Origin: Streptomyces albogriseolus
Lineage (GTDB): Bacteria; Actinomycetota; Actinomycetes; Streptomycetales; Streptomycetaceae
Length of the DNA: 64,000 nucleotides
Assembly: GCA_014650475.1 (NCBI GenBank)
Contig: BMVA01000003.1
Coordinates: 372,001-436,000 of the forward strand
Direction of reading: 5' to 3'
How positions within the stretch are numbered: position 1 is the stretch's first letter; each line of letters begins with the position of its first letter. A program made the translations under genes and the position numbers. The notes beneath the pieces are model-generated. The model had not been told where the DNA came from. It made no database searches and saw only the letters and a program-made list of their open reading frames with translations. Shown here piece after piece: positions 1 through 64,000 of the stretch.

Positions 1-49
1 TGGCCGGACTCACGGCCCCAGCGAAACACGTGCCCGTGACGGCCGCATC

Positions 50-83
50 CCCTCCCGCCGGGCGCGCGGACCCGGCGGGAGGG
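50..83. terminator. Stem-loop terminator at the left edge
   Basis: A perfect 13-bp stem (50-62 with 71-83) with an 8-nt GC-rich loop. It probably ends a gene lying left of the window. There is no T-run, as usual for Streptomyces terminators. Confidence 0.6.
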
Positions 84-153
84 CGGTCGAGTTGCCGCAC
101 GGGCGCGGCAGGTGTGCCCTGGAGGGGCGGGGGACGGAGGAAGGAGTGCTCCC

Positions 154-594
154 ATGGCGCATGCGGCGCCCCGGACCCGGGGCATGATCGAACAGGGCCG
201 CACCACCGACGTCTTCGACGCCCGCGCCCATCGCGTGGCCCGGGTCGTCCTGCCCGTCCTCGCGGCGCTGGTCTACGGCTTCTGGGCCGCGGCGAACCGC
301 CGCTACGGCGGTCCCATCACCGGCTGGAACCTGCTGTTCGGCTTCCTCACCGCGCTCGTCTTCGCCGTCGTCCTCATCACCCTGCTCACCGTGGCCCCGA
401 AACTCCGCCGCGAACTCCACGCCCTGGTCTGGGCCGCCTTCGCCGGCTGCGCGGTCGGCTTCCTCTTCAGCCAGTCCAACGGCAGCATCTACCGTTCGGT
501 GGCCCTGGGGGTGGGCGTCATGGCCGGCACCTTCGCGATCATGTTCTACCGCTACTACACGAAGGAGGACGCGGAGGGGCACCGCCTGGAGTGA
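154..594 (+). CDS. Small integral membrane protein of unknown function
   Basis: A 146-residue protein with four hydrophobic segments, at roughly residues 26-44, 58-82, 89-108 and 113-135, and short polar ends. I do not recognise a named family. The ATG at 154 is chosen because AAGGAG lies 7 nt upstream; a longer reading from 112 has no ribosome binding site. It stands alone ahead of another membrane-protein gene on the same strand, 64 bp further on. Codon use is typical for the window. A membrane location is clear from the sequence; any function would be a guess. Confidence 0.7.
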   Translation: MAHAAPRTRGMIEQGRTTDVFDARAHRVARVVLPVLAALVYGFWAAANRRYGGPITGWNLLFGFLTALVFAVVLITLLTVAPKLRRELHALVWAAFAGCAVGFLFSQSNGSIYRSVALGVGVMAGTFAIMFYRYYTKEDAEGHRLE

Positions 595-658
595 GGCGGG
601 GACCTCCGTCCGCCGCCCGTTCGGGGGTGTACCGCTCGCGGCCGCGGAGGCGGGCCGG

Positions 659-1612
659 TTGCCTGGAGGGGTGGCTTCGTGGAGTGGCGCCCGGCGGGTG
701 CGGGACGGGATCGGGGCGGTGTGCGTCGCCGTCGCGTGTCTGCTCGTGCCGCTCGGCGTGCTCGCCGGGTGGGCCGCGCTGGGGCTCGCCGACACCGGGC
801 GGTACGTCCGTACCGTGGCCCCGCTGGCCGGCGACCCCGCCGTGCGGGAGGCCGTCGCGGACGCCGTCGGCGACGAGGTCGTACGGGAGCTGGAGACGCG
901 GACCACGGGCGAGGCCGCCCTCGGGCCGTTCGTACGGGACGCGATCGAGTCGTTCACCCGTACGGACGCATTCCGTACCGCGTGGGAGGCGGGGAACCGG
1001 GCCGTCCACGACGCGGTGCTGCACGCCCTCCGCGACGACGCGCCCTCCGGCGGACCCGTCACCGTCGATCTCGCGCCCGTCACCGCGCAGGTGAAGCAGC
1101 GGCTCGAGGCCGAGCACATGCCCTACGCGCACCGCATCCCCGTCGCGCACACCGAGGTCCCGGTGGTCCCGGCCGAGGAGGTGGCCGGGCTGCGCCAGGG
1201 CTACCGCCTGCTGGACGCCGCCGCCCTCTGGCTGCCCCTCACCGCCGTCGCCCTCGCCGTGACCGGCGTCGCGGTCGCCGCGTCCCGCCGCCGCACCCTC
1301 ACCGCCGCCGGATCGGGCACCGCGCTGGGCGGCGCCCTGCTCGCCCTGGCGGTCGCGGCCGGCCGCCGGCTGACCCTGGCCGACCTCCCGGACACCGTCC
1401 ACCGCCCGGCGGCCGGCGCGGTCTACGACGCCCTCACGGCCACCCTGCGCACGGCGTCCTGGCTGCTCCTCGCCGTGGGCGCGGCGGTGGCCCTGACCTG
1501 CCGGCTGACCGGCGGGCCCGCCCTCCGCCGCGGACGCCCCGCCCCGCCCGCGCCGCCCGCCGCCACCCCGGCCCCGACCGGCGCCCCGGTCACCGCGGAG
1601 CGGCCGAGGTGA
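659..1612 (+). CDS. Membrane protein with extracytoplasmic N-terminal domain, unknown function
   Basis: A 317-residue protein. One membrane segment lies near residues 17-40, then a polar domain of about 145 residues rich in Val, Asp, Glu and Arg that should face outside. Three further membrane segments follow (about 182-208, 218-236 and 262-283), and then a Pro/Ala-rich cytoplasmic tail. The TTG at 659 has GCGGAGG 8 nt upstream; an in-frame GTG at 671 lies too close to the next purine run. I cannot name a family or function. The hairpin at 1632-1667 separates it from the snapalysin gene on the other strand. Confidence 0.65.
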   Translation: MPGGVASWSGARRVRDGIGAVCVAVACLLVPLGVLAGWAALGLADTGRYVRTVAPLAGDPAVREAVADAVGDEVVRELETRTTGEAALGPFVRDAIESFTRTDAFRTAWEAGNRAVHDAVLHALRDDAPSGGPVTVDLAPVTAQVKQRLEAEHMPYAHRIPVAHTEVPVVPAEEVAGLRQGYRLLDAAALWLPLTAVALAVTGVAVAASRRRTLTAAGSGTALGGALLALAVAAGRRLTLADLPDTVHRPAAGAVYDALTATLRTASWLLLAVGAAVALTCRLTGGPALRRGRPAPPAPPAATPAPTGAPVTAERPR

Positions 1613-1631
1613 CCTGGCCGGCGCGAACGGC

Positions 1632-1667
1632 GGTGCGGGCCGCCCCGCGGAGGGGACGGCCCGCACC
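1632..1667. terminator. Bidirectional terminator between convergent genes
   Basis: An 11-bp perfect outer stem (1632-1642 with 1657-1667). The enclosed sequence can form a second 4-bp stem. It lies between the convergent membrane-protein gene and the snapalysin gene, so it could stop transcription from either side. Confidence 0.65.
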
Positions 1668-1685
1668 GGACGGGACGCGCGCGGA

Positions 1686-2366
1686 TCAGCGGCCGGACTT
1701 CTGAAGCGCCTTCTCCGCCTGGTCGAGCGCGGCGGCGAAGCCGTTGGCCCACAGCTGGTTCACCCGCGACCGCTCGGCCGAGTTCGGGTAGGCGTTGGTG
1801 CAGGACGGGCCGGGGCCGCCGCCGGACATCAGCTCGCTGCACGGACCGGAGTAGTGGTCCGGCAGACCCAGCACGTGACCGGTCTCGTGCGCGGTGACCC
1901 GCGTCGAGTCGTAGGTCCGGTTCTGGGCGTAGTCGAGGAAGATGTAGCCGCGGCCGTGGCCGTCGGTCGAGGCGTACGAACCGCGCGAGTCGTTGCCCTC
2001 GCGGTACGAGAAGTCGGCGCCCGAGGTGCCCGACTGGAGTCTCACGTTGGAGACCGAGCTGTTCCAGATCTGGGCGCTCCGCGCTATCTGGGTGGCGAAC
2101 GTCGGCGCCTGGGAGGCGTTGTAGACGACGGTCACGGCGGCGGCGCCGGTGGGGTCGGCGGCCCGCTTCTCGGCGACGGACTCCAGCACGGCCTCGAAGA
2201 ACGCGCGGTTGGCCGCGGCCTCCTCGGACGAACCGGCGTACGCGGCGTACGAGTCGGCGGGCGCGAGGGGGGCCTCGGCGGCGCCGGCCGGGGCGGCGCC
2301 CAGACCGAGCGCGGTCAGGCTCAGACCGGCGGCGGACAGCACGGACAGGGGCATGCGCAGGCGCAT
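1686..2366 (-). CDS. snpA: Snapalysin, secreted small neutral metalloprotease
   Basis: A 226-residue preproprotein of the M7 family. A Sec signal peptide covers about residues 1-30, ending in an Ala-rich cleavage region. A short propeptide follows, then the catalytic domain with [11 protein letters not shown] (the HExxHxxGxxD zinc motif, the Asp replacing the usual third His ligand) and the conserved [11 protein letters not shown] turn after it. Snapalysin cleaves peptide bonds next to aromatic residues outside the cell. The start at 2366 has AAGGAG 6 nt upstream. It is divergent from a LysR-type gene, the classic snpA-snpR arrangement in which the LysR protein activates the protease gene. 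Confidence 0.93.
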
Positions 2367-2448
2367 CGATGACTCCTTCGGTGGGGGGTGAGCCATGTGT
2401 CACCGGTGAGTGTCCGCGCCCGCGGCGGCGGCTGTGATGATGGCAACC

Positions 2449-2471
2449 GGTGATAGGACCGGGCTATCGCC
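2449..2471. promoter_or_regulatory. Candidate LysR-type operator between snpA and its regulator
   Basis: The inverted repeat GGTGATAG-N7-CTATCGCC, with 7 of 8 arm positions paired, contains the T-N11-A core typical of LysR sites (T at 2454, A at 2466). It sits in the divergent intergenic region 83 bp before the snpA start and 122 bp before the regulator start. Its position suits activation of snpA and autoregulation. This is inference from pattern and context. Confidence 0.6.
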
Positions 2472-2592
2472 GCGGTCCGGCCACGTGCCGCGCGGCTCCC
2501 CGGTTCGGGTGTCGCAGACGCCCGACTACGCCTGCACAGAAGGGGTTTGGGTGTCTGGTGAAACCTGAACTTCCCGCTTACCCTCCCAGGGC

Positions 2593-3516
2593 ATGGAGCT
2601 TGAGGTCCGGCACCTCAGGGCGCTGTGCGCGATCGCCGACACGGGCAGTCTGCACCGCGCCGCACGCCAGCTCGGCGTGGCCCAGCCCTCGCTGAGCACG
2701 CAGCTGCGGCGCATCGAACAGGAGCTGGGCGGTGCCCTGTTCGTCCGCGCGCGCACGGGCTGCCGCCCCACCCCACTGGGCCGGCTGGTGCTCAGCCGCG
2801 CCCGCCCGCTCGTCGCCGAGCTGCGCTCCCTGGTCACCGAGGCCCGCGCCGCCGCCGTCGGCGGCCGTCAGCTGCGCATCGGGTCCACCGCCAGCCGCGC
2901 GCTGGCCGGCTGGCTGCGCCGCCTGCGCCGGCACTGGCAGGAACCCACCCTGCACATGGACGTCTCCGCCAACGCCCTGCTGCGCATGGTCGCCGACGGC
3001 CAGCTCGACGTGGCGTTCGTGCACGAGGTGGAGGGCTGGCCGCTGCGCGTCCCCGACGGTCTGCGCACCCGTGTCCTCATCGCCCGCGAACCGCAGTTCG
3101 TGTCCCTGCCCGCCGACCACCCGGCCGCCGCCCGTCCGGTCGTCCACCTCTGCGACCTGGCCCACGACCGCTGGATGATCGACCCGGCGGTCGACGGCGA
3201 GTGGGACGCGGTACGGCGGATGCTGCGCGAGGCGGGGATCGACCCGCCCGTGCTGCACGGCGACTACCACACGGCCGCGTCCCTGGTCGCGATCGGCGAG
3301 GTCGTCACCGTCTGCCAGCCGACCTCCCCCTCCCGCCCCGACACGGCCGTCCGCCGCATCGCCGGCGACCCGCTGGGCGTACGGCTGCTGCTGGCGGCGC
3401 GTACGGACACGGAGCTGGACGGCGTGTACCCGCACCTGGCGGACGCCTACCAGGAGGTGGCCCGGCAGGCCCCCGCGTACCGGGAGTGGCTGGAGGAGCT
3501 GGTGCCGGGGGCCTGA
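2593..3516 (+). CDS. snpR: LysR-family transcriptional regulator of snapalysin
   Basis: A 307-residue protein with the LysR helix-turn-helix at about residues 4-60 (ALCAIADTGSLHRAARQLGV and the following recognition helix QPSLSTQLRRIE). A periplasmic-binding-protein-like effector domain covers about 90-300. It is divergently transcribed from the snapalysin gene across a 226-bp region holding a T-N11-A dyad, so its likely target is that protease gene and itself. The symbol follows the known snpA-snpR pairs of other Streptomyces; the assignment rests on context as much as sequence. A hairpin at 3504-3527 overlaps the stop codon. Confidence 0.88.
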   Translation: MELEVRHLRALCAIADTGSLHRAARQLGVAQPSLSTQLRRIEQELGGALFVRARTGCRPTPLGRLVLSRARPLVAELRSLVTEARAAAVGGRQLRIGSTASRALAGWLRRLRRHWQEPTLHMDVSANALLRMVADGQLDVAFVHEVEGWPLRVPDGLRTRVLIAREPQFVSLPADHPAAARPVVHLCDLAHDRWMIDPAVDGEWDAVRRMLREAGIDPPVLHGDYHTAASLVAIGEVVTVCQPTSPSRPDTAVRRIAGDPLGVRLLLAARTDTELDGVYPHLADAYQEVARQAPAYREWLEELVPGA

Positions 3517-3527
3517 GGACCCCCGGC
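3504..3527 (+). terminator. Stem-loop overlapping the LysR stop codon
   Basis: An 8-bp G/C stem (3504-3511 with 3520-3527) with an 8-nt loop that contains the TGA stop codon. It lies between the convergent regulator and phoX genes, which are only 26 bp apart. Confidence 0.45.
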
Positions 3528-3542
3528 GCTGCCGGCCCGGCG

Positions 3543-5615
3543 TCAGACGCCGATGTCCCGCCCGTCCGCGCGCCACACCGCGACGACCGCGGGACGCACG
3601 TACGAGCCGGGCCCGTCCGGCCAGGTGCTGGCGGGCCGCTCCACGGTCGCCCCGTCCACCTCGCCCGGGTGCTGCACGGCGACCAGCACCCGCCGCTCCT
3701 GCACCACCGGCCCGCAGGTCTCCGCGCCCGCCGGCACGGTCAGGAACTGCTTCAGCTCACCGCGCCGCTCCCCGCGCGTGGCCACGCCGAAGAGGCCGTC
3801 GTGGGAGCCGAGGGCGCTGCCGTCCGTGGAGATCCACAGGTTGCCGTGCGCGTCGAAGGCGACGTTGTCCGGGCAGGAGATCGGGCTGACGGCGTCCTTC
3901 GGGAAGCCGGCGAAGTACGTCGCCGGATCCTCCGGGTCGCCCGCGACGAGGAACAGCGACCAGGCGAAGCGGGTGCTCTCCGGCCGGTTGAAGCGCTCGG
4001 TCAGCTCCAGCACGTGGCCGTGCTTGTTGGCGTGGCGCGGATTGGCCTCGTCGGCCTTCGGGTTGGCGTCGACACCGCGCCTGGAGTTGTTGGTGAGCGC
4101 GACGTACACCTTGCCGGTGACCGGGTTGGGCTCGATGTCCTCGGGGCGGTCCATCTTCGTGGCGCCCACCTTGTCGCCGGCGAGCCGCGTGAAGACGAAA
4201 ACCTCCTCGGCGGTCATGCCCTCCACGTGCGAGACGGCGCCGTGCGCGGTGGCGGTGGCCAGCGGGATCCACTCGCCGCTGCCGTCGAACTCGCCGTCCT
4301 TCGGCAGCTTCCCCGTGCCGTCGATCTCGATCGCGGGCGAGTCGCCGGTGAGCCTGGCGACGTAGAGCGTGCCCTCGTCGAGCAGCGTGAGGTTGTGCGC
4401 GCGGGCCGCGCGGCTGTCGCCGTGCCGCATCCGCTTGCTGCTCACGAACTTGTAGAAGTAGTCGAACCGCTCGTCGTCGCCGGAGTAGACGACCGGCCGC
4501 CCGTCGTGCGTCAGCCGCACGGTCGCCGCCTCGTGCTTGAACCGGCCGAGCGCGGTGTGCTTGCGGGGCGTGGAGTCGGGGTCGTACGGGTCGAGTTCGA
4601 CGACGTAACCGAAGCGGTGCGCCTCGTTCGGCTCCTGGGCGAGGTCGAACCGCTTGTCGAACCGCTCCCACTTGCGCTCGGTCGCCCCGGTGCCGATCCC
4701 GTACCGCTTGTCGGTGGCGCTGCTGCCGTGGGCGAAGTACTGGTTGAAGTTCTCCTCGCCGTGCAGGGTGGTGCCCCACGGGGTGGTGCCGCCGGAGCAG
4801 TTGTTGAGGGTGCCGAGCACCCGGGTGCCGGTCGGGTCGGCGGAGGTCTTCACCAGGTCGGACCCGGCGGCGGGCCCGGTGAGCCGGAACTCGGAGGTGG
4901 CGGTGAGCCGCCGGTTGAGGTGGTGCCGTCCCACGGCCGTGAGCCTGCCGCTCCGGTGCTCCTCCTCCACGGCGACGACGGCGAGACCGTGCGCGGCCCA
5001 GGCGATCTCCACCTGCTCACGGGTCGGGTTCTCCGGGTCGTAGTCCCGGAACATCAGGATCTCGTCGGTGTACTCGTGGTTGGCGACCAGCAACTGCCGG
5101 TTCCGCTCGCCCTTCAGGGGCAGCAGCGCGAGGAAGTCGCAGTTGTACCCGAACTGCCCTGCCTGCGCCTTGGCGCTCTGGCGCTCCGGGTCGAAGGCGG
5201 GCGCGCCGCGCAGGATGGGCTCGCCCCAGCGGATGACGACGTTCTGCCGGTAGCCCTCCGGCACGGTGACGGCGTCACGGGTGTTGGGCGGGACGGGGGT
5301 GAAGCGGAGCCCGCGGGCGCTCTTCTGCGGCCGGGGACGCTTGGCGGAGGCGGCCGCGGCCGCCTCCGCCTGCGGCGCGGCGGCGACACCGGCCGCGCCG
5401 GCGCCCGCCGCGGCGACGGTCACGACGGCGGCGGCCCGCATCATCGAACGGCGGCTGAGGGCGCCGGCGACGACGTCGCCGACGTACTCGTTGTCACTGG
5501 TGTTGGGCACCTCGTGGAAGCAGGCGTCACCACACCGGAAACGGCAGGTCAGGGCGGACCGGCCGCCGGGGTGCGAACCGGACGGCGTTCCGATCAACGG
5601 CAGCAGCTTTCGCAC
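3543..5615 (-). CDS. phoX: PhoX-family (DUF839) alkaline phosphatase, Tat-exported
   Basis: A 690-residue protein. A long N-terminal extension precedes a twin-arginine signal (SRRSMMRAAA at about residues 70-79), then an Ala-rich hydrophobic core, so export is by the Tat route. The rest is one DUF839/PhoX domain with family signatures such as ANHEYTDE, NNCSGGTTPWGT, GEENFNQYF and the C-terminal SCPDNVAFDAHGN block. PhoX enzymes are calcium/iron-dependent phosphomonoesterases made under phosphate starvation. The GTG at 5615 is preferred because AAGGAGAG lies 5 nt upstream. A PHO box sits about 70 bp upstream of the start, which supports the phosphatase role. Exact substrate range is unknown. 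Confidence 0.85.
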   Translation of the reverse strand: MRKLLPLIGTPSGSHPGGRSALTCRFRCGDACFHEVPNTSDNEYVGDVVAGALSRRSMMRAAAVVTVAAAGAGAAGVAAAPQAEAAAAASAKRPRPQKSARGLRFTPVPPNTRDAVTVPEGYRQNVVIRWGEPILRGAPAFDPERQSAKAQAGQFGYNCDFLALLPLKGERNRQLLVANHEYTDEILMFRDYDPENPTREQVEIAWAAHGLAVVAVEEEHRSGRLTAVGRHHLNRRLTATSEFRLTGPAAGSDLVKTSADPTGTRVLGTLNNCSGGTTPWGTTLHGEENFNQYFAHGSSATDKRYGIGTGATERKWERFDKRFDLAQEPNEAHRFGYVVELDPYDPDSTPRKHTALGRFKHEAATVRLTHDGRPVVYSGDDERFDYFYKFVSSKRMRHGDSRAARAHNLTLLDEGTLYVARLTGDSPAIEIDGTGKLPKDGEFDGSGEWIPLATATAHGAVSHVEGMTAEEVFVFTRLAGDKVGATKMDRPEDIEPNPVTGKVYVALTNNSRRGVDANPKADEANPRHANKHGHVLELTERFNRPESTRFAWSLFLVAGDPEDPATYFAGFPKDAVSPISCPDNVAFDAHGNLWISTDGSALGSHDGLFGVATRGERRGELKQFLTVPAGAETCGPVVQERRVLVAVQHPGEVDGATVERPASTWPDGPGSYVRPAVVAVWRADGRDIGV

Positions 5616-5684
5616 GTGTTCTCTCCTTGGCGTGCCCGTGGTGTCAGCGCGACCGTAGGAGCACACGGGTGCGACGACCGGGCG

Positions 5685-5706
5685 CGGGAGTGAACGGCGG
5701 GTGAAC
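5685..5706 (-). promoter_or_regulatory. PHO box (PhoP direct repeats) upstream of phoX
   Basis: On the minus strand two adjacent 11-nt units read GTTCACCCGCC (5706-5696) and GTTCACTCCCG (5695-5685). Both fit the Streptomyces PhoP direct-repeat unit, in which GTTCAC is the conserved core. The site lies 70-91 bp upstream of the phoX start codon, a usual position for PhoP activation. Flanking 11-nt blocks do not match. Confidence 0.75.
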
Positions 5707-5891
5707 CCGGAGCGGCATCACGGGCGTACGCCGGAGCAGGGGACCGACCCCACACAGGCCTGATCACACCCTTGACAGATACGATCCCGCACACCCCACC
5801 CTGCCCAAGATCGCCCCCAAGGGCCGCTAACCTTACGTGTCCGTCCTGGCCAGGGTTTGACGGGCATCAACTCACGCGAAGGGTTGCGCAC

Positions 5892-7610
5892 ATGGGCATT
5901 CTCACTCTCCTGCGGAACGCGTTCGGCCGGTCACGGAAAGCGAGGTCCGCCGAAGCGGAGGGTGCGGCGCCGGCCGCCGAGGCGACGGAAACGGCCGCTC
6001 CGACGACGCCCGACCCGTCCGCCGCCGCGACGGAGACCCCGAGGACGACTCCTCCGTCCCCGACGGTCCCGGAACAGCGCGAAAGCGACGAGCACGACCT
6101 GGTGAAGTCGGCCTTCGACAAGGTGGCGGTCCCGCGTCCCGCGCGGCCGTCCACGACGGAGGAGCCGCCCGCGGAGGCGAGGAAGACCCCCGCCACCCCG
6201 GAGCCGACACCCGAGCCCGCCCTCGCCCCGGAGCCGCAGCCGACGCCCGAGGCGAAGACGGAACCGGAGGCCGACCCGGAGCCCCTGGAGGCCCCCGCAG
6301 AGGCCGAGGCGCCGACCAAGGCCGAGGCAGAGCCGAAGACCGCGGAGCCGGAGGCCACGGAGCCGAAGACCGTGCAGCCGGAGATCACGGAGCCGGAGGC
6401 CACGGCGGCCCCCGCCCCGGAGCCGGCACCCGAAGCGACTCCGGAGCCCGAGGCCGAGGCCAAGCCGGAACCGACCCCCGAGCCCGAGCCCGAGGCCAAG
6501 CCGGAACCGACCCCCGAGCCCGAGCCCGAGCCGGAGGCCGAGGCCAAGCCGGAAGCGACTCCGGAACCGGAGGCGGCTACCGAACCCGAACGCAAGCCGG
6601 AGGCTGCCGCGGAGCTTGAGGCGGAGGCCGAAGCGAAGGCCGAGCCAGAGGCGAAGGCGGAACCGGAGCCCGAGCCGAAGGCCGAGGCAGAGGCAGAGGC
6701 TGACGCGAAGGCCGAGCCCGAGCCCGAGCCGAACGCCGAGGCAAAGGCAGAGGCGAAGGCCGAGCCGGAGCCCGCAGCTCAGGCGCCGGCCCCGGCCCCG
6801 GACCCGGAGCCCACGCCGGAGGCGACCCCCGCAGCCGCCGACGGCGAGCAGGCCCCCCAGGGGCCACCCGCACCCGACGACGAAACCCGCACGGGTGGTG
6901 CGGGTGGGAACGAAAAGCCGGCCGAAGGCGAAGCCGAGGCCGAAACCCCCACCACCCCCGCCACCCCCGCCTCCGCCCTCTCCAACACCACCCTCACCAC
7001 CGCCTACAAAGCCGCCGGCACCGTCCTCGACGAACACAACCTCACCGGCGCCCGCGCCAAGGTCCACCTCGTCCTCGACCGCTCCGCCTCCATGCGCCCG
7101 TACTACAAGGACGGCTCCGCCCAGGCCCTCGCCGAGCAGACCCTCGCCCTGGCCGCGCACCTGGACACCGAGGCCACGCTCCACGTGACGTTCTTCTCCA
7201 CCGAGCTGGACGGCACCGGCGAGCTGACCCTCACCGACCACGAGAACAAGATCGACGAGCTGCACGCAGGGCTCGGCCGGATGGGCCGTACCAGCTACCA
7301 CGCGGCCGTCGAGGCCGTCCTCGAACAGCACGCCAAGGAGCCCGCCGGCACCCCCGCCCTGGTGATCTTCCAGACGGACGGCGCCCCCGACGCCAAGACC
7401 CCGGCCACCAAGGCCCTCACCGACGCCGCGAAGAGCCACCCCGAGGTGTTCTTCTCCTTCGTCGCCTTCGGCGAGCACGACAACAAGGCGTTCGACTACC
7501 TCCGCAAGCTCAAGTCGGACAACACGTCCTTCTTCCACGCGGGCCCGGCCCCGCGCGAGCTCACGGACAAGGAGCTGTACGAGGGCGTACTGGCGAACTG
7601 GCGCCCGTAG
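5892..7610 (+). CDS. VWA-domain protein with long Glu/Pro/Ala-rich tract
   Basis: A 572-residue protein. Residues about 20-360 are low complexity, mainly Pro, Glu and Ala with scattered Lys, including an exact tandem duplication of 12 codons. Residues about 385-570 form a von Willebrand A domain with a complete [14 protein letters not shown] (DxSxS), the Thr in GRMGRTSYH and the Asp in FQTDGAPD. The fold resembles TerF/TerY proteins of the tellurite-resistance systems, but no ter genes are adjacent. There is no signal peptide, so it is probably cytoplasmic and binds a partner through a divalent metal. ATG 5892 gives MGILTLLRN; a longer in-frame reading from a TTG at 5772 lacks a ribosome binding site. 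Confidence 0.8.
6456..6527 (+). repeat. Exact 36-bp tandem duplication inside the VWA gene
   Basis: Positions 6456-6491 and 6492-6527 are identical and keep frame, adding a second copy of a 12-residue Lys/Pro/Glu-rich block to the linker. The whole tract 6100-6800 is built from similar GAGCCC/GAGGCC codon runs, so it should be prone to slippage and length change between strains. Confidence 0.85.
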
Positions 7611-7654
7611 GAACCCCTGCCCTCAGCGACCCCCCGGGGGGTGGACGGAGGAAC

Positions 7655-7671
7655 GGACGGGAACCCCGTCC
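7655..7671 (+). terminator. Weak hairpin after the VWA gene
   Basis: A 7-bp stem GGACGGG/CCCGTCC with a 3-nt loop, 45 bp after the VWA stop codon and before metG. There is no T-run; it is a modest candidate. Confidence 0.35.
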
Positions 7672-7734
7672 ACCCCCGTCCACCCCCCGAAACGCGTGTG
7701 AGTCGATCTCCCCGGGACCAGTAGGATTTCGCCC

Positions 7735-9351
7735 ATGGCGGCCACTGGATCAGAGAAGCAGGGGGCGAAGGCGTACTACGTCACGACCCCCATCTACTAC
7801 GTCAACGACGCTCCTCACCTGGGCCACGCCTACACGACCGTCGCAGGCGACGTGCTCACCCGCTGGCACCGCCAGCGGGGCGAGAAGGTGTGGTACCTCA
7901 CCGGCACGGACGAGCACGGTCAGAAGATCATGCGCACGGCCGAGGCGAACGGGGTCACCCCGCAGGCCTGGGCCGACAAGCTCGTCACGGAGGCCTGGCA
8001 GCCCCTGTGGGAGCACCTCGACATCGCGAACGACGACTTCATCCGCACCACGCAGAAGCGGCACACCGACCGCGTCCAGGAGTTCGTGCAGGACCTGTAC
8101 GACAAGGGCGAGATCTACAAGGGCGGCTACGAGGGCCCGTACTGCGTGGGCTGCGAGGAGTACAAGCTCCCCGGCGAGCTGCTCGACGGCGAGGGCGAGT
8201 ACGCGGGCCAGAAGCTGTGCGCGATCCACAAGAAGCCGGTGGAGATCCTCAGCGAGGAGAACTACTTCTTCAAGCTCAGCGAGTACAGCGAGAAGCTGCT
8301 CGCGCACTACGAGGCCAACCCGGGCTTCATCCAGCCCGAGTCCGCGCGCAACGAGGTCGTGAACTTCGTCCGCCAGGGCCTGCAGGACCTCTCCATCTCG
8401 CGCTCGACGTTCGACTGGGGCGTCAAGGTCCCGTGGGACGACAAGCACGTGATCTACGTGTGGGTCGACGCGCTGCTGAACTACGCGACGGCGGTCGGCT
8501 ACAACGAGAACCCCGAGAAGTTCGAGTCGACGTTCCCCGCCGACGTGCACCTGGTGGGCAAGGACATCCTCCGCTTCCACGCGATCATCTGGCCGGCCAT
8601 GCTGATGGCGCAGGGCCTCCCCCTCCCCGGGAAGGTCGCCGCGAACGGCTGGCTGATGGTCGGCGGCGAGAAGATGAGCAAGTCCAACCTGACCGGCATC
8701 AAGCCGCAGGACCTGACCTCGCACTTCGGCGTGGACGCGTACCGCTGGTACTTCCTGCGCGCGATCGCGTTCGGCCAGGACGGCTCCTTCTCCTGGGAGG
8801 ACTTCTCCGCCCGCTACACCAGCGAGCTGGCGAACGACTACGGCAACCTCGCCTCCCGCGTGGCGGCGATGGTCGGCAAGTACTTCGGCGGCGAGCTGCC
8901 GGCCGCGACGGCCGACGGCGACGCGGAGAAGGCGATCCACGACGGCCTGGCGAAGGCGGTCGCGGAGGCGGACCGGAAGATCGGCGAGGAGCTGGACTTC
9001 CAGGGCGGCATCCTGGCGGTCTTCGACTTCGTGAAGCAGGTCAACGGCTACATCACCGAGCAGGAGCCCTGGAAGGTCGCGAAGGACGACTCGCCGGAGG
9101 GCAAGGCCCGCCTGGCGACGATCCTCTACACGGCGGCGGAGTCGCTGCGCGCCGTGGCCGTCCTCCTCAACCCGGTCATGCCGGAGACCTCCCAGAAGCT
9201 CTGGGACTCCCTCGGCGCGGAAGCCGGTCTCGGCGCCCTCGCGGACCAGAAGGTCCAGGAGTCCGCCGCCTGGGGCCTCCTCCCGGCCGGCTCCACGGTC
9301 ACCAAGGGCGCGGTCCTCTTCCCCCGCCTCGAGGAGAAGCCCACCGCGTAA
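7735..9351 (+). CDS. metG: Methionyl-tRNA synthetase
   Basis: A 538-residue class I aminoacyl-tRNA synthetase that charges tRNA-Met for initiation and elongation. It carries the HLGH signature near residue 28, a CVGC...CAIH zinc-finger-like connective peptide around 140-165, the anticodon-binding block NEVVNFVRQGLQDLSISR near 205, and the KMSKS loop near 313. It has no C-terminal tRNA-binding (EMAP-like) domain, a length common in actinobacteria. The start is the ATG at 7735; the upstream ribosome binding site is weak. It is single-gene, bounded by a hairpin upstream and a strong 16-bp terminator downstream. Confidence 0.97.
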   Translation: MAATGSEKQGAKAYYVTTPIYYVNDAPHLGHAYTTVAGDVLTRWHRQRGEKVWYLTGTDEHGQKIMRTAEANGVTPQAWADKLVTEAWQPLWEHLDIANDDFIRTTQKRHTDRVQEFVQDLYDKGEIYKGGYEGPYCVGCEEYKLPGELLDGEGEYAGQKLCAIHKKPVEILSEENYFFKLSEYSEKLLAHYEANPGFIQPESARNEVVNFVRQGLQDLSISRSTFDWGVKVPWDDKHVIYVWVDALLNYATAVGYNENPEKFESTFPADVHLVGKDILRFHAIIWPAMLMAQGLPLPGKVAANGWLMVGGEKMSKSNLTGIKPQDLTSHFGVDAYRWYFLRAIAFGQDGSFSWEDFSARYTSELANDYGNLASRVAAMVGKYFGGELPAATADGDAEKAIHDGLAKAVAEADRKIGEELDFQGGILAVFDFVKQVNGYITEQEPWKVAKDDSPEGKARLATILYTAAESLRAVAVLLNPVMPETSQKLWDSLGAEAGLGALADQKVQESAAWGLLPAGSTVTKGAVLFPRLEEKPTA

Positions 9352-9364
9352 CACGCTCGCCACA

Positions 9365-9406
9365 GGACGGCCCCGGGAGAGAACATCCCTTCTCCCGGGG
9401 CCGTCC
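9365..9406 (+). terminator. Strong terminator after metG
   Basis: A perfect 16-bp stem (9365-9380 with 9391-9406) with a 10-nt loop, starting 14 bp after the metG stop. It is a convincing intrinsic terminator of the Streptomyces type. Confidence 0.85.
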
Positions 9407-9480
9407 GGCTTGCGAAGATCGCGTCAAGGCGGCCGAACGTCCGGCCGCCATGGACGACCACACGTGGGGGAACACGAACC

Positions 9481-9846
9481 ATGGCACTCTTCGGCAACGC
9501 GCACACCGTCGACCCGGCCAAGGCCCAGCAGGACTACGCCCGGCTCCTGGGCCACGGCGAGCAGGTGCACGCGGCGTTCCTGCTGATACGCGACACGATC
9601 CTGTTCACGGACCGCCGCCTGATCCTGGTCGACAAGCAGGGCATCACCGGCAAGAAGACCGAGTACCACTCGATCCCGTACCGCAGCATCTCCCACTTCG
9701 CCGTGGAGACCGCCGGCCACTTCGACCTCGACGCCGAACTCAAGATCTGGATCTCCGGCTCCCCGGCCCCCATCCAGAAGACCTTCACGAAGGGCGTCGA
9801 CATCTACGAGGTCCAGGCCATCCTCACCCAGTTCGTCGCCCGCTGA
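9481..9846 (+). CDS. Bacterial PH-domain protein
   Basis: A 121-residue protein that is almost entirely one bacterial pleckstrin-homology domain: beta strands such as HAAFLLIRDTILFTDRRLIL and KKTEYHSIPYRSISHF, followed by one C-terminal helix. Such proteins are cytoplasmic and oligomeric; their cellular role is not settled. The ATG at 9481 follows a GGGGG run. The gene stands alone between two terminators, so it is expressed as a single unit. Confidence 0.85.
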   Translation: MALFGNAHTVDPAKAQQDYARLLGHGEQVHAAFLLIRDTILFTDRRLILVDKQGITGKKTEYHSIPYRSISHFAVETAGHFDLDAELKIWISGSPAPIQKTFTKGVDIYEVQAILTQFVAR

Positions 9847-9928
9847 CCCGATCGGGGGCTCACGGGCCCGGGAGTGGGCCGATGAGGAGCGCCGACGGGC
9901 CCGTCCGGCCAGGAACGGTAACGGAGAG

Positions 9929-9957
9929 GGGCCCGGAACCGAGACGGTTCCGGGCCC
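9929..9957. terminator. Bidirectional terminator between PH gene and aspS
   Basis: A 12-bp perfect stem (9929-9940 with 9946-9957), loop GAGAC, followed on the plus strand by TTCCTC. It lies between convergent genes. Confidence 0.8.
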
Positions 9958-9979
9958 TTCCTCTACGCCTACGCGGCGA

Positions 9980-11743
9980 CTACTTCGGCTGAGGCTTCCG
10001 CACCGACAGGTGCAGTTCCTTCAGCCGTGCCTCCTCCAGCTCCGTCGGGGCGCCCATCATCAGGTCCTGGGCGTTGCCGTTGAGCGGGAAGGCGATGGTC
10101 TCGCGGATGTTCGGCTCGTCGGCGAGGAGCATCACGATGCGGTCGACGCCGGGGGCGATGCCGCCGTGCGGCGGGGCGCCGAAGCGGAACGCGCGGAGCA
10201 TGCCGGCGAACTTCTCCTCGACGGTCTCGCGGTCGTAGCCCGCGATCTCGAACGCCTTGAGCATGATCTCCGGCTCGTGGTTCCGGATCGCGCCCGAGGA
10301 CAGCTCGACGCCGTTGCAGACGATGTCGTACTGCCAGCCCAGGATGTCCAGCGGGTCCTGGGTCTCCAGGGCCTCCAGGCCGCCCTGCGGCATCGAGAAG
10401 GGGTTGTGCGAGAAGTCGATCGCGCCGGTCTCCTCGTCCTTCTCGTACATCGGGAAGTCGACGATCCAGCAGAAGCGGAAGACGTTCTCCTCGAAGTGGC
10501 CGGCGCGCTTGGCGGCCTCGACCCGCACCGCGCCCATGATCTTCGAGACCTCGTCGAACTCGCCCGCGCCGAAGAACACCGCGTGGCCGGGGGCCAGGGA
10601 GAGCCGCTTGGTCAGCTCCGCGACGTTCTCCTCGGTGAGGAACTTCGCGATCGGCCCGGTCAGCGCGCCGTCCTCGCCGACGCGCACCCAGGCCAGGCCC
10701 TTCGCGCCCTGGGAGACCGCGTAGTCGCCGAGCTGGTCGAAGAACTTGCGGGGCTGGCCGGAGACGTCCGGCACCGGCAGCGCACGCACGTGCTTGCCGG
10801 CGAACGCCTTGAACTCCGAGCCCTCGAAGATGTCGGTGATGTCGACGAGCTCCAGCTGGGCCCGCAGGTCCGGCTTGTCGGAGCCGTACTTCAGCATCGC
10901 CTCGCGGAACGGGATCCGCGGGAACGGCGAGGTGACGTGGCGGCCGTTGCCGAACTCCTCGAACAGCTCGGTCATCAGCTTCTCGATCGGCTGGAAGACG
11001 TCCTCCTGCTCGACGAAGCTCATCTCGACGTCGAGCTGGTAGAACTCGCCCGGCGAGCGGTCGGCGCGGGCGTCCTCGTCGCGGAAGCAGGGCGCGATCT
11101 GGAAGTAGCGGTCGAAGCCCGAGATCATCAGCAGCTGCTTGAACTGCTGCGGGGCCTGCGGCAGCGCGTAGAACTTGCCGGGGTTCAGGCGGGAGGGGAC
11201 CACGAAGTCGCGGGCGCCCTCGGGGGAGGTGGCGCTCAGGATCGGCGTCGCCATCTCGTTGAAGCCCATGGCCGTCATCTTGTGGCGCATCGCCGAGATG
11301 ACCGACGTGCGCAGCAGGATGTTGCGGTGCATGCGCTCGCGGCGCAGGTCGAGGAAGCGGTACTCCAGGCGCCGCTCCTCGTTGACACCGTCCTCGGTGT
11401 TGATGGTGAAGGGCAGCGGGGCCGCCTCGCCCAGCACCTCGACCACGGAGACCTCGACCTCGACCTCACCGGTCGGCAGGTCGGGGTTGACGTTCTCCGC
11501 ACCGCGCGAGACGACCTTGCCGTCGACGCGGACCACGGTCTCCTTGGACAGCTTGTCGAGCGCCTCGTACGCCTCGGTGCCCGGACGGGCCACGAGCTGC
11601 GTGATGCCGTAGTGATCGCGCAGATCGATGAAGAGGATGCCGCCCAGGTCGCGCCGATTGTGCAGCCAGCCACTCAGCCGGACGTCGGTGCCGACGTCAG
11701 AGGCGCGGAGCTCGCCGCAGGTGTGGGACCTGTACCGATGCAT
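9980..11743 (-). CDS. aspS: Aspartyl-tRNA synthetase
   Basis: A 587-residue bacterial-type class II synthetase. It has an N-terminal OB-fold anticodon domain (about 1-110), the catalytic domain with motif 2 [10 protein letters not shown] near residue 222, an inserted GAD domain (about 300-415), and motif 3 GVDRIVMLL near 532. The residue matching Pseudomonas His31, one of the positions that separate strict from relaxed AspRS, is Leu33 here (RRDLGG), as in discriminating enzymes. The start ATG at 11743 lies 36 bp from a perfect parS site in the region shared with the divergent phosphatase gene. Confidence 0.97.
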
Positions 11744-11778
11744 CGTCGTTCATCCAGCCTTCGCGGATCGGGGTCGTT

Positions 11779-11792
11779 GTTTCACGTGAAAC
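11779..11792. promoter_or_regulatory. parS: parS centromere site (ParB binding)
   Basis: The 14-bp perfect palindrome GTTTCACGTGAAAC equals the Streptomyces parS consensus. It lies in the divergent intergenic region between aspS and the PP2C gene. ParB binds such sites near oriC and organises chromosome segregation during sporulation. A chance match to this 14-mer in 64 kb is very unlikely, and a second one occurs at 40501. Confidence 0.93.
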
Positions 11793-11899
11793 TGCCCCAA
11801 GCCTACCGGCCGGCCCAAGATCACTGCCCCGCCCTTTTCCCGGGGCCGGGCAAACGACATGGGTGGAAGTTTTCGGGAGCATCTTCATAAAGTGGTGCA

Positions 11900-14044
11900 A
11901 TGCGCACTGGTGAGCCCCTGCCCGCCCTGGGGGACGTCCTCGCCGCCCTCGGAACCGGCGTGTGGCACTGGGACACCGCATCCGGAGAGGTCACGGTCGA
12001 TGCCGTCGCAGCCGGGCTGCTCGGGCTGCCCGCCGAGCCGGCCACCCTCACGGAGGCCCAGGTCCGGGCCCGTTTCCACCCCGTCGACTGGAACGAGATC
12101 ACCGGGATCGTCCAGCTGGCCGTCGCCGAGAGCACCCTCGCCGAGGTGCGTATCCGGATCATGGACGACCAGAACAACGTCGTCCGCGTCGTCCGCAGCC
12201 GCTCCAAGCCCTCCTTCGAACCCGAACGCAAGGCCTATGTCCTGACCGGGACCCTCCAGGAGGTGACCGAGCCGGCGCCGGGCACACCCGCAGCGCGCAG
12301 CGCGGTCACCGGCGACTGGAGGCGCTCCCGTGAGGCGTTCCTGCTGGACGCAGGACGCGCCCTGGCGGAGGCGCGCTCCACCCAGGAGGTGTTGCGGGTC
12401 GCCGCCAATCTCTCGATGCCGGGCTTCACCCCGGACGGCCAGGCGGTGTTCGGGGTGGAGGGAGACCGGCTCACGATCATCGGCCACCACGGGCACGAGC
12501 CCGGCGCCGACAGCCCCTTCTACATGCCGCTCGACACGGACTACCCGGCCACCGAGGTGGTGCGCACCGGCCGCGCGGTCTACCTCTCCTCTCCGGAGGA
12601 GTACAAAGCGCGCTACCCGCTCACCTGGCCGCTCGCGCAGCGCTTCGGCCGCCAGTCCTGGGCCTTCCTGCCGCTGACCGCCTCCGGCCGCACCATGGGC
12701 GCCTGGCTGGCCGCCTTCGCCTACCCGGTCGCCTTCACCCCCGACGAGCGTTCCGTGCTGACCACGGTGGCCCGGATGCTCGCGCAGGCACTGTCCCGCG
12801 CGGGCACGGCCGAGACCGAGAAGGAGCTGACCGAGGGCCTCCAGCGGACGATGATGCCGAAGCTCGGTCCGGGCATCCCGGGCATGGACGTCACCGCCCG
12901 CTACGTCCCGACCGGCGGAGGACTCCAGGTCGGCGGCGACTGGTACGACGTGATCCCGCTGCCCGGGGGCGCCTCCGGGACGACGTCCGGGGGAGGGCGG
13001 TTCGCGCTGGTCATCGGCGACGTGCAGGGCCACGACGTGCGGGCGGCGGGGCTGATGGGCCAGCTACGGATAGCGCTGCGGGCGTACGCCTCGGAGGGAC
13101 ACCGGCCGGACGCCGTGCTGTCCCGCGCCTCCCGCTTCCTGCACGGCATCGGCGAGGACCCGGCCGAGCTGCGCTTCGCGACCTGTCTGTACGCCGAGGT
13201 CGACCCGGCCACGGGGGTGCTGGAGGTGGCCCGCGCCGGGCATCCCGAGCCGGTGATCCGGATGGCCGACGGGACGGTGCTGACCCGGCCGACGGAGGGC
13301 GGGCTGCCGCTGGGCATCGACCCGGACGCCGACTACCCGACCACCCGGCTGATCCTGGAGCCCGGCGAGACCCTGCTGATCTGCACGGACGGGCTGATTG
13401 AGACCGGCGGGCATGATCTGGACACCGGCTGGCAGCGGCTGCGGGAGATCCTGGAGCGGCACCGCGGCACCCAGGAGGAGCTGGCCGACGCGCTGGTACA
13501 GGCGGTGCACGGCCCCTCCTCGCACCACACCACCGGCCCGCTGGCCGACCGCCGCGAGGACGACATAGCACTGCTGCTGCTCACCCGGCAGGGCGCCACC
13601 TGCGGCTGCGGCGCGGAGGACACGGCGCCGCCTCCGGTGCGCCGCACGGCGCTCACGGTGGCACAGGCCGCGTCGGAGCGGGTGTCCGTCGCCCGGCAGC
13701 AGCTGCGGGAGCTGCTGCACGACTGGGCCTCGCCGGACCAGGTGGACTCGGCGGTGCTGCTGCTGTCGGAGGTGCTGACCAACGTGCTGGTGCACACCGA
13801 CTCGGACGCGCTGCTGCTGGCCGAGGTCACGGACGGCGGCGACGGCCGCCGCATCCGGGTCGAGGTCACCGACTCCGGCGACGACCTCCCGCACCTGCGC
13901 CGCCCGGGCGAGCTGGCCTCCTCCGGCCGCGGCCTGCTGCTGATCGAACTCCTCGCCCACACCTGGGGCGTCGCCCCCCGCGGCCGCGGCAAGAGCATCT
14001 GGTTCGAGCTCTACGAACAGAAGAACGGCGACGGCCCCGGCTGA
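11900..14044 (+). CDS. PAS-GAF-PP2C (SpoIIE)-HATPase phosphatase/anti-sigma regulator
   Basis: A 714-residue multidomain regulator. A PAS-like sensor covers about residues 1-110, a GAF domain about 143-297 and a SpoIIE-type PP2C phosphatase about 306-563, with metal-binding Asp residues in GGDWYDV and GDVQGHD. An RsbW-like ATPase domain covers about 590-705, with the N-box LSEVLTNVLVHTD. This architecture is common in Streptomyces partner-switching systems, where the phosphatase acts on anti-sigma antagonists and the ATPase module on sigma factors. No antagonist gene is adjacent, so the partner is unknown. ATG 11900 has only a weak ribosome binding site. Confidence 0.9.
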   Translation: MRTGEPLPALGDVLAALGTGVWHWDTASGEVTVDAVAAGLLGLPAEPATLTEAQVRARFHPVDWNEITGIVQLAVAESTLAEVRIRIMDDQNNVVRVVRSRSKPSFEPERKAYVLTGTLQEVTEPAPGTPAARSAVTGDWRRSREAFLLDAGRALAEARSTQEVLRVAANLSMPGFTPDGQAVFGVEGDRLTIIGHHGHEPGADSPFYMPLDTDYPATEVVRTGRAVYLSSPEEYKARYPLTWPLAQRFGRQSWAFLPLTASGRTMGAWLAAFAYPVAFTPDERSVLTTVARMLAQALSRAGTAETEKELTEGLQRTMMPKLGPGIPGMDVTARYVPTGGGLQVGGDWYDVIPLPGGASGTTSGGGRFALVIGDVQGHDVRAAGLMGQLRIALRAYASEGHRPDAVLSRASRFLHGIGEDPAELRFATCLYAEVDPATGVLEVARAGHPEPVIRMADGTVLTRPTEGGLPLGIDPDADYPTTRLILEPGETLLICTDGLIETGGHDLDTGWQRLREILERHRGTQEELADALVQAVHGPSSHHTTGPLADRREDDIALLLLTRQGATCGCGAEDTAPPPVRRTALTVAQAASERVSVARQQLRELLHDWASPDQVDSAVLLLSEVLTNVLVHTDSDALLLAEVTDGGDGRRIRVEVTDSGDDLPHLRRPGELASSGRGLLLIELLAHTWGVAPRGRGKSIWFELYEQKNGDGPG

Positions 14045-14059
14045 CCGGGGCCGTCGCCG
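14026..14059. terminator. Terminator with the PP2C stop codon in its loop
   Basis: A perfect 15-bp stem (14026-14040 with 14045-14059) closes a 4-nt loop CTGA, so the TGA stop (14042-14044) sits in the loop and the left arm is coding. It separates the convergent phosphatase and pirin genes. Confidence 0.75.
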
Positions 14060-14083
14060 CGACGCCCTGCGCGGGACGAGGAC

Positions 14084-14800
14084 TCAGTCCTGGTCCGGGC
14101 CCTTCTCCGTCATGCCGTGCACGGCGGGGACGGTGCCGAGGCGGCCCTTCTGGAAGTCCTCGAAGGCCTGCATCAGCTCGTCCTTGGTGTTCATCACGAA
14201 CGGCCCGTAGTGCGCCATCGGCTCACGGATGGGCCGGCCGCCGAGCAGGACGATCTCCAGGTCCGGAGTGTGCGAGTCCTGCTTCTCGTCCGCGCGGACG
14301 GTCAGCGAGCCGCCGGCGCCGAACACCGCGGTCTGGCCGAGGTGGACCGGACGCCGCTCGGCGCCCACCGCGCCGCGCCCGGCCATGACGTACGCCAGGC
14401 CGTTGAAGTCCTCCCGCCAGGGCAGGGTGACCTCCGCGCCCGGGGCGAGCGTGGCGTGGATCATCGTGATCGGCGTGTGCGTGATGCCCGGGCCCTCGTG
14501 GCCGTCCAGCTCGCCGGCGATGACACGGAGCAGCGCGCCGCCGTCCGGCGAGGTGAGCAGCTGGACGCTGCCGCTGCGGATGTCCTGGTAGCGGGGCGCC
14601 ATCATCTTGTCCTTGGCGGGGAGGTTCACCCACAGCTGGAGGCCGTGGAACAGCCCGCCGGACATCACCAGGTGCTCCGGCGGCGCCTCGATGTGGAGCA
14701 GGCCGGATCCGGCCGTCATCCACTGGGTGTCGCCGTTGGTGATGGTGCCGCCACCGCCGTTGGAGTCCTGGTGGTCGAAGATCCCGTCGATTGCAGGCAT
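14084..14800 (-). CDS. Pirin-family protein lacking the N-terminal metal-site half-domain
   Basis: About 238 residues, starting MPAIDGIFDHQD behind a perfect GAGGAGG. From residue 5 on it is a normal pirin: the motif MTAGSGLLHIE carries one His and one Glu of the iron site, and a complete second cupin follows. Full-length Streptomyces pirins run to roughly 320 residues, as I remember them. Here the first 85-90 residues are absent, including the HPHRGFETVTY-type segment with the other two His ligands. Start codon and ribosome binding site look intact, and the sequence jumps from MPA straight to IDGIFDHQ. An in-frame internal deletion is therefore likely. The product may be non-functional or metal-free. 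Confidence 0.8.
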   Translation of the reverse strand: MPAIDGIFDHQDSNGGGGTITNGDTQWMTAGSGLLHIEAPPEHLVMSGGLFHGLQLWVNLPAKDKMMAPRYQDIRSGSVQLLTSPDGGALLRVIAGELDGHEGPGITHTPITMIHATLAPGAEVTLPWREDFNGLAYVMAGRGAVGAERRPVHLGQTAVFGAGGSLTVRADEKQDSHTPDLEIVLLGGRPIREPMAHYGPFVMNTKDELMQAFEDFQKGRLGTVPAVHGMTEKGPDQD

Positions 14801-14827
14801 CGGTACCTCCTCGGGTACGCCCACTTT

Positions 14828-14843
14828 AGTTGAGCGTTGAACT
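14828..14843. promoter_or_regulatory. Possible operator/promoter before the pirin gene
   Basis: AGTTGAGCGTTGAACT has paired ends (AGTT/AACT), and on the minus strand it carries two TCAAC units. It is 28 bp before the start codon and next to TAAAGT, a possible -10 box. This is only a pattern; no regulator is identified. Confidence 0.3.
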
Positions 14844-14865
14844 TCCTGCCACCTGGAACCGACAA

Positions 14866-14892
14866 AGCCCGGAGGGAAATTCCCTCCGGGCT
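14866..14892 (-). terminator. Terminator of the SseB-domain gene
   Basis: A 12-bp perfect stem (14866-14877 with 14881-14892) with an AAT loop; on the minus strand it is followed by TTTG. It isolates the pirin gene from the gene upstream. Confidence 0.75.
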
Positions 14893-14918
14893 CCGTTCGG
14901 CGGTCACAGGGTCCGGCG

Positions 14919-15383
14919 TCAGCCGTACATGCGGCGCATCGCGAACTCGACCATCTGCTCCACGGCCTTGGCGTCGAACACCATCCGGTGCTCGCCCTCC
15001 ATGTCCAGCACGAAGCCGTAGCCCGTGGGCAGCAGGTCGATCACCTCGGCGCCGGTGATCACGAAATACTTGGACTCCTTGCCGGCATAGCGCCGCAGCT
15101 CCTTGAGCGAGGTGAACATCGGGATCACGGGCTGCTGGGTGTTGTGCAGGGCGAGGAAGCCGGGGTTGTCGCCGCGCGGGCAGTAGACCTTGGACGTCGC
15201 GAAGATCTGCTGGAAGTCCTCCGCCGCCATCTGGCCCGTGGTGAACGCACGCACGGCGTCGGCGAGCGACGGCGCGGACGGTTCGGGATACGCCGGCGCC
15301 TGCTGCCCGTACCCGCCCGGCATCTGCTGCTGCGGCGGCACGTAACCCTGCTGGGTCCCCGCACTCTGGTCGTAGCCGTACAT
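14919..15383 (-). CDS. SseB-domain protein
   Basis: A 154-residue protein. Residues 1-40 are Gln/Pro/Gly/Tyr-rich and disordered. Residues 45-154 match the SseB N-terminal domain found in many actinobacterial proteins (LALHNTQQPVIPMFTSLKEL, then LLPTGYGFVLDMEG). The molecular role of this family in actinobacteria is not known. The ATG at 15383 (MYGYDQS) is the usual family start, but the ribosome binding site is poor and an upstream start at 15422 cannot be excluded. It is monocistronic with its own terminator, and divergent from the acyl-CoA dehydrogenase gene. Confidence 0.75.
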   Translation of the reverse strand: MYGYDQSAGTQQGYVPPQQQMPGGYGQQAPAYPEPSAPSLADAVRAFTTGQMAAEDFQQIFATSKVYCPRGDNPGFLALHNTQQPVIPMFTSLKELRRYAGKESKYFVITGAEVIDLLPTGYGFVLDMEGEHRMVFDAKAVEQMVEFAMRRMYG

Positions 15384-15450
15384 GGCGCACAGACTACTGA
15401 CCCCGCGCGAGGGCTGGGTCACAGATGTCCGGATCGGGGTTGCTTCTTAT

Positions 15451-15487
15451 TACCGACGGGTAGCATCATCGGAGCTACTTGTCGGTA
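15451..15487. promoter_or_regulatory. Inverted-repeat operator before the acyl-CoA dehydrogenase
   Basis: Arms TACCGACGGGTAGC (15451-15464) and GCTACTTGTCGGTA (15474-15487) pair at 12 of 14 positions around a 9-nt spacer. It starts 96 bp before the fadE-type start codon, where the promoter is expected. The shape suits a TetR-family regulator of fatty-acid catabolism. The regulator itself is not in the window. Confidence 0.5.
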
Positions 15488-15546
15488 CGTGAATCAGTCG
15501 CGAGGAACCAGTCCCTCGCCGATCCCTCTCAAACGGAGCCGTCGCC

Positions 15547-17373
15547 ATGGGGCACTACAAGTCGAATCTCCGCGACATCGAGTTCAACCTCTTCGAGGTA
15601 CTCGGGCGCGACAAGCTGTACGGCACGGGCCCGTTCGAGGAGATGGACGTCGACACCGCGAAGAGCATCCTGGAGGAGCTGGCCCGCCTCTCCGAGAACG
15701 AGCTCGCGGAGTCCTTCGCCGACGCCGACCGCAACCCGCCGGTCTTCGACCCGGAGACCAACACCGCGCCGGTCCCCGCGTCCTTCAAGAAGAGCTACCA
15801 GGCCTTCATGGACTCCGAGTACTGGCGGCTCGGCCTGCCCGAGGAGATCGGCGGCACCACCGCGCCCCGCTCCCTCATCTGGGCCTACGCCGAGCTGATC
15901 CTGGGCGCCAACCCGGCCGTGTGGATGTACTCCTCGGGCCCCGCCTTCGCGGGCATCCTCTTCGAGGAGGGCAACGAGGTCCAGAAGCACATCGCGAAGA
16001 TCGCCACGGAGAAGCAGTGGGGCTCCACGATGGTGCTCACCGAGCCGGACGCCGGCTCGGACGTCGGCGCCGGCCGCACCAAGGCCGTGCAGCAGGAGGA
16101 CGGCTCCTGGCACATCGAGGGCGTGAAGCGCTTCATCACGTCCGGTGAGCACGACATGTCGGAGAACATCCTCCACTACGTGCTCGCCCGCCCCGAGGGC
16201 GCAGGACCCGGCACCAAGGGCCTGTCCCTCTTCCTCGTCCCGAAGTACCTCTTCGACTTCGAGACCGGCGAGCTGGGCGAGCGCAACGGCGTGTACGCCA
16301 CGAACGTCGAGCACAAGATGGGCCTCAAGGCCTCCAACACCTGCGAGATGACGTTCGGCGACAAGCACCCCGCCAAGGGCTGGCTGATCGGCGACAAGCA
16401 CGACGGCATCCGCCAGATGTTCCGCATCATCGAGTTCGCCCGCATGATGGTCGGCACGAAGGCGATCTCCACGCTGTCGACCGGCTACCTGAACGCGCTG
16501 GAGTACGCCAAGGAGCGCGTCCAGGGCCCCGACCTGGCGAACTTCATGGACAAGACCGCCCCCAAGGTCACCATCACCCACCACCCCGACGTGCGCCGCT
16601 CGCTCATGACGCAGAAGGCGTACGCGGAGGGCATGCGCGCCCTGGTGATGTACACCGCGTCGGTCCAGGACGCCATCCAGCTCAAGGAGGCGAACGGCGA
16701 GGACGCCTCCACCGAGCACGCGATGAACGACCTGCTCCTGCCGATCGTCAAGGGCTACGGCTCCGAGAAGGCCTACGAGCAGCTCGCCCAGTCGCTCCAG
16801 ACCTTCGGCGGCTCCGGCTTCCTCCAGGAGTACCCGATCGAGCAGTACATCCGGGACTCCAAGATCGACACCCTCTACGAGGGCACCACCGCGATCCAGG
16901 GCCAGGACTTCTTCTTCCGGAAGATCGTCCGCAACCAGGGCGCCGCGCTGAACTCGCTGGCCGAGGACATCAAGAAGTTCCTCGCGGTCGGCGAGGGCGG
17001 CGAGGAGCTGGCGGGCGCCCGCGAGCACCTGGCCAAGGCCGCCGTCGAGCTGGAGGCCATCGTCGGCCTGATGCTCACCGACCTCGCGGCCACCGAGAAG
17101 GACGTCAAGAACATCTACAAGGTGGGCCTGAACACCACCCGCCTGCTGATGGCCTCCGGTGACGTCGTCGTCGGCTACCTGCTGCTCAAGCACGCCGCGA
17201 TCGCCGCCGAGAAGCTCCCGACGGCCTCCGCCAGGGACAAGGCGTTCTACACCGGCAAGATCGCGGCGGCGAAGTTCTTCGCGGCCAACGTCCTGCCGGG
17301 CGTCACCCTGGCCCGCAAGGTCGCCGAGGGCGTCGAGCTGGACCTGATGGAACTGGACGAGGCGGCGTTCTAG
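15547..17373 (+). CDS. Acyl-CoA dehydrogenase (long form, about 600 residues)
   Basis: A 608-residue FAD enzyme of fatty-acid beta-oxidation that makes trans-2-enoyl-CoA. It has the acyl-CoA dehydrogenase N-terminal, middle ([18 protein letters not shown]) and C-terminal domains. The catalytic-base motif [12 protein letters not shown] lies near residue 442-453, and the extra C-terminal helical domain of the long FadE5-like subgroup follows. Start ATG 15547 gives [10 protein letters not shown], the subgroup's usual beginning. A candidate operator lies in its promoter and a strong terminator follows, so it is a single-gene unit. Chain-length preference cannot be read from the sequence. Confidence 0.93.
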
Positions 17374-17387
17374 TCGCTTCCCGCCCC

Positions 17388-17425
17388 GCGAGGGCCCGCT
17401 CCCGCACAGGGAAGCGGGCCCTCGC
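17388..17425 (+). terminator. Terminator after acyl-CoA dehydrogenase
   Basis: A perfect 13-bp stem (17388-17400 with 17413-17425) and a 12-nt loop, just after the stop codon and before the aminopeptidase gene. Confidence 0.8.
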
Positions 17426-17443
17426 GCTCGTTAAGGTGAACCC

Positions 17444-18742
17444 ATGAGCGAACCCCCCCGCTTCGACCGCGGCCACACCGACGACCTGATGTCCTTCCTC
17501 GCGGCGAGCCCCACGCCGTACCACGCCGTGGCGAACGCCGCCGAGCGGCTGGAGAAGGCGGGCTTCAGGCAGGTCGCGGAGACGGACGCCTGGGACGGCA
17601 CGGCAGGCGGCAAGTACCTGCTGCGCGGCGGCGCGATCGTCGCCTGGTACGTCCCCGAAGGGGCCGAGGCGCACACGCCGTTCCGGATCGTCGGCGCGCA
17701 CACCGACTCCCCGAATCTGCGCGTCAAGCCGCGGCCCGACAGCGGGGCGCACGGCTGGCGCCAGGTGGCCGTGGAGATCTACGGCGGGCCGCTGCTCAAC
17801 TCCTGGCTCGACCGCGACCTGGGCCTGGCCGGGCGGCTGTCCCTGCGCGACGGCACGACCCGTCTGGTCGACGTGGACCGGCCGCTGCTGCGGGTCCCCC
17901 AGCTCGCCATCCACCTGGACCGCGCGGTGAACTCCGACGGCCTCAAGCTCGACAAGCAGCGGCACATGCAGCCGGTGTGGGGCCTGGGCGAGGACGTCCG
18001 CGACGGCGACCTCATCGCCTTCCTGGAGGAGACCGCGGGGCTGCCGGACGGCTCGGTCACCGGCTGGGACCTGATGGTGCACCCCGTCGAGCCGCCCGCC
18101 TACCTGGGCCGCGACCGCGAGCTGGTGGCGGGCCCGCGCATGGACAACCTGCTGTCCGTGCACGCCGGCACGGCCGCGCTCGCCGCCGCGGCCGGACGCG
18201 GTTCCGGACTGCCGTCCATCCCCGTGCTCGCCGCCTTCGACCACGAGGAGAACGGCTCCCAGTCCGACACCGGCGCGGACGGCCCGCTGCTCGGCACCGT
18301 CCTGGAGCGCTCCGTGCACGCGCGCGGCGGCTCCCTGGAGGACCGGGCGCGCGCCCTCGCCGGGACCGTCTGCCTGTCCTCCGACACCGGTCACGCCGTG
18401 CACCCCAACTACGCGGAGCGGCACGACCCGACGCACCACCCGCGCGTCGACGGCGGTCCCATCCTCAAGGTCAACGTCAACAACCGCTACGCCACGGACG
18501 GTTCGGGGCGCGCGGTGTTCGCGGCGGCCTGCGAGAAGGCCGGGGTGCCCTTCCAGACGTTCGTCTCCAACAACGCGATGCCGTGCGGCACCACGATCGG
18601 CCCGATCACCGCGGCCCGCCACGGCATCCGCACGGTCGACATCGGCGTGGCCATCCTGTCGATGCACAGCGTCCGCGAACTCTGCGGCGCCAAGGACCCG
18701 TTCCTGCTGGCGAACGCGCTGACGGCGTTCCTGGAGGGCTAG
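17444..18742 (+). CDS. apeB: M18-family aminopeptidase
   Basis: A 432-residue cytosolic metallopeptidase that removes N-terminal residues (acidic ones in the best-studied relatives). Metal and catalytic motifs are present in order: VGAHTDSPNLRVKP (His-Thr-Asp), AFDHEENGS (Glu pair), SSDTGHAVHPNY, and MHSVREL near the end (last metal His). Length matches the family (about 430). It starts at ATG 17444 right after the preceding terminator. Substrate specificity in actinobacteria is not well defined. Confidence 0.92.
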   Translation: MSEPPRFDRGHTDDLMSFLAASPTPYHAVANAAERLEKAGFRQVAETDAWDGTAGGKYLLRGGAIVAWYVPEGAEAHTPFRIVGAHTDSPNLRVKPRPDSGAHGWRQVAVEIYGGPLLNSWLDRDLGLAGRLSLRDGTTRLVDVDRPLLRVPQLAIHLDRAVNSDGLKLDKQRHMQPVWGLGEDVRDGDLIAFLEETAGLPDGSVTGWDLMVHPVEPPAYLGRDRELVAGPRMDNLLSVHAGTAALAAAAGRGSGLPSIPVLAAFDHEENGSQSDTGADGPLLGTVLERSVHARGGSLEDRARALAGTVCLSSDTGHAVHPNYAERHDPTHHPRVDGGPILKVNVNNRYATDGSGRAVFAAACEKAGVPFQTFVSNNAMPCGTTIGPITAARHGIRTVDIGVAILSMHSVRELCGAKDPFLLANALTAFLEG

Positions 18743-18867
18743 TTCGGACGGCGGAAGCCGCCGACGTCCTGAGCGGCGGTCAACTCCCGTGCGCGCTCCG
18801 GCGCATGGGAGCCCTCCCTCCGGGTACCCGGGTCGCACCGGAAACACCGGACAGGGAGGCGACACTC

Positions 18868-19125
18868 ATGGGCCTCGGCGGATGCATCATCCTCATCGCC
18901 GTGGGAGCAATCCTCACGTTCGCGACCGACTGGGACATGCAGGGTGTCAACCTTGACCTGGTCGGCGTCATCTTCATGATCGTCGGACTGATCGGCGTCG
19001 CGACCTTCAGCAGCATCGCCCGGCGGCGGCGGGTCGTGGTACCCCCCGCCACTCCGGTGATCGACGACCCGGCACGTCCGCACCACCACACCCGCGACGG
19101 CTACAGCGACGGGTACGGCGCCTGA
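18868..19125 (+). CDS. DUF6458-type small membrane protein
   Basis: An 85-residue protein with two membrane segments (about residues 3-20 and 30-48) joined by the conserved hairpin DWDMQGVNLDLVG. A basic stretch RRRR and a polar His/Tyr/Asp-rich tail follow. It matches a small actinobacterial family of unknown function (DUF6458, from memory). ATG 18868 has GGGAGG 8 nt upstream. Its last 25 bp overlap, tail to tail, the end of the convergent thioredoxin/NHL gene. Confidence 0.85.
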   Translation: MGLGGCIILIAVGAILTFATDWDMQGVNLDLVGVIFMIVGLIGVATFSSIARRRRVVVPPATPVIDDPARPHHHTRDGYSDGYGA

Positions 19126-20963
19126 CCGGGTGCCCGCCCCGTGCCGTCCGCACCGGACAGCTGCACCACCAGCCGGTCCGCGCCTCCCACGACGGGACGC
19201 ACGGGCAGCCGCCACTCACGGCGGTGCACATGGCAGGCCGGATGGAGCACCTCAGGACCGGCGTCGCACGCGGCCGCCGTCGCCACGACATGCAGCACCC
19301 CCTGCCCCACGGCGGGGTCGGTCTCGAGGGCGCGGGAGAGGTCACTCCCCGCGCCCTCTCCGCTGCGCAGAAGCGCGGGCGGTGAGGCGGACACCAGCAG
19401 GCGGGTCGCGGGGCCGTCCCGCGTGTCGAGCTTCTGTCCGGGCGGGGGCGTGAAGACCACGTCCAGGTGCACGGGGCCGATGGCGATCCCGGTCACGGAC
19501 CGCTCCCTGTCCGTCCGCGGGCCCAGCACCTCCGCGGGGAGCCGCAGCCGGGTCAGCCGGTGCCGCGCCGACTCCACCACCACGACGTCCTCGCCGACGG
19601 CCACGGCGCCGCTGGGCTCGCGCAGATCGCCGGCCAGGGTGGTCACCTCGCCGGTGGCCGGGTCGTAGCGGCGCAGGGCGTGGTTGTAGGTGTCGCAGAC
19701 GGCCAGGGAGCCGTCGGGCAGCGCGCTCACCCCGAGCGGGTGCTGGAGCAGCGCCCCGTCCGCGGGCCCGTCCCGGTACCCGAAGGCGAACAGTCCCGCG
19801 CCGACCGCGGTGCGCACCTCCCCGTCCGGACCCAGCAGACGCAGGGCGGAACTCTCCGAGTCGGCCACCCACAGCCCCTCCGCCGTCACCGCGAGCCCCG
19901 AGGGCTGCGCGAACAGGGCCTCCTTCGCCGGGCCGTCGACCAGTTGCTCCCCGCCGGTCCCCGCCTCGCGGGCGACCGTGCCGGCGGCGGGGTCGCAGGA
20001 CCAGAGCTGGTGGATGCCGGCCATGGCGATCCACACCCTGTCCCGCCACCAGACGACGTCCCAGGGGGAGGAGAGGTTCACCTCCCGGGCCGGGCCGTCC
20101 GTCGCGTCCCCGCGGCGCCAGGGGGAGCCGGTGCCGGCGAGCGTGGCGACCTCGCCGGTCCCGGGGTCGAGGCGCCTCAGGGCGTGGTTGACGGTGTCGG
20201 CGACGACCACCGCGCCGTCCGGGAGCAGGGCGAGCCCCTGCGGCTCCTGGAAGCGGGCCCGGCCGGACGGGCCGTCCACCAGTCCGCGCTCGCCGTCGCC
20301 GAACCGCCTGAGGACCGTCTCCGCGTCCTCGGCCAGCTCCACCACCTGGTGCCGGGTGGTGTCCGTGACCAGGAACGTCCCCGACGGCAGCCGCAGCACT
20401 TTGCCGGGGAACCGCAGCACCGTCGGCTCCGGCTCCGGCGGCGCGTAGGGAAGGTCGCCGCGCCGGAGGGTGCCCTTCGCCGCGTGCTCGGCCTCCAGCT
20501 CGGTCACCAGCCGCTCGATCTCGGGCACGTGCCCCTCCCCGGAGTACGTCGCCACGACGTACCCCTCGGGGTCGACGACCACCAGCGTCGGCCAGGCCCG
20601 CACCGCGTACTGCGTCCACGTCGTCAGCTCGGGGTCGTCCAGGACGGGGTGCGCGACCGCGTACCGCTCCACGGCGTCCGCCACCGCCGCGTGCTCCGCC
20701 TCGTGCGGGAACTTCGGCGAGTGCACGCCGATGACCACGAGGGTGTCCCGGTGCCGCTCCTCCAGCTCCCGCAGCTCGTCGACGACGTGCAGGCAGTTCA
20801 CGCAGCAGAACGTCCAGAAGTCGAGCAGGACCACGCGTCCGCGCAGGCCGGCGAGGGTGTACGCGGCACCGCCCGTGTTCAGCCAGCCGCCCTTGCCCGC
20901 GAGCTCGGGCGCCCGCACGCGTGCGGAGCGGCGGACGGGGGGAGCGGAGGCGGCGTCGTCCAT
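19101..20963 (-). CDS. Thioredoxin-like / NHL-repeat protein (NHLRC2-like)
   Basis: A 620-residue protein. A thioredoxin-fold domain at about residues 20-165 carries FWTFCCVNCLHV (CxxC, here CVNC). It is followed by a beta-propeller of NHL repeats at about 180-480 (units such as PQGLALLPDGAVVVADTVNHALRR) and a C-terminal beta-rich domain. The order equals human NHLRC2 and its bacterial relatives. No signal peptide is seen, so it is probably cytoplasmic. The biochemical role is unknown; a redox function is suggested only by the CxxC. Its 3' end overlaps the convergent DUF6458 gene by 25 bp. Confidence 0.87.
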   Translation of the reverse strand: MDDAASAPPVRRSARVRAPELAGKGGWLNTGGAAYTLAGLRGRVVLLDFWTFCCVNCLHVVDELRELEERHRDTLVVIGVHSPKFPHEAEHAAVADAVERYAVAHPVLDDPELTTWTQYAVRAWPTLVVVDPEGYVVATYSGEGHVPEIERLVTELEAEHAAKGTLRRGDLPYAPPEPEPTVLRFPGKVLRLPSGTFLVTDTTRHQVVELAEDAETVLRRFGDGERGLVDGPSGRARFQEPQGLALLPDGAVVVADTVNHALRRLDPGTGEVATLAGTGSPWRRGDATDGPAREVNLSSPWDVVWWRDRVWIAMAGIHQLWSCDPAAGTVAREAGTGGEQLVDGPAKEALFAQPSGLAVTAEGLWVADSESSALRLLGPDGEVRTAVGAGLFAFGYRDGPADGALLQHPLGVSALPDGSLAVCDTYNHALRRYDPATGEVTTLAGDLREPSGAVAVGEDVVVVESARHRLTRLRLPAEVLGPRTDRERSVTGIAIGPVHLDVVFTPPPGQKLDTRDGPATRLLVSASPPALLRSGEGAGSDLSRALETDPAVGQGVLHVVATAAACDAGPEVLHPACHVHRREWRLPVRPVVGGADRLVVQLSGADGTGRAPGQAPYPSL

Positions 20964-21068
20964 ACGTCCAGCGTGCCACCGGGGAGCGCCGCGCGGCGGG
21001 TGGGGCGGACTCCGCCCGTCGGCCTAGTGACGGCGTCGGACCGGGCGGGGCGGGGAACCCCTCGGCGC

Positions 21069-21563
21069 ATGAGACTTCTCGTACGGGACCGGATCCTCGG
21101 CATCGGGGACGACTACTGGATCGAGGACGACCGCGGCAACAAGGTCTTCCTCGTCGACGGCAAGGCGATGCGGCTGCGGGACACCTTCGAGCTGAAGGAC
21201 ACCGAGGGGCGCGTGCTCATCGACATCCGCAAGAAGATGCTCGCGCTGCGGGACACCATGGTGATCGAGCGGGGCGGCGAGCCGCTCGCGACGGTGCGGC
21301 GCAAGCGGCTGTCGCTGCTGCGCAACCACTTCCGGGTCTCCCTGGCGGACGGCAGCACCGAGCTGGACGTCAGCGGGCGGATCCTCGACCGCGAGTTCGC
21401 CGTCGAGTACGACGGCGAACTCCTCGCGGTGATCTCCCGTCGCTGGCACACCCTCCGCGACAGCTACGGCGTCGACGTCGTGCGCGACGACGCCGACCCG
21501 GCGCTGCTGATCGCGGTGGCGGTGTGCGTGATCCATCTGGCGGAGAAGGAGCGGGAGGAGTAG
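21069..21563 (+). CDS. LURP-one-related family protein
   Basis: A 164-residue protein made of one LURP-one/tubby-like beta barrel: repeated strands of the type YWIEDDRGNKVFLVDGKA, LKDTEGRVLIDIRKK and FAVEYDGELLAVISRR, with a hydrophobic C-terminal helix that would fill the barrel. The family is shared with plant defence proteins and phospholipid scramblases, but its bacterial role is unknown. ATG 21069. It is divergent from the NHL gene and ends 36 bp before the convergent nitrilase-family gene. Confidence 0.82.
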   Translation: MRLLVRDRILGIGDDYWIEDDRGNKVFLVDGKAMRLRDTFELKDTEGRVLIDIRKKMLALRDTMVIERGGEPLATVRRKRLSLLRNHFRVSLADGSTELDVSGRILDREFAVEYDGELLAVISRRWHTLRDSYGVDVVRDDADPALLIAVAVCVIHLAEKEREE

Positions 21564-21599
21564 ACCCCGGGTCCGTGGGGCCGGCGCGGGCCCGCCCGG

Positions 21600-22394
21600 T
21601 CAGCGGCGGGGGCGGTCCAGGCCCAGGACGCGGTCCTTGAGCGCCGGGAAGCGGTCCCGGGTGCCCGCCACCGACGCCGGGTCGAAGTCGACCGTGAGGA
21701 CCTCCTCGCCGGGACCCGCCTCGGCGAGGACCTCGCCCCACGGGTCCACCACGACCGAGTGGCCCGCCTGCGGAACTCCCGCGTGCGTCCCGGCCGTTCC
21801 GCACGCGAGGACGAACGCCTGGTTCTCCACGGCGCGCGCCCGCGCCAGCAGCGTCCAGTGGCCGCGGCGCCGTTCGGGCCAGCCCGCCGGGACGACGAAG
21901 GTCTCCGCGCCGGCGTCGACCAGACCGCGGAAGAGCTCGGGGAAGCGCAGGTCGTAACAGGTCGCCACGCCCACGACGGTGTCCGGCAGACGGACCGTCA
22001 CCAGCTCCTCGCCCGCCCCCATCAGCACGGCCTCGCCCTTGTCGAAGCCGAAGCGGTGGATCTTCCGGTAGGACGCGGCGAGTTCTCCGGAGGGGGTGAA
22101 GACCAGGGAGGTGTTGTAGAGGGTGCCGTCGGGGTCCCGCTCCGGGACGGATCCCGCGTGCAGCCAGACGCCGGCCTCGCTCGCCGCCTTGGCCATCGCC
22201 TCGTAGGTCGGTCCCTCCAGCGGTTCCGCCTCGGTGCCGAACCCCTCGTAGGCGAAGGCGCCCGTGGTCCACAGCTCGGGGAGGACGACGAGGTCCGACC
22301 CGGCCTGATCGCGTACCAGGGCGGCCACCCGGCGCCGACGCGATTCGACCGGTTCGTCCTCGTTCACGGCGACTTGCAGCAAGGAAGCGCGCAC
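21600..22394 (-). CDS. Carbon-nitrogen hydrolase (nitrilase superfamily)
   Basis: A 264-residue amidohydrolase. The Glu-Lys-Cys triad is complete: VVLPELWTTG (Glu), YRKIHRFG (Lys) and ATCYDLRFPEL (Cys). The pattern is closest to the omega-amidase/Nit2-like branch acting on small amides, but the substrate cannot be told. The start is taken as GTG 22394 (VRASLLQVAV), where the conserved first strand begins; ribosome binding site is weak. It is divergent from the mycothiol-enzyme gene across a region holding a dispersed Streptomyces repeat. Confidence 0.87.
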   Translation of the reverse strand: MRASLLQVAVNEDEPVESRRRRVAALVRDQAGSDLVVLPELWTTGAFAYEGFGTEAEPLEGPTYEAMAKAASEAGVWLHAGSVPERDPDGTLYNTSLVFTPSGELAASYRKIHRFGFDKGEAVLMGAGEELVTVRLPDTVVGVATCYDLRFPELFRGLVDAGAETFVVPAGWPERRRGHWTLLARARAVENQAFVLACGTAGTHAGVPQAGHSVVVDPWGEVLAEAGPGEEVLTVDFDPASVAGTRDRFPALKDRVLGLDRPRR

Positions 22395-22482
22395 ACTACC
22401 ACCGTCCTGGCATTCGACCCGCGTCCACGGGCCTACGATCGTCACACGAAAGCACTGCCGGGGTGCCTGTCAGCAGCGTAAC

Positions 22483-22525
22483 TTGGGGGTCCCGCCGGTT
22501 CGAGCGAAGCCGAGAACCGGGGGAT
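22483..22525. repeat. Dispersed Streptomyces palindromic repeat
   Basis: A stem CCGGTTC/GAACCGG flanks the core GAGCGAAGCCGA, itself flanked by GGGGGTCC and GGGGGA. I recognise this CGAGCGAAGCCGAGA-type element as one found many times in Streptomyces intergenic regions. Its function is unknown. Confidence 0.65.
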
Positions 22526-22613
22526 GCCCGAGACACCCGCGCAGTGCAGCCATCACCCACTGGCACCGCCGCCACAACCTGCCCGTGTACCGACCGCCGA
22601 GGGGTCCCGTTCC

Positions 22614-23438
22614 GTGAGTCTGCATCCCGCCCTCCAGCCCTACGCCGACGCCTGGTCCCACTCCATCGAGGCGATATCCGAGCTGGTGCAGCCGCTGCCG
22701 GAGGCCGACTGGAACCGGCGTACGCCCTGCCCGGGCTGGTCGGTCCGTGACGTGGTCTCGCACGTCATCGGCCTCGACTCGGAGATGTACGGCGACCCCC
22801 GGCCGATCCACACGCTGCCGCGCGACCTGTTCCACGTCACCAACGACCACCAGCGGTACATGGAGATGCAGGTCGACGTGCGCCGCCACCACACGGCGCC
22901 GGAGATGACCTCCGAGCTGGAACTGATGATCATCCGGCGCAACCGCCAGCTGCGGAACGAGTCCCGCGACCCGGGCACCAAGGTGCGCGGGCCGCTGGGC
23001 ACGGAGCTGACCCTGGAGGAGTCGATGCGCCGGCACGCCTTCGCCGTGTGGGCGCACGAGCAGGACCTGCGCACGGCCCTCGGCCGCCCCGGAAACCTCG
23101 ACTCCCCCGGCGCCCATGTCGCCCGCGACGTCCTGCTCGACGAACTGCCGCGCGTCGTCGCCGACCTGGCGCAGGCGCCGCGCAGCTCCGCGGTGGTCGT
23201 CGACGTGCACGGCCCGGTGGAGTTCCTGCGCACGGTCCGCGTCGACATCCAGGGCCGCGGCACGCTGGAAACCGCCCCGGCCCTCGGCCCGGCCGCCGCC
23301 CTCACCCTCGACTGGGAGACCTACGTCCGCCTGGCCTGCGGCCGCGTGACGCCGGAGTCGGTCACGGACCGGGTGAAGACGGAGGGCGACCAGGACCTGG
23401 CCGCGGCGATCCTGCGCCACTTCGCGGTGACGCCGTAA
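22614..23438 (+). CDS. Maleylpyruvate isomerase-family mycothiol-dependent enzyme
   Basis: A 274-residue protein with the DinB-like/MDMPI N-terminal fold at about residues 8-170. The family motif TPCPGWSVRDVVSHVIG supplies the first metal His, and RRHAFAVWAHEQDLR a further one. A C-terminal MDMPI/SCP2-like domain follows. Family members bind a divalent metal and use mycothiol as thiol cofactor; the substrate here is unknown. GTG 22614 follows GAGGGG by 9 nt; upstream in-frame codons lack a ribosome binding site. Confidence 0.87.
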   Translation: MSLHPALQPYADAWSHSIEAISELVQPLPEADWNRRTPCPGWSVRDVVSHVIGLDSEMYGDPRPIHTLPRDLFHVTNDHQRYMEMQVDVRRHHTAPEMTSELELMIIRRNRQLRNESRDPGTKVRGPLGTELTLEESMRRHAFAVWAHEQDLRTALGRPGNLDSPGAHVARDVLLDELPRVVADLAQAPRSSAVVVDVHGPVEFLRTVRVDIQGRGTLETAPALGPAAALTLDWETYVRLACGRVTPESVTDRVKTEGDQDLAAAILRHFAVTP

Positions 23439-23466
23439 CCAGGGGCACGACCCCTCACCCCGTCCG

Positions 23467-23492
23467 GCCCGCGGCCCTCGCAGCCCGCGGGC
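23467..23492 (+). terminator. Hairpin after the mycothiol-enzyme gene
   Basis: GCCCGCGG (23467-23474) pairs with CCGCGGGC (23485-23492) around a 10-nt loop, 29 bp after the stop codon. Confidence 0.5.
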
Positions 23493-23598
23493 GGTCGTGC
23501 CGCTGAGACGGCACGGGCGGGCGCGGGCGGTACCCCGGCGGCACCGAGTCGTGTGCGACGCCGTACGGCCACCCGGACGCCGGGTGCCGGTTGTACGT

Positions 23599-23626
23599 GG
23601 CCGCTCGCGCGGTTCCCCGCGCCCCC
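23599..23626. repeat. Dispersed Streptomyces intergenic repeat (copy 1)
   Basis: GGCCGCTCGCGCGGTTCCCC followed by GCGCCCCC. This is a familiar short element in Streptomyces intergenic DNA. A copy in the opposite orientation is at 37313. Confidence 0.65.
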
Positions 23627-23824
23627 GAGGCGACTCGGACAGCGGGTGGTCGTGCCGCCGGGGCGGCGACTGTGGGGCGCGGGCGGCACCCGGCACGCGC
23701 TCAGCGCCCGGACGCACCCGCCACGCGGAACACCGGGGTGCCGGTGAACGGCCCACGGGCCGCGGCCCAAGGCGGCAGGGCACCTCCGCGAACCGTCCCG
23801 TCCGGCCCGGTGGCCTCCGGGCCG

Positions 23825-25138
23825 TCAGGCCGGGACGTGGACCGTGGAGACCCTGCTGGCGACCAGTCGTTCCCGTTCGCGGCGGGCCGCGCGGCGGCGG
23901 AGGCGGAGGATCTGGGTGACGCCCAGCGCCTGGAGGACGAAGACCGCCGAGAAGGCGACCGTGTAGTCGTCGCCGGTGGCGTCCAGCAGCACGCCGATCG
24001 CGAAGAGGGTCGTCATGGAGGCGACGAAGCCGCCCATGTTGGTGATGCCGGAGGCGGTGCCCTGCCGCTCCGGCGGGTTGGCCGGGCGGGCGAAGTCGAA
24101 GCCGATCATCGACGCCGGGCCGCAGGCCCCCAGCACCGCGCACAGCACGACCAGCAGCCACATCGGCGCCCTGTCCCCCGGCCAGGCCAGCGTCACGGCC
24201 CACAGCAGGGCCGTCGCGCCCACCGTGCCGAGCGCCAGCGGCAGCCGCGCCCCGTGGTGCCGGGCGACGACCTGGCCGTAGACGAGACCGACGGCCATGT
24301 TGGCCAGCACCACCAGGGTGAGCAGCTCACCGGCCACCGCGCGGGACAGCCCCTGCGCCTGCACCAGGAACGGCATGCCCCACAGCAGCAGGAACACCAT
24401 CGCCGGGAACTGCGTGGTGAAGTGCACCCACAGTCCCAGCCGGGTCCCCGGTTCCCGCCAGGACCGGGCGATCTGCCGGCGGACGTAGGCGGCGCCCTGA
24501 TGGGAGACCGGCTTCGGCTCGTGACCCTCGGGATGGTCCTTGAGGAACAGCAGCACCAGGACGAGGACCACGACACCCGCGAGCGAACTGCCCGCGAACG
24601 CCGGCGTCCAGCCGATGCCGTGCAGCAGCCGGGCCAGGACCAGCGTGGAGACGAGGTTGCCGGCCATGCCGATCAGTCCGGCCATCTGCCCGACCAGCGG
24701 CCCGCGCCGCGCGGGGAACCACCGCGAGCCCAGCCGCAGCACGCTGATGAAGGTCATCGCGTCGCCGCAGCCGAGCAGCGCACGGGCGGCGAGCGCCATG
24801 CCGTACGACGGGGAGAGGGCGAAGCCGAGCTGTCCGAGGGTGAACAGCACCGCGCCCAGGCTCAGCACCTTCTTGGTGCCGAGCCGGTCCACCAGCAGGC
24901 CGACGGGTATCTGCATGCCCGCGTAGACCAGCAGCTGGAGGATGGAGAACGTCGAGAGGGCTGAGGCGCCCACGTCGAAGCGGTCGGCCGCGTCGAGACC
25001 GGCCACGCCCAGGGACGTGCGGAAGATGACGGCGACGAAGTAGACGGAGACGCCGATCCCCCAGACGGCGAGCGCGCGCCGCCCCCCGGGAGGGTCGCCG
25101 GGCAACGTGCCGGCGCCGCGCATGGTGGTGCCGCTCAT
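23825..25138 (-). CDS. MFS transporter
   Basis: A 437-residue protein with 12 predicted membrane segments. The family loop LLVDRLGTKKVLSLGA lies between helices 2 and 3. It is close to the nitrate/anion:cation type MFS branch in general build, but the substrate is unknown. The start ATG (25138) overlaps the stop of the upstream GntR gene by 4 nt (ATGA), with GAGAGG in front, so translation is coupled and the regulator probably controls the transporter. The gene ends in the repeat-bearing region at 23439-23824. Confidence 0.88.
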   Translation of the reverse strand: MSGTTMRGAGTLPGDPPGGRRALAVWGIGVSVYFVAVIFRTSLGVAGLDAADRFDVGASALSTFSILQLLVYAGMQIPVGLLVDRLGTKKVLSLGAVLFTLGQLGFALSPSYGMALAARALLGCGDAMTFISVLRLGSRWFPARRGPLVGQMAGLIGMAGNLVSTLVLARLLHGIGWTPAFAGSSLAGVVVLVLVLLFLKDHPEGHEPKPVSHQGAAYVRRQIARSWREPGTRLGLWVHFTTQFPAMVFLLLWGMPFLVQAQGLSRAVAGELLTLVVLANMAVGLVYGQVVARHHGARLPLALGTVGATALLWAVTLAWPGDRAPMWLLVVLCAVLGACGPASMIGFDFARPANPPERQGTASGITNMGGFVASMTTLFAIGVLLDATGDDYTVAFSAVFVLQALGVTQILRLRRRAARRERERLVASRVSTVHVPA

Positions 25139-25806
25139 CGCACCTCTCCCCGGGCGAGGTGGGAGAACCAGCCGACGTGCCGGTGGACGACCTCCACGGC
25201 CGCGTCGGCGTCCCCGGAGCGCAGGGCGCGGAGGATCTCCTCGTGCTCGGCGAGGGTCTTGGCGATGCGGTCGGGATGGGAGTGCATCACGGCCTGGCCC
25301 ATGCGCAGCTGACGGTCGCGCAGCTGGTCGTAGAGGCGGGAGAGGATCTCGTTGCCGCCGCTGCGGACGATCTCGGCGTGGAAGCACCGGTCGGTGACGG
25401 AGGCCGCGGCGAAGTCGCCGGCGGCCGCCTCCTCCTTCTGGCGCGCGAGCAGCTCCTCCAGGCGCGCGATGAGACCGGGGGGCGCGGGCACGGCCTTGCG
25501 CGCCGCGTGCTCCTCGACGAGCAGCCGCGTCTCCACCACGTCGGCGATCTCCTGCGCGGAGACCGGCAGCACGAGCGCGCCCTTCTTCGGGTAGAGCTTG
25601 ATCAGCCCCTCCGCCTCGAGCCGCAGCAGGGCCTCGCGCACGGGCGTGCGGGAGACGCCCACGGCCTCGGCCAGCTCGCCCTCCGTGAGCAGCGTCCCGC
25701 CCTCGTACGTGCGCTCCAGGACGCCCTGCTTGACGTGGGCGTAGACGCGGTCGGCTGCGGGGGGACGCTTTGCGGGGGGACGCTTCGCGGGGGCGGACAC
25801 ACTCAT
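25135..25806 (-). CDS. GntR-family regulator (FCD/FadR subfamily)
   Basis: A 223-residue regulator. The winged helix is at about residues 15-80 (LLTEGELAEAVGVSRTPVREAL). A helical FCD ligand-binding domain spans about 95-215 with the Asp/His metal-site pattern (RCFHAEIVRSGGNEIL and EHEEILRAL). FCD regulators usually respond to carboxylic acids. It is the first gene of a two-gene operon with an MFS transporter (4-nt overlap), so a local uptake or efflux switch is likely. ATG 25806 is preferred; TATGCT lies only 8 nt upstream, so the message may be nearly leaderless. Confidence 0.87.
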   Translation of the reverse strand: MSVSAPAKRPPAKRPPAADRVYAHVKQGVLERTYEGGTLLTEGELAEAVGVSRTPVREALLRLEAEGLIKLYPKKGALVLPVSAQEIADVVETRLLVEEHAARKAVPAPPGLIARLEELLARQKEEAAAGDFAAASVTDRCFHAEIVRSGGNEILSRLYDQLRDRQLRMGQAVMHSHPDRIAKTLAEHEEILRALRSGDADAAVEVVHRHVGWFSHLARGEVR

Positions 25807-25813
25807 GCGGACA

Positions 25814-25840
25814 GCATAGATACAACACGTACGCATGGAG
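25814..25840 (-). promoter_or_regulatory. Promoter/operator region of the GntR-MFS operon
   Basis: On the minus strand TGTTGTATC is followed by TATGCT, a good -10 hexamer 8-13 nt from the ATG. Such a position would give a leaderless or very short 5' end. No perfect dyad is seen. Confidence 0.35.
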
Positions 25841-26003
25841 GGGCGCGTCCACGATGCGGAACGGCGCACGCCGGAAAATGCGCCCTTCCCCCGTACAACC
25901 ATCTCTTCGCCGTGCGCGTCAGACACGTGCGGCCCCTTCCGCGCGGCCGCTCCTCAACCCGGCCGAGCAGCACGGCCATTCACGGTAAATCGGGGTATCT
26001 GAC

Positions 26004-26906
26004 TTGAATATCGGCATCCAGGGCATCCGTTTCCGCAGAGCCGCCGGCGTCGTCGTCACCACCGGCGCCGTGCTCGCCTCCGGAGCGCTCTACGCGGCGC
26101 CGGCGCAGGCCGCCGCCCCCGTTCCGTCCGTCGTCGCCAAGGGCGGCTTCGTGATCAACAACGCGAACGGCAAGACGCTGTACACGAAGCTCGGGGACAC
26201 CCGCCGCGCCACCGGCTCCACCACCAAGATCATGACCGCCAAAGTGGTGCTCGCCCAGAAGAACCTGAACCTGAACGCCACGGTCACGATCCAGAAGGCG
26301 TACAGCGACTACATCGTGTCGAAGAACGCCTCGTCCGCGCGGCTGATCGTCGGCGACAAGGTCACCGTCCGCCAGCTCCTGTACGGGCTGATGCTGCCGT
26401 CCGGCTGCGACGCCGCGTACGCGCTGGCCGACAAGTTCGGCACCGGCTCGACCCGCGCGGCCCGCGTGAAGTCGTTCATCGGCAAGATGAACGCCGACGC
26501 GAAGAAGCTGGGCCTGAAGAACACCCACTTCGACTCGTTCGACGGCATCGGCAACGGCAAGAACTGGTCGACGCCGCGCGACCTGACGAAGATCGCCGGC
26601 AGCGCGATGAAGAACGCCACGTTCCGCGCGATCGTGAAGACGAAGAAGTACACGGCGAAGACGAAGACCAGGACCGGCGGCACCCGCACGATGGCGCCGT
26701 GGGTCAACACCAACACCCTGCTGAACAGCTACAGCGGCACCATCGGCGTGAAGACCGGCTCGGGCCCGACGGCCAAGTACTGCCTGGTCTTCGCCGCGAC
26801 CCGGAACGGCAAGACGGTCATCGGCACCGTCCTCGCCTCCTCCTCCGCCGCCCAGCGCGAGAAGGACGCGAAGGCCCTCATGAACTACGCGTTCAGCAAG
26901 ATCTGA
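26004..26906 (+). CDS. D-alanyl-D-alanine carboxypeptidase (S11, low-molecular-weight PBP)
   Basis: A 300-residue exported protein. A Sec signal peptide covers about residues 1-37 (RFRR, hydrophobic core, APAQAAAP). The penicillin-binding domain has STTK near residue 72 (nucleophile Ser), SGC near 133 in place of SxN (Cys replaces Asn, as in several actinobacterial S11 enzymes) and KTG in GVKTGSG near 250. It trims the terminal D-Ala from peptidoglycan stem peptides. The start is TTG 26004, with GGGG about 9 nt upstream. It lacks the C-terminal membrane anchor of DacA, so it may be secreted or loosely wall-bound. Confidence 0.9.
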   Translation: MNIGIQGIRFRRAAGVVVTTGAVLASGALYAAPAQAAAPVPSVVAKGGFVINNANGKTLYTKLGDTRRATGSTTKIMTAKVVLAQKNLNLNATVTIQKAYSDYIVSKNASSARLIVGDKVTVRQLLYGLMLPSGCDAAYALADKFGTGSTRAARVKSFIGKMNADAKKLGLKNTHFDSFDGIGNGKNWSTPRDLTKIAGSAMKNATFRAIVKTKKYTAKTKTRTGGTRTMAPWVNTNTLLNSYSGTIGVKTGSGPTAKYCLVFAATRNGKTVIGTVLASSSAAQREKDAKALMNYAFSKI

Positions 26907-26930
26907 CCCATCCGGATCCCCCGGACGCGC

Positions 26931-26967
26931 GGAGGGGCGCCGCACACCAGATGTGCGGCGCCCCTCC
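26931..26967. terminator. Bidirectional terminator between carboxypeptidase and bkdC
   Basis: A perfect 16-bp stem (26931-26946 with 26952-26967), loop CCAGA. It serves both convergent transcripts. Confidence 0.87.
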
Positions 26968-26984
26968 TGTCGTACGGCCGGCCG

Positions 26985-28442
26985 TCAGGCCCAGGTGATC
27001 AGCCGCTTCGGCTGCTCCAGGACCGCCGCCACGTCGGCGAGGACCTTGGAGCCGAGCTCGCCGTCGACCAGGCGGTGGTCGAAGGAGAGGGCCAGGGTGG
27101 TGACCTGGCGCGGCTTGACCTTGCCCTTGTGGACCCACGGCTGGAGCTTGATCGCCCCGACCGCGAGGATCGCGGACTCGCCCGGGTTGAGCAGGGGCGT
27201 GCCCGTGTCGACGCCGAAGACGCCGACGTTGGTGATCGTGACCGTGCCGCCCTGCATGGCGGACGGGGAGGTCTTGCCCTCCCGGGCCGTGGACACCAGT
27301 TCGCCCAGGGACGCGGCCAGTTCGGGCAGCGTCTTGGCGTGGGCGTCCTTGATGTTCGGCACGATCAGGCCGCGCGGGGTGGCCGCCGCGATGCCCAGGT
27401 TCACGTAGTGCTTGACCACGATCTCCTGCGCCGCCTCGTCCCAGGAGGCGTTGATGTCGGGGTTCCGCCGGATGGCGACCAGCAGAGCCTTGGCGATCAG
27501 CAGCAAGGGGTTCACGCGCAGGCCCGCGAACTCCTTGTCCTGCTTCAGCTCCTCGACCAGCTTCATCGTCCGGGTCACGTCGACCGTCACGAACTCCGTG
27601 ACGTGCGGCGCGGTGAACGCCGAGCCGACCATCGCCGCCGCCGTCGCCTTGCGGACGCCCTTGACGGGGACGCGCGTCTCGCGGGCGGAGTCGTACGACA
27701 CCGGGGCCGCGGGCCGGTCGGGGGCGGAGACGGCCGGGGCGGCGGGCCGGTCCGCGGGGGCCGCCTGCTGCGGGGCCTGGGCCGCGGCGACGGCCGCGTG
27801 GACGTCCTCGCGGGTGATGACCCCGTCCGGGCCGGTCGGGGTGACCGTGGCCAGGTCGACGCCCAGGTCCTTGGCCAGCTTGCGCACCGGCGGCTTCGCC
27901 AGCGGACGCTGCGCGGGGGCCGCCGGGACGGCCGGAGCGGGCGGGGTGACCGGAGCGGCCGGAGCGGCCCCGTGCCCGTTCAGCTCGGACTGGACCGCGG
28001 AGGCGGCCTGCCCGGCCGCGGTGTCCGGCGCCTGCTTGCGCGGGCGGCGGCGGGTGGAGGACGTGGCGACGCCGTAACCGACCAGCACCGGCTGACGGGC
28101 CGGGGGCTGCTCGGCGGGCTTCTCCGGCTCCGCGGCGGGGGCGGGGACCGCGGGGGCCTCCTGCTGCGGCGGGGCCGCGCCGCCCGCCACCTCCACCGCG
28201 ATGATGGACGTGCCCACGTCGACCGTGGTGCCCTCGGGGAAGTGCAGGGAACGGACCACGCCGTCGTAGGGGATGGGCAGCTCGACGGCGGCCTTCGCCG
28301 TCTCCACCTCGCAGACCACCTGGCCGTCGGTGACGGTGTCACCGGGCTGGACGTACCACTTGAGGATCTCGGCCTCGGTGAGGCCCTCGCCCACGTCCGG
28401 CATCTTGAACTCGCGTACGGACGCGTTCGTCATCGTCGTCAC
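26985..28442 (-). CDS. bkdC: Branched-chain 2-oxoacid dehydrogenase E2 (operon 1)
   Basis: A 485-residue dihydrolipoamide acyltransferase. The lipoyl domain covers about residues 8-85 with the lipoylated Lys in VETAKAAVE. A long Ala/Pro linker follows, then the peripheral-subunit-binding domain (PPVRKLAKDLGVDLATVTPT) and the catalytic domain ending in DHRLVDGELG (HRxxDG His/Asp). It moves branched acyl groups to CoA. It is the last gene of bkdA-bkdB-bkdC, 10 nt after bkdB. GTG 28442 is chosen for its AGGAG spacing; ATG 28433 is the alternative. The short-chain products also prime branched fatty acids. Confidence 0.93.
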   Translation of the reverse strand: MTTMTNASVREFKMPDVGEGLTEAEILKWYVQPGDTVTDGQVVCEVETAKAAVELPIPYDGVVRSLHFPEGTTVDVGTSIIAVEVAGGAAPPQQEAPAVPAPAAEPEKPAEQPPARQPVLVGYGVATSSTRRRPRKQAPDTAAGQAASAVQSELNGHGAAPAAPVTPPAPAVPAAPAQRPLAKPPVRKLAKDLGVDLATVTPTGPDGVITREDVHAAVAAAQAPQQAAPADRPAAPAVSAPDRPAAPVSYDSARETRVPVKGVRKATAAAMVGSAFTAPHVTEFVTVDVTRTMKLVEELKQDKEFAGLRVNPLLLIAKALLVAIRRNPDINASWDEAAQEIVVKHYVNLGIAAATPRGLIVPNIKDAHAKTLPELAASLGELVSTAREGKTSPSAMQGGTVTITNVGVFGVDTGTPLLNPGESAILAVGAIKLQPWVHKGKVKPRQVTTLALSFDHRLVDGELGSKVLADVAAVLEQPKRLITWA

Positions 28443-28452
28443 GACCCTCTCC

Positions 28453-29430
28453 TCAGTACGCCAGCGAGCGGTCGACGGCATCGAGCACCCGGTCCAGGTC
28501 CGGGAGGTAGGACTCCTCCAGACGGGCCGGCGGGTACGGGGCGTGGTATCCGCCCACCCGGAGCACCGGGGCCTCCAGATGGTAGAAGCAGCGCTCCGTG
28601 ATCCGGGCGGCGATCTCCGCGCCGGAGCCGAAGAACACCGGCGCCTCGTGGACGACGACCAGACGGCGGGTCTTCTCCACCGACGCCTGGACGGCGTCGA
28701 AGTCGATCGGGGAGACCGAGCGCAGGTCGAGGACCTCCAGGCTGCGGCCCTCCTCGGCGGCCGCGTCGGCGACCTCCTGGCAGAGCTTCACCATCGGGCC
28801 GTACGCGGCGAGGGTCAGGTCCGTGCCCTCGCGCACCACGCGCGCGGCGTGCAGCGGGCCGGGGATCGCCTCGGTGTCGACCTCGCCCTTGTCCCAGTAG
28901 CGCCGCTTCGGCTCGAAGAAGATCACCGGGTCGTCGCTCTGGATGGCCTGCTGCATCATCCAGTACGCGTCGGACGCGTTCGACGGCGAGACGATCTTCA
29001 GACCGGCCACGTGCGCGAACAGCGCCTCGGGCGACTCCGAGTGGTGCTCCACCGCGCCGATGCCGCCGCCGTAGGGGATGCGCACGACGACGGGCATCTT
29101 GACCTTGCCCAGCGCACGGGCGTGCATCTTCGCGAGCTGCGTGACGATCTGGTCGTACGCGGGGAAGACGAAGCCGTCGAACTGGATCTCCACCACCGGG
29201 CGGTAGCCGCGCAGGGCCAGGCCGATCGCGGTGCCGACGATGCCCGACTCGGCGAGCGGCGTGTCGATGACACGGCTCTCGCCGAAGTCCTTCTGCAGGC
29301 CGTCCGTCACCCGGAACACGCCGCCCAGCTTGCCGACGTCCTCGCCCATGACGACGACCTTCGGGTCCGCGTCCAGGGCGCGCCGCAGCGACTCGTTGAT
29401 CGCCTTGGCCAGAGCCATCTTCTCAGCCAT
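28453..29430 (-). CDS. bkdB: Branched-chain 2-oxoacid dehydrogenase E1 beta (operon 1)
   Basis: A 325-residue transketolase-type subunit: pyrimidine-binding domain (GEDVGKLGGVFRVTDGL, then DTPLAESGIVGTAIGLAL) and C-terminal domain (VLDLRSVSPIDFD). With E1 alpha it forms the thiamine-diphosphate heterotetramer that decarboxylates the 2-oxoacids of Val, Leu and Ile. Its ATG lies 1 nt after the bkdA stop, so the two are translationally linked. About the same length as the paralogue encoded at 44426-45430. Confidence 0.94.
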   Translation of the reverse strand: MAEKMALAKAINESLRRALDADPKVVVMGEDVGKLGGVFRVTDGLQKDFGESRVIDTPLAESGIVGTAIGLALRGYRPVVEIQFDGFVFPAYDQIVTQLAKMHARALGKVKMPVVVRIPYGGGIGAVEHHSESPEALFAHVAGLKIVSPSNASDAYWMMQQAIQSDDPVIFFEPKRRYWDKGEVDTEAIPGPLHAARVVREGTDLTLAAYGPMVKLCQEVADAAAEEGRSLEVLDLRSVSPIDFDAVQASVEKTRRLVVVHEAPVFFGSGAEIAARITERCFYHLEAPVLRVGGYHAPYPPARLEESYLPDLDRVLDAVDRSLAY

Positions 29431-29431
29431 G

Positions 29432-30637
29432 TCACTTACCCCCGTCTTCGTCCGCGAACGACGCCTGGTAGGCGGCGAACTGCGCCCGCTCCTCGTCCAC
29501 CAGCGCGTGGCCGTCCGCGTACACGTTCTCGAAGATGGCGAAGTGGTCCGGGTCCGGCATGGCACGGACCGCTTCGCGCACTCGTTTGCCCAACGCCTCG
29601 GACTCGGTCTCCAGTTCCGCGAAGAATCCCTCGTCCGCGTGGTTTGCGGCCTCGAGATGGCGGCGCAGACGCAGGATCGGGTCCTTCGCCTCCCAGGCGA
29701 TCCGCTCGTCGTCCGTGCGGTAGCGGGTCGGGTCGTCGGAGGTGGTGTGCGCGCCCATGCGGTACGTGAACGCCTCGACGAGCGTCGGTCCCTCGCCGGC
29801 GCGGGCCCGCTCCAGGGCCCACTTGGTGACGGCCAGGTTCGCCAGCACGTCGTTGCCGTCCACGCGCACGCCCGGGAAGCCGTAGCCCTGCGCGCGCTGG
29901 TACAGCGGCACGCGGGACTGCTTCTCGGTCGGCTCGGAGATCGCCCACTGGTTGTTCTGGCAGAAGAACACCACGGGAGCGTTGTAGACCGCGGAGAAGG
30001 TGAAGGCCTCGGCCACGTCGCCCTGGCTGGAGGCGCCGTCGCCGAAGTACGCGATGACCGCGCTGTCGGCGCCGTCCTTGGTGATGCCCATCGCGTAACC
30101 CGTGGCGTGCAGCGTCTGGGAGCCGATGACGATCGTGTACAGGTGGAAGTTGTTGCTGTTCGGGTCCCAGCCGCCGTTGTTGACGCCGCGGAACATGCCG
30201 AGCAGGTTCGTCGGGTCCACCCCGCGGCACCAGGCGACGCCGTGCTCACGGTAGGTGGGGAAGACGTAGTCGTCGTCGCGCAGCGCCCGGCCGGAGCCGA
30301 TCTGCGCCGCCTCCTGCCCGAGCAGCGAGGCCCACAGGCCCAGCTCGCCCTGGCGCTGGAGCGCCGTGGCCTCGGCGTCGAAGCGACGGGTGAGCACCAT
30401 GTCGCGGTACAGACCGCGCAGATCCTCGGCCGTGATGTCGGCGACGTACGTGTCGAACTCGGCGTTCTTGACGCGCTTGCCCTCGGGCGTCAGCAGCTGG
30501 ACGAGGGCGGGCTCGGCGCTCTTCCCGGCGCCGGTGGCCTTCTTGGTGGTGCTGGTGGTGCGCTTGGTGCCGGTGGTGCCGGCCTTGTTTCCGGCGCTGC
30601 GTCGCGGTGTGCGCGCGGCAGTGCTCTCCACGGTCAC
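29432..30637 (-). CDS. bkdA: Branched-chain 2-oxoacid dehydrogenase E1 alpha (operon 1)
   Basis: A 401-residue thiamine-diphosphate subunit. Residues 1-35 are Thr/Lys/Ala-rich and probably disordered, a tail that the operon-2 paralogue lacks. The catalytic part has the cofactor motif GDGASSQGD...NNQWAIS and the loop YRMGAHTTSDDPTRYR. GTG 30637 is set by GGAGGAG 5 nt upstream. It is first in the operon; the upstream region holds a 14-bp palindrome at 30832-30845 where a regulator could act. Confidence 0.94.
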   Translation of the reverse strand: MTVESTAARTPRRSAGNKAGTTGTKRTTSTTKKATGAGKSAEPALVQLLTPEGKRVKNAEFDTYVADITAEDLRGLYRDMVLTRRFDAEATALQRQGELGLWASLLGQEAAQIGSGRALRDDDYVFPTYREHGVAWCRGVDPTNLLGMFRGVNNGGWDPNSNNFHLYTIVIGSQTLHATGYAMGITKDGADSAVIAYFGDGASSQGDVAEAFTFSAVYNAPVVFFCQNNQWAISEPTEKQSRVPLYQRAQGYGFPGVRVDGNDVLANLAVTKWALERARAGEGPTLVEAFTYRMGAHTTSDDPTRYRTDDERIAWEAKDPILRLRRHLEAANHADEGFFAELETESEALGKRVREAVRAMPDPDHFAIFENVYADGHALVDEERAQFAAYQASFADEDGGK

Positions 30638-30831
30638 GTGTGCTCCTCCGTCGGTCCGGCCCCCGGGGTTGCCGGTAGGCCAGTGCGGCTCACCTGTTCC
30701 GACCACCGGGCACGGGGTGGGTGCCACTCGACCGGGAACAGGCGTGACAGGTGCCCCGGCGAGCGCCCTGCACACAGCACGTTACCCAGTGCTCCACATT
30801 TCTGTGAAACCCCCTCTGACCTGCGATTTTG

Positions 30832-30845
30832 CTTGGATATCCAAG
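30832..30845. promoter_or_regulatory. Palindromic operator upstream of bkd operon 1
   Basis: A perfect 14-bp palindrome CTTGGATATCCAAG, extending to TTN...NAA on the two sides (18 of 20 positions symmetric). It lies 195 bp before bkdA in an A/T-rich patch. An Lrp/AsnC-type regulator is plausible, since bkd genes are often under such control, but no copy occurs at operon 2. Confidence 0.55.
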
Positions 30846-30943
30846 TAAATCGGGGTAGGCCCGGAAGGCGCGCTGGTCACAGCCTTGCAGGAGGCCGGAG
30901 CAACGGCACGTTATCCCGGCCGAGCCGGGCACGGGAAGAGCAA

Positions 30944-30978
30944 ACTTCCCCGGCGGCACGGGGTGCCGCCGGGGAAGT
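30944..30978 (-). terminator. Terminator of the first Ser/Thr kinase gene
   Basis: A perfect 15-bp stem (30944-30958 with 30964-30978) with a 5-nt loop, 54 bp after the kinase stop on the minus strand. Confidence 0.83.
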
Positions 30979-31032
30979 CACGGGGTGCCCTCGGCGAGGG
31001 CGAATTGTTCGGTTGGGGGGCGATAACGCCGG

Positions 31033-32670
<1,638 letters not shown>

Positions 32671-33024
32671 CAGTCCTCGCCGTCGTTTCTGCCCGCGGTG
32701 CGCGCGGTGTTGTTACGGTCTCCGTCGGCCACGCTACAGCCTTTGCCGGGGCCTCCGGTCCGGGACGGGCTGCCGGATCCGGCACGCGACGGACCGGTCA
32801 TCAAACCCGCTCTCCGTACTGTCGTGCAAATTCCGTGTACCGGCCGTACGACCGCTGTAACGCTTCCGCGACGCTTCTTTCGCGTACGGTCACGGAACGG
32901 GCACCGCGCTTGACGTGTCGGTGCCCTGGGGCAGACTTGGCCGGGAATAGCACTTTCGATCTACGACGAGACAAGTCACCGACGGCGGCGCCGGACGCCG
33001 GAGAGGCTACGGGGGACGCGGAAC
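32671..33024. other. 354-bp divergent promoter region between two kinase genes
   Basis: No gene is supported. It carries the promoters of both kinases. The best candidate for the plus-strand gene is TTGACG at 32910 and AGACTT at 32933, with 17-bp spacing. Several GTACGG/CCGTAC patches are present but form no clear long dyad. Confidence 0.5.
32910..32938 (+). promoter_or_regulatory. Candidate promoter of the second kinase gene
   Basis: TTGACG, 17 nt, AGACTT. The -35 box is good and the -10 box fair. Start of transcription would be near 32945, giving a leader of about 80 nt. Confidence 0.4.
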
Positions 33025-34662
33025 ATGAGCCAGGACGGCGCACAGGGCCGGCACACGGGGCGGGCGCTCGCGGGCGGACGCTACCAACTGCGGGACCTGC
33101 TCGGCCAGGGTGGCATGGCCTCGGTGCATCTCGCCTACGACACGGTGCTGGACCGCCAGGTCGCCATCAAGACGTTGCACACGGAACTCGGCCGGGAGCA
33201 GGCCTTCCGTGAGCGCTTCCGCCGCGAGGCCCAGTCCGTGGCGAAGCTCACGCACACCAACATCGTCTCGGTGTTCGACACCGGCGAGGACGATGTCGAC
33301 GGGATGACGACGCCGTACATCGTCATGGAGTACGTGGAGGGCCGCCCGCTCGGCTCCGTGCTCGACGAGGACGTACGGCACCACGGCGCGATGCCCGCCG
33401 ACAAGGCGCTGAAGATCACCGCGGATGTGCTGGCGGCGCTGGAGATCAGCCACGAGATGGGGCTGGTCCACCGCGACATCAAGCCGGGCAACGTGATGAT
33501 GACCAAGCGCGGCGTGGTCAAGGTGATGGACTTCGGCATCGCCCGCGCCATGCAGTCCGGCGTGACGTCGATGACGCAGACCGGCATGGTCGTCGGCACC
33601 CCGCAGTACCTCTCCCCCGAGCAGGCGCTCGGCCGGGGCGTCGACGCCCGCTCCGACCTGTACTCGGTCGGCATCATGCTGTTCCAGCTGGTCACCGGCA
33701 GGCTGCCGTTCGACGCGGACTCGCCGCTCGCCATCGCCTACGCGCACGTGCAGGAGGAGCCGCCGGTCGCCTCCTCGATCAACCGCTCACTGCCGCCGGC
33801 CGTGGACGCGCTGATCACCCGCGCCCTGAAGAAGAACCCGAACGAGCGTTTCCCCAGCGCGGAGGCCATGCGCGGGGAGTGCCTGCGGGTGGCGCAGTCC
33901 TTCCAGGCGGCCCCGCCGAGCATCGTGCCCGGCAGCCAGACGCCCAGCGGCGCCGGCGTCGGCTCCGCGGTGTTCCCGCCGGTCGACCAGTCCGGCCAGG
34001 CGCCCGCCGGCAGCGTCCAGACGCCTTACCAGCCGACGCCCCCGCCGAACCCGTACGGCACCCCGGCCCCGGCCACGCCCGCCCCGTCGTACGGCTACCC
34101 GCAGCAGGGCGGCTACCCGACACCGACGCCGTACGCCCCGCAGGGCCCGTCGACGCCCGCGCCGTACACGATCTCGCCGCAGGGCTCCGGCGGCGGCGCC
34201 CAGGGGCGCCGCCGGAACACCCCGGTGATCGTCGCCTCCGTGCTGGTCGCCGTGCTGGCGGTCGGCGGTCTGGTCACGGCGCTGGCGCTGAACAACGGGG
34301 GCGACAAGGACCCGAAGGCGGGCGGCGGCAGCGCGTCCGCCACGGCGAAGCCCGAGGGCTACCGCGGCCCCGACACGTCCAAGACGATCGACCCGGAGAA
34401 GTGCGAGGAGCCGCAGGAGTCGTACAACGACCCCGAGCTGGTGCGGCTGCCCGACTTCAAGTTCAAGCACATCGCCTCGGTGAAGGCGTGCTTCCAGGCG
34501 GCCGGCTGGGGCGGCAACCTCAAGATCGTCACGGTGGACGAGAACACCTACGGCGAGGGCTCGGTCCGCGAGCAGTTCCCGCCGGCCGGCACCGACGTCG
34601 ACCCGGAGGACATGCCGGAGATCACGCTCAAGGTCTCGACGGGCAACCCGCCGACGTCCTGA
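33025..34662 (+). CDS. Membrane Ser/Thr protein kinase with C-terminal PASTA-like domain
   Basis: A 545-residue Hanks-type kinase. The kinase domain covers about residues 20-285: GQGGMASVH, Lys49 in VAIKTL, HRDIKPGN with Asp151, DFG 169-171, and TSMTQTGMVVGTPQYLSPEQ. A Pro/Tyr/Gly-rich linker and a membrane helix (about 397-421) follow. The external part of about 120 residues has one PASTA-like unit near the end (SVREQFPPAGTDVDPEDMPEITLKV). PASTA units bind peptidoglycan fragments in related kinases. It is divergent from the other kinase and ends at a terminator. Confidence 0.9.
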   Translation: MSQDGAQGRHTGRALAGGRYQLRDLLGQGGMASVHLAYDTVLDRQVAIKTLHTELGREQAFRERFRREAQSVAKLTHTNIVSVFDTGEDDVDGMTTPYIVMEYVEGRPLGSVLDEDVRHHGAMPADKALKITADVLAALEISHEMGLVHRDIKPGNVMMTKRGVVKVMDFGIARAMQSGVTSMTQTGMVVGTPQYLSPEQALGRGVDARSDLYSVGIMLFQLVTGRLPFDADSPLAIAYAHVQEEPPVASSINRSLPPAVDALITRALKKNPNERFPSAEAMRGECLRVAQSFQAAPPSIVPGSQTPSGAGVGSAVFPPVDQSGQAPAGSVQTPYQPTPPPNPYGTPAPATPAPSYGYPQQGGYPTPTPYAPQGPSTPAPYTISPQGSGGGAQGRRRNTPVIVASVLVAVLAVGGLVTALALNNGGDKDPKAGGGSASATAKPEGYRGPDTSKTIDPEKCEEPQESYNDPELVRLPDFKFKHIASVKACFQAAGWGGNLKIVTVDENTYGEGSVREQFPPAGTDVDPEDMPEITLKVSTGNPPTS

Positions 34663-34702
34663 CCCGGCCCGCCCCGCCCCCGCGGAGCGCCGCACGCATG
34701 CG

Positions 34703-34742
34703 GACGTCAGGCATACGGACATGACGTCAGGCATAGGGACAT
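34703..34742. repeat. 20-bp tandem repeat (two units)
   Basis: Units 34703-34722 and 34723-34742 differ at one position; each begins GACGTCAGGCATA and ends GGACAT. They lie between the kinase stop codon and the terminator stem. A partial third unit may precede them. Confidence 0.8.
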
Positions 34743-34746
34743 AAGG

Positions 34747-34776
34747 AAGGGGCCCGGCATCCGTGCCGGGCCCCTT
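34747..34776. terminator. Terminator between kinase and bpa
   Basis: A perfect 13-bp stem (34747-34759 with 34764-34776) and a TCCG loop. It lies between the convergent kinase and bpa genes. Confidence 0.82.
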
Positions 34777-34819
34777 CGGTGCGTCGGGGCGGGGGGCGTC
34801 CCCCGCCGCGTCAGGCGCG

Positions 34820-35362
34820 TTACAGGTAGGGGCCGCCCGAGCGACCGCCCGTGTGGGGGGAGTCCTCGGGTCCCTCGCCGACGCCGGGCGGCAGGGCGCG
34901 GCGCATCTGCTCCAGCTGGGCCCGCGCCGCCATCTGCTGGGCGAAGAGCGTCGTCTGGATCCCGTGGAAGAGCCCCTCCAGCCAGCCCACCAGCTGGGCC
35001 TGCGCGATGCGCAGCTCCGCGTCGCTGGGGGTGGCCTCGTCCGTGAAGGGCAGGGAGAGCCGCTCCAGCTCCGCGACCAGCTCCGGCGCCAGGCCGTCCT
35101 CGAGCTCCTTCACCGAACTGGCGTGGATCTCCTTGAGGCGGTTGCGGCTGGCCTCGTCGAGAGGGGCCGCCCGCACCTCCTCCAGCAGCTGCTTGATCAT
35201 GCTGCCGATGCGCATGACCTTCGCCGGCTGCTCCACCTGCTCCGTCACCGGGGTCTCTCGGGAGTCCTCGTCCCCCTTGCCGCCGCTGAGCGCCATACCG
35301 TCCTGGCCGACGACCAGGATCTGCGGATTCTCCGGCGACCGTTCGTTCCTCGGCATCTCCAT
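34820..35362 (-). CDS. bpa: Bacterial proteasome activator (Bpa/PafE)
   Basis: A 180-residue helical protein of the DUF2587 family, the ATP-independent ring activator of the actinobacterial 20S proteasome. A disordered N-terminus is followed by the conserved helices VMRIGSMIKQLLEEVRAAPL, EIHASSVKELEDGLAPELV, LRIAQAQLVGWLEGLFHGIQ and the AARAQLEQMRRALPPG segment. The end is GGPYL: the penultimate Tyr and terminal Leu match the GQYL-type motif that opens the proteasome gate. The ATG at 35362 (MEMPRNE) fits the family. Proteasome genes themselves are not in this window. Confidence 0.9.
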   Translation of the reverse strand: MEMPRNERSPENPQILVVGQDGMALSGGKGDEDSRETPVTEQVEQPAKVMRIGSMIKQLLEEVRAAPLDEASRNRLKEIHASSVKELEDGLAPELVAELERLSLPFTDEATPSDAELRIAQAQLVGWLEGLFHGIQTTLFAQQMAARAQLEQMRRALPPGVGEGPEDSPHTGGRSGGPYL

Positions 35363-35550
35363 TCGGCCATTGTCGCGCACACCCCCTTCACGGCACGGCG
35401 CGCCCCCGGAAGCGGCCCCGGCGGCGGGTCCTCCGTACGGCCCTGTCCGGCATGCCGGTCCCGTCCTCCGGTGCCAGGCTGGTGGGCGTCCATCCGTCCC
35501 AACTTGCCGACGGTGCGGCCGAGCACCGGCCGGCGCGGGAGGTCCCGGCC

Positions 35551-36231
35551 GTGACTCCATGGCTGCGCACACTGGGGGCGACGCTCGTTCTGGGGGCGGG
35601 GGCCGTGCTGCTGCCCTTGCCCTACGGCCCGTTCGCAGGCCCGCCGGGTGCGGCCGGCGTGGCCCACGGCGCGGAGCGGACGCCCCCGGGCTCCGACGCC
35701 GGCGACCGGGCCCGCGCGGAGTCCCGCTCCCCCTCCGCCCCGGCCTCGCCCTCCGCGTCCCGGCCCGGGAGCGGGCCGGACGAGGGACGGGACCGGCCCG
35801 GGCGGCCGGAGACGGCACGGGAGGAGTCCCGGGACACACGGGAGGAATCCCGGGACACCGCGCCGCCCCGGCGGGGCCGTGCGGACGAGGAGCACACGGG
35901 TCCCCGCGAGGAGGCCGGACGGCCGGACGGCCACGGGGTGCGACGGCCGGACACCCGGCTCGACGCGTCCGCCCCGGCCGACGACGACGCGGCGGAGCAG
36001 TCCCCGGCCGGCGACTCCGGCGGGACGGCGCCGTCGGGGTCCGACTCCTCGGCGGCGGCCCCGGCGCCCGCCACGTCCTCGCGGGCCGCGGAACCGGACA
36101 CGGTCGCGGGCACCGCCGTGGAGCCGGTGCTGCGGATCCTGCCGCTGGGCAGCGGCCTGGTCCTCATCGGCCTCGGGTTCGCCCTCGCCTTCCTCGGACT
36201 GCGGATGCGTCAGGAACACGGGGCGCGCTGA
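35551..36231 (+). CDS. Low-complexity membrane-anchored protein
   Basis: About 226 residues from GTG 35551, which has GGAGG 8 nt upstream. An N-terminal hydrophobic segment (about 5-25) is followed by 150 residues rich in Pro, Ser, Arg, Asp, Glu and Gly with a short repeat (REESRDT twice), then a C-terminal membrane helix (about 198-217) and a basic tail. The layout, an exported disordered linker ending in a helix and Arg-rich end, recalls cell-surface proteins but has no LPxTG. Function unknown. A longer reading from 35452 is possible but has no ribosome binding site. Confidence 0.6.
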   Translation: MTPWLRTLGATLVLGAGAVLLPLPYGPFAGPPGAAGVAHGAERTPPGSDAGDRARAESRSPSAPASPSASRPGSGPDEGRDRPGRPETAREESRDTREESRDTAPPRRGRADEEHTGPREEAGRPDGHGVRRPDTRLDASAPADDDAAEQSPAGDSGGTAPSGSDSSAAAPAPATSSRAAEPDTVAGTAVEPVLRILPLGSGLVLIGLGFALAFLGLRMRQEHGAR

Positions 36232-36250
36232 CCGTCGGCCCGAACGGGAG

Positions 36251-37234
36251 TCAGCTCGGCGTGACCAGCAGGACCTTGCCGATGTGGGAGCTGTCCTCGA
36301 CGATCCGGTGCGCCTGAGCGGCGTCCGGCATGGGGATCTCCCGGTCGATCACCGGACGGACGTGACCGCCGGACACCAGCGGCCACACGTGCTCCCGTAC
36401 GGCCGCCACGATCGCGGCCTTCTCCTCCACCGGCCGTGCGCGCAGGGTGGTGGCGGTGATCGCGGCGCGCTTGGCGAGCAGGGCGCCGATGTTCAGCTCG
36501 CCCTTCACCCCGCCCTGCATGCCGATGATCACCAGCCGGCCGTTCACGGCGAGGGCCTGGACGTTGCGGTCCAGGTACTTGGCGCCCATGTTGTCGAGGA
36601 TGACGTCCGCGCCCTTGCCCCCGGTGGCCTCCCGCAGCTCGGCCACGAAGTCCTGCTCGCGGTAGTTGATCAGGACGTCCGCGCCCAGCTCGGCGCAGCG
36701 CTCCAGCTTCTCCCTGGTGCCCGCGGTCACGGCGACCTTCGCCCCGACCGCCTTGGCGAGCTGGATGGCCATGGTGCCGATGCCGCTGGAGCCGCCGTGC
36801 ACGAGGAACGTCTCGCCGGGACGCAGGTGGGCGACCATGAAGACGTTCGACCAGACCGTGCACACCACCTCGGGCAGCCCGGCGGCGCGGTCGACGGCGA
36901 TCCCCTCGGGGACGGGCAGCAGCTGCCCGGCGGGGACGGCCACCTTCTCGGCGTAGCCGCCGCCGGAGAGCAGCGCGCAGACCTCGTCGCCGACGGCCCA
37001 GCCGCTCACCCCGGGTCCGATCTCCGCGACCCGGCCGGAGCACTCCAGGCCGGGGTACGGGGACGTGCCGGGCGGCGGGTCGTAGAAACCCTGGCGCTGC
37101 AGGATGTCGGCCCGGTTGACGGCCGTGGCCACCACGTCGACGAGGACCTCGCCCTCGCCGGCCACCGGGTCGGGGACCTCGTCCCAGACCAGCGCCTCGG
37201 GTCCACCGGGTTCGGGAATCGTGATCGCATGCAT
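36251..37234 (-). CDS. NAD(P)H quinone oxidoreductase (zeta-crystallin type)
   Basis: A 327-residue medium-chain reductase without the zinc ligands, of the PIG3/QOR branch (AVNRADILQRQGFYDPPPG). It has a GroES-like N-terminal part and a Rossmann domain with HGGSSGIGTMAIQLAKAVGA for cofactor binding. It reduces quinones with NAD(P)H, probably in the cytosol. ATG 37234 begins MHAITIPEPGG, the family's usual start. It is convergent with the low-complexity membrane-protein gene (20 bp apart). Confidence 0.9.
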   Translation of the reverse strand: MHAITIPEPGGPEALVWDEVPDPVAGEGEVLVDVVATAVNRADILQRQGFYDPPPGTSPYPGLECSGRVAEIGPGVSGWAVGDEVCALLSGGGYAEKVAVPAGQLLPVPEGIAVDRAAGLPEVVCTVWSNVFMVAHLRPGETFLVHGGSSGIGTMAIQLAKAVGAKVAVTAGTREKLERCAELGADVLINYREQDFVAELREATGGKGADVILDNMGAKYLDRNVQALAVNGRLVIIGMQGGVKGELNIGALLAKRAAITATTLRARPVEEKAAIVAAVREHVWPLVSGGHVRPVIDREIPMPDAAQAHRIVEDSSHIGKVLLVTPS

Positions 37235-37312
37235 GAGGGGGACGGTACTCCCGCCCCCGCGCCCATGCCCGGGACGCCCCGCACGCCCAAGGACGCGGGG
37301 ACTGCACCCCCC

Positions 37313-37360
37313 AGGGGCGCGGGGAACTGCGCAAACGGGGGTCCGGGGGCGGAGCCCCCG
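37313..37360. repeat. Dispersed Streptomyces repeat (copy 2) with hairpin
   Basis: AGGGGCGCGGGGAACTGCGC at 37313-37332 is the inverse of the element at 23599. It is followed by CGGGGGC-GGA-GCCCCCG (37344-37360), a second element I know from many Streptomyces intergenic regions. Confidence 0.65.
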
Positions 37361-37473
37361 AACGCCCCCGCACACGGCGCGAACGCCGATAAATCCGCGT
37401 GCGGAACCGATGAGTTTGCGCGACGGTAAAAGTCCCTCCATGCGTAGCCCAAGCACGCGGAAGGACCCGAAGC

Positions 37474-38486
<1,013 letters not shown>

Positions 38487-38490
<4 letters not shown>

Positions 38491-39335
38491 GCACGGCCAC
38501 GAGCACGGAGACCAAGGAACTCGCGCCCGTCAGCACCGAGTCCCTGGCGGCACTGCTGGTCGCCAAGGAGCGGCCGCAGCGGCCCAGCTCGCTGTCCACG
38601 TCCCTGACGTTCGGCTGGCGCGCCATGCTGAAGATCAAGCACGTGCCTGAGCAGCTGTTCGACGTCACCGCCTTCCCGATCATGAACCTGCTGATGTTCA
38701 CGTACCTCTTCGGCGGTGCGCTGGCGGGTTCGCCGACGGACTACATCCAGTTCGTCCTGCCGGGCATCCTCGTGATGTCGGTCGTCATGATCACCATGTA
38801 CACCGGCGTCTCGGTGAACATCGACATCGAGAAGGGCGTCTTCGACCGCTTCCGCTCGCTGCCGATCTGGCGGCCCTCGGCGATGGTCGGCTATCTCCTC
38901 GGCGATGCCCTGCGCTACACCATCGCGTCCGTGATCATGCTGTCCATGGGCCTGCTGCTCGGCTACCGCGCCGACGGCGGCTTCCCGGGAGTCGTCGCCG
39001 GGATCGCGCTGCTGCTGCTGTTCTCGTTCGCCTTCTCGTGGATCTGGACGATGTTCGGGCTGCTGCTGCGCACCGAGAAGTCGGTGATGAGCGTCAGCAT
39101 GATGGTGATCTTCCCGCTCACCTTCCTGTCCAACGTCTTCGTCGACCCGCGCACCATGCCCGGCTGGCTCCAGGCCTTCGTCAACAACAGCCCGGTGACC
39201 CACCTGGCGTCGGCGGTCCGCGGGCTGATGGCCGACGACTGGCCAGCCGCGGACATCATGTGGACGCTGGGCTGGTCGGCTCTGTTCGTGGCCGTCTTCG
39301 GACCTGTGACGATGCGGCTGTACAACCGCAAGTAG
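38487..39335 (+). CDS. DrrB-type ABC-2 permease
   Basis: A 282-residue membrane protein with a cytosolic N-terminus of about 50 residues and six membrane segments. It carries ABC-2 family signatures [22 protein letters not shown] and [21 protein letters not shown]. It forms the channel half of the exporter with the preceding ATPase; ATGA overlap couples their translation. A strong terminator follows. Confidence 0.92.
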
Positions 39336-39353
39336 GGCGGGCACGGCATGGCG

Positions 39354-39382
39354 CGGCCCCGAGGAGCGGATCCTCGGGGCCG
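39354..39382. terminator. Terminator after drrB-type gene
   Basis: A perfect 12-bp stem (39354-39365 with 39371-39382), loop GCGGA, followed by TTTCT on the plus strand. It lies between convergent genes. Confidence 0.85.
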
Positions 39383-39412
39383 TTTCTCCGTTCGGCCGGG
39401 CCGTGGCGTGTC

Positions 39413-40516
39413 TCAGCCGCGCAGCGGGCGGACGTCCGGGGCGATCTGGGTGACCGGTGTGGCCCGCACGATCGTGATCAGCCGGTCCGTCAGCTCCAGC
39501 GTCCCGAGCTCACGGTCGTCGTAGCCGAGCACCCGGTGCCCGCGCACCACGCTCACCACCAGGTCGTCCAGCTCCCGCGGGGTCTTGCCCACCTCGGCCT
39601 TTATGACCGGCCGCTCCACGACGTCCAGCCCGGTGCCCTGCTGGATCAGGTCCTCCATCACCATGCCCGCCGCCGGGCTCAGCACGGAGAGGCCCAGCAG
39701 CCGCCCGGCCGCGCTGGCGCTGGTGATGACCGCGTCGGCGCCCGACTGCTTGAGCAGCGGCGCGTTCTCCTCCTCGCGGACCGCGGCGACGATCTTGGCG
39801 TTGCGGTTGAGCTGGCGGGCCGTCAGCGTCACCAGGACCGCGGTGTCGTCGCGCTGGGTGGCGATGATGACCTGGCGGGCCCGCTGGAGCTCGGCCCGCT
39901 TCAGCACCTCGCTGCGCGTCGCGTCCCCTATGACGCCCGCGTACCCGTCCGCCGTGGCCGCCTCGATCGCCTTGGCACTGGGATCGACCACCACGACCTG
40001 CTCCTTGCGAAGCCCTGTCGCACAGACCGTCCTGATCGCGGACCTGCCCTTGGTCCCGAACCCGACGACTACGGTGTGATCGCGCAAGGTGGACCTCCAG
40101 CGGTTCAGTCGCCATTCCTCCCGGGTGCGTTCGGTGAGGGCCTCGAGGGTGGTGCCGACCAGGATGATCAGGAACATCACCCGCAGCGGCGTGATGACGA
40201 AGATGTTGGTGAGCCGGGCCGCGTCCGTCACCGGCGTGATGTCGCCGTAGCCCGTGGTGGAGAGGGTGACGGTCGCGTAGTAGAACGCGTCGAGCAGGTC
40301 GAGGGAACCGTCCGAGTTGTCGTTGTACCCGTCCCGGTCGGCGTACACGATGAATGCCGTCACCACGAGCACCAGCAGGGCCATCGACAGTCGCTTGGCG
40401 ACCTGGCGGATCGGGTGTTCCACCAGTTTGCGCGGCAGCTTGACCCGATACGTGACCAGATGTTCGTCGGCCTGACGGGCGATGGCGTCCTGGCCCGGAA
40501 GTTTCACGTGAAACAC
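39413..40516 (-). CDS. Potassium channel with TrkA-N (RCK) domain
   Basis: A 367-residue channel subunit: cytosolic start, membrane helix (about 43-60), pore helix and filter STTGYGDITP, second membrane helix (about 105-125), then an RCK domain beginning VVVGFGTKGR and a TrkA-C-like end. It should form a tetrameric K+ channel gated by a ligand bound to RCK. It is the last gene of mobA-moeA-channel. The GTG at 40516 overlaps the moeA stop by 13 nt, and the parS site encodes its residues 2-6; a start further inside is possible, since the first 20 residues are not conserved in the family. Confidence 0.88.
   Translation of the reverse strand: MFHVKLPGQDAIARQADEHLVTYRVKLPRKLVEHPIRQVAKRLSMALLVLVVTAFIVYADRDGYNDNSDGSLDLLDAFYYATVTLSTTGYGDITPVTDAARLTNIFVITPLRVMFLIILVGTTLEALTERTREEWRLNRWRSTLRDHTVVVGFGTKGRSAIRTVCATGLRKEQVVVVDPSAKAIEAATADGYAGVIGDATRSEVLKRAELQRARQVIIATQRDDTAVLVTLTARQLNRNAKIVAAVREEENAPLLKQSGADAVITSASAAGRLLGLSVLSPAAGMVMEDLIQQGTGLDVVERPVIKAEVGKTPRELDDLVVSVVRGHRVLGYDDRELGTLELTDRLITIVRATPVTQIAPDVRPLRG
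40501..40514. promoter_or_regulatory. parS: parS centromere site inside a gene overlap
   Basis: A perfect GTTTCACGTGAAAC. On the minus strand it supplies the TGA stop of moeA (40506-40504), and it reads TTT CAC GTG AAA in the frame of the channel gene directly after that gene's GTG start (40516-40514, so the final G of the codon is the first base of parS). It is identical to the site at 11779. Confidence 0.93.
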
Positions 40517-41904
40517 ACCCCGATTCCCCCGGACGCCCAGGGCAGATCCAGCAGTTCCGCCTCGTGCCCGGGCTTCGCGCCCCCGGGCGGCACGACGGCC
40601 AGCGCGTCCGCCGCGGCGATCCCGCGCAGCATCGCCGGCCCGTTGTAGAGCAACGGCAGTGCCCGGTCGCCGCGCAGGGCGACGGGCACCAGCCGCGTGT
40701 CGTGCGGATGCCCCTGCACCGCGTCCCTGAGCGGCAGCGTGTACCCCTCAGGGGCGGGCCGGGCCGCCAGGGTCCGCAACAGCGGCTCGGCGAGCGTGAC
40801 CAGGCCGGACACGGCGGCGAGCGGGTTGCCCGGCAGTCCGACGAGGTACTGCTTCTCCGAGATCCTCGCCAGCAGCATCGGGTGACCGGGACGCACCGCG
40901 ACCCCGTCCACCAGCAGCTCCGCGCCGAGCCGCCGCAGAGTGGGATGGACATGGTCGACCGGGCCCGCGGCGGTGCCGCCGGTGGTGACCACGACATCGG
41001 CGTCACAGGCCGTCAACGCCTGGTGCAGGGCGTCCTCCTGGTCCCCGACCCGCCGTACGTCGACCACGTCCGCGCCGAGCGCGCGCAGCCACGGCGGCAG
41101 CAGCGGGCCCAGCGCGTCCCGGATCAGCCCGTCGTGCGGCAGCCCCTCCCCGAGCAGCTCGTCACCGAGCACGAAGACGGCGGCGCGCGGCCGGGGGACG
41201 ACGGTGAGCGTGTCGTAGCCGGCGGCCGCGGCCATGCCGAGCACCGGCGGGGTCACCAGGGTGCCCACGGGCAGCAACTGGTCGCCGTTGCGGCACTCCT
41301 GGCCGCGGGGGCGGATGTCCTGGCCGTGCGAGACGGTGTGCGGCGCCCGGGTGGCGGCGGTGGCGTGCAGCCGGCCCTTGTCGTCCGTACGGCCGTGCTC
41401 GCTGCGGAGCACGGCGGTGGTGTCCGGCGGGATACGCGCGCCGGTGGCGATCCGCACGGCCTCCCCGTCGGTCAGCGGCGCGTGCACGGTGTGCCCGGCG
41501 AGGACGCCCTCCTCCCGTACGTCCCAGGGGCCGGGGCCGGAGACCGCCCAGCCGTCCATCGCCGAGGTGTCGAACGACGGCAGGTCGGTCAGCGCGACCA
41601 GCGGCGCGACCAGGGTGAGCCCGAGCGCGGAGGACAGCGGGACCGAGACGGGCGTGAGGTGTCCGGCGCGGTGCCCGCCGCCCCGGCGGGGGGCGCGTTC
41701 GGCGGTCGCGCGGGCCTCCGTCCAGTCGGCGCCCTCGCGGTGCGCGGGGGCACCGGAGGCGGGAGTGCCGTGCGTGCCGTCGCCGTGCGTGCGATCGCCG
41801 GAGGGCCGGTCGCCGGGGGCGTGTGCGTCGTTCACGAGGGCGAGCGCCTCCTCGACGTCGAGGTCGTCCGCGTCCTCGCCGGCCCGAGGCGTGCGCGGGG
41901 TCAT
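40504..41904 (-). CDS. moeA: Molybdopterin molybdenumtransferase
   Basis: A 466-residue MoeA that inserts molybdate into adenylylated molybdopterin. It has the family block PSFDTSAMDGWAV, the substrate loop TTGGTAAGPVDHVHPTLRRLG, and GLPGNPLAAVSG near the C-terminus. Residues about 28-80 are a hydrophilic insertion rich in Asp, His and Gly with short GDxTHG repeats between the first helix and the core, longer than usual. Its ATG overlaps the mobA stop by 4 nt, and its stop lies in parS. Confidence 0.92.
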   Translation of the reverse strand: MTPRTPRAGEDADDLDVEEALALVNDAHAPGDRPSGDRTHGDGTHGTPASGAPAHREGADWTEARATAERAPRRGGGHRAGHLTPVSVPLSSALGLTLVAPLVALTDLPSFDTSAMDGWAVSGPGPWDVREEGVLAGHTVHAPLTDGEAVRIATGARIPPDTTAVLRSEHGRTDDKGRLHATAATRAPHTVSHGQDIRPRGQECRNGDQLLPVGTLVTPPVLGMAAAAGYDTLTVVPRPRAAVFVLGDELLGEGLPHDGLIRDALGPLLPPWLRALGADVVDVRRVGDQEDALHQALTACDADVVVTTGGTAAGPVDHVHPTLRRLGAELLVDGVAVRPGHPMLLARISEKQYLVGLPGNPLAAVSGLVTLAEPLLRTLAARPAPEGYTLPLRDAVQGHPHDTRLVPVALRGDRALPLLYNGPAMLRGIAAADALAVVPPGGAKPGHEAELLDLPWASGGIGVCFT

Positions 41905-42860
41905 CCGGCGTCCGTGCGGGGTTCGGGTTCCGCGCCGCCGGACGGGGTCGCGGGCGCCGCGTCCTGGGCGTCCTCCTCGGCCCAGCGGTTGGCCAGCGCG
42001 ACGGCCTTGCGGGCCGCCTCGGCCACGGCGTCGGCGTCACCGCCCGCCCGCGCGGCCGCGTAGCCGACGAGGAAGGTGGTCAGCGGGGCGGCCGGCCGTG
42101 CCACGCCGTGGGCGGCGTCACGGGCGAGGTCGAGCAGCACGCCGGTGTCGACGTCCAGGTCGATGCCCAGCTCGTCCTTGACTGCGGAGATCCATTCGTC
42201 CAACACGTGTCCATGCTCCCTGATGCGTGCCCTGGCAGTGGCGATGTCGTCCCAGGTGTCGCAGTCGAAGGACGCCACCGGGTCGGAGATGCGGTGAAGA
42301 TCGAGGGCACCGGTGAGCCGGCGCAGGGGGAGTCCGGCCGTACCGCCGTGCGCGGCGGAGAGCGCGGCCAGCTCGCGGCGCAGGGCCGGCGTGCGGTACG
42401 CGGCCACCAGCGGCTGGTCCCGGCCGTCGGAGTCGGTCAGCAGCACGCCGTCGGCCGCGCCCGGACGGAGGGTGTCCAGCAGCGCGGCGACCGTGCGGCC
42501 GTCGAGGAAGGGCAGGTCGGCGGAGAGCAGCACGACATGCTCGGCGGTGACGTGCCGCAGTCCGGCGTCGAGCGCGGCGAGCGGACCGCCGCCCGGCGGG
42601 TCCTCACGGGCCCAGGTCACGGGGCGCGCGGTGGGACGGGGACCGGCCACGACCACCGTGGTGCGGGCACCGGCGCAGGCCGCGAGCACCCGGTCGAGCA
42701 GCGGCCGTCCGCCGACCCGCACGGCCGGCTTGTCGGCGCCGCCCAGCCGCCGGGCCGCACCGCCGGCGAGCACGACGGCGTCGTACGCGACGGCGCGCGC
42801 CGCGTCGTCCGGGGCGCCGGGCGCGGTGCCGTGCGCGGCGGGTGGCTGGTACTCGGTCAC
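41901..42860 (-). CDS. mobA: MobA-like nucleotidyltransferase fused to DUF6457 domain
   Basis: A 319-residue protein. Residues about 20-205 form the MobA GMP-transferase fold (VVLAGGAARRLGGADKPAV, then LLSADLPFLDG), which attaches GMP to molybdopterin. Residues about 215-300 form a small helical domain (LDEWISAVKDELGIDLDVD...NRWAEE) of the DUF6457 type. GTG 42860 is preferred, preceded by GGGGG. It begins the mobA-moeA-channel operon, overlapping moeA by 4 nt. Molybdenum cofactor genes upstream of the insertion step are not in the window. Confidence 0.9.
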   Translation of the reverse strand: MTEYQPPAAHGTAPGAPDDAARAVAYDAVVLAGGAARRLGGADKPAVRVGGRPLLDRVLAACAGARTTVVVAGPRPTARPVTWAREDPPGGGPLAALDAGLRHVTAEHVVLLSADLPFLDGRTVAALLDTLRPGAADGVLLTDSDGRDQPLVAAYRTPALRRELAALSAAHGGTAGLPLRRLTGALDLHRISDPVASFDCDTWDDIATARARIREHGHVLDEWISAVKDELGIDLDVDTGVLLDLARDAAHGVARPAAPLTTFLVGYAAARAGGDADAVAEAARKAVALANRWAEEDAQDAAPATPSGGAEPEPRTDAG

Positions 42861-42959
42861 CCCCCGAGTATGCGTGCCCCCGCGATCACAGGGAACGCAG
42901 GGGCACGTGGGAAGGGACGAGCGGCCCACCGGGGGACGGGTGAGGCCGGGCGGTGACGG

Positions 42960-44426
42960 TCACACCGTCCGCAGCAGCACCGCCGGCTGTTCCACGCAGT
43001 CGGCCACGTACCGCAGGAAACCGCCCGCCGTGCCGCCGTCGCACACCCGGTGGTCGAAGGTGAGCGAGAGCTGCACGACCTGCCGGACCGCCAGCTCGCC
43101 CTCGTGCACCCACGGCTTGGGGACGATGCGGCCGACGCCCAGCATGGCGGCCTCGGGGTGGTTGATGATCGGCGTGGACCCGTCGACGCCGAACACCCCG
43201 TAGTTGTTCAGGGTGAACGTGCCGCCGGTGAGCTCCCCGGGCGTCAGCGTCCCCGCCCGCGCCGCCTCGGTCAGCCGGGCGAACTCCGCCGTCAGCGACT
43301 CCGCGTCCCGTGTGTGGGCGTCGCGGACCACGGGGACGACCAGCCCTCGCTCGGTCTGCGCCGCGAACCCGAGGTGCACGTCCGCGTACCGGACGATCTC
43401 CCTGGCCCCGGTGTCCACCGAGGCGTTGAGCTCCGGGAAGCGGGCGAGCGCGGCCGTGCAGATCCGGGCCAGCAGCGCCAGCACGGAGATCTTGGGCCCG
43501 CCCGCCGCGTTCATCGCGGCCCTGGTCCGCATCAGCTCCGTCGCGTCGGCGTCCACCCAGCAGGTCGCGTCCGGTATCTCGGTGCGGCTGCGGGAGAGCT
43601 TGTCGGCGACGGCGCCCCGGATGCCCTTGAGGGGGACCCGGGTGACCGAGGCGGCGCCCGCGGTGGACCGGCCCGACCCGCCGGTCGCCGCCGGGGTCGC
43701 GGGGGTGGTCGCGGCCGGTGCGGTGGCGGCCGTCGTCTCCGTGCGGTCCTGGGTGCCCGCGGCGCGCAGCGCGTGCTCCACGTCCGCGCGCAGGATCAGC
43801 CCGTCGGGGCCGGAACCGGCCAGTTTCCGCAGATCCAGGCCGTTCTCCCGGGCCAGCCTGCGCACCAGCGGGGAGATCACGGGGACCGGGCCGTCCGCCG
43901 GCGCCGTGCGGCCGGTCCGCGCACCCGGTGCGGCCTGCGGGGTGCCCGCCGGCCGCGTCTCCCGCACGGGCTCCGGCGCCCTGGACCGCCCGTTCACCGC
44001 GGGGGCGGCGGGGCGGACCCGGCGGCGCCGGGCCGGGGCCTGCGAGGTGCCGTAGCCGACCAGCACGTTGCCGGAGCCCTCGGCGGCGGACTCACGACCG
44101 CCGCTCGCACCGTCCCTCGCGCCGTCGGCGGCCGCGGTGCCCGCGCCGCTCCCGTCCCCGGCCGGGCGTCCGTCCGCCGTCTCGCCGACGGCCACCGTCA
44201 GCAGCGGGGCGCCGACCGGCAGTTCGGTGCCCTCCGCGCCGAAGCGGGCGGTGACCACACCGCCGTAGGGGCAGGGCACCTCCACCATCGCCTTGGCCGT
44301 CTCGACCTCGACGACCGGCTGGTCCACGGCGACCACGTCGCCGACCTCGACCAGCCAGCGCACGATCTCCGCCTCGGTGAGCCCCTCACCGAGGTCGGGC
44401 AGCTTGAACTCCAGCACCTGTGCCAT
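42960..44426 (-). CDS. bkdC: Branched-chain 2-oxoacid dehydrogenase E2 (operon 2)
   Basis: A 488-residue acyltransferase. The lipoyl domain at 1-80 has VETAKAMVE; a long Gly/Ala/Arg linker follows, then the subunit-binding domain (ISPLVRRLARENGLDLRKLAGSG) and the catalytic domain ending DHRVCDGGTAG (HRxxDG with Cys in the variable position). Start ATG 44426 shares one base with the bkdB stop (TGATG). It is the last gene of operon 2. Compared with the operon-1 copy the linker is richer in Gly and Arg, and the identity looks moderate, so the two are old paralogues. Confidence 0.93.
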   Translation of the reverse strand: MAQVLEFKLPDLGEGLTEAEIVRWLVEVGDVVAVDQPVVEVETAKAMVEVPCPYGGVVTARFGAEGTELPVGAPLLTVAVGETADGRPAGDGSGAGTAAADGARDGASGGRESAAEGSGNVLVGYGTSQAPARRRRVRPAAPAVNGRSRAPEPVRETRPAGTPQAAPGARTGRTAPADGPVPVISPLVRRLARENGLDLRKLAGSGPDGLILRADVEHALRAAGTQDRTETTAATAPAATTPATPAATGGSGRSTAGAASVTRVPLKGIRGAVADKLSRSRTEIPDATCWVDADATELMRTRAAMNAAGGPKISVLALLARICTAALARFPELNASVDTGAREIVRYADVHLGFAAQTERGLVVPVVRDAHTRDAESLTAEFARLTEAARAGTLTPGELTGGTFTLNNYGVFGVDGSTPIINHPEAAMLGVGRIVPKPWVHEGELAVRQVVQLSLTFDHRVCDGGTAGGFLRYVADCVEQPAVLLRTV

Positions 44427-45430
44427 CAGCTCCCGGCCTCCCACTGCAGACGCCCCACGGCGTCCAGGATCCGGTCCACACCGGGCAGGTGGTGACGCTC
44501 CAGCATCGGCGGCGGGTACGGCAGGTCGAACCCGGCCACGCGCAGCACCGGAGCCTCCAGGTGGTGGAAGCAGCGCTCCGTGATCCGGGCGGCGATCTCC
44601 CCGCCCGGGCCGCCGAAGCCGCCCGACTCGTGGACGACGACCGCGCGTCCCGTCCGCCGCACCGAGGCGCACACCGTCTCGTCGTCGAACGGCACCAGCG
44701 AGCGCAGGTCGACGACCTCGAGGTCCCAGCCCTCGGCCTCGGCCGCCTCGGCCGCCTCCATGCAGACGGGGAGGGACGGCCCGTAGGTGATGAGGGTGGC
44801 GCTCCGCCCGGAGCGCCGCACCACGGCACGGCCTATCGGCTCCACGGCCGTCGGCCGCTCCGGGTTCCAGACGTCCTTGGACCAGTAGAGCCGCTTGGGC
44901 TCCAGGAAGACCACCGGGTCGTCGGAGGCGATGGAGGCGCGCAGCAGGCCGTACGCGTCGGCGACGGTCGCGGGCGTGACGACATGGAGCCCCGGAGTCG
45001 CCATGTAGTACGCCTCGGACGCGTCGCTGTGGTGCTCGACGCCGCCGATGCCGCCGCCGTAGGGGATGCGGATGGTGAGGGGGAGCGGCATCGTGCCGCG
45101 GGTGCGGTTGCGCATCTTCGCCACGTGCGAGACGAGCTGCTCGAACGCGGGGTAGGCGAAGGCGTCGAACTGCATCTCCACGACCGGCCGCAGCCCGTAC
45201 ATGGCCATGCCGACGGCCGTGCCGAGGATGCCCGCCTCGGCCAGCGGCGTGTCCGTGCAGCGGTCCTCGCCGAACTCCCTGGCCAGGCCGTCCGTGATGC
45301 GGAAGACGCCGCCGAGCGTGCCGACGTCCTCGCCCATGACGTGCACGGACGGGTCGTCGGCCATGGCGTCGCGCAGCGCGCGCGTGAGGGCCTGCGCCAT
45401 GGTGGCGGGCTTCACGGCGACGGTGGTCAT
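44426..45430 (-). CDS. bkdB: Branched-chain 2-oxoacid dehydrogenase E1 beta (operon 2)
   Basis: A 334-residue transketolase-type subunit with GEDVGTLGGVFRITDGLARE, DTPLAEAGILGTAVGMAM and IRIPYGGGIGGVEHHSDASE, collinear with the operon-1 protein. It pairs with the upstream E1 alpha. ATGA overlap with bkdA and TGATG overlap with bkdC make the operon fully coupled, tighter than operon 1. The substrate is most likely the same set of 2-oxoacids from Val, Leu and Ile. Confidence 0.94.
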   Translation of the reverse strand: MTTVAVKPATMAQALTRALRDAMADDPSVHVMGEDVGTLGGVFRITDGLAREFGEDRCTDTPLAEAGILGTAVGMAMYGLRPVVEMQFDAFAYPAFEQLVSHVAKMRNRTRGTMPLPLTIRIPYGGGIGGVEHHSDASEAYYMATPGLHVVTPATVADAYGLLRASIASDDPVVFLEPKRLYWSKDVWNPERPTAVEPIGRAVVRRSGRSATLITYGPSLPVCMEAAEAAEAEGWDLEVVDLRSLVPFDDETVCASVRRTGRAVVVHESGGFGGPGGEIAARITERCFHHLEAPVLRVAGFDLPYPPPMLERHHLPGVDRILDAVGRLQWEAGS

Positions 45431-46569
45431 GGCCGCGCTCCTTCCGACTCGGCCTCGGCCGCCAGCTCGGCCCGCAGCTGCTCCCGCTGCTCCAGCAGCT
45501 GGGGCGTGGGCTCGGCGTAGACGTGCGTGAACAGGTCCATGGGGTCGAGCTCCGCGTCCTGGTTCATGCGGGCGCGCAGATCGGCGGCCATGGTCTCGGC
45601 GTCCTGCCGGGCGGTCTCGGCGCCGGCCTCGTCCAGCAGGCCGCGGCCGGTCAGCTCCCGCTCCAGCAGGGCGATGGGGTCGTGCTCCCTCCACGCCTCG
45701 ACCTCGGCGTCGCCGCGGTAGCGGGTCGCGTCGTCGGCGTTGGTGTGGGCGTCCACGCGGTAGGTGATGGCCTCGACCAGGGTCGGGCCGCCGCCCGCGC
45801 GGGCACGGCGTACCGCGTCGGCGAGGACATCGTGCACGGCGGCCGCGTCGTTGCCGTCGACCAGGCGGCCGGGCATCCCGTAGCCCACGGCCTTGTGGGC
45901 CAGCGACGGGGCCACGGTCTGCTTGGCGAGCGGGACGGAGATCGCGAAGCCGTTGTTCTGGACGAGGAAGACGACCGGGGCCTGCCAGACGGCCGCGAAG
46001 TTCAGCGCCTCGTGGAAGTCGCCCTCGCTGGTGCCGCCGTCGCCGACCATGGCGAGCGCGACCACGTCGTCGCCCTTGAGGCGGGCGGCGTGGGCCAGCC
46101 CGACCGCGTGCGGCAGCTGGGTGGCGAGCGGCGTGCTCAGCGGGGCCACCCGGTGCTCGTAGGGGTCGTAGCCGGTGTGCCAGTCGCCGCGCAGCAGGGT
46201 GAGCGCCTCGACCGGGTCCACGCCGCGCGCGACGACCGCGAGGGTGTCGCGGTAGCTCGGGAACAGCCAGTCGCGCTCCTCGAGCACCAGGGCGGCGGCG
46301 ACCTCGCACGCCTCCTGGCCGGTGCTGGAGGGGTACACCGCGAGACGGCCCTGCTTGGTGAGGGCGGTGGCCTGCGCGTTGTAGCGGCGGCCCTTCACCA
46401 GTTCCGCGTACAGCCGGCGCAGCAGTTCCGGGTCGGCCTTCGCCGCCGCCTCCGTGCCGAGCACGCGGTACGGCTCCGCGTCGGGCAGCAGGGGGGCGGG
46501 GTCGGTACGCGGCTGCCAGGCGGGCGGCGGGGTCGGCCGGTAGGCCCCCCGCTGCTCCATGACCGTCAT
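45427..46569 (-). CDS. bkdA: Branched-chain 2-oxoacid dehydrogenase E1 alpha (operon 2)
   Basis: A 380-residue thiamine-diphosphate subunit with MVGDGGTSEGD...NNGFAIS and TYRVDAHTNADDATRYRG. The N-terminus is Pro-rich but lacks the Thr/Lys tail of the operon-1 protein. ATG 46569 has GAGGAGG 7 nt upstream. It is divergent from bkdR, and the 174-bp region between them carries a PaaR-type inverted repeat, a Crp-like dyad and a DnaA-box-like pair. Confidence 0.94.
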   Translation of the reverse strand: MTVMEQRGAYRPTPPPAWQPRTDPAPLLPDAEPYRVLGTEAAAKADPELLRRLYAELVKGRRYNAQATALTKQGRLAVYPSSTGQEACEVAAALVLEERDWLFPSYRDTLAVVARGVDPVEALTLLRGDWHTGYDPYEHRVAPLSTPLATQLPHAVGLAHAARLKGDDVVALAMVGDGGTSEGDFHEALNFAAVWQAPVVFLVQNNGFAISVPLAKQTVAPSLAHKAVGYGMPGRLVDGNDAAAVHDVLADAVRRARAGGGPTLVEAITYRVDAHTNADDATRYRGDAEVEAWREHDPIALLERELTGRGLLDEAGAETARQDAETMAADLRARMNQDAELDPMDLFTHVYAEPTPQLLEQREQLRAELAAEAESEGARP

Positions 46570-46611
46570 GACGGCACCTCCTCGTGGGACGACTGACGGA
46601 GGCGCGGCGTC

Positions 46612-46627
46612 TGTGACGCGCCTCACC
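46612..46627. promoter_or_regulatory. Crp-like dyad before bkdA2
   Basis: TGTGA-N6-TCACC matches 9 of the 10 conserved positions of the TGTGA-N6-TCACA consensus. It lies directly beside the PaaR-type repeat. Streptomyces Crp sites are loose, so this is a weak call. Confidence 0.3.
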
Positions 46628-46628
46628 A

Positions 46629-46642
46629 ACCGATTGTTCGGT
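46629..46642. promoter_or_regulatory. PaaR-type inverted repeat in the bkdA2-bkdR region
   Basis: ACCGATTGTTCGGT has the arms ACCGA/TCGGT and differs at one central base from the repeat found before paaN and paaA. It is 60 bp before bkdA2 and 102 bp before bkdR, within the region where the bkd promoter should lie. Confidence 0.55.
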
Positions 46643-46676
46643 CGTCGGCACATTTTGGCTACGGGTGGCGTCAGGC

Positions 46677-46698
46677 TGTGGACAAACGGTTCTCCACA
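46677..46698. promoter_or_regulatory. DnaA-box-like pair before bkdR
   Basis: TGTGGACAA (a perfect TTGTCCACA on the minus strand) is followed after 4 nt by TTCTCCACA. They lie 45-66 bp before the bkdR start. DnaA boxes of this sequence are the Streptomyces consensus; occupancy is unproven. Confidence 0.45.
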
Positions 46699-46743
46699 CC
46701 GTGGGATGGATGCAGGACGTCCACGGCTGAGAGGTGGGGGCGG

Positions 46744-47244
46744 GTGGCATCTGAACAAATGGCCGAGGGCCGGGAGGGGACGGGGCCGCTGCCGCCGGCG
46801 CGGCCTCTCGACGCGATCGACCAGGACATCCTGCGCATGCTGCAGGCGGACGGCCGCGCGTCGATACGGTCGGTCGCCGAACGGGTGCACGTGTCCCGCG
46901 CGAACGCCTATGCGCGGATCAACCGGCTCGTCGAGGACGGCGTCATCCGGGGTTTCGGCGCCCGCGTCGACCACGAACGCGCCGGTCACGGCACGTCGGC
47001 GTACATCACGCTGAAGATCGTGCAGAACACCTGGCGCACAGTGCGCGAGCAGCTCAGGCAGCTCCCCGGCGCCTCGCACATCGCCCTGGTGGGCGGGGAC
47101 TTCGACGTGCTGCTCCTGGTGCACACGCCGGACAACCGGGCGCTGCGCGAGCTGGTGCTGACGCGCCTCCAGGCCATCCCCGAAGTGCTCAGCACCCGCA
47201 CGCTGCTGGTGTTCGAGGAGGAGGACCTGGAGCCGCAGTGGTGA
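46744..47244 (+). CDS. bkdR: Lrp/AsnC-family regulator, probable BkdR
   Basis: A 166-residue regulator. The AsnC-type helix-turn-helix covers about residues 22-70 (LDAIDQDILRMLQADGRASI, then SRANAYARINRLVEDG), followed by a RAM ligand-binding domain (about 80-160, IALVGGDFDVLLLVHTPDN). It is divergent from the second bkd operon, as BkdR is in other bacteria, so it probably senses branched amino acids and controls that operon. GTG 46744 has GAGGTGGG upstream; a longer reading from 46678 would run through the DnaA-like boxes and is not favoured. Confidence 0.88.
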   Translation: MASEQMAEGREGTGPLPPARPLDAIDQDILRMLQADGRASIRSVAERVHVSRANAYARINRLVEDGVIRGFGARVDHERAGHGTSAYITLKIVQNTWRTVREQLRQLPGASHIALVGGDFDVLLLVHTPDNRALRELVLTRLQAIPEVLSTRTLLVFEEEDLEPQW

Positions 47245-47290
47245 CATCTCCGCCGGCAGCGGGCCGGCCTCCTGCCGCCCGCCGGTCCCT

Positions 47291-47316
47291 CCCCGTCGCG
47301 ACCCGCCCCGACGGGG
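47291..47316. terminator. Hairpin between bkdR and paaR
   Basis: CCCCGTCG (47291-47298) pairs with CGACGGGG (47309-47316) around a 10-nt loop, in the 78-bp gap between convergent genes. Confidence 0.5.
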
Positions 47317-47322
47317 CCCGCG

Positions 47323-47925
47323 TCACCCGCGCCCGTCGCCCGCCTTGCGCAGTCCCCCGAAGGCGAGCCGCGCCACCGCGTCGGCCACCTCGCGCTCGTT
47401 CATGCCGCGTCCGTCCGGCCGGTACCACTCCACGATCGAGTTGATCATGCCGAAGACCAGCCGGGTCACCAGCCGCACCTCTATGTCCTCGCGCACGTCC
47501 CCGTCGGCCGCCGCCGCCTTCAGCAGCTCGGCCACCCGGTGGTCGAACTCGCGCCGCCGCTCCAGCGCCCACCGCTCGGTGTCCGTGTTGCCCCGCACCC
47601 GCAGCAGCAGCGTCACGTACGGCAGCTCGGCTATCAGGACCTCGACCATGCGCCGTACGACGTACTCCAGACGCTCGGCGGGGCGCCCCACGCGCGCGTC
47701 GTCCTCGTCGAGGATCCCGAAGAGACCGTCGAGCGCCCGGCTCACCGCGCGGCGCAGCAGCTCCTCCTTGCCGGCCACATGGTGGTAGATCGACGACTTG
47801 GAGATGCCGGCGGCCTTGGAGAGGTGCTCCATGGACGTGCCGTCGTAGCCGCGTTCGTTGAACACCTGGACCGCCACGGACAGCAGCGTCTCCGGGGTGT
47901 AGGTGTCCCGCTTGACGGTGGTCAT
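47323..47925 (-). CDS. paaR: TetR-family regulator, probable PaaR
   Basis: A 200-residue repressor with a TetR helix-turn-helix at about residues 8-55 (VFNERGYDGTSMEHLSKAAG, then KSSIYHHVAGKEEL) and a helical ligand-binding domain. Its ATG overlaps the paaH stop by 4 nt, so it is co-translated with a phenylacetate gene. Identical ACCGA-N4-TCGGT repeats occur before paaH/paaN and before paaA. It is thus the best candidate for the phenylacetyl-CoA-responsive repressor of the cluster. The symbol is from context; proof of binding is lacking. Confidence 0.8.
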   Translation of the reverse strand: MTTVKRDTYTPETLLSVAVQVFNERGYDGTSMEHLSKAAGISKSSIYHHVAGKEELLRRAVSRALDGLFGILDEDDARVGRPAERLEYVVRRMVEVLIAELPYVTLLLRVRGNTDTERWALERRREFDHRVAELLKAAAADGDVREDIEVRLVTRLVFGMINSIVEWYRPDGRGMNEREVADAVARLAFGGLRKAGDGRG

Positions 47926-49436
47926 GGGGTGTCCTCCCGCTGGTCGGTGGCGCACGCGTACCGGTAGAGCGCGAGGGACGCGCCGTATCGGCCGCACGGG
48001 TCCACCTCGCGCATCTCGTCCAGCAGTGCCCCGGCCCAGCCCCGGCCGAGGCGGCGGCTCCACTCGAACGGTCCGAGGGGGTAGTTCACACCGAGACGCA
48101 TCGCCGTGTCGACGTCCTCCTCCGTGGCGAGGCCTTGGGCGACCGCCTCGACGGCGAGGTCGATGATCCGGGCCACCGTCCGCGCCACGATCATCCCGGG
48201 GACGTCCCCGATGACGCTGACCTTCTTGCCGAGCGCCTGGAACAGCCCGGTGGCCTGCGCGACGGTCGCCGCGGAGGTGTGCGCGGCGTGCGAGAGGGCG
48301 ATGCGCGTGGCCCTGCGGTAGTCCAGCGCCAGGTCGAAATAGACGACGTCGCGGAACTCCGCCGAGATCTGACCGTCGGCCAGGACGAGCTGCCCGCCGC
48401 TCGGCAGCACCAGGCGGGTGCCCTCGTCCTCCTCGGCCTCCCGCACCTCGACGCCCGCCTCGCGGATCAGGTCCAGCAGCTCCGCGGCGGGCCCCAGAGC
48501 GCCCTCGGCGACGACGTACGCGGGCGGCTCGGCGGGCTCGGCGGTGTGCGGCTCGGGGCGCTCCGCGCCCTCCCGGTGGTCGTACCAGCCACGGCCGGTC
48601 TTGCGGCCGAGACGGCCGGACTCGACCAGCCGGCGCTGCGCCAGGGACGGCCGGAAGCGCACGTCCTGGAAGAACGCCTGCCACACCGAGTGCGTCACCG
48701 ACTCGTTGACGTCCTGCCCGATGAGGTCGGTCAGCTCGAAGGCGCCCATCCGGAAGCCGCCGGACTCGCGCAGCACCGCGTCGATGGTGGCCGGGTCCGC
48801 GCCCTGCGTCTCGTACACCGCGAAGGCCTCGGCGTAGAAGGGGCGTGCGACGCGGTTGACGATGAAGCCGGGGGTGTCGGCGCAGGCGACCGGCGTCTTC
48901 CCCCAGGCGCGGGCGGTCTCGTACGCGCGCGTGGCGGAGGCGACGTCGGTGGCGAAGCCGGAGACCACCTCGACCAGCGGCAGCAGCGGCGCCGGGTTGA
49001 AGAAGTGCAGGCCGACGAAGCGGCCGGGGACACGCAGCGCGCCGCCGATCGCGGTGACCGACAGGGACGAGGTGTTGGTGGCGAGGAGGCAGTCGTCGGC
49101 GACGACGTCCTCCAGCGCCCGGAACAGCTCCTGCTTGACGTCGAGGCGCTCCACGACCGCCTCGACGACGAGGGTGCAGCCGGCGAGCCCGGAGAGGTCG
49201 TCGACGGGAGTCAGCCGGGCGCGCGCCGCGTCCCGTTCGTCCGCGGTGAGGCGCTCCTTCTCCACCAGCCGGTCGAGCCGGGAGCCGATCGTGTCGGCGG
49301 CCTTGCGGGCCAGGCCCGGGGCGGCGTCGTAGAGCCGCACGGGATGGCCCGCGACCAGCGCGACCTGGGCGATTCCCTGCCCCATGGTGCCGGTGCCGAC
49401 CACGGCCACGGGACTGCTGAGGTCGAGTGCTGTCAT
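47922..49436 (-). CDS. paaH: 3-Hydroxyacyl-CoA dehydrogenase of the phenylacetate pathway
   Basis: A 504-residue NAD enzyme. The Rossmann motif VVGTGTMGQGIAQ is at about residue 11, the catalytic His lies in FVGLHFFNPAPLLPLVEVV and the following Glu in the same block, and two tandem C-terminal 3HCDH domains follow (first around FIVNRVARPFYAEAF, second near FEWSRRLGRGWAG). It oxidises the hydroxyadipyl-CoA intermediate of phenylacetate breakdown. It is followed by paaR in the same operon and is divergent from paaN, with a shared operator between. Start ATG 49436 has GGGAGG upstream. Confidence 0.9.
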   Translation of the reverse strand: MTALDLSSPVAVVGTGTMGQGIAQVALVAGHPVRLYDAAPGLARKAADTIGSRLDRLVEKERLTADERDAARARLTPVDDLSGLAGCTLVVEAVVERLDVKQELFRALEDVVADDCLLATNTSSLSVTAIGGALRVPGRFVGLHFFNPAPLLPLVEVVSGFATDVASATRAYETARAWGKTPVACADTPGFIVNRVARPFYAEAFAVYETQGADPATIDAVLRESGGFRMGAFELTDLIGQDVNESVTHSVWQAFFQDVRFRPSLAQRRLVESGRLGRKTGRGWYDHREGAERPEPHTAEPAEPPAYVVAEGALGPAAELLDLIREAGVEVREAEEDEGTRLVLPSGGQLVLADGQISAEFRDVVYFDLALDYRRATRIALSHAAHTSAATVAQATGLFQALGKKVSVIGDVPGMIVARTVARIIDLAVEAVAQGLATEEDVDTAMRLGVNYPLGPFEWSRRLGRGWAGALLDEMREVDPCGRYGASLALYRYACATDQREDTP

Positions 49437-49459
49437 GTGCGCGATCCTCCCGCACGGTG

Positions 49460-49468
49460 TTTTCCACA
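49460..49468. promoter_or_regulatory. DnaA-box-like sequence between paaH and paaN
   Basis: TTTTCCACA matches the Streptomyces DnaA box at 8 of 9 positions. It lies 24 bp from the PaaR-type repeat. The call is weak alone; its recurrence next to the other two repeats gives it weight. Confidence 0.35.
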
Positions 49469-49484
49469 GATGCGGCGGACCCCC

Positions 49485-49512
49485 TTGTCCCGACCGATCG
49501 TTCGGTTACTCT
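49485..49512 (+). promoter_or_regulatory. paaN promoter with operator in the spacer
   Basis: TTGTCC (49485-49490), 16 nt, TACTCT (49507-49512). The 14-bp inverted repeat ACCGATCGTTCGGT (49493-49506) fills the spacer between the two boxes, so a bound TetR protein would block polymerase directly. Confidence 0.5.
49493..49506. promoter_or_regulatory. PaaR-type operator between paaH and paaN
   Basis: ACCGATCGTTCGGT. Its exact inverse is at 54469 before paaA. It is shared by the divergent paaH-paaR and paaN transcripts. Confidence 0.7.
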
Positions 49513-49596
49513 AACTCTGACCGCCGTTCCTGACTACGTTTCCGCACAGGTCCAAGAGCTCGACGAAGAGTTCTCCAGACGAGGAGTTGGTCCCGC

Positions 49597-51288
49597 ATGG
49601 CCGCCGAACTCACCGCGCACGAGCTGATCGCCCGCCACCGTCCCACCCTGGACCAGGCCCTGGAAGCGATCCGCACGCGCGCGTACTGGTCGCCCCACCC
49701 CGAGCACCCGAAGGCGTACGGGGAGAACGGCAGCCTGGACATGGCCGCGGGCAAGGCCGCCTTCGACGCCCTGCTCGGCGCCCGCGTCGACCTGGACCAG
49801 CCGGGCACGGACGGCTGGGTGGACGGCGAGACCTCCCCGTACGGCGTAGAGCTGGGCGTCAGCTACCCGCACGCGGACCTGGACGTGCTGCTGCCCGCGA
49901 TGAAGGCCGGGATGCGCGCCTGGCGGGACGCGGGCGCGGAGACCCGGGCGGTCGTCTGCCTGGAGATCCTCAAGCGGATCAGCGACCGGACCATGGAGTT
50001 CGCCCATGCGGTCATGCACACCTCAGGCCAGGCCTTCATGATGGCCTTCCAGGCCGGCGGGCCGCACGCGCAGGACCGCGGCATGGAGGCCGTCGCCTAC
50101 GCGTACGTGGAGCAGGTGCGCACGCCCGACACCGCGGAGTGGACCAAGCCGCAGGGCAAGCGCGACCCGCTCGCCCTCACCAAGCGGTTCGTCCCGGTGC
50201 CGCGCGGCATCGGCCTGGTCATCGGCTGCAACACCTTCCCGACGTGGAACGGCTACCCGGGCCTGTTCGCCTCCCTGGCCACGGGCAACGCGGTCCTGGT
50301 CAAGCCGCACCCGCGCGCGGTGCTGCCGCTCGCGCTCACCGTCCAGGTCGCCCGCCAGGTCCTCGCCGAGGCCGGTTTCGACCCGAACCTGGTGGCGCTG
50401 GCCGCCGAGCGGCCCGGCGAGGGCATCGCCAAGACGCTCGCCACGCGCCCGGAGATCCGGATCATCGACTACACGGGCTCGACGGAGTTCGGCGACTGGC
50501 TGGAGAGCAACGCGCGCCAGGCGCAGGTGTACACGGAGAAGGCCGGCGTCAACACGGTGATCGTGGAGTCGACCGACGACTACAAGGGGATGCTGTCCAA
50601 CCTGGCGTTCTCCCTGTCCCTGTACAGCGGCCAGATGTGCACCACCCCGCAGAACCTGCTGGTCCCCCGCGACGGCATCACCACCGACCAGGGCCCCAAG
50701 TCCTTCGACGAGGTCGCGGCCGACCTGGCCAAGGCGGTCGACGGCCTGCTCGGGGACGACGCCCGCGCGGGCGCCCTGCTCGGCGCGATCGTCAACCCGG
50801 ACGTCAAGGCCCGTCTGGAGGCCGCCGCCGGTCTCGGCGAGGTCGCGCTCGCCTCCCGTGAGATCACCCACCCGGAGTTCCCGGGCGCGGTGGTGCGCAC
50901 GCCGGTGATCGTGAAGCTGGACGGCGCCAAGCCGGACGCCGAGGCCGCCTACATGAGCGAGTGCTTCGGCCCGGTCTCCTTCCTGGTCGCCGTGGACTCG
51001 GCCGCCGACGCGACGGAGCTGCTGCGGCGCACGATCCGCGAGAAGGGCGCGATGACCGTCGGCGCGTACACGACGTCCCCGGAGGTCGAGGAGGCCGTGC
51101 AGGAGGTCTGCCTGGAAGAGGCCGCCCAGCTCTCGCTGAACCTCACCGGCGGGGTCTATGTGAACCAGACGGCCGCCTTCTCCGACTTCCACGGCTCCGG
51201 TGGCAACCCGGCGGCCAACGCGGCCCTGTGCGACGGCGCCTTCGTCGCGGGCCGCTTCCGGGTGATCGAGGTGCGCCGGGAGGCCTGA
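49597..51288 (+). CDS. paaN: Phenylacetic acid degradation aldehyde dehydrogenase PaaN
   Basis: A 563-residue aldehyde dehydrogenase-fold protein: GLVIGCNTFPTWNGYPGLFA (cofactor/substrate region), DYTGSTEFGDWLE and catalytic Cys in SGQMCTTPQN. It lacks the C-terminal MaoC hydratase domain of PaaZ, so it can only do the oxidation step after ring opening; a separate hydratase must open the oxepin-CoA ring. That gene is not in the window. ATG 49597, GAGGAG 10 nt upstream. Single-gene transcript, ending in a hairpin shared with the convergent gene. Confidence 0.92.
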   Translation: MAAELTAHELIARHRPTLDQALEAIRTRAYWSPHPEHPKAYGENGSLDMAAGKAAFDALLGARVDLDQPGTDGWVDGETSPYGVELGVSYPHADLDVLLPAMKAGMRAWRDAGAETRAVVCLEILKRISDRTMEFAHAVMHTSGQAFMMAFQAGGPHAQDRGMEAVAYAYVEQVRTPDTAEWTKPQGKRDPLALTKRFVPVPRGIGLVIGCNTFPTWNGYPGLFASLATGNAVLVKPHPRAVLPLALTVQVARQVLAEAGFDPNLVALAAERPGEGIAKTLATRPEIRIIDYTGSTEFGDWLESNARQAQVYTEKAGVNTVIVESTDDYKGMLSNLAFSLSLYSGQMCTTPQNLLVPRDGITTDQGPKSFDEVAADLAKAVDGLLGDDARAGALLGAIVNPDVKARLEAAAGLGEVALASREITHPEFPGAVVRTPVIVKLDGAKPDAEAAYMSECFGPVSFLVAVDSAADATELLRRTIREKGAMTVGAYTTSPEVEEAVQEVCLEEAAQLSLNLTGGVYVNQTAAFSDFHGSGGNPAANAALCDGAFVAGRFRVIEVRREA

Positions 51289-51300
51289 GCCTCCTCAGGC
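51283..51300. terminator. Hairpin carrying both stop codons of convergent genes
   Basis: GCCTGAG-CCTC-CTCAGGC. The TGA of paaN (51286-51288) lies in the left arm and the TGA of the methyltransferase gene (51297-51295) in the right arm. A 7-bp stem; only 6 bp separate the two genes. Confidence 0.55.
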
Positions 51301-52107
51301 GGGTGCGCCCCCGGTGGCGCTCCAGTGGTACAGCGTCATGGCCACACTGGTCGCGAGGTTGTAGCTGGAGACCTGGGGGCGCATCGGCAGCGCCACCAGA
51401 TGGTCGGCCCGCTCCCGCAGCTCGGCCGTGAGTCCGGTCCGCTCGGAGCCGAAGGCGAGCAGCGCCTCGTCCGGGAGGATCAGGGAGCGGATGTCCTCGC
51501 CCTCCGGGTCCAGCGCGAAGAGCGGCCCGGGCGGCAGCTCGTCCACGCTCAGGCGCTCCACGGCGGTGGCGAAGTGCAGCCCCGCCCCGCCGCGCACCAC
51601 GGTCGGATGCCAGGGGTCCAGCGTCCCGGTGGTGACGACGCCGGTCGCCCCGAAGCCGGCGGCCAGCCGGACCACCGCCCCCGCGTTGCCCAGATTGCGC
51701 GGCTGGTCCAGGACCACCACCGGCGCGGTGCGCGGCGCGTGCGCCAGCTTCGCCAGATTGCCCGCGCGGTCCGGCCGTACGGCGAGCGCCGCGACGGCCG
51801 TGGGATGCGGCCGCGGCACCAGCGAGGCGTACGTCCCGTGCGGCACCTCCGTGAGCAGCGCCGCCAGCGTGTCCCGGACGTCCGCGGCCAGCTCGTCGGC
51901 GAGCGCCAGGGCGGCGGCCCGGTCGGCGGTGACCGCGACGAGCACCTCGGCGCCGAAGCGCACGGCGTGCTTGAGGGCGTGGAAGCCGTCGAGCAGCACC
52001 GCGCCCGGTGCGGCCCGGCGCCACACGGCCACCGGGTCCACGGAGTTCACCGGGTTCACCGGGTTCACCGGGGAAGCGACGGACGGGTCGTGGGCGGGGT
52101 CGGTCAT
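51295..52107 (-). CDS. TrmH/SpoU-family RNA 2'-O-methyltransferase
   Basis: A 270-residue SPOUT methyltransferase with the three family motifs: QPRNLGNAGAVVRLAAGFGA, LLAFGSERTGL and LPMRPQVSSYNLATSVAMTL. It should methylate a ribose in rRNA or tRNA; the target nucleotide is unknown. The N-terminus carries a P-V-N repeat encoded by 9-bp tandem units. It breaks the phenylacetate cluster between paaN and paaA and has no link to that pathway. Confidence 0.9.
   Translation of the reverse strand: MTDPAHDPSVASPVNPVNPVNSVDPVAVWRRAAPGAVLLDGFHALKHAVRFGAEVLVAVTADRAAALALADELAADVRDTLAALLTEVPHGTYASLVPRPHPTAVAALAVRPDRAGNLAKLAHAPRTAPVVVLDQPRNLGNAGAVVRLAAGFGATGVVTTGTLDPWHPTVVRGGAGLHFATAVERLSVDELPPGPLFALDPEGEDIRSLILPDEALLAFGSERTGLTAELRERADHLVALPMRPQVSSYNLATSVAMTLYHWSATGGAPA
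52031..52073 (-). repeat. 9-bp tandem units in the methyltransferase gene
   Basis: About 4.5 units of ACCGGGTTC-type sequence (plus strand), two of them identical, encode the V-N-P repeat near the N-terminus. They are in frame and probably variable. Confidence 0.7.
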
Positions 52108-52117
52108 GCCGAGCAGC

Positions 52118-53374
52118 CTACGTGCGCGGGCCGGGCACCCTGCCGGTCACCGGGGCGGCCTCCGCCGGAGCCACGGCGGGCGGACCGGCGGGCGCACCGT
52201 CCGGGCGCCGCCGCGGCGGAACGGGGGCCGCCTCCCCGCGCGGCCGCAGCCGCTCCCGCGCGCGTGCCGCCAGGCGGCCGGTCCGGCGCAGGAAGGACGT
52301 GGGGAGGAAGACCGCGTCGGCCGCGATCATCGCCAGGGAGAAGAAGGGCAGTCCGAGCACCACGGCGATCACCGCGTGCTCCAGGATCATGAAGCTCAGC
52401 AGGACGTTCTTGACCCGCCGGTTGAACAGCGTGAACGGGAAGGCGACCTGCACCACGACGGTCACATAGGTCACCAGCATCACCAGGGTGCCGCTCGCGG
52501 TGAGCAGCTCCGCCAGCGACGGCCAGGGGGAGAAGTACTCCAGGTGCAGCGGGTAGTGGACCGCGGTCCCGTCCTGCCAGCGCGAGCCCTGGACCTTGTA
52601 CCAGCCCGCCGTGGCGTAGATCAGGCACGCCTCCGCCATGATCACCAGCAGCGCGCCGTTGTGCACGACGTTCGCGACGACGTCCAGCAGGATGCGCGGC
52701 TGGTCCGTCCTCGCCAGGCGCCCGGCCAGCCACCACACCGCCTGCCCGAGCCACACCGCCCACAGCAGCGCGGGTATGAACCAGTCGCCGTCCGTCCGGC
52801 CCGCCAGCGACCCCAGGAGCAGGACCAAGCCGAGGACCGCCCACAGCGCGGGGCCCACCCGGTCGCGCGTCCGCTCCCCCCGCGCGCGTGCCTGCTCGGC
52901 CCGGCGCGCGCGCCGCGCGTCCAGGGACCAGACCTGGCCGCAGCGGGTGAAGACCAGATAGACGGCCATGATGTGCAGGACGTTGTCGCCGCCGTCGCCC
53001 ATGAAGACGCTGCGGTTCTGCAGGGTGAGGACGCCGACCATGAACAGCGCCGCCATGGTGCGGGTGCGCCAGCCGAGCAGGAGCAGAAGGCTGAACAGCA
53101 CGGCCAGCGCGTAGACCGCCTCGAACCAGACCTGGCTGTCCGACCAGAGCAGCACGGTGAAGGCGTCGTTCGACCCGACCAGCTGGGCGGCGAGGTCCCA
53201 GGACCAGGGGCTGTCCGGGCCGTAGAGCTCCTGCCGGTGGGGGTACTCCCGCAGCAGGAACAGCAGCCAGGTGAGGCCGAAGCCGATGCGCAGCACGGCT
53301 GTCTGGTAGGGGGCGAGAGCGGAGTCGGCGACCCGGGCGATCGCCCGGGAGACCGCCATCGACGGGCGGTTCAT
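52118..53374 (-). CDS. HTTM-domain membrane protein
   Basis: A 418-residue protein with a horizontally transferred transmembrane (HTTM) domain, the membrane part of vitamin K-dependent gamma-carboxylases and of SdpB proteins. Several membrane helices include FGLTWLLFLLREYPHRQELYG, the conserved loop QNRSVFMGDGGDNVLH, and YATAGWYKVQGSRWQDGTAVHYP. A basic Pro/Ala-rich cytosolic tail ends it. Its ATG overlaps the stop of the upstream DUF5819 gene by 4 nt, so the two act together. The activity of bacterial HTTM proteins is largely unknown. Confidence 0.85.
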   Translation of the reverse strand: MNRPSMAVSRAIARVADSALAPYQTAVLRIGFGLTWLLFLLREYPHRQELYGPDSPWSWDLAAQLVGSNDAFTVLLWSDSQVWFEAVYALAVLFSLLLLLGWRTRTMAALFMVGVLTLQNRSVFMGDGGDNVLHIMAVYLVFTRCGQVWSLDARRARRAEQARARGERTRDRVGPALWAVLGLVLLLGSLAGRTDGDWFIPALLWAVWLGQAVWWLAGRLARTDQPRILLDVVANVVHNGALLVIMAEACLIYATAGWYKVQGSRWQDGTAVHYPLHLEYFSPWPSLAELLTASGTLVMLVTYVTVVVQVAFPFTLFNRRVKNVLLSFMILEHAVIAVVLGLPFFSLAMIAADAVFLPTSFLRRTGRLAARARERLRPRGEAAPVPPRRRPDGAPAGPPAVAPAEAAPVTGRVPGPRT

Positions 53375-54210
53375 CCGATGCCTCCCCGGGCCTCGTCCTC
53401 CGGCAGCAGCCACCAGGGCAGCACCCGGTACACGGCCTTGTCCGACACCTTCTCCCCGCTCCACGACGGCGGCGGCACCTGGGTGGTGCGCGAGCGCACC
53501 TGGACGCGCGCGACCTCGCCGTCCCGCCCCGCCGCGTCCGCCCGGTCCAGGCGCATGACCATGATCCGCCGCAGGTACGACTCGGACAGCGCCCCGCGCA
53601 GGCCCACCGGGCGGTTGTCGTCGTCGTGCGTGGAGAGGTAGAAGTCCCAGGCCCGGCGCAGCTCGTTCTGCTGGGTGTGGCTGGGCGCCGGGTTGCCGTC
53701 GATGTCCCGGCCGTCCTGCGCCGACAGGTCGTACCAGCCGGTGGTGCGGCTTCCGCCGTCCGGCGTGCGGATCTCCGCCCTGACCTGCACGGAGACGTTC
53801 TGCTGGAGCGGGTTGGGGGCGAACAGCTTCCAGTTCTGCTCGAACTCCGGGTAGATCCAGTCGGCGATCGTCTCGCTGTGCTTCTTGCTCACCGTGTTCG
53901 GCGGCGCGACGTGCAGGAACGTCATGCCGAGGTGCACGCAGACCGCGACGGCGACGACCGCGAGGGCGAGCGCGGCGCCGATCCGGTAGCGCAGGGAGAG
54001 GGCGGCGACGCCGGTGCGGGGTTCGTCGGAGGGGTCGCGCGGCGGCTCCTCCGCGCCGGCCGCCCGCTCGTCTTCCGGGGGCGTCGCCGGCTCCGGCCCG
54101 GAAGGCCCGTCCGCCGGCGGCACGGGGCCGGGCAGCGGGGCGCGCGGTCCCGGCACGCCCGGCTCCGCGGGCCCGTGCCGGGCGTCCGAGCCCTTGTCCT
54201 GCGCGTCCAT
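53371..54210 (-). CDS. DUF5819-type membrane-anchored protein
   Basis: A 279-residue protein. Residues 1-70 are a disordered Pro/Glu/Asp-rich cytosolic region, followed by one membrane helix (about 77-97) and an outside domain with the family stretch YPEFEQNWKLFAPNPLQQN. Conserved Trp/Tyr residues follow (GWYDLSAQDG, RRAWDFYL), and then PWWLLPE near the end. It resembles SdpA in layout: an anchor, then a W-x-FF/LF-x-P-x-P motif near the membrane. Coupled to the HTTM gene by ATGA overlap. Function unknown; the SdpA comparison is my inference. Confidence 0.75.
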   Translation of the reverse strand: MDAQDKGSDARHGPAEPGVPGPRAPLPGPVPPADGPSGPEPATPPEDERAAGAEEPPRDPSDEPRTGVAALSLRYRIGAALALAVVAVAVCVHLGMTFLHVAPPNTVSKKHSETIADWIYPEFEQNWKLFAPNPLQQNVSVQVRAEIRTPDGGSRTTGWYDLSAQDGRDIDGNPAPSHTQQNELRRAWDFYLSTHDDDNRPVGLRGALSESYLRRIMVMRLDRADAAGRDGEVARVQVRSRTTQVPPPSWSGEKVSDKAVYRVLPWWLLPEDEARGGIG

Positions 54211-54414
54211 TCCGCCCCGATCCCCGAGTCCCCGGTCCCTTGCCGCGTCCGCCCGGCCCTCGGGCCCTCGCCGCGCGGGGCCACGACCGCTCCGCCGCGA
54301 CGCACGGAACGGTACTCAGCCCCGGCCGCCCGGGCACAGTCCCGTCGGCGCTCCGTTCCGTGGCGGTCACCACATCCCGCCACCCGTCGGGCGCCGGCGG
54401 CCGGCAACGGCAGG

Positions 54415-54423
54415 TTATCCACA
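54415..54423. promoter_or_regulatory. DnaA-box-like sequence upstream of paaA
   Basis: TTATCCACA, the classical DnaA box (one base from the Streptomyces form). It ends 4 nt before the -35 box of the likely paaA promoter. Confidence 0.45.
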
Positions 54424-54427
54424 GCGG

Positions 54428-54456
54428 TTGACACCTCGCGGCCCCCGTCTCACCAT
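54428..54456 (+). promoter_or_regulatory. paaA promoter
   Basis: TTGACA (54428-54433), 17 nt, CACCAT (54451-54456). A start of transcription near 54463 would put the PaaR-type repeat immediately downstream, where it can block elongation. Confidence 0.5.
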
Positions 54457-54468
54457 GGAACCGCACGA

Positions 54469-54482
54469 ACCGAACGATCGGT
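54469..54482. promoter_or_regulatory. PaaR-type operator before paaA
   Basis: ACCGAACGATCGGT, the exact inverse of the site at 49493, 42 bp before the paaA start codon. Confidence 0.7.
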
Positions 54483-54524
54483 CGGGAGCGTGCTCCGGGA
54501 AGCATCCAGGTCGAGGGGGACCCC

Positions 54525-55537
<1,013 letters not shown>

Positions 55538-55541
<4 letters not shown>

Positions 55542-55825
55542 CCCACACCGACTGGCCGCTGTGGGAGGTCTTCGTGCGCTCGCGCCGGGGCCTGTCCCAC
55601 ACCCACGCCGGCAGCCTGCACGCCCCGGACGCGGAACTCGCGCTGCGCAACGCGCGCGATCTGTACACCCGGCGCGGCGAGGGCGTCTCCATCTGGGTCG
55701 TGCCGTCCTCCGCGATCACCGCCTCCTCGCCCGACGAGAAGGACCCCTTCTTCGAGCCGGCCGCCGACAAGCCCTACCGGCACCCGACCTTCTACGAGAT
55801 CCCCGAGGGGGTGCAGCACCTGTGA
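55538..55825 (+). CDS. paaB: Phenylacetyl-CoA epoxidase subunit B
   Basis: A 95-residue small subunit ([20 protein letters not shown], then VWVVPSS-type end). It helps join PaaA-PaaC heterodimers and affects reductase binding. The start overlaps paaA by 4 nt (ATGA). Confidence 0.95.
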
Positions 55826-56559
55826 CCACGACACCCGCCGCGGACACGGTCCCCACGGCCGCCGCGCTCGCCCTCGGCGACGACGCCCTGGTGCTCTCCC
55901 ACCGCCTCGGCGAGTGGGCCGGGCACGCGCCGGTGCTGGAGGAGGAGGTCGCCCTCGCCAACATCGCGCTCGACCTGCTCGGCCAGGCCCGAGTGCTGCT
56001 GTCGATGGCCGGCGACGAGGACGAGCTGGCCTTCCTGCGCGAGGAGCGCGCCTTCCGCAACCTCCAGCTGGTGGAGCAGCCGAACGGCGACTTCGCCCAC
56101 ACCATCGCCCGCCAGCTGTACTTCTCGGTGTACCAGCACCTTCTGCACGACCGGCTGGCCTCAGGCGACGGCCCCTTCGCCCCGCTGGCAGGCAAGGCCG
56201 TCAAGGAGGCCGCCTACCACCGTGACCACGCCGAGCAGTGGACCCTGCGCCTCGGCGACGGCACGGACGAGAGCCACGCCCGCATGCAGCGGGCCGTGGA
56301 CGCCCTGTGGCGCTTCACCGGCGAGATGTTCCAGCCCGTCGAGGGCCTCGACGGCATCGACTGGCCCGGCCTGGAGCGCGCCTGGCTGGACGCGGTCCAG
56401 GACGTGCTGGGCCGCGCCACACTCACGCCGCCCGAGGGCCCCCGCTCGGGAGCCTGGAGGGCCGGCGCGGGCCGCCAGGGCCTGCACACCGAGCCGTTCG
56501 GCCGGATGCTCGCCGAGATGCAGCACCTGCACCGCAGCCACCCGGGGGCGACATGGTGA
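55822..56559 (+). CDS. paaC: Phenylacetyl-CoA epoxidase subunit C
   Basis: A 245-residue helical ferritin-like subunit that holds PaaA but has no diiron centre of its own: VALANIALDLLGQARVLL, AVKEAAYHRDHAEQWTLRLG. GTG start at 55822 overlaps the paaB stop (GTGA). Required for a stable epoxidase. Confidence 0.95.
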   Translation: MTTTPAADTVPTAAALALGDDALVLSHRLGEWAGHAPVLEEEVALANIALDLLGQARVLLSMAGDEDELAFLREERAFRNLQLVEQPNGDFAHTIARQLYFSVYQHLLHDRLASGDGPFAPLAGKAVKEAAYHRDHAEQWTLRLGDGTDESHARMQRAVDALWRFTGEMFQPVEGLDGIDWPGLERAWLDAVQDVLGRATLTPPEGPRSGAWRAGAGRQGLHTEPFGRMLAEMQHLHRSHPGATW

Positions 56560-57095
56560 CCACCACGCCCCTGGAGGAGCGGCTGCTGGAGCTCGCCGGC
56601 TCGGTGCCCGACCCGGAGCTGCCCGTGCTGACCCTGCGCGAGCTGGGCGTGGTCCGCGCGGTGCGGGCGCACGGCACGGACAGCGTCGAGGTCGACCTCA
56701 CCCCGACCTACACCGGCTGCCCGGCCGTCGAGGTGATGAGCCTCGACATAGAGCGCGTGCTGCGCGAGAACGGCGTGCGCGAGGTCACGGTGCGCACGGT
56801 CCTCGCCCCCGCCTGGTCGACCGACGACATCACCGACGAAGGTCGCCGCAAACTGCGGGAGTTCGGCATCGCCCCGCCGCGCACGGGCGCCGCCTCCGGG
56901 CCCGTCCGGGTCGGGCTCGGCCCCACGCGGACCCGCGAGGGCGGCCGCCCCGCCGACGGGCCGGAGCCCGTCCGCTGCCCGCACTGCGGCTCCGCCGAGA
57001 CCGAGCTCCTCAGCCGTTTCTCCTCCACCGCGTGCAAGGCGCTGCGCCGCTGCCTGGCCTGCCGTGAACCGTTCGACCACTTCAAGGAGTTGTGA
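56553..57095 (+). CDS. paaD: PaaD, MIP18-family maturation factor
   Basis: A 180-residue protein: a DUF59/MIP18 domain with TPTYTGCPAVEVM (conserved Cys) and a C-terminal zinc ribbon CPHCGS...CLAC. It is thought to build or maintain the iron-sulfur or diiron centres of the epoxidase. ATG 56553 is preferred over the neighbouring GTG 56556; it overlaps paaC by 7 nt. Confidence 0.93.
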   Translation: MVTTTPLEERLLELAGSVPDPELPVLTLRELGVVRAVRAHGTDSVEVDLTPTYTGCPAVEVMSLDIERVLRENGVREVTVRTVLAPAWSTDDITDEGRRKLREFGIAPPRTGAASGPVRVGLGPTRTREGGRPADGPEPVRCPHCGSAETELLSRFSSTACKALRRCLACREPFDHFKEL

Positions 57096-58156
57096 TGGCC
57101 CGCTTCCACCGGCTCCGGGTGGCCGCGGTCGACCGGCTCACCGACGACTCCGTCGCCCTCACCCTCGCCGTCCCCCCTCAGCTGCGCGAGGAGTACCGCT
57201 ACGTGCCCGGGCAGCACCTCACGCTGCGCCGCGTCGCCGACGGAGACGAGATCCGCCGCACCTACTCGATCTGCTCCCCCGCCCCCGACGGTGAGGCGCC
57301 CGGCACCCTCCGCGTCGGGGTGCGGCTGGTGGAGGGCGGTGCGTTCTCCACGTACGCGCTCAAGGAGATCGGCCCCGGCGACGAGCTGGAGGTCATGACG
57401 CCCGCCGGCCGCTTCACCCTCCCCCCGGCCCCGGGCCTGTACGCGGCCGTGGTCGGCGGCAGCGGCATCACCCCGGTGCTGTCGATCGCCTCGACGCTCC
57501 TGGCCCGTGAGCCGAAGGCCCGGTTCTGCCTGATACGCAGCGACCGGACGACCGCCTCCACGATGTTCCTGGAGGAGGTCGCCGACCTGAAGGACCGCTA
57601 CCCCGACCGGTTCCAGCTGGTGACGGCGCTCTCCCGGGAGGAGCAGCAGGCGGGACTGCCGTCCGGGCGGCTGGACCGGGAGCGGCTGGCCTCGCTGCTC
57701 CCGGCGCTGCTGCCGGTGGACCAGGTCGACGGCTGGTTCCTGTGCGGGCCGTACGGGCTGGTGGAGGGCGCCGAGCGGGCGCTGCGCGGGCTGGGCGTCT
57801 CCCGCTCCCGCATCCACCAGGAGATCTTCCACGTGGACTCCGGACCGGCGGCCTCCGCGGGAGCCCCGGCCGCGCCCGCGTACAGCACGGTGACGGCGCG
57901 GCTCGACGGACGCGGCGGCACCTGGCCCGTCCAGGCGGGCGAGTCCCTGCTGGACACGGTGCTGCGCAACCGTCCGGATGCGCCCTACGCCTGCAAGGGC
58001 GGCGTGTGCGGCACCTGCCGCGCGTTCCTGGTCTCCGGCGAGGTGCGCATGGACCGCAACTTCGCCCTGGAGTCGGAGGAGACCGAGGCGGGTTACGTCC
58101 TGGCCTGCCAGTCGCACCCGGTGACGGAGAAGGTCGAGCTGGACTTCGACCGCTGA
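57095..58156 (+). CDS. paaE: Phenylacetyl-CoA epoxidase reductase subunit E
   Basis: A 353-residue NADPH oxidoreductase. The FAD-binding barrel at about 5-105 has RRTYSICSPAPDG, the NAD(P) domain GGSGITPVLSIAST, and a plant-type [2Fe-2S] ferredoxin domain at the end (CKGGVCGTCRAF, distant fourth Cys in VLACQSHP). It passes electrons to PaaA. ATG 57095 shares one base with the paaD stop; AAGGAG lies 5 nt upstream. It closes the operon. Confidence 0.95.
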   Translation: MARFHRLRVAAVDRLTDDSVALTLAVPPQLREEYRYVPGQHLTLRRVADGDEIRRTYSICSPAPDGEAPGTLRVGVRLVEGGAFSTYALKEIGPGDELEVMTPAGRFTLPPAPGLYAAVVGGSGITPVLSIASTLLAREPKARFCLIRSDRTTASTMFLEEVADLKDRYPDRFQLVTALSREEQQAGLPSGRLDRERLASLLPALLPVDQVDGWFLCGPYGLVEGAERALRGLGVSRSRIHQEIFHVDSGPAASAGAPAAPAYSTVTARLDGRGGTWPVQAGESLLDTVLRNRPDAPYACKGGVCGTCRAFLVSGEVRMDRNFALESEETEAGYVLACQSHPVTEKVELDFDR

Positions 58157-58186
58157 CACGGCCGGTCCCGCCCGGCTGGGCGCGCC

Positions 58187-58226
58187 AGGCGCCCAGGACG
58201 CCCCCTCTTGGCCGTCCTGGGCGCCT
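58187..58226. terminator. Terminator at the end of paaABCDE
   Basis: A perfect 14-bp stem (58187-58200 with 58213-58226) with a 12-nt loop; it also serves the convergent rhodanese gene, whose stop is 2 bp away. Confidence 0.83.
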
Positions 58227-58227
58227 G

Positions 58228-58575
58228 CTAGAGCACGTGGCCCGGCTGTCCGTCGTCCGTGACGACGGGACGCCCCGCGGCCTCCCACACCTGCATCCCG
58301 CCGTCCACGTTCACGGCGTCGATGCCCTGCTGGGCCAGGTACATGGTGACCTGGGCCGACCGTCCGCCGGAGCGGCAGATCACATGAACCCGGCCGTCCT
58401 GCGGGGCGGCCTCGGTCAGCTCGCCGTAGCGGGCGACGAACTCGCTGATCGGGATGTGCAGCGCGCCTTCGGCGTGACCGGCCTTCCATTCGTCGTCCTC
58501 ACGGACGTCCAGCAGGAAGTCGCCGTCCTTGAGGTCGCCGACCTGGACCGTGGGCACACCAGCTCCAAAACTCAT
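58228..58575 (-). CDS. Rhodanese-like domain protein
   Basis: A 115-residue single-domain rhodanese with DVREDDEWKAGHAEGALHIP and the active-site loop VICRSGGRSA (catalytic Cys). It could move sulfane sulfur in the cytosol. ATG 58575 (MSFGAG) fits the family, though GGAGG lies only 1 nt upstream; a start at 58617 is the alternative. Monocistronic. Confidence 0.87.
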   Translation of the reverse strand: MSFGAGVPTVQVGDLKDGDFLLDVREDDEWKAGHAEGALHIPISEFVARYGELTEAAPQDGRVHVICRSGGRSAQVTMYLAQQGIDAVNVDGGMQVWEAAGRPVVTDDGQPGHVL

Positions 58576-58655
58576 GCCTCCGACGCTACCGGACCGGGCA
58601 CGCCCGCCGGTTCCCATGCCGCGCCGTCCTGGCTTCCGTCCCGCCGGGGGCCGGC

Positions 58656-59495
58656 TCAGCCCTGCAGCGCCGCCAGCTCCGCCTCACGCTCGGCCACCTG
58701 GGCCCGCAGCTGCGCGGCGATGTCCTCCAGGAGCCCGTCGGGGTCGTCGGGGGCCAGCCGCAGCATGGAGCCGATGGCGCTCTCCTCCAGGTTCCGGGCG
58801 ACCAGGGTGAGCAGTTCCTTGCGCTGGGAGAGCCATTCGAGGCGGGCGTAGAGCTCCTCCGCGGGGCTGGGGGTGTGCTTCAGCTCCGGTCCCGCGGCCC
58901 ACTCCTCGGCGAGCTCACGCAGCTCGTCCGCGCTGCCGCGGGCGTAGGCGGCGTTGACGCGGGTGATGAACTCCTCGCGGCGGGCGCGCTCCTTGTCCTC
59001 CTGCGCCAGGTCGGGGTGCGCCTTGCGGACCAGCTCGCGGTACAGCTTGCGGGCCTCCTCGCCGGGCCGCACCCGCTGCGGGGGCCGCACCGGCTGGTCC
59101 GTGAGCATGGCGGTGGCCTCGGGGAACAGGCCGCCCCCGTCCATCCAGCCGTTCATCAGCTCTTCGACGCCGGGGATCGGCATCAGCCGGGCGCGCGCCT
59201 CGTCGGCCTTCCGCCGGTCCTCGGGGTCGTCGCTGCGGGCCGCCTTGATCTCGAGGATCCGGGCGTCCAGCTCCTCGATGCGGGCGTACATGGGGCCCAG
59301 CTTCTGTTCGTGCAGCCGGGAGAAGTTCTCGACCTCGACGCGGAACGTCTCCACGGCGATCTCGAACTCGATCAGCGCCTTCTCCGCCGCCCGCACGGCC
59401 TGTTCCAGCCGCTCCTCGGGCCGCGTCGCGCCACCGCCGACGGGCGTACGCTGCGCGCCGGCGCCTTCACCCTGGTCACCTTCCGAGGTCGTCAC
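58656..59495 (-). CDS. J-domain protein with coiled-coil segments
   Basis: About 279 residues. A long N-terminal coiled coil (about 25-90: EERLEQAVRAAEKALIEFEI and on) is followed by a linker, then a J domain at about 140-190 with HPD in RELVRKAHPDLAQ. A second helical region (ELYARLEWLSQRKELL, AQVAEREAELAAL) ends it. The J domain should stimulate DnaK. There is no Gly/Phe or zinc-finger region as in DnaJ. GTG 59495 is likely; another GTG at 59513 is possible. Confidence 0.78.
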   Translation of the reverse strand: MTTSEGDQGEGAGAQRTPVGGGATRPEERLEQAVRAAEKALIEFEIAVETFRVEVENFSRLHEQKLGPMYARIEELDARILEIKAARSDDPEDRRKADEARARLMPIPGVEELMNGWMDGGGLFPEATAMLTDQPVRPPQRVRPGEEARKLYRELVRKAHPDLAQEDKERARREEFITRVNAAYARGSADELRELAEEWAAGPELKHTPSPAEELYARLEWLSQRKELLTLVARNLEESAIGSMLRLAPDDPDGLLEDIAAQLRAQVAEREAELAALQG

Positions 59496-59584
59496 CCGGA
59501 CAGCGTAGGCCACCTGCGGGGAGGGGCACGTCCCGTCAAGCGACGTGCGTCCCTGTGGGCCGGGGCGTCCCGTGGCGGGCCGGC

Positions 59585-61015
59585 TCAGACGCCCGTCTCC
59601 GCTGCGATCCGCCCGGCGCGCACCGCCGCGACCAGGTCCGTGTGATCGGCCTCGGTGCGGTCGGCGTAGGCGACGGCGAACGCGGCGACCGCCTCGTCCA
59701 GCTCGTCGTTCTTGCCGCAGTACCCGGCGATCAGGCGGGGGTCGGCGCTGTGGCTGTGGGCGCGGGCCAGCAGGGCGCCGGTCATACGGGCGTAGTCGTC
59801 GATCTGGTCGGCGGCCAGCGCGGCCGGGTCCACGCTTCCCTTGCGGTTGCGGAACTGGCGCACCTGGTACGGCCGCCCGTCGACGGTGGTCCAGCCGAGC
59901 AGGCTGTCGCTTATCACCTGCATCCGCTTCTGGCCCTCGACCACGCGGCGGCCCTCGTGCTCCGCTCGGGGGGCGTCGAAGCCGGCGGCCGGGAGGTGCG
60001 GCACCAGCGCCGAGGGGCGGGCCTCCTTCACCTGGAGGACGAGCGGCTCGCCCCGGTGGTCGAGCAGCAGCACGACGTAGGAGCGGGTGCCGACGCTGCC
60101 GGTGCCGACGACGCGGAACGCCACGTCATGCACCGCGTGGCGGGCGAGCAGAGGGTGGCGGTCGGCCGGGAGCGTGGCGAGGTACTGCTCGAGGGAGGAG
60201 GCGACGGCGAACGCCTCGGCGTCCGGGACGCGGCGCAGCACGGGCGGGGCGTCGACGAAGCGGCGTCCGCCGTCCTCGGTGCGCTCGGTGGACTTGGCGG
60301 CGAAGCGGCCGCTGGTGTTGGCGCGGGCCTTCTCGGCGACCCGCTCCAGGGTGCCGACGAGGTCGTGCGCGTCGGTGTGGGAGACCAGTTCCTCGTCCGC
60401 GATGGCGTTCCACGCGTCCAGGGCCGGCAGCTTGGCCAGCAGCCGCATGGTGCGGCGGTAGGCGCCCACCGCGTCGTGGGCTGCCGCACGGCAGACGTCC
60501 TCGTCCGCGCCGGCCTCCCGTCCGGCGAGCACCAGGGAGGCGGCGAGCCGCTTGAGGTCCCACTCCCAGGGGCCGTGCACGGTCTCGTCGAAGTCGTTGA
60601 GGTCGATGACCAGGCCGCCGCGGGCGTCGCCGTAGAGGCCGAAGTTGGCCGCGTGGGCGTCGCCGCAGATCTGGGCGCCGGTCCCGGTGACGGGCGTGCG
60701 GGCGAGGTCGTGGGCCATGAGGCCCGCCGAGCCGCGCAGGAAGGCGAACGGGGTGGCCGCCATCCGGCCGACGCGGAGGGGCGCCAGCTCGGGCAGCCGG
60801 CCGCGGCTGGACGCCTCGACGGCGGTCACGGCGTCGGGCCGGGCGGCGTCCAGGTCCAGGGCGGCGTGGGCGCTGCGGGGGACCCGTGCGCGCAGCGCCT
60901 TGCCCTCCTCCTTGGGCGTGCCGGCGGCGGGCCAACGGCCGAATCCCGGCACCTGCGGCAGCCGTGGTCCGGCCCCGGCGTCCCCTTCGGCCACTCCGGC
61001 GCGGGCGTCGCTCAT
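59585..61015 (-). CDS. DUF2252 family protein
   Basis: A 476-residue protein of the DUF2252 family, a kinase-like fold (ICGDAHAANFGLYGDARGGL, then DLNDFDETVHGPWEWDLKRL as the catalytic-type loop). The phosphotransfer substrate is unknown. ATG 61015 has GGGAGG in front. The promoter region upstream contains two perfect DnaA-box sequences 9 bp apart. Downstream on the minus strand is the J-domain gene, 89 bp away. Confidence 0.88.
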   Translation of the reverse strand: MSDARAGVAEGDAGAGPRLPQVPGFGRWPAAGTPKEEGKALRARVPRSAHAALDLDAARPDAVTAVEASSRGRLPELAPLRVGRMAATPFAFLRGSAGLMAHDLARTPVTGTGAQICGDAHAANFGLYGDARGGLVIDLNDFDETVHGPWEWDLKRLAASLVLAGREAGADEDVCRAAAHDAVGAYRRTMRLLAKLPALDAWNAIADEELVSHTDAHDLVGTLERVAEKARANTSGRFAAKSTERTEDGGRRFVDAPPVLRRVPDAEAFAVASSLEQYLATLPADRHPLLARHAVHDVAFRVVGTGSVGTRSYVVLLLDHRGEPLVLQVKEARPSALVPHLPAAGFDAPRAEHEGRRVVEGQKRMQVISDSLLGWTTVDGRPYQVRQFRNRKGSVDPAALAADQIDDYARMTGALLARAHSHSADPRLIAGYCGKNDELDEAVAAFAVAYADRTEADHTDLVAAVRAGRIAAETGV

Positions 61016-61108
61016 CACGACCGCCTCCCCTGCACATGCGTGCGATGCACACGTGTCGACATCGATCGAGCAGACCGTACAGCCGGGGGGCACGCGGGCG
61101 GCAGCCCT

Positions 61109-61135
61109 GTGGACAATCCACATCCTGTGGACAAC
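61109..61135. promoter_or_regulatory. Two perfect DnaA boxes upstream of the DUF2252 gene
   Basis: TGTGGACAA at 61109-61117 and again at 61127-61135, same orientation, 9 nt between. Both are TTGTCCACA on the minus strand, the Streptomyces DnaA-box consensus. They lie 94-120 bp upstream of the start at 61015. Confidence 0.55.
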
Positions 61136-61344
61136 CGCGGACGAACACCCCGTCCGGCCGGATCCCCCCTGTTCGACTCCGCTGTTCGACCATGCCCGGT
61201 CACCCGCTCCGGGCCCGCGATCCCCAACGGTCCGCCCCACGGTCCGTTACGACCGGAGTTCACCCCTCTTGCCGCCCCCGCGCACCCATTTCGATCATGA
61301 GATGTTCCTCACACACCCACCCGCCGCACGGAGATCCGGACATG

Positions 61345-61379
61345 CGAAAGGGCGGCATCCGATGGATGCCGCCCTTTCG
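61345..61379 (-). terminator. Terminator downstream of tRNA-Leu
   Basis: A perfect 16-bp stem (61345-61360 with 61364-61379) with a 3-nt loop, 6 bp after the tRNA 3' end on the minus strand. Confidence 0.87.
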
Positions 61380-61385
61380 ACGGTG

Positions 61386-61469
61386 TGCGCGAGGGGGGAG
61401 TTGAACCCCCACGCCCTTTCGGGCACTGGAACCTGAATCCAGCGCGTCTGCCTATTCCGCCACCCGCGC
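61386..61469 (-). tRNA. tRNA-Leu (anticodon CAG)
   Basis: An 84-nt type II tRNA. The acceptor GCGCGGG pairs with CUCGCGC (one G-U). It has the D-loop region GGCGGAAUAGGCAGAC, anticodon stem UGGAU..GUUCCA with loop anticodon CAG (61435-61433), a long variable arm UGCCCGAAAGGGCG and T-loop GGUUCAAC. It reads CUG, the most common Leu codon here. The CCA end is not encoded. Confidence 0.96.
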
Positions 61470-62035
61470 ATTGGGTGTGTCTTCCGGCCCTTGCCCCGTG
61501 GGGCCTGGCGCCTTCCGACATCGAGAACATTAGCACGCTGGCCGGGGTGGATTCACATCCCTTCTCCGGGCACCGCCTCCGACCGGGGACGACGCCGTGA
61601 CCACCCCCTCGGGCCGCCCCGCCGACGTCCCGTCCACACCCGCACCGCCCTCCCCGCGGGAGCCCGCCGCCGTTCACAGAGGCGTCCCGCCCGCCCGTTC
61701 ATGTCGCGGCCATGACCGCCCCACGTATCAACCTCGTACCGGTGGCGCCCGTCTCCCCAGGAGGCGGACGGAGACCACCGCCGGGTGCGGGACACTGGTC
61801 TGTGGCCCCCTCTACGATCCATGGCAGAACGACGGGCACCACCACGGCCGACGGAGTTCGAAGAGGAGCCTCGGAGGGAACTTCGTCAGGCGTCGACACC
61901 CGGCGGCCGGGCGGACAGGGGGAACCAGCCGATCGGGCGGCGCGTGGATACGATCAGTAAGCAGTACCAGGTAAGCGGTGCACACAACGGTGCACGGGGC
62001 AGTACACAGGACGGCAGCGACGGAGGAGGTGCCCC
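61470..62035. other. 566-bp region between tRNA-Leu and the FHA operon
   Basis: No coding gene is supported; the short open frames here have no ribosome binding site and no family match that I can see. It should hold the tRNA promoter (TAATGT on the minus strand at 61533-61528) and the promoter of fhaA (TACGAT near 61949, no clear -35). A strong GGAGGAGG at 62022-62029 belongs to fhaA. Confidence 0.55.
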
Positions 62036-62875
62036 ATGGGAGTCCTGAAGAAATTCGAGCAGCGTCTCGAAGGTCTGGTCAACGGCACCTTCGCCAAGGT
62101 GTTCAAGTCCGAGGTCCAGCCCGTGGAGATCGCCGGTGCGCTCCAGCGGGAGTGCGACAACAACGCCACCATCTGGAACCGCGACCGCACCGTCGTGCCC
62201 AACGACTTCATCGTGGAACTGAGCACACCGGACTTCGAGCGGCTCAGCCCGTACTCCGGGCAGCTCGGCGACGAGCTCGCGGGCATGGTCCGCGACTACG
62301 CCAAGCAGCAGCGCTACACGTTCATGGGTCCGATCAAGGTGCACCTGGAGAAGGCCGAGGACCTCGACACCGGTCTGTACCGGGTGCGCAGCCGCACGCT
62401 CGCCTCCTCCGCCAGCCAGGCGGCGGCCCCCGGCGCGGCCGCTCCGGCCCCGCCCGCCGGCCGTCCCGGAGGCTACGGCTACCCGCCGGCCGCCCCCGCG
62501 GGCGCCCCGCCCATGCCCGCCGCGCCGCCGCCCGGCCGCCCCGGCGGGTACGGCTACCCGCCGGCCGCGGCCCCCGGCCCGGTGCCCGGCGGACGCACCC
62601 GCTACTGGATCGAGATCAACGGCACCCGCCACCAGATCTCCCGCCCCACCCTGGTGATGGGCCGCAGCACCGAGGCCGACGTGCGGATCGACGACCCCGG
62701 CGTCTCGCGCCGGCACTGCGAGATCCGGACCGGAACGCCCTCGACGATCCAGGACCTCGGCTCCACCAACGGCATCGTGGTGGACGGGCAGCACACCACC
62801 CGCGCTACGCTCCGCGACGGCTCGCGGATCGTCGTGGGCAGCACCACCGTTATCTATAGGCAAGCCGAAGGGTGA
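62036..62875 (+). CDS. fhaA: FhaA, DUF3662/FHA-domain protein
   Basis: A 279-residue protein. The N-terminal DUF3662 domain covers about 1-125 (MGVLKKFEQRLEGLVNGTFA). A Gly/Tyr/Pro linker with a repeated GGYGYPPAA unit follows, then an FHA phosphothreonine-binding domain at about 190-277 (GRSTEADVRIDDPGVSRRHC, DLGSTNG). In actinobacteria FhaA binds phosphorylated partners such as MviN and regulates peptidoglycan synthesis with PknB. ATG 62036 has GGAGGAGG. It heads the fhaA-fhaB-pstP operon, with fhaB starting 10 nt later. Confidence 0.92.
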   Translation: MGVLKKFEQRLEGLVNGTFAKVFKSEVQPVEIAGALQRECDNNATIWNRDRTVVPNDFIVELSTPDFERLSPYSGQLGDELAGMVRDYAKQQRYTFMGPIKVHLEKAEDLDTGLYRVRSRTLASSASQAAAPGAAAPAPPAGRPGGYGYPPAAPAGAPPMPAAPPPGRPGGYGYPPAAAPGPVPGGRTRYWIEINGTRHQISRPTLVMGRSTEADVRIDDPGVSRRHCEIRTGTPSTIQDLGSTNGIVVDGQHTTRATLRDGSRIVVGSTTVIYRQAEG

Positions 62876-62885
62876 AGCGGGGGCA

Positions 62886-63392
62886 ATGTCAGAGCTGACC
62901 CTCACGGTCATGCGGCTGGGTTTCCTGGCCGTTCTGTGGCTGTTCGTGATCGTGGCCGTGCAGGTCATCCGGAGTGACCTGTTCGGCACTCGCGTCACCC
63001 AGCGCGGATCCCGGCGCGAGGCCGGCCGGCAGCAGGCGTCCCGCCAGGCGCCGCCGCAGCAGCGCCAGCAGTCCGGCGGCGGCCGCCGCGGCCGCAACAC
63101 CCCCACCAAGCTGGTCGTGACCGAGGGCACGCTGACCGGCACCACCGTCGCGCTCCAGGGCCAGACCATCACCCTGGGCCGGGCGCACGACAGCACGATC
63201 GTGCTGGACGACGACTACGCCTCCAGCCGCCATGCCAGGATCTACCCGGACCGCGACGGTCAGTGGATCGTCGAGGACCTGGGCTCCACCAACGGCACCT
63301 ACCTGGACCGGACCCGGCTGACGACCCCCACACCGATTTCGCTGGGCGCACCGATCCGCATCGGCAAGACCGTCATCGAGCTGCGGAAGTAG
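62886..63392 (+). CDS. fhaB: FhaB/FipA-type FHA-domain protein
   Basis: A 168-residue protein: an N-terminal membrane helix (about 5-27), a basic Gln/Arg-rich linker, and an FHA domain (about 85-165) with LGRAHDSTIVLDDDYASSRH and DLGSTNGTYLD. It joins PknB signalling to FtsZ/FtsQ-type division proteins in related genera. It lies 10 nt after fhaA and before the phosphatase gene, the order known from mycobacteria and Streptomyces. Confidence 0.92.
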   Translation: MSELTLTVMRLGFLAVLWLFVIVAVQVIRSDLFGTRVTQRGSRREAGRQQASRQAPPQQRQQSGGGRRGRNTPTKLVVTEGTLTGTTVALQGQTITLGRAHDSTIVLDDDYASSRHARIYPDRDGQWIVEDLGSTNGTYLDRTRLTTPTPISLGAPIRIGKTVIELRK

Positions 63393-63401
63393 TACGAGAA
63401 T

Positions 63402-63418
63402 GAGCGAGCGGAGCGAGC
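63402..63418. repeat. GAGCGAGCGGAGCGAGC element
   Basis: A short direct-repeat element (GAGCGAGCG, GAGCGAGC) in the fhaB-phosphatase gap. I have seen this sequence at many actinobacterial intergenic sites; its meaning is unknown. Confidence 0.45.
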
Positions 63419-63476
63419 ACGCGGTGGGGGTCCTCACCCAGGGTCCCGGCGCGCTCCCGACCGGAGGGTGGGCAGT

Positions 63477-64000
63477 GTGGCTCGACACGACCGGCTGTAC
63501 CCGGAGCCGACGGGCGAGGTGCGCATGAGTCTGTCCCTGCGCTTCGCCGCCGGATCGCACAAGGGCATGATCCGGGAGGGCAACGAGGACTCCGGTTACG
63601 CCGGTCCCCGCCTGCTCGCCATCGCCGACGGCATGGGCGGCGCCGCCGCCGGTGAGGTCGCCTCCTCCGAGGCGATCTCCACCATCGTCGCCCTCGACGA
63701 CGACGTGCCCGGCTCCGACCTGCTCACCTCGCTCGGCACGGCCGTCCAGCGGGCCAACGACCAGCTGCGCATGATGGTCGAGGAGGACCCCCAGCTCGAG
63801 GGCATGGGCACCACCCTGACCGCGCTGCTGTGGACCGGTCAGCGCCTGGGCATGGTGCACGTCGGCGACTCCCGCGCCTACCTCCTGCGCGACGGCGTCC
63901 TCACCCAGATCACCCAGGACCACACCTGGGTGCAGCGTCTGGTGGACGAGGGCCGGATCACCGAGGAGGAGGCCACCACCCACCCGCAGCGGTCCCTGCT
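63477..64000 (+). CDS. pstP: PP2C-family Ser/Thr phosphatase PstP (partial)
   Basis: The first 174 residues of a PP2C phosphatase, cut by the window end. It has SHKGMIREGNEDSGYAG, LLAIADGMGG (metal Asp) and GMGTTLTALLW, with the HVGDSRAYLL block (metal Asp). It dephosphorylates PknB and its targets. The GTG at 63477 adds 16 residues before MSLSLRF and follows GGAGGG by 9 nt; ATG 63525 is the alternative. In Streptomyces the operon continues with rodA/ftsW, a PBP and pknB, which should lie just right of the window. Confidence 0.92.
   Translation, partial: MARHDRLYPEPTGEVRMSLSLRFAAGSHKGMIREGNEDSGYAGPRLLAIADGMGGAAAGEVASSEAISTIVALDDDVPGSDLLTSLGTAVQRANDQLRMMVEEDPQLEGMGTTLTALLWTGQRLGMVHVGDSRAYLLRDGVLTQITQDHTWVQRLVDEGRITEEEATTHPQRSL

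Follow-up and report, generated by a model that had tools for sequence, protein, structure and literature searches.

A predicted parS site of the origin-proximal cluster contains the moeA stop codon and the probable start codon of a potassium-channel-like gene in Streptomyces

Streptomyces chromosomes carry clusters of parS sites, which have been counted at 24 in S. coelicolor and 16-17 in S. venezuelae (PMC12207404, PMC4852455, PMC12511625), and the ChIP-seq account for S. venezuelae describes ParB bound at 17 parS, with a signal reaching 2.5-3 kb (PMC12511625). Sites within genes have been described as well, an example being parS1 of C. glutamicum, which lies in trpCF (PMC7083940). With respect to neighboring genes, the P. 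aeruginosa report states that ParB represses the genes adjoining the intergenic parS3 and parS4, and that the genes adjoining the intragenic parS1 and parS2 are not raised in cells lacking ParB (PMC5521831). For B. subtilis, the genes near parS are reported as unchanged upon loss of Spo0J (PMC7022226).

The palindrome GTTTCACGTGAAAC, a perfect 14-bp parS with no mismatches and no strand of its own, is present at positions 40501-40514 of the window, by which we mean the whole 64,000-nucleotide stretch of Streptomyces albogriseolus DNA that was analyzed. A second perfect copy (11779-11792, likewise strandless) lies between two predicted genes of the window and belongs to the same origin-proximal cluster. 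The whole genome holds 17 perfect copies, 16 on contig C3 and one on contig C38, together with four copies that carry one mismatch, and a reversed-order control of the palindrome gave no matches in the same genome. The 16 copies on C3 span C3:383779-555485, and dnaA (C3:466956-467441) lies inside this stretch, about 54 kb from the junction copy; with 16 of 17 copies within 172 kb around dnaA, the sites are clustered near oriC. In the identity of the palindrome, its comparable copy number and its proximity to oriC, this set resembles the chromosomal clusters of Streptomyces as far as the cited extracts describe them (PMC4852455, PMC12207404). Judged from sequence, the copy at 40501-40514 is a real parS of the origin-proximal cluster, at which we infer that ParB binds. 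Unlike what the published cluster accounts specify in the parts drawn on here, which leave copies at gene starts unmentioned, one copy in this genome contains a stop codon and probably also a start codon.

Stop and start codons at the moeA-channel junction

The genes at the junction follow one another on the minus strand in the order mobA-like gene (41901-42929; NTP_transf_3 and DUF6457), moeA for molybdopterin biosynthesis (40504-41904; Pfam MoeA_N, MoCF_biosynth and MoeA_C), and a gene for an RCK-type potassium-channel-like protein (39413-40507 when read from the central GTG of parS; Ion_trans_2 and TrkA_N). The closest named homologues of the channel among the best 80 of 521 matches, at 98% identity, come from S. 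althioticus, S. griseoincarnatus and S. werraensis. The mobA-like gene and moeA overlap by 4 nt (ATGA, 41901-41904). The longest channel open reading frame (39413-40516) begins with a GTG at 40516-40514 that has one base in common with the palindrome, and which we call the edge GTG. The stop codon of moeA, TGA at 40506-40504, lies inside the palindrome, so the perfect 14-mer does supply it, as the first-pass annotation had stated. The same annotation placed a parS-type site on an operonic junction where it doubles as a translation signal, and this holds in that the site contains the moeA stop and the probable channel start. Because TGA occurs in one frame on each strand of the palindrome, parS is able to end genes from either side.

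We compared the junction across an even sample of the genus comprising 199 Streptomyces genomes, 191 of which have the channel. Junctions were examined in 171 of the 191 (G013, G015, G029, G034, G038, G046, G066, G070, G071, G074, G076, G101, G107, G115, G126, G147, G171, G178, G179 and G188 were left out), and the sampled genomes are related, such that the counts are not independent. A perfect parS occurs in exact register at the channel in 119 of the 171 junctions and is thus kept at the same place in relatives. One further genome, G010, has perfect copies just upstream of, and not in, the channel register, and the other 51 lack parS both in register and in the interval from 300 nt upstream to 200 nt downstream of the aligned start. 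The site is therefore dispensable in these 52 genomes. Among named channel loci, all 80 have parS in register (edge codon GTG in 77 and ATG in 3), a set that gives no rate, having been gathered in part with the pattern MFHVKLPG and being the best 80 of 521. Another member of the genus (L230) has one mismatch in its parS, and no perfect parS was found within 60 nt of the aligned channel start in 12 loci from other genera (L240-L252). When mapped onto a tree of 70 channel proteins (32 with parS in register, 6 alignable without it and 32 divergent), the parS label requires 2 changes, a number compatible with a single origin of parS at the channel start. The site forces the codons TTT and AAA onto the channel frame. 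Since these are rare locally (TTT accounts for 13 of 1521 codons for Phe, and AAA for 28 of 1566 for Lys, among the genes predicted in the 200 kb around the site), parS is costly in codon terms. In a number of genomes (L413-L425 and others), an additional match, shorter and confined to the TrkA_N part (approximately residues 130-365, 75-87% identity), lies close to a channel that is more diverged, and splitting or replacement of the channel may have occurred in these genomes.

The moeA stop was placed by moeA homology. Cruder tests performed less well: a peptide motif failed to detect moeA in 15 of the 19 alignable genomes that lack parS in register, and for G010 an open frame was misleading. 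Of the 119 parS-register genomes, 108 have moeA homology that stops at the TGA of GTGA, 10 have the moeA stop 34-115 nt further upstream, and one gave no moeA match. Seven of those 10 moeA genes end in CFT, the peptide given by a parS stop, and a second perfect parS is visible upstream in G079 and G056; duplicated parS copies seem to have shared out the moeA stop and the channel start. Where parS is not in register, 15 of the 19 alignable genomes likewise have the end of moeA at the TGA of GTGA, G010 has it in the upstream parS, and a moeA match was absent from the upstream DNA fetched for G048 (57 nt), G154 (487 nt) and G031 (450 nt).

Overlaps of 4 nt with the form NTGA are a feature of translationally coupled genes. 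Like such genes, the pairs described here have GTGA at moeA/channel and ATGA at mobA-like/moeA. In the window itself, moeA ends at the TGA of the downstream GTGA (40504-40507, minus strand), which combines the moeA TGA with the probable channel GTG at 40507-40505. Unlike ordinary NTGA overlaps, this GTGA forms the middle of a centromere palindrome in 108 of the 119 parS-register genomes. An overlap of 13 nt had been proposed in the first-pass annotation; the mechanical open reading frames of moeA and the channel do overlap by that length, whereas the real overlap is probably the 4 nt of GTGA. Likewise, the alignment across Streptomyces bears out the conservation of the 14-mer and does not uphold the 13-nt overlap. 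Given that 15 of the 19 alignable genomes lacking parS in register have the GTGA overlap too, its length is not fixed by selection on the ParB site, contrary to what had been suggested.

The site and the junction can also be found apart. A perfect parS is missing from the fetched locus in 25 of the 33 genomes in which the channel N-terminus is not alignable; in the other 8 it coincides with the stop of a frame 150 codons or more in length. Seven of these 8 frames have a moeA-like end (LPW...FT, judged by eye) and run on the strand opposite to the channel. There are thus 7 genomes in which parS provides the moeA stop and the channel does not follow moeA, indicating that the site can persist without the junction. 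Together with the 10 genomes in which moeA stops upstream, this speaks against the idea that parS and junction are inseparable. As a separate observation, three loci (L420 of G062 at 2512-2626, L421 and L419) contain tandem arrays of 5, 3 and 2 perfect parS, respectively, between a channel gene and a moeA gene placed end to end.

Given that the palindrome contains one GTG at its centre and borders on another at its edge, we compared the codons at both places. In the 119 parS-register genomes the edge place is occupied by GTG (99), ATG (14), ACG (4) or GCG (2), and 6 genomes therefore have no start codon there. In five of these 6, reading upstream in frame meets no ATG, GTG or TTG ahead of a stop or of the limit of the fetched DNA, and the sixth, G163, has two upstream in-frame ATG codons. 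The channel N-terminus is alignable in 19 of the 52 genomes without parS in register (G010 included). The central place is GTG in all 19, and none of the 19 has ATG, GTG or TTG at the edge place, where AGG (10), GGG (6), AGA (1), GAG (1) and GGC (1) are found instead; G010 has an ATG two codons ahead of the central GTG.

Predicted Shine-Dalgarno pairing, calculated with what we take to be the anti-Shine-Dalgarno tail, agrees with these alignments. In the 19 genomes without parS in register, the best pairing ends 5 nt (12) or 6 nt (7) before the central GTG, and in the 119 with parS it ends 7 (48), 5 (47), 8 (14), 4 (8) or 9 (2) nt before it. The match extends into the edge codon in 117 of the 119. 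At the window's own junction the pairing region (approximately 40514-40524, minus strand) has an in silico energy of -11.9 kcal/mol and ends 7 nt before the central GTG. The control for spacing is broad, at 0-19 nt over 94 genes of the same genome with rough starts. Since the edge codon is not always a start codon, the central place is GTG in 19 of 19 genomes and the Shine-Dalgarno spacing fits, we take the central GTG as the start: the channel most probably begins at 40507-40505, three codons after the edge GTG, which is probably unused. Because 113 of 119 genomes have GTG or ATG at the edge, a second or alternative start there is possible.

Predicted mRNA folding in the 119 genomes with parS and the 19 without gave no indication of a start hidden by parS. 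On its own, the 14-mer has a weak fold (-2.3 kcal/mol). The mean unpaired probability of the start GTG is 0.58 with parS versus 0.25 without, and from the Shine-Dalgarno region to +6 it is 0.39 in both sets. The mean energy of 75 nt is lower with parS (-27.9 versus -25.0).

The parS copy at cydCD

A second parS, about 116 kb from that of the channel, lies at the start of cydCD (around C3:528538-528540), which encodes a fused ABC transporter and follows the gene for cytochrome bd subunit II. We found cydCD in 60 of 61 genomes of the genus, 49 of which contributed the 50 junctions that we examined (two from G022; loci L286-L315, L376-L395 and L426-L454). The site stands in the same register as at the channel in 42 of the 50, with GTG (16), ATG (16), CTG (7) or TTG (3) at the edge, and in the other 8 the central place is ATG (6) or GTG (2). 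In other genera of the family, where 29 of 30 genomes have cydCD, parS is in register in 3 of 29, all from genus g7, and the central place is ATG (14) or GTG (12) in the other 26. The cydCD start is thus often ATG without parS and necessarily GTG with it. None of our sequence comparisons points to the central GTG as the start more strongly than this one, which also shows that the predicted start-codon arrangement exists at two unrelated genes. The chance of two exact-register starts among 16 sites is 9.0e-5 if sites may fall anywhere and 3.4e-3 if they are confined to intergenic DNA, both being rough figures that rest on approximate gene calls and on an arrangement noticed prior to testing. 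In 18 of the 42 parS-register junctions, a second perfect parS occurs within 200 nt upstream.

Like C. glutamicum parS1 (PMC7083940) and P. aeruginosa parS1 and parS2 (PMC5521831), in so far as these extracts describe them, the junction copy is a ParB site that is also read as codons. Unlike those intragenic sites, it is located at an initiation site, where its central GTG is probably the start codon, and its register is conserved at two genes. We did not find a parS forming a start codon in the titles and abstract openings of the open-access literature, a search in which most subscription papers lay outside the scope. While parS in coding DNA is already known, start-codon-centred sites across much of a genus and at two genes may be new, which a search of this kind does not prove. 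The comparison also suggests that mechanical or automatic gene starts lie three codons too early at both the channel and cydCD.

Competing explanations for the shared sequence

We consider it very probable that a parS of the cluster is doing translational work here, with the central GTG as the channel start, GTGA ending moeA, and the 14 bases kept for predicted ParB loading. The coding strand reads Shine-Dalgarno, then TTTCAC, then GTG AAA C. The left half-site would form the spacer between the Shine-Dalgarno sequence and the start, the central GTG would start the channel with AAA as codon 2, and the TGA overlapping it would terminate moeA. Because 4-nt overlaps exist without parS, the site was probably gained on an existing stop/start junction of this kind, or lost from such junctions in some lineages. 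Gain might have been favored in that GTG-AAA suits initiation and start regions tolerate A+T-rich DNA, after which selection for ParB loading would maintain the 14 bases. Translation would proceed by ordinary Shine-Dalgarno-directed or coupled initiation on the mRNA. On the DNA, ParB would nucleate as at other parS and spread; this copy would be one of about 17 nucleation points, and its effect on the channel would probably be small. One 14-bp sequence is apparently under two or three constraints, as ParB site, start codon and stop codon.

The first-pass annotation had instead started the channel at the edge GTG, such that parS would encode residues 2-6, with the 13-nt overlap fixed by selection on parS. 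The frame is indeed open from that codon, and GTG or ATG stands there in most parS-register genomes; its replacement by ACG or GCG in 6 of 119, the lack of any start codon there in 19 of 19 alignable genomes that have no parS in register, and a Shine-Dalgarno match that reaches into it in 117 of 119 argue against its use, as does CTG at the edge in 7 of 42 cydCD junctions. With GTGA overlaps also present in 15 of 19 genomes without the site, we regard this account as improbable. Far less probable still is that the 14-mer is kept for its peptide, FHVK of the channel or CFT of moeA, rather than as a ParB site. Two frames do read through the site, yet the same DNA precedes an unrelated protein at cydCD and is read in another frame, as VSRET, in ParA-like and ParB-like genes, and FHVK and CFT are absent from channels and moeA genes without parS. 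TTT and AAA are moreover invariant in the register set despite being rare, where it is the rarity that counts, given that the set was defined by the perfect site.

A somewhat better candidate than either, and still an unlikely one, is that ParB at this site regulates the channel, and perhaps CydCD, for instance by blocking transcription at the junction, which would explain the retention of parS. Since ParB acts on DNA, any such control would be of transcription. Conservation at two gene starts is consistent with this, and so is the repression at intergenic parS3 and parS4 in the cited P. aeruginosa passages (PMC5521831). The same passages record no rise at the intragenic sites, however, and the B. 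subtilis extract no effect of Spo0J loss (PMC7022226); parS is out of register or absent at 52 of 171 junctions, and it is also kept at the end of moeA in genomes where the channel does not follow moeA. We therefore favor passive double use of the sequence and keep regulation by ParB as a live option of lower likelihood. More speculative, and doubtful in our view, is the idea that a centromere has been built into the initiation sites of the channel and CydCD so that developmentally changing ParB loading tunes their transcription. If true, the state of chromosome segregation would be linked directly to ion flux and to the assembly of the terminal oxidase. Site and start can be altered independently of each other, which offers a clean genetic test of a ParB effect at a gene junction; if there is none, the junction would be a good example of a centromere element settling where the sequence cost is lowest.

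The remaining parS copies

Of the 16 copies on C3, two are at start codons (channel and cydCD), one is inside a gene for a Dyp-type peroxidase, two lie within the frames of what we take from their sequences to be ParA-like and ParB-like proteins, where they are read as VSRET (C3:472785 and C3:473912), and 11 are between or upstream of predicted genes. A simple GC-frame gene finder had called four parS on gene starts and missed the N-termini of the ParA-like and ParB-like proteins. Two of the candidate starts were dropped, the one at a luciferase-like gene because the site is upstream of a likely later start, and the one at the Dyp-type peroxidase because the site is inside the gene. A combined pattern, GGAGG N1-7 TGTTTCACGTGAAAC, matched in 69 of 101 genomes of the genus and gave no match with the reversed control. 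It was rejected as a gauge of start use, as its match in the window's own genome at C3:472785 is the ParA-like frame (VSRET) and no start.

Several copies have features of their own. The parS in the peroxidase gene (C3:547285; L346-L375) is read as FHVKHQPGI, and in most of the 30 fetched loci the site there has one mismatch or is weaker still; many relatives have GTTTCACGGGAAAC, which, with its rare codons ending in A or T, looks like a degenerate predicted ParB site kept in coding DNA. At C3:535526 (L316-L345), in some relatives only, parS is followed at a short distance by a conserved TAGGCTC, which may be a promoter -10 element, and then by the luciferase-like monooxygenase gene. The copies at C3:487361, 487403, 505512 and 473912 are centred in longer inverted repeats, the first three of which are intergenic and resemble terminator hairpins. 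The 17th parS (C38:26102-26115) lies close to the end of a contig, immediately ahead of a sequence resembling the start of a tRNA gene.
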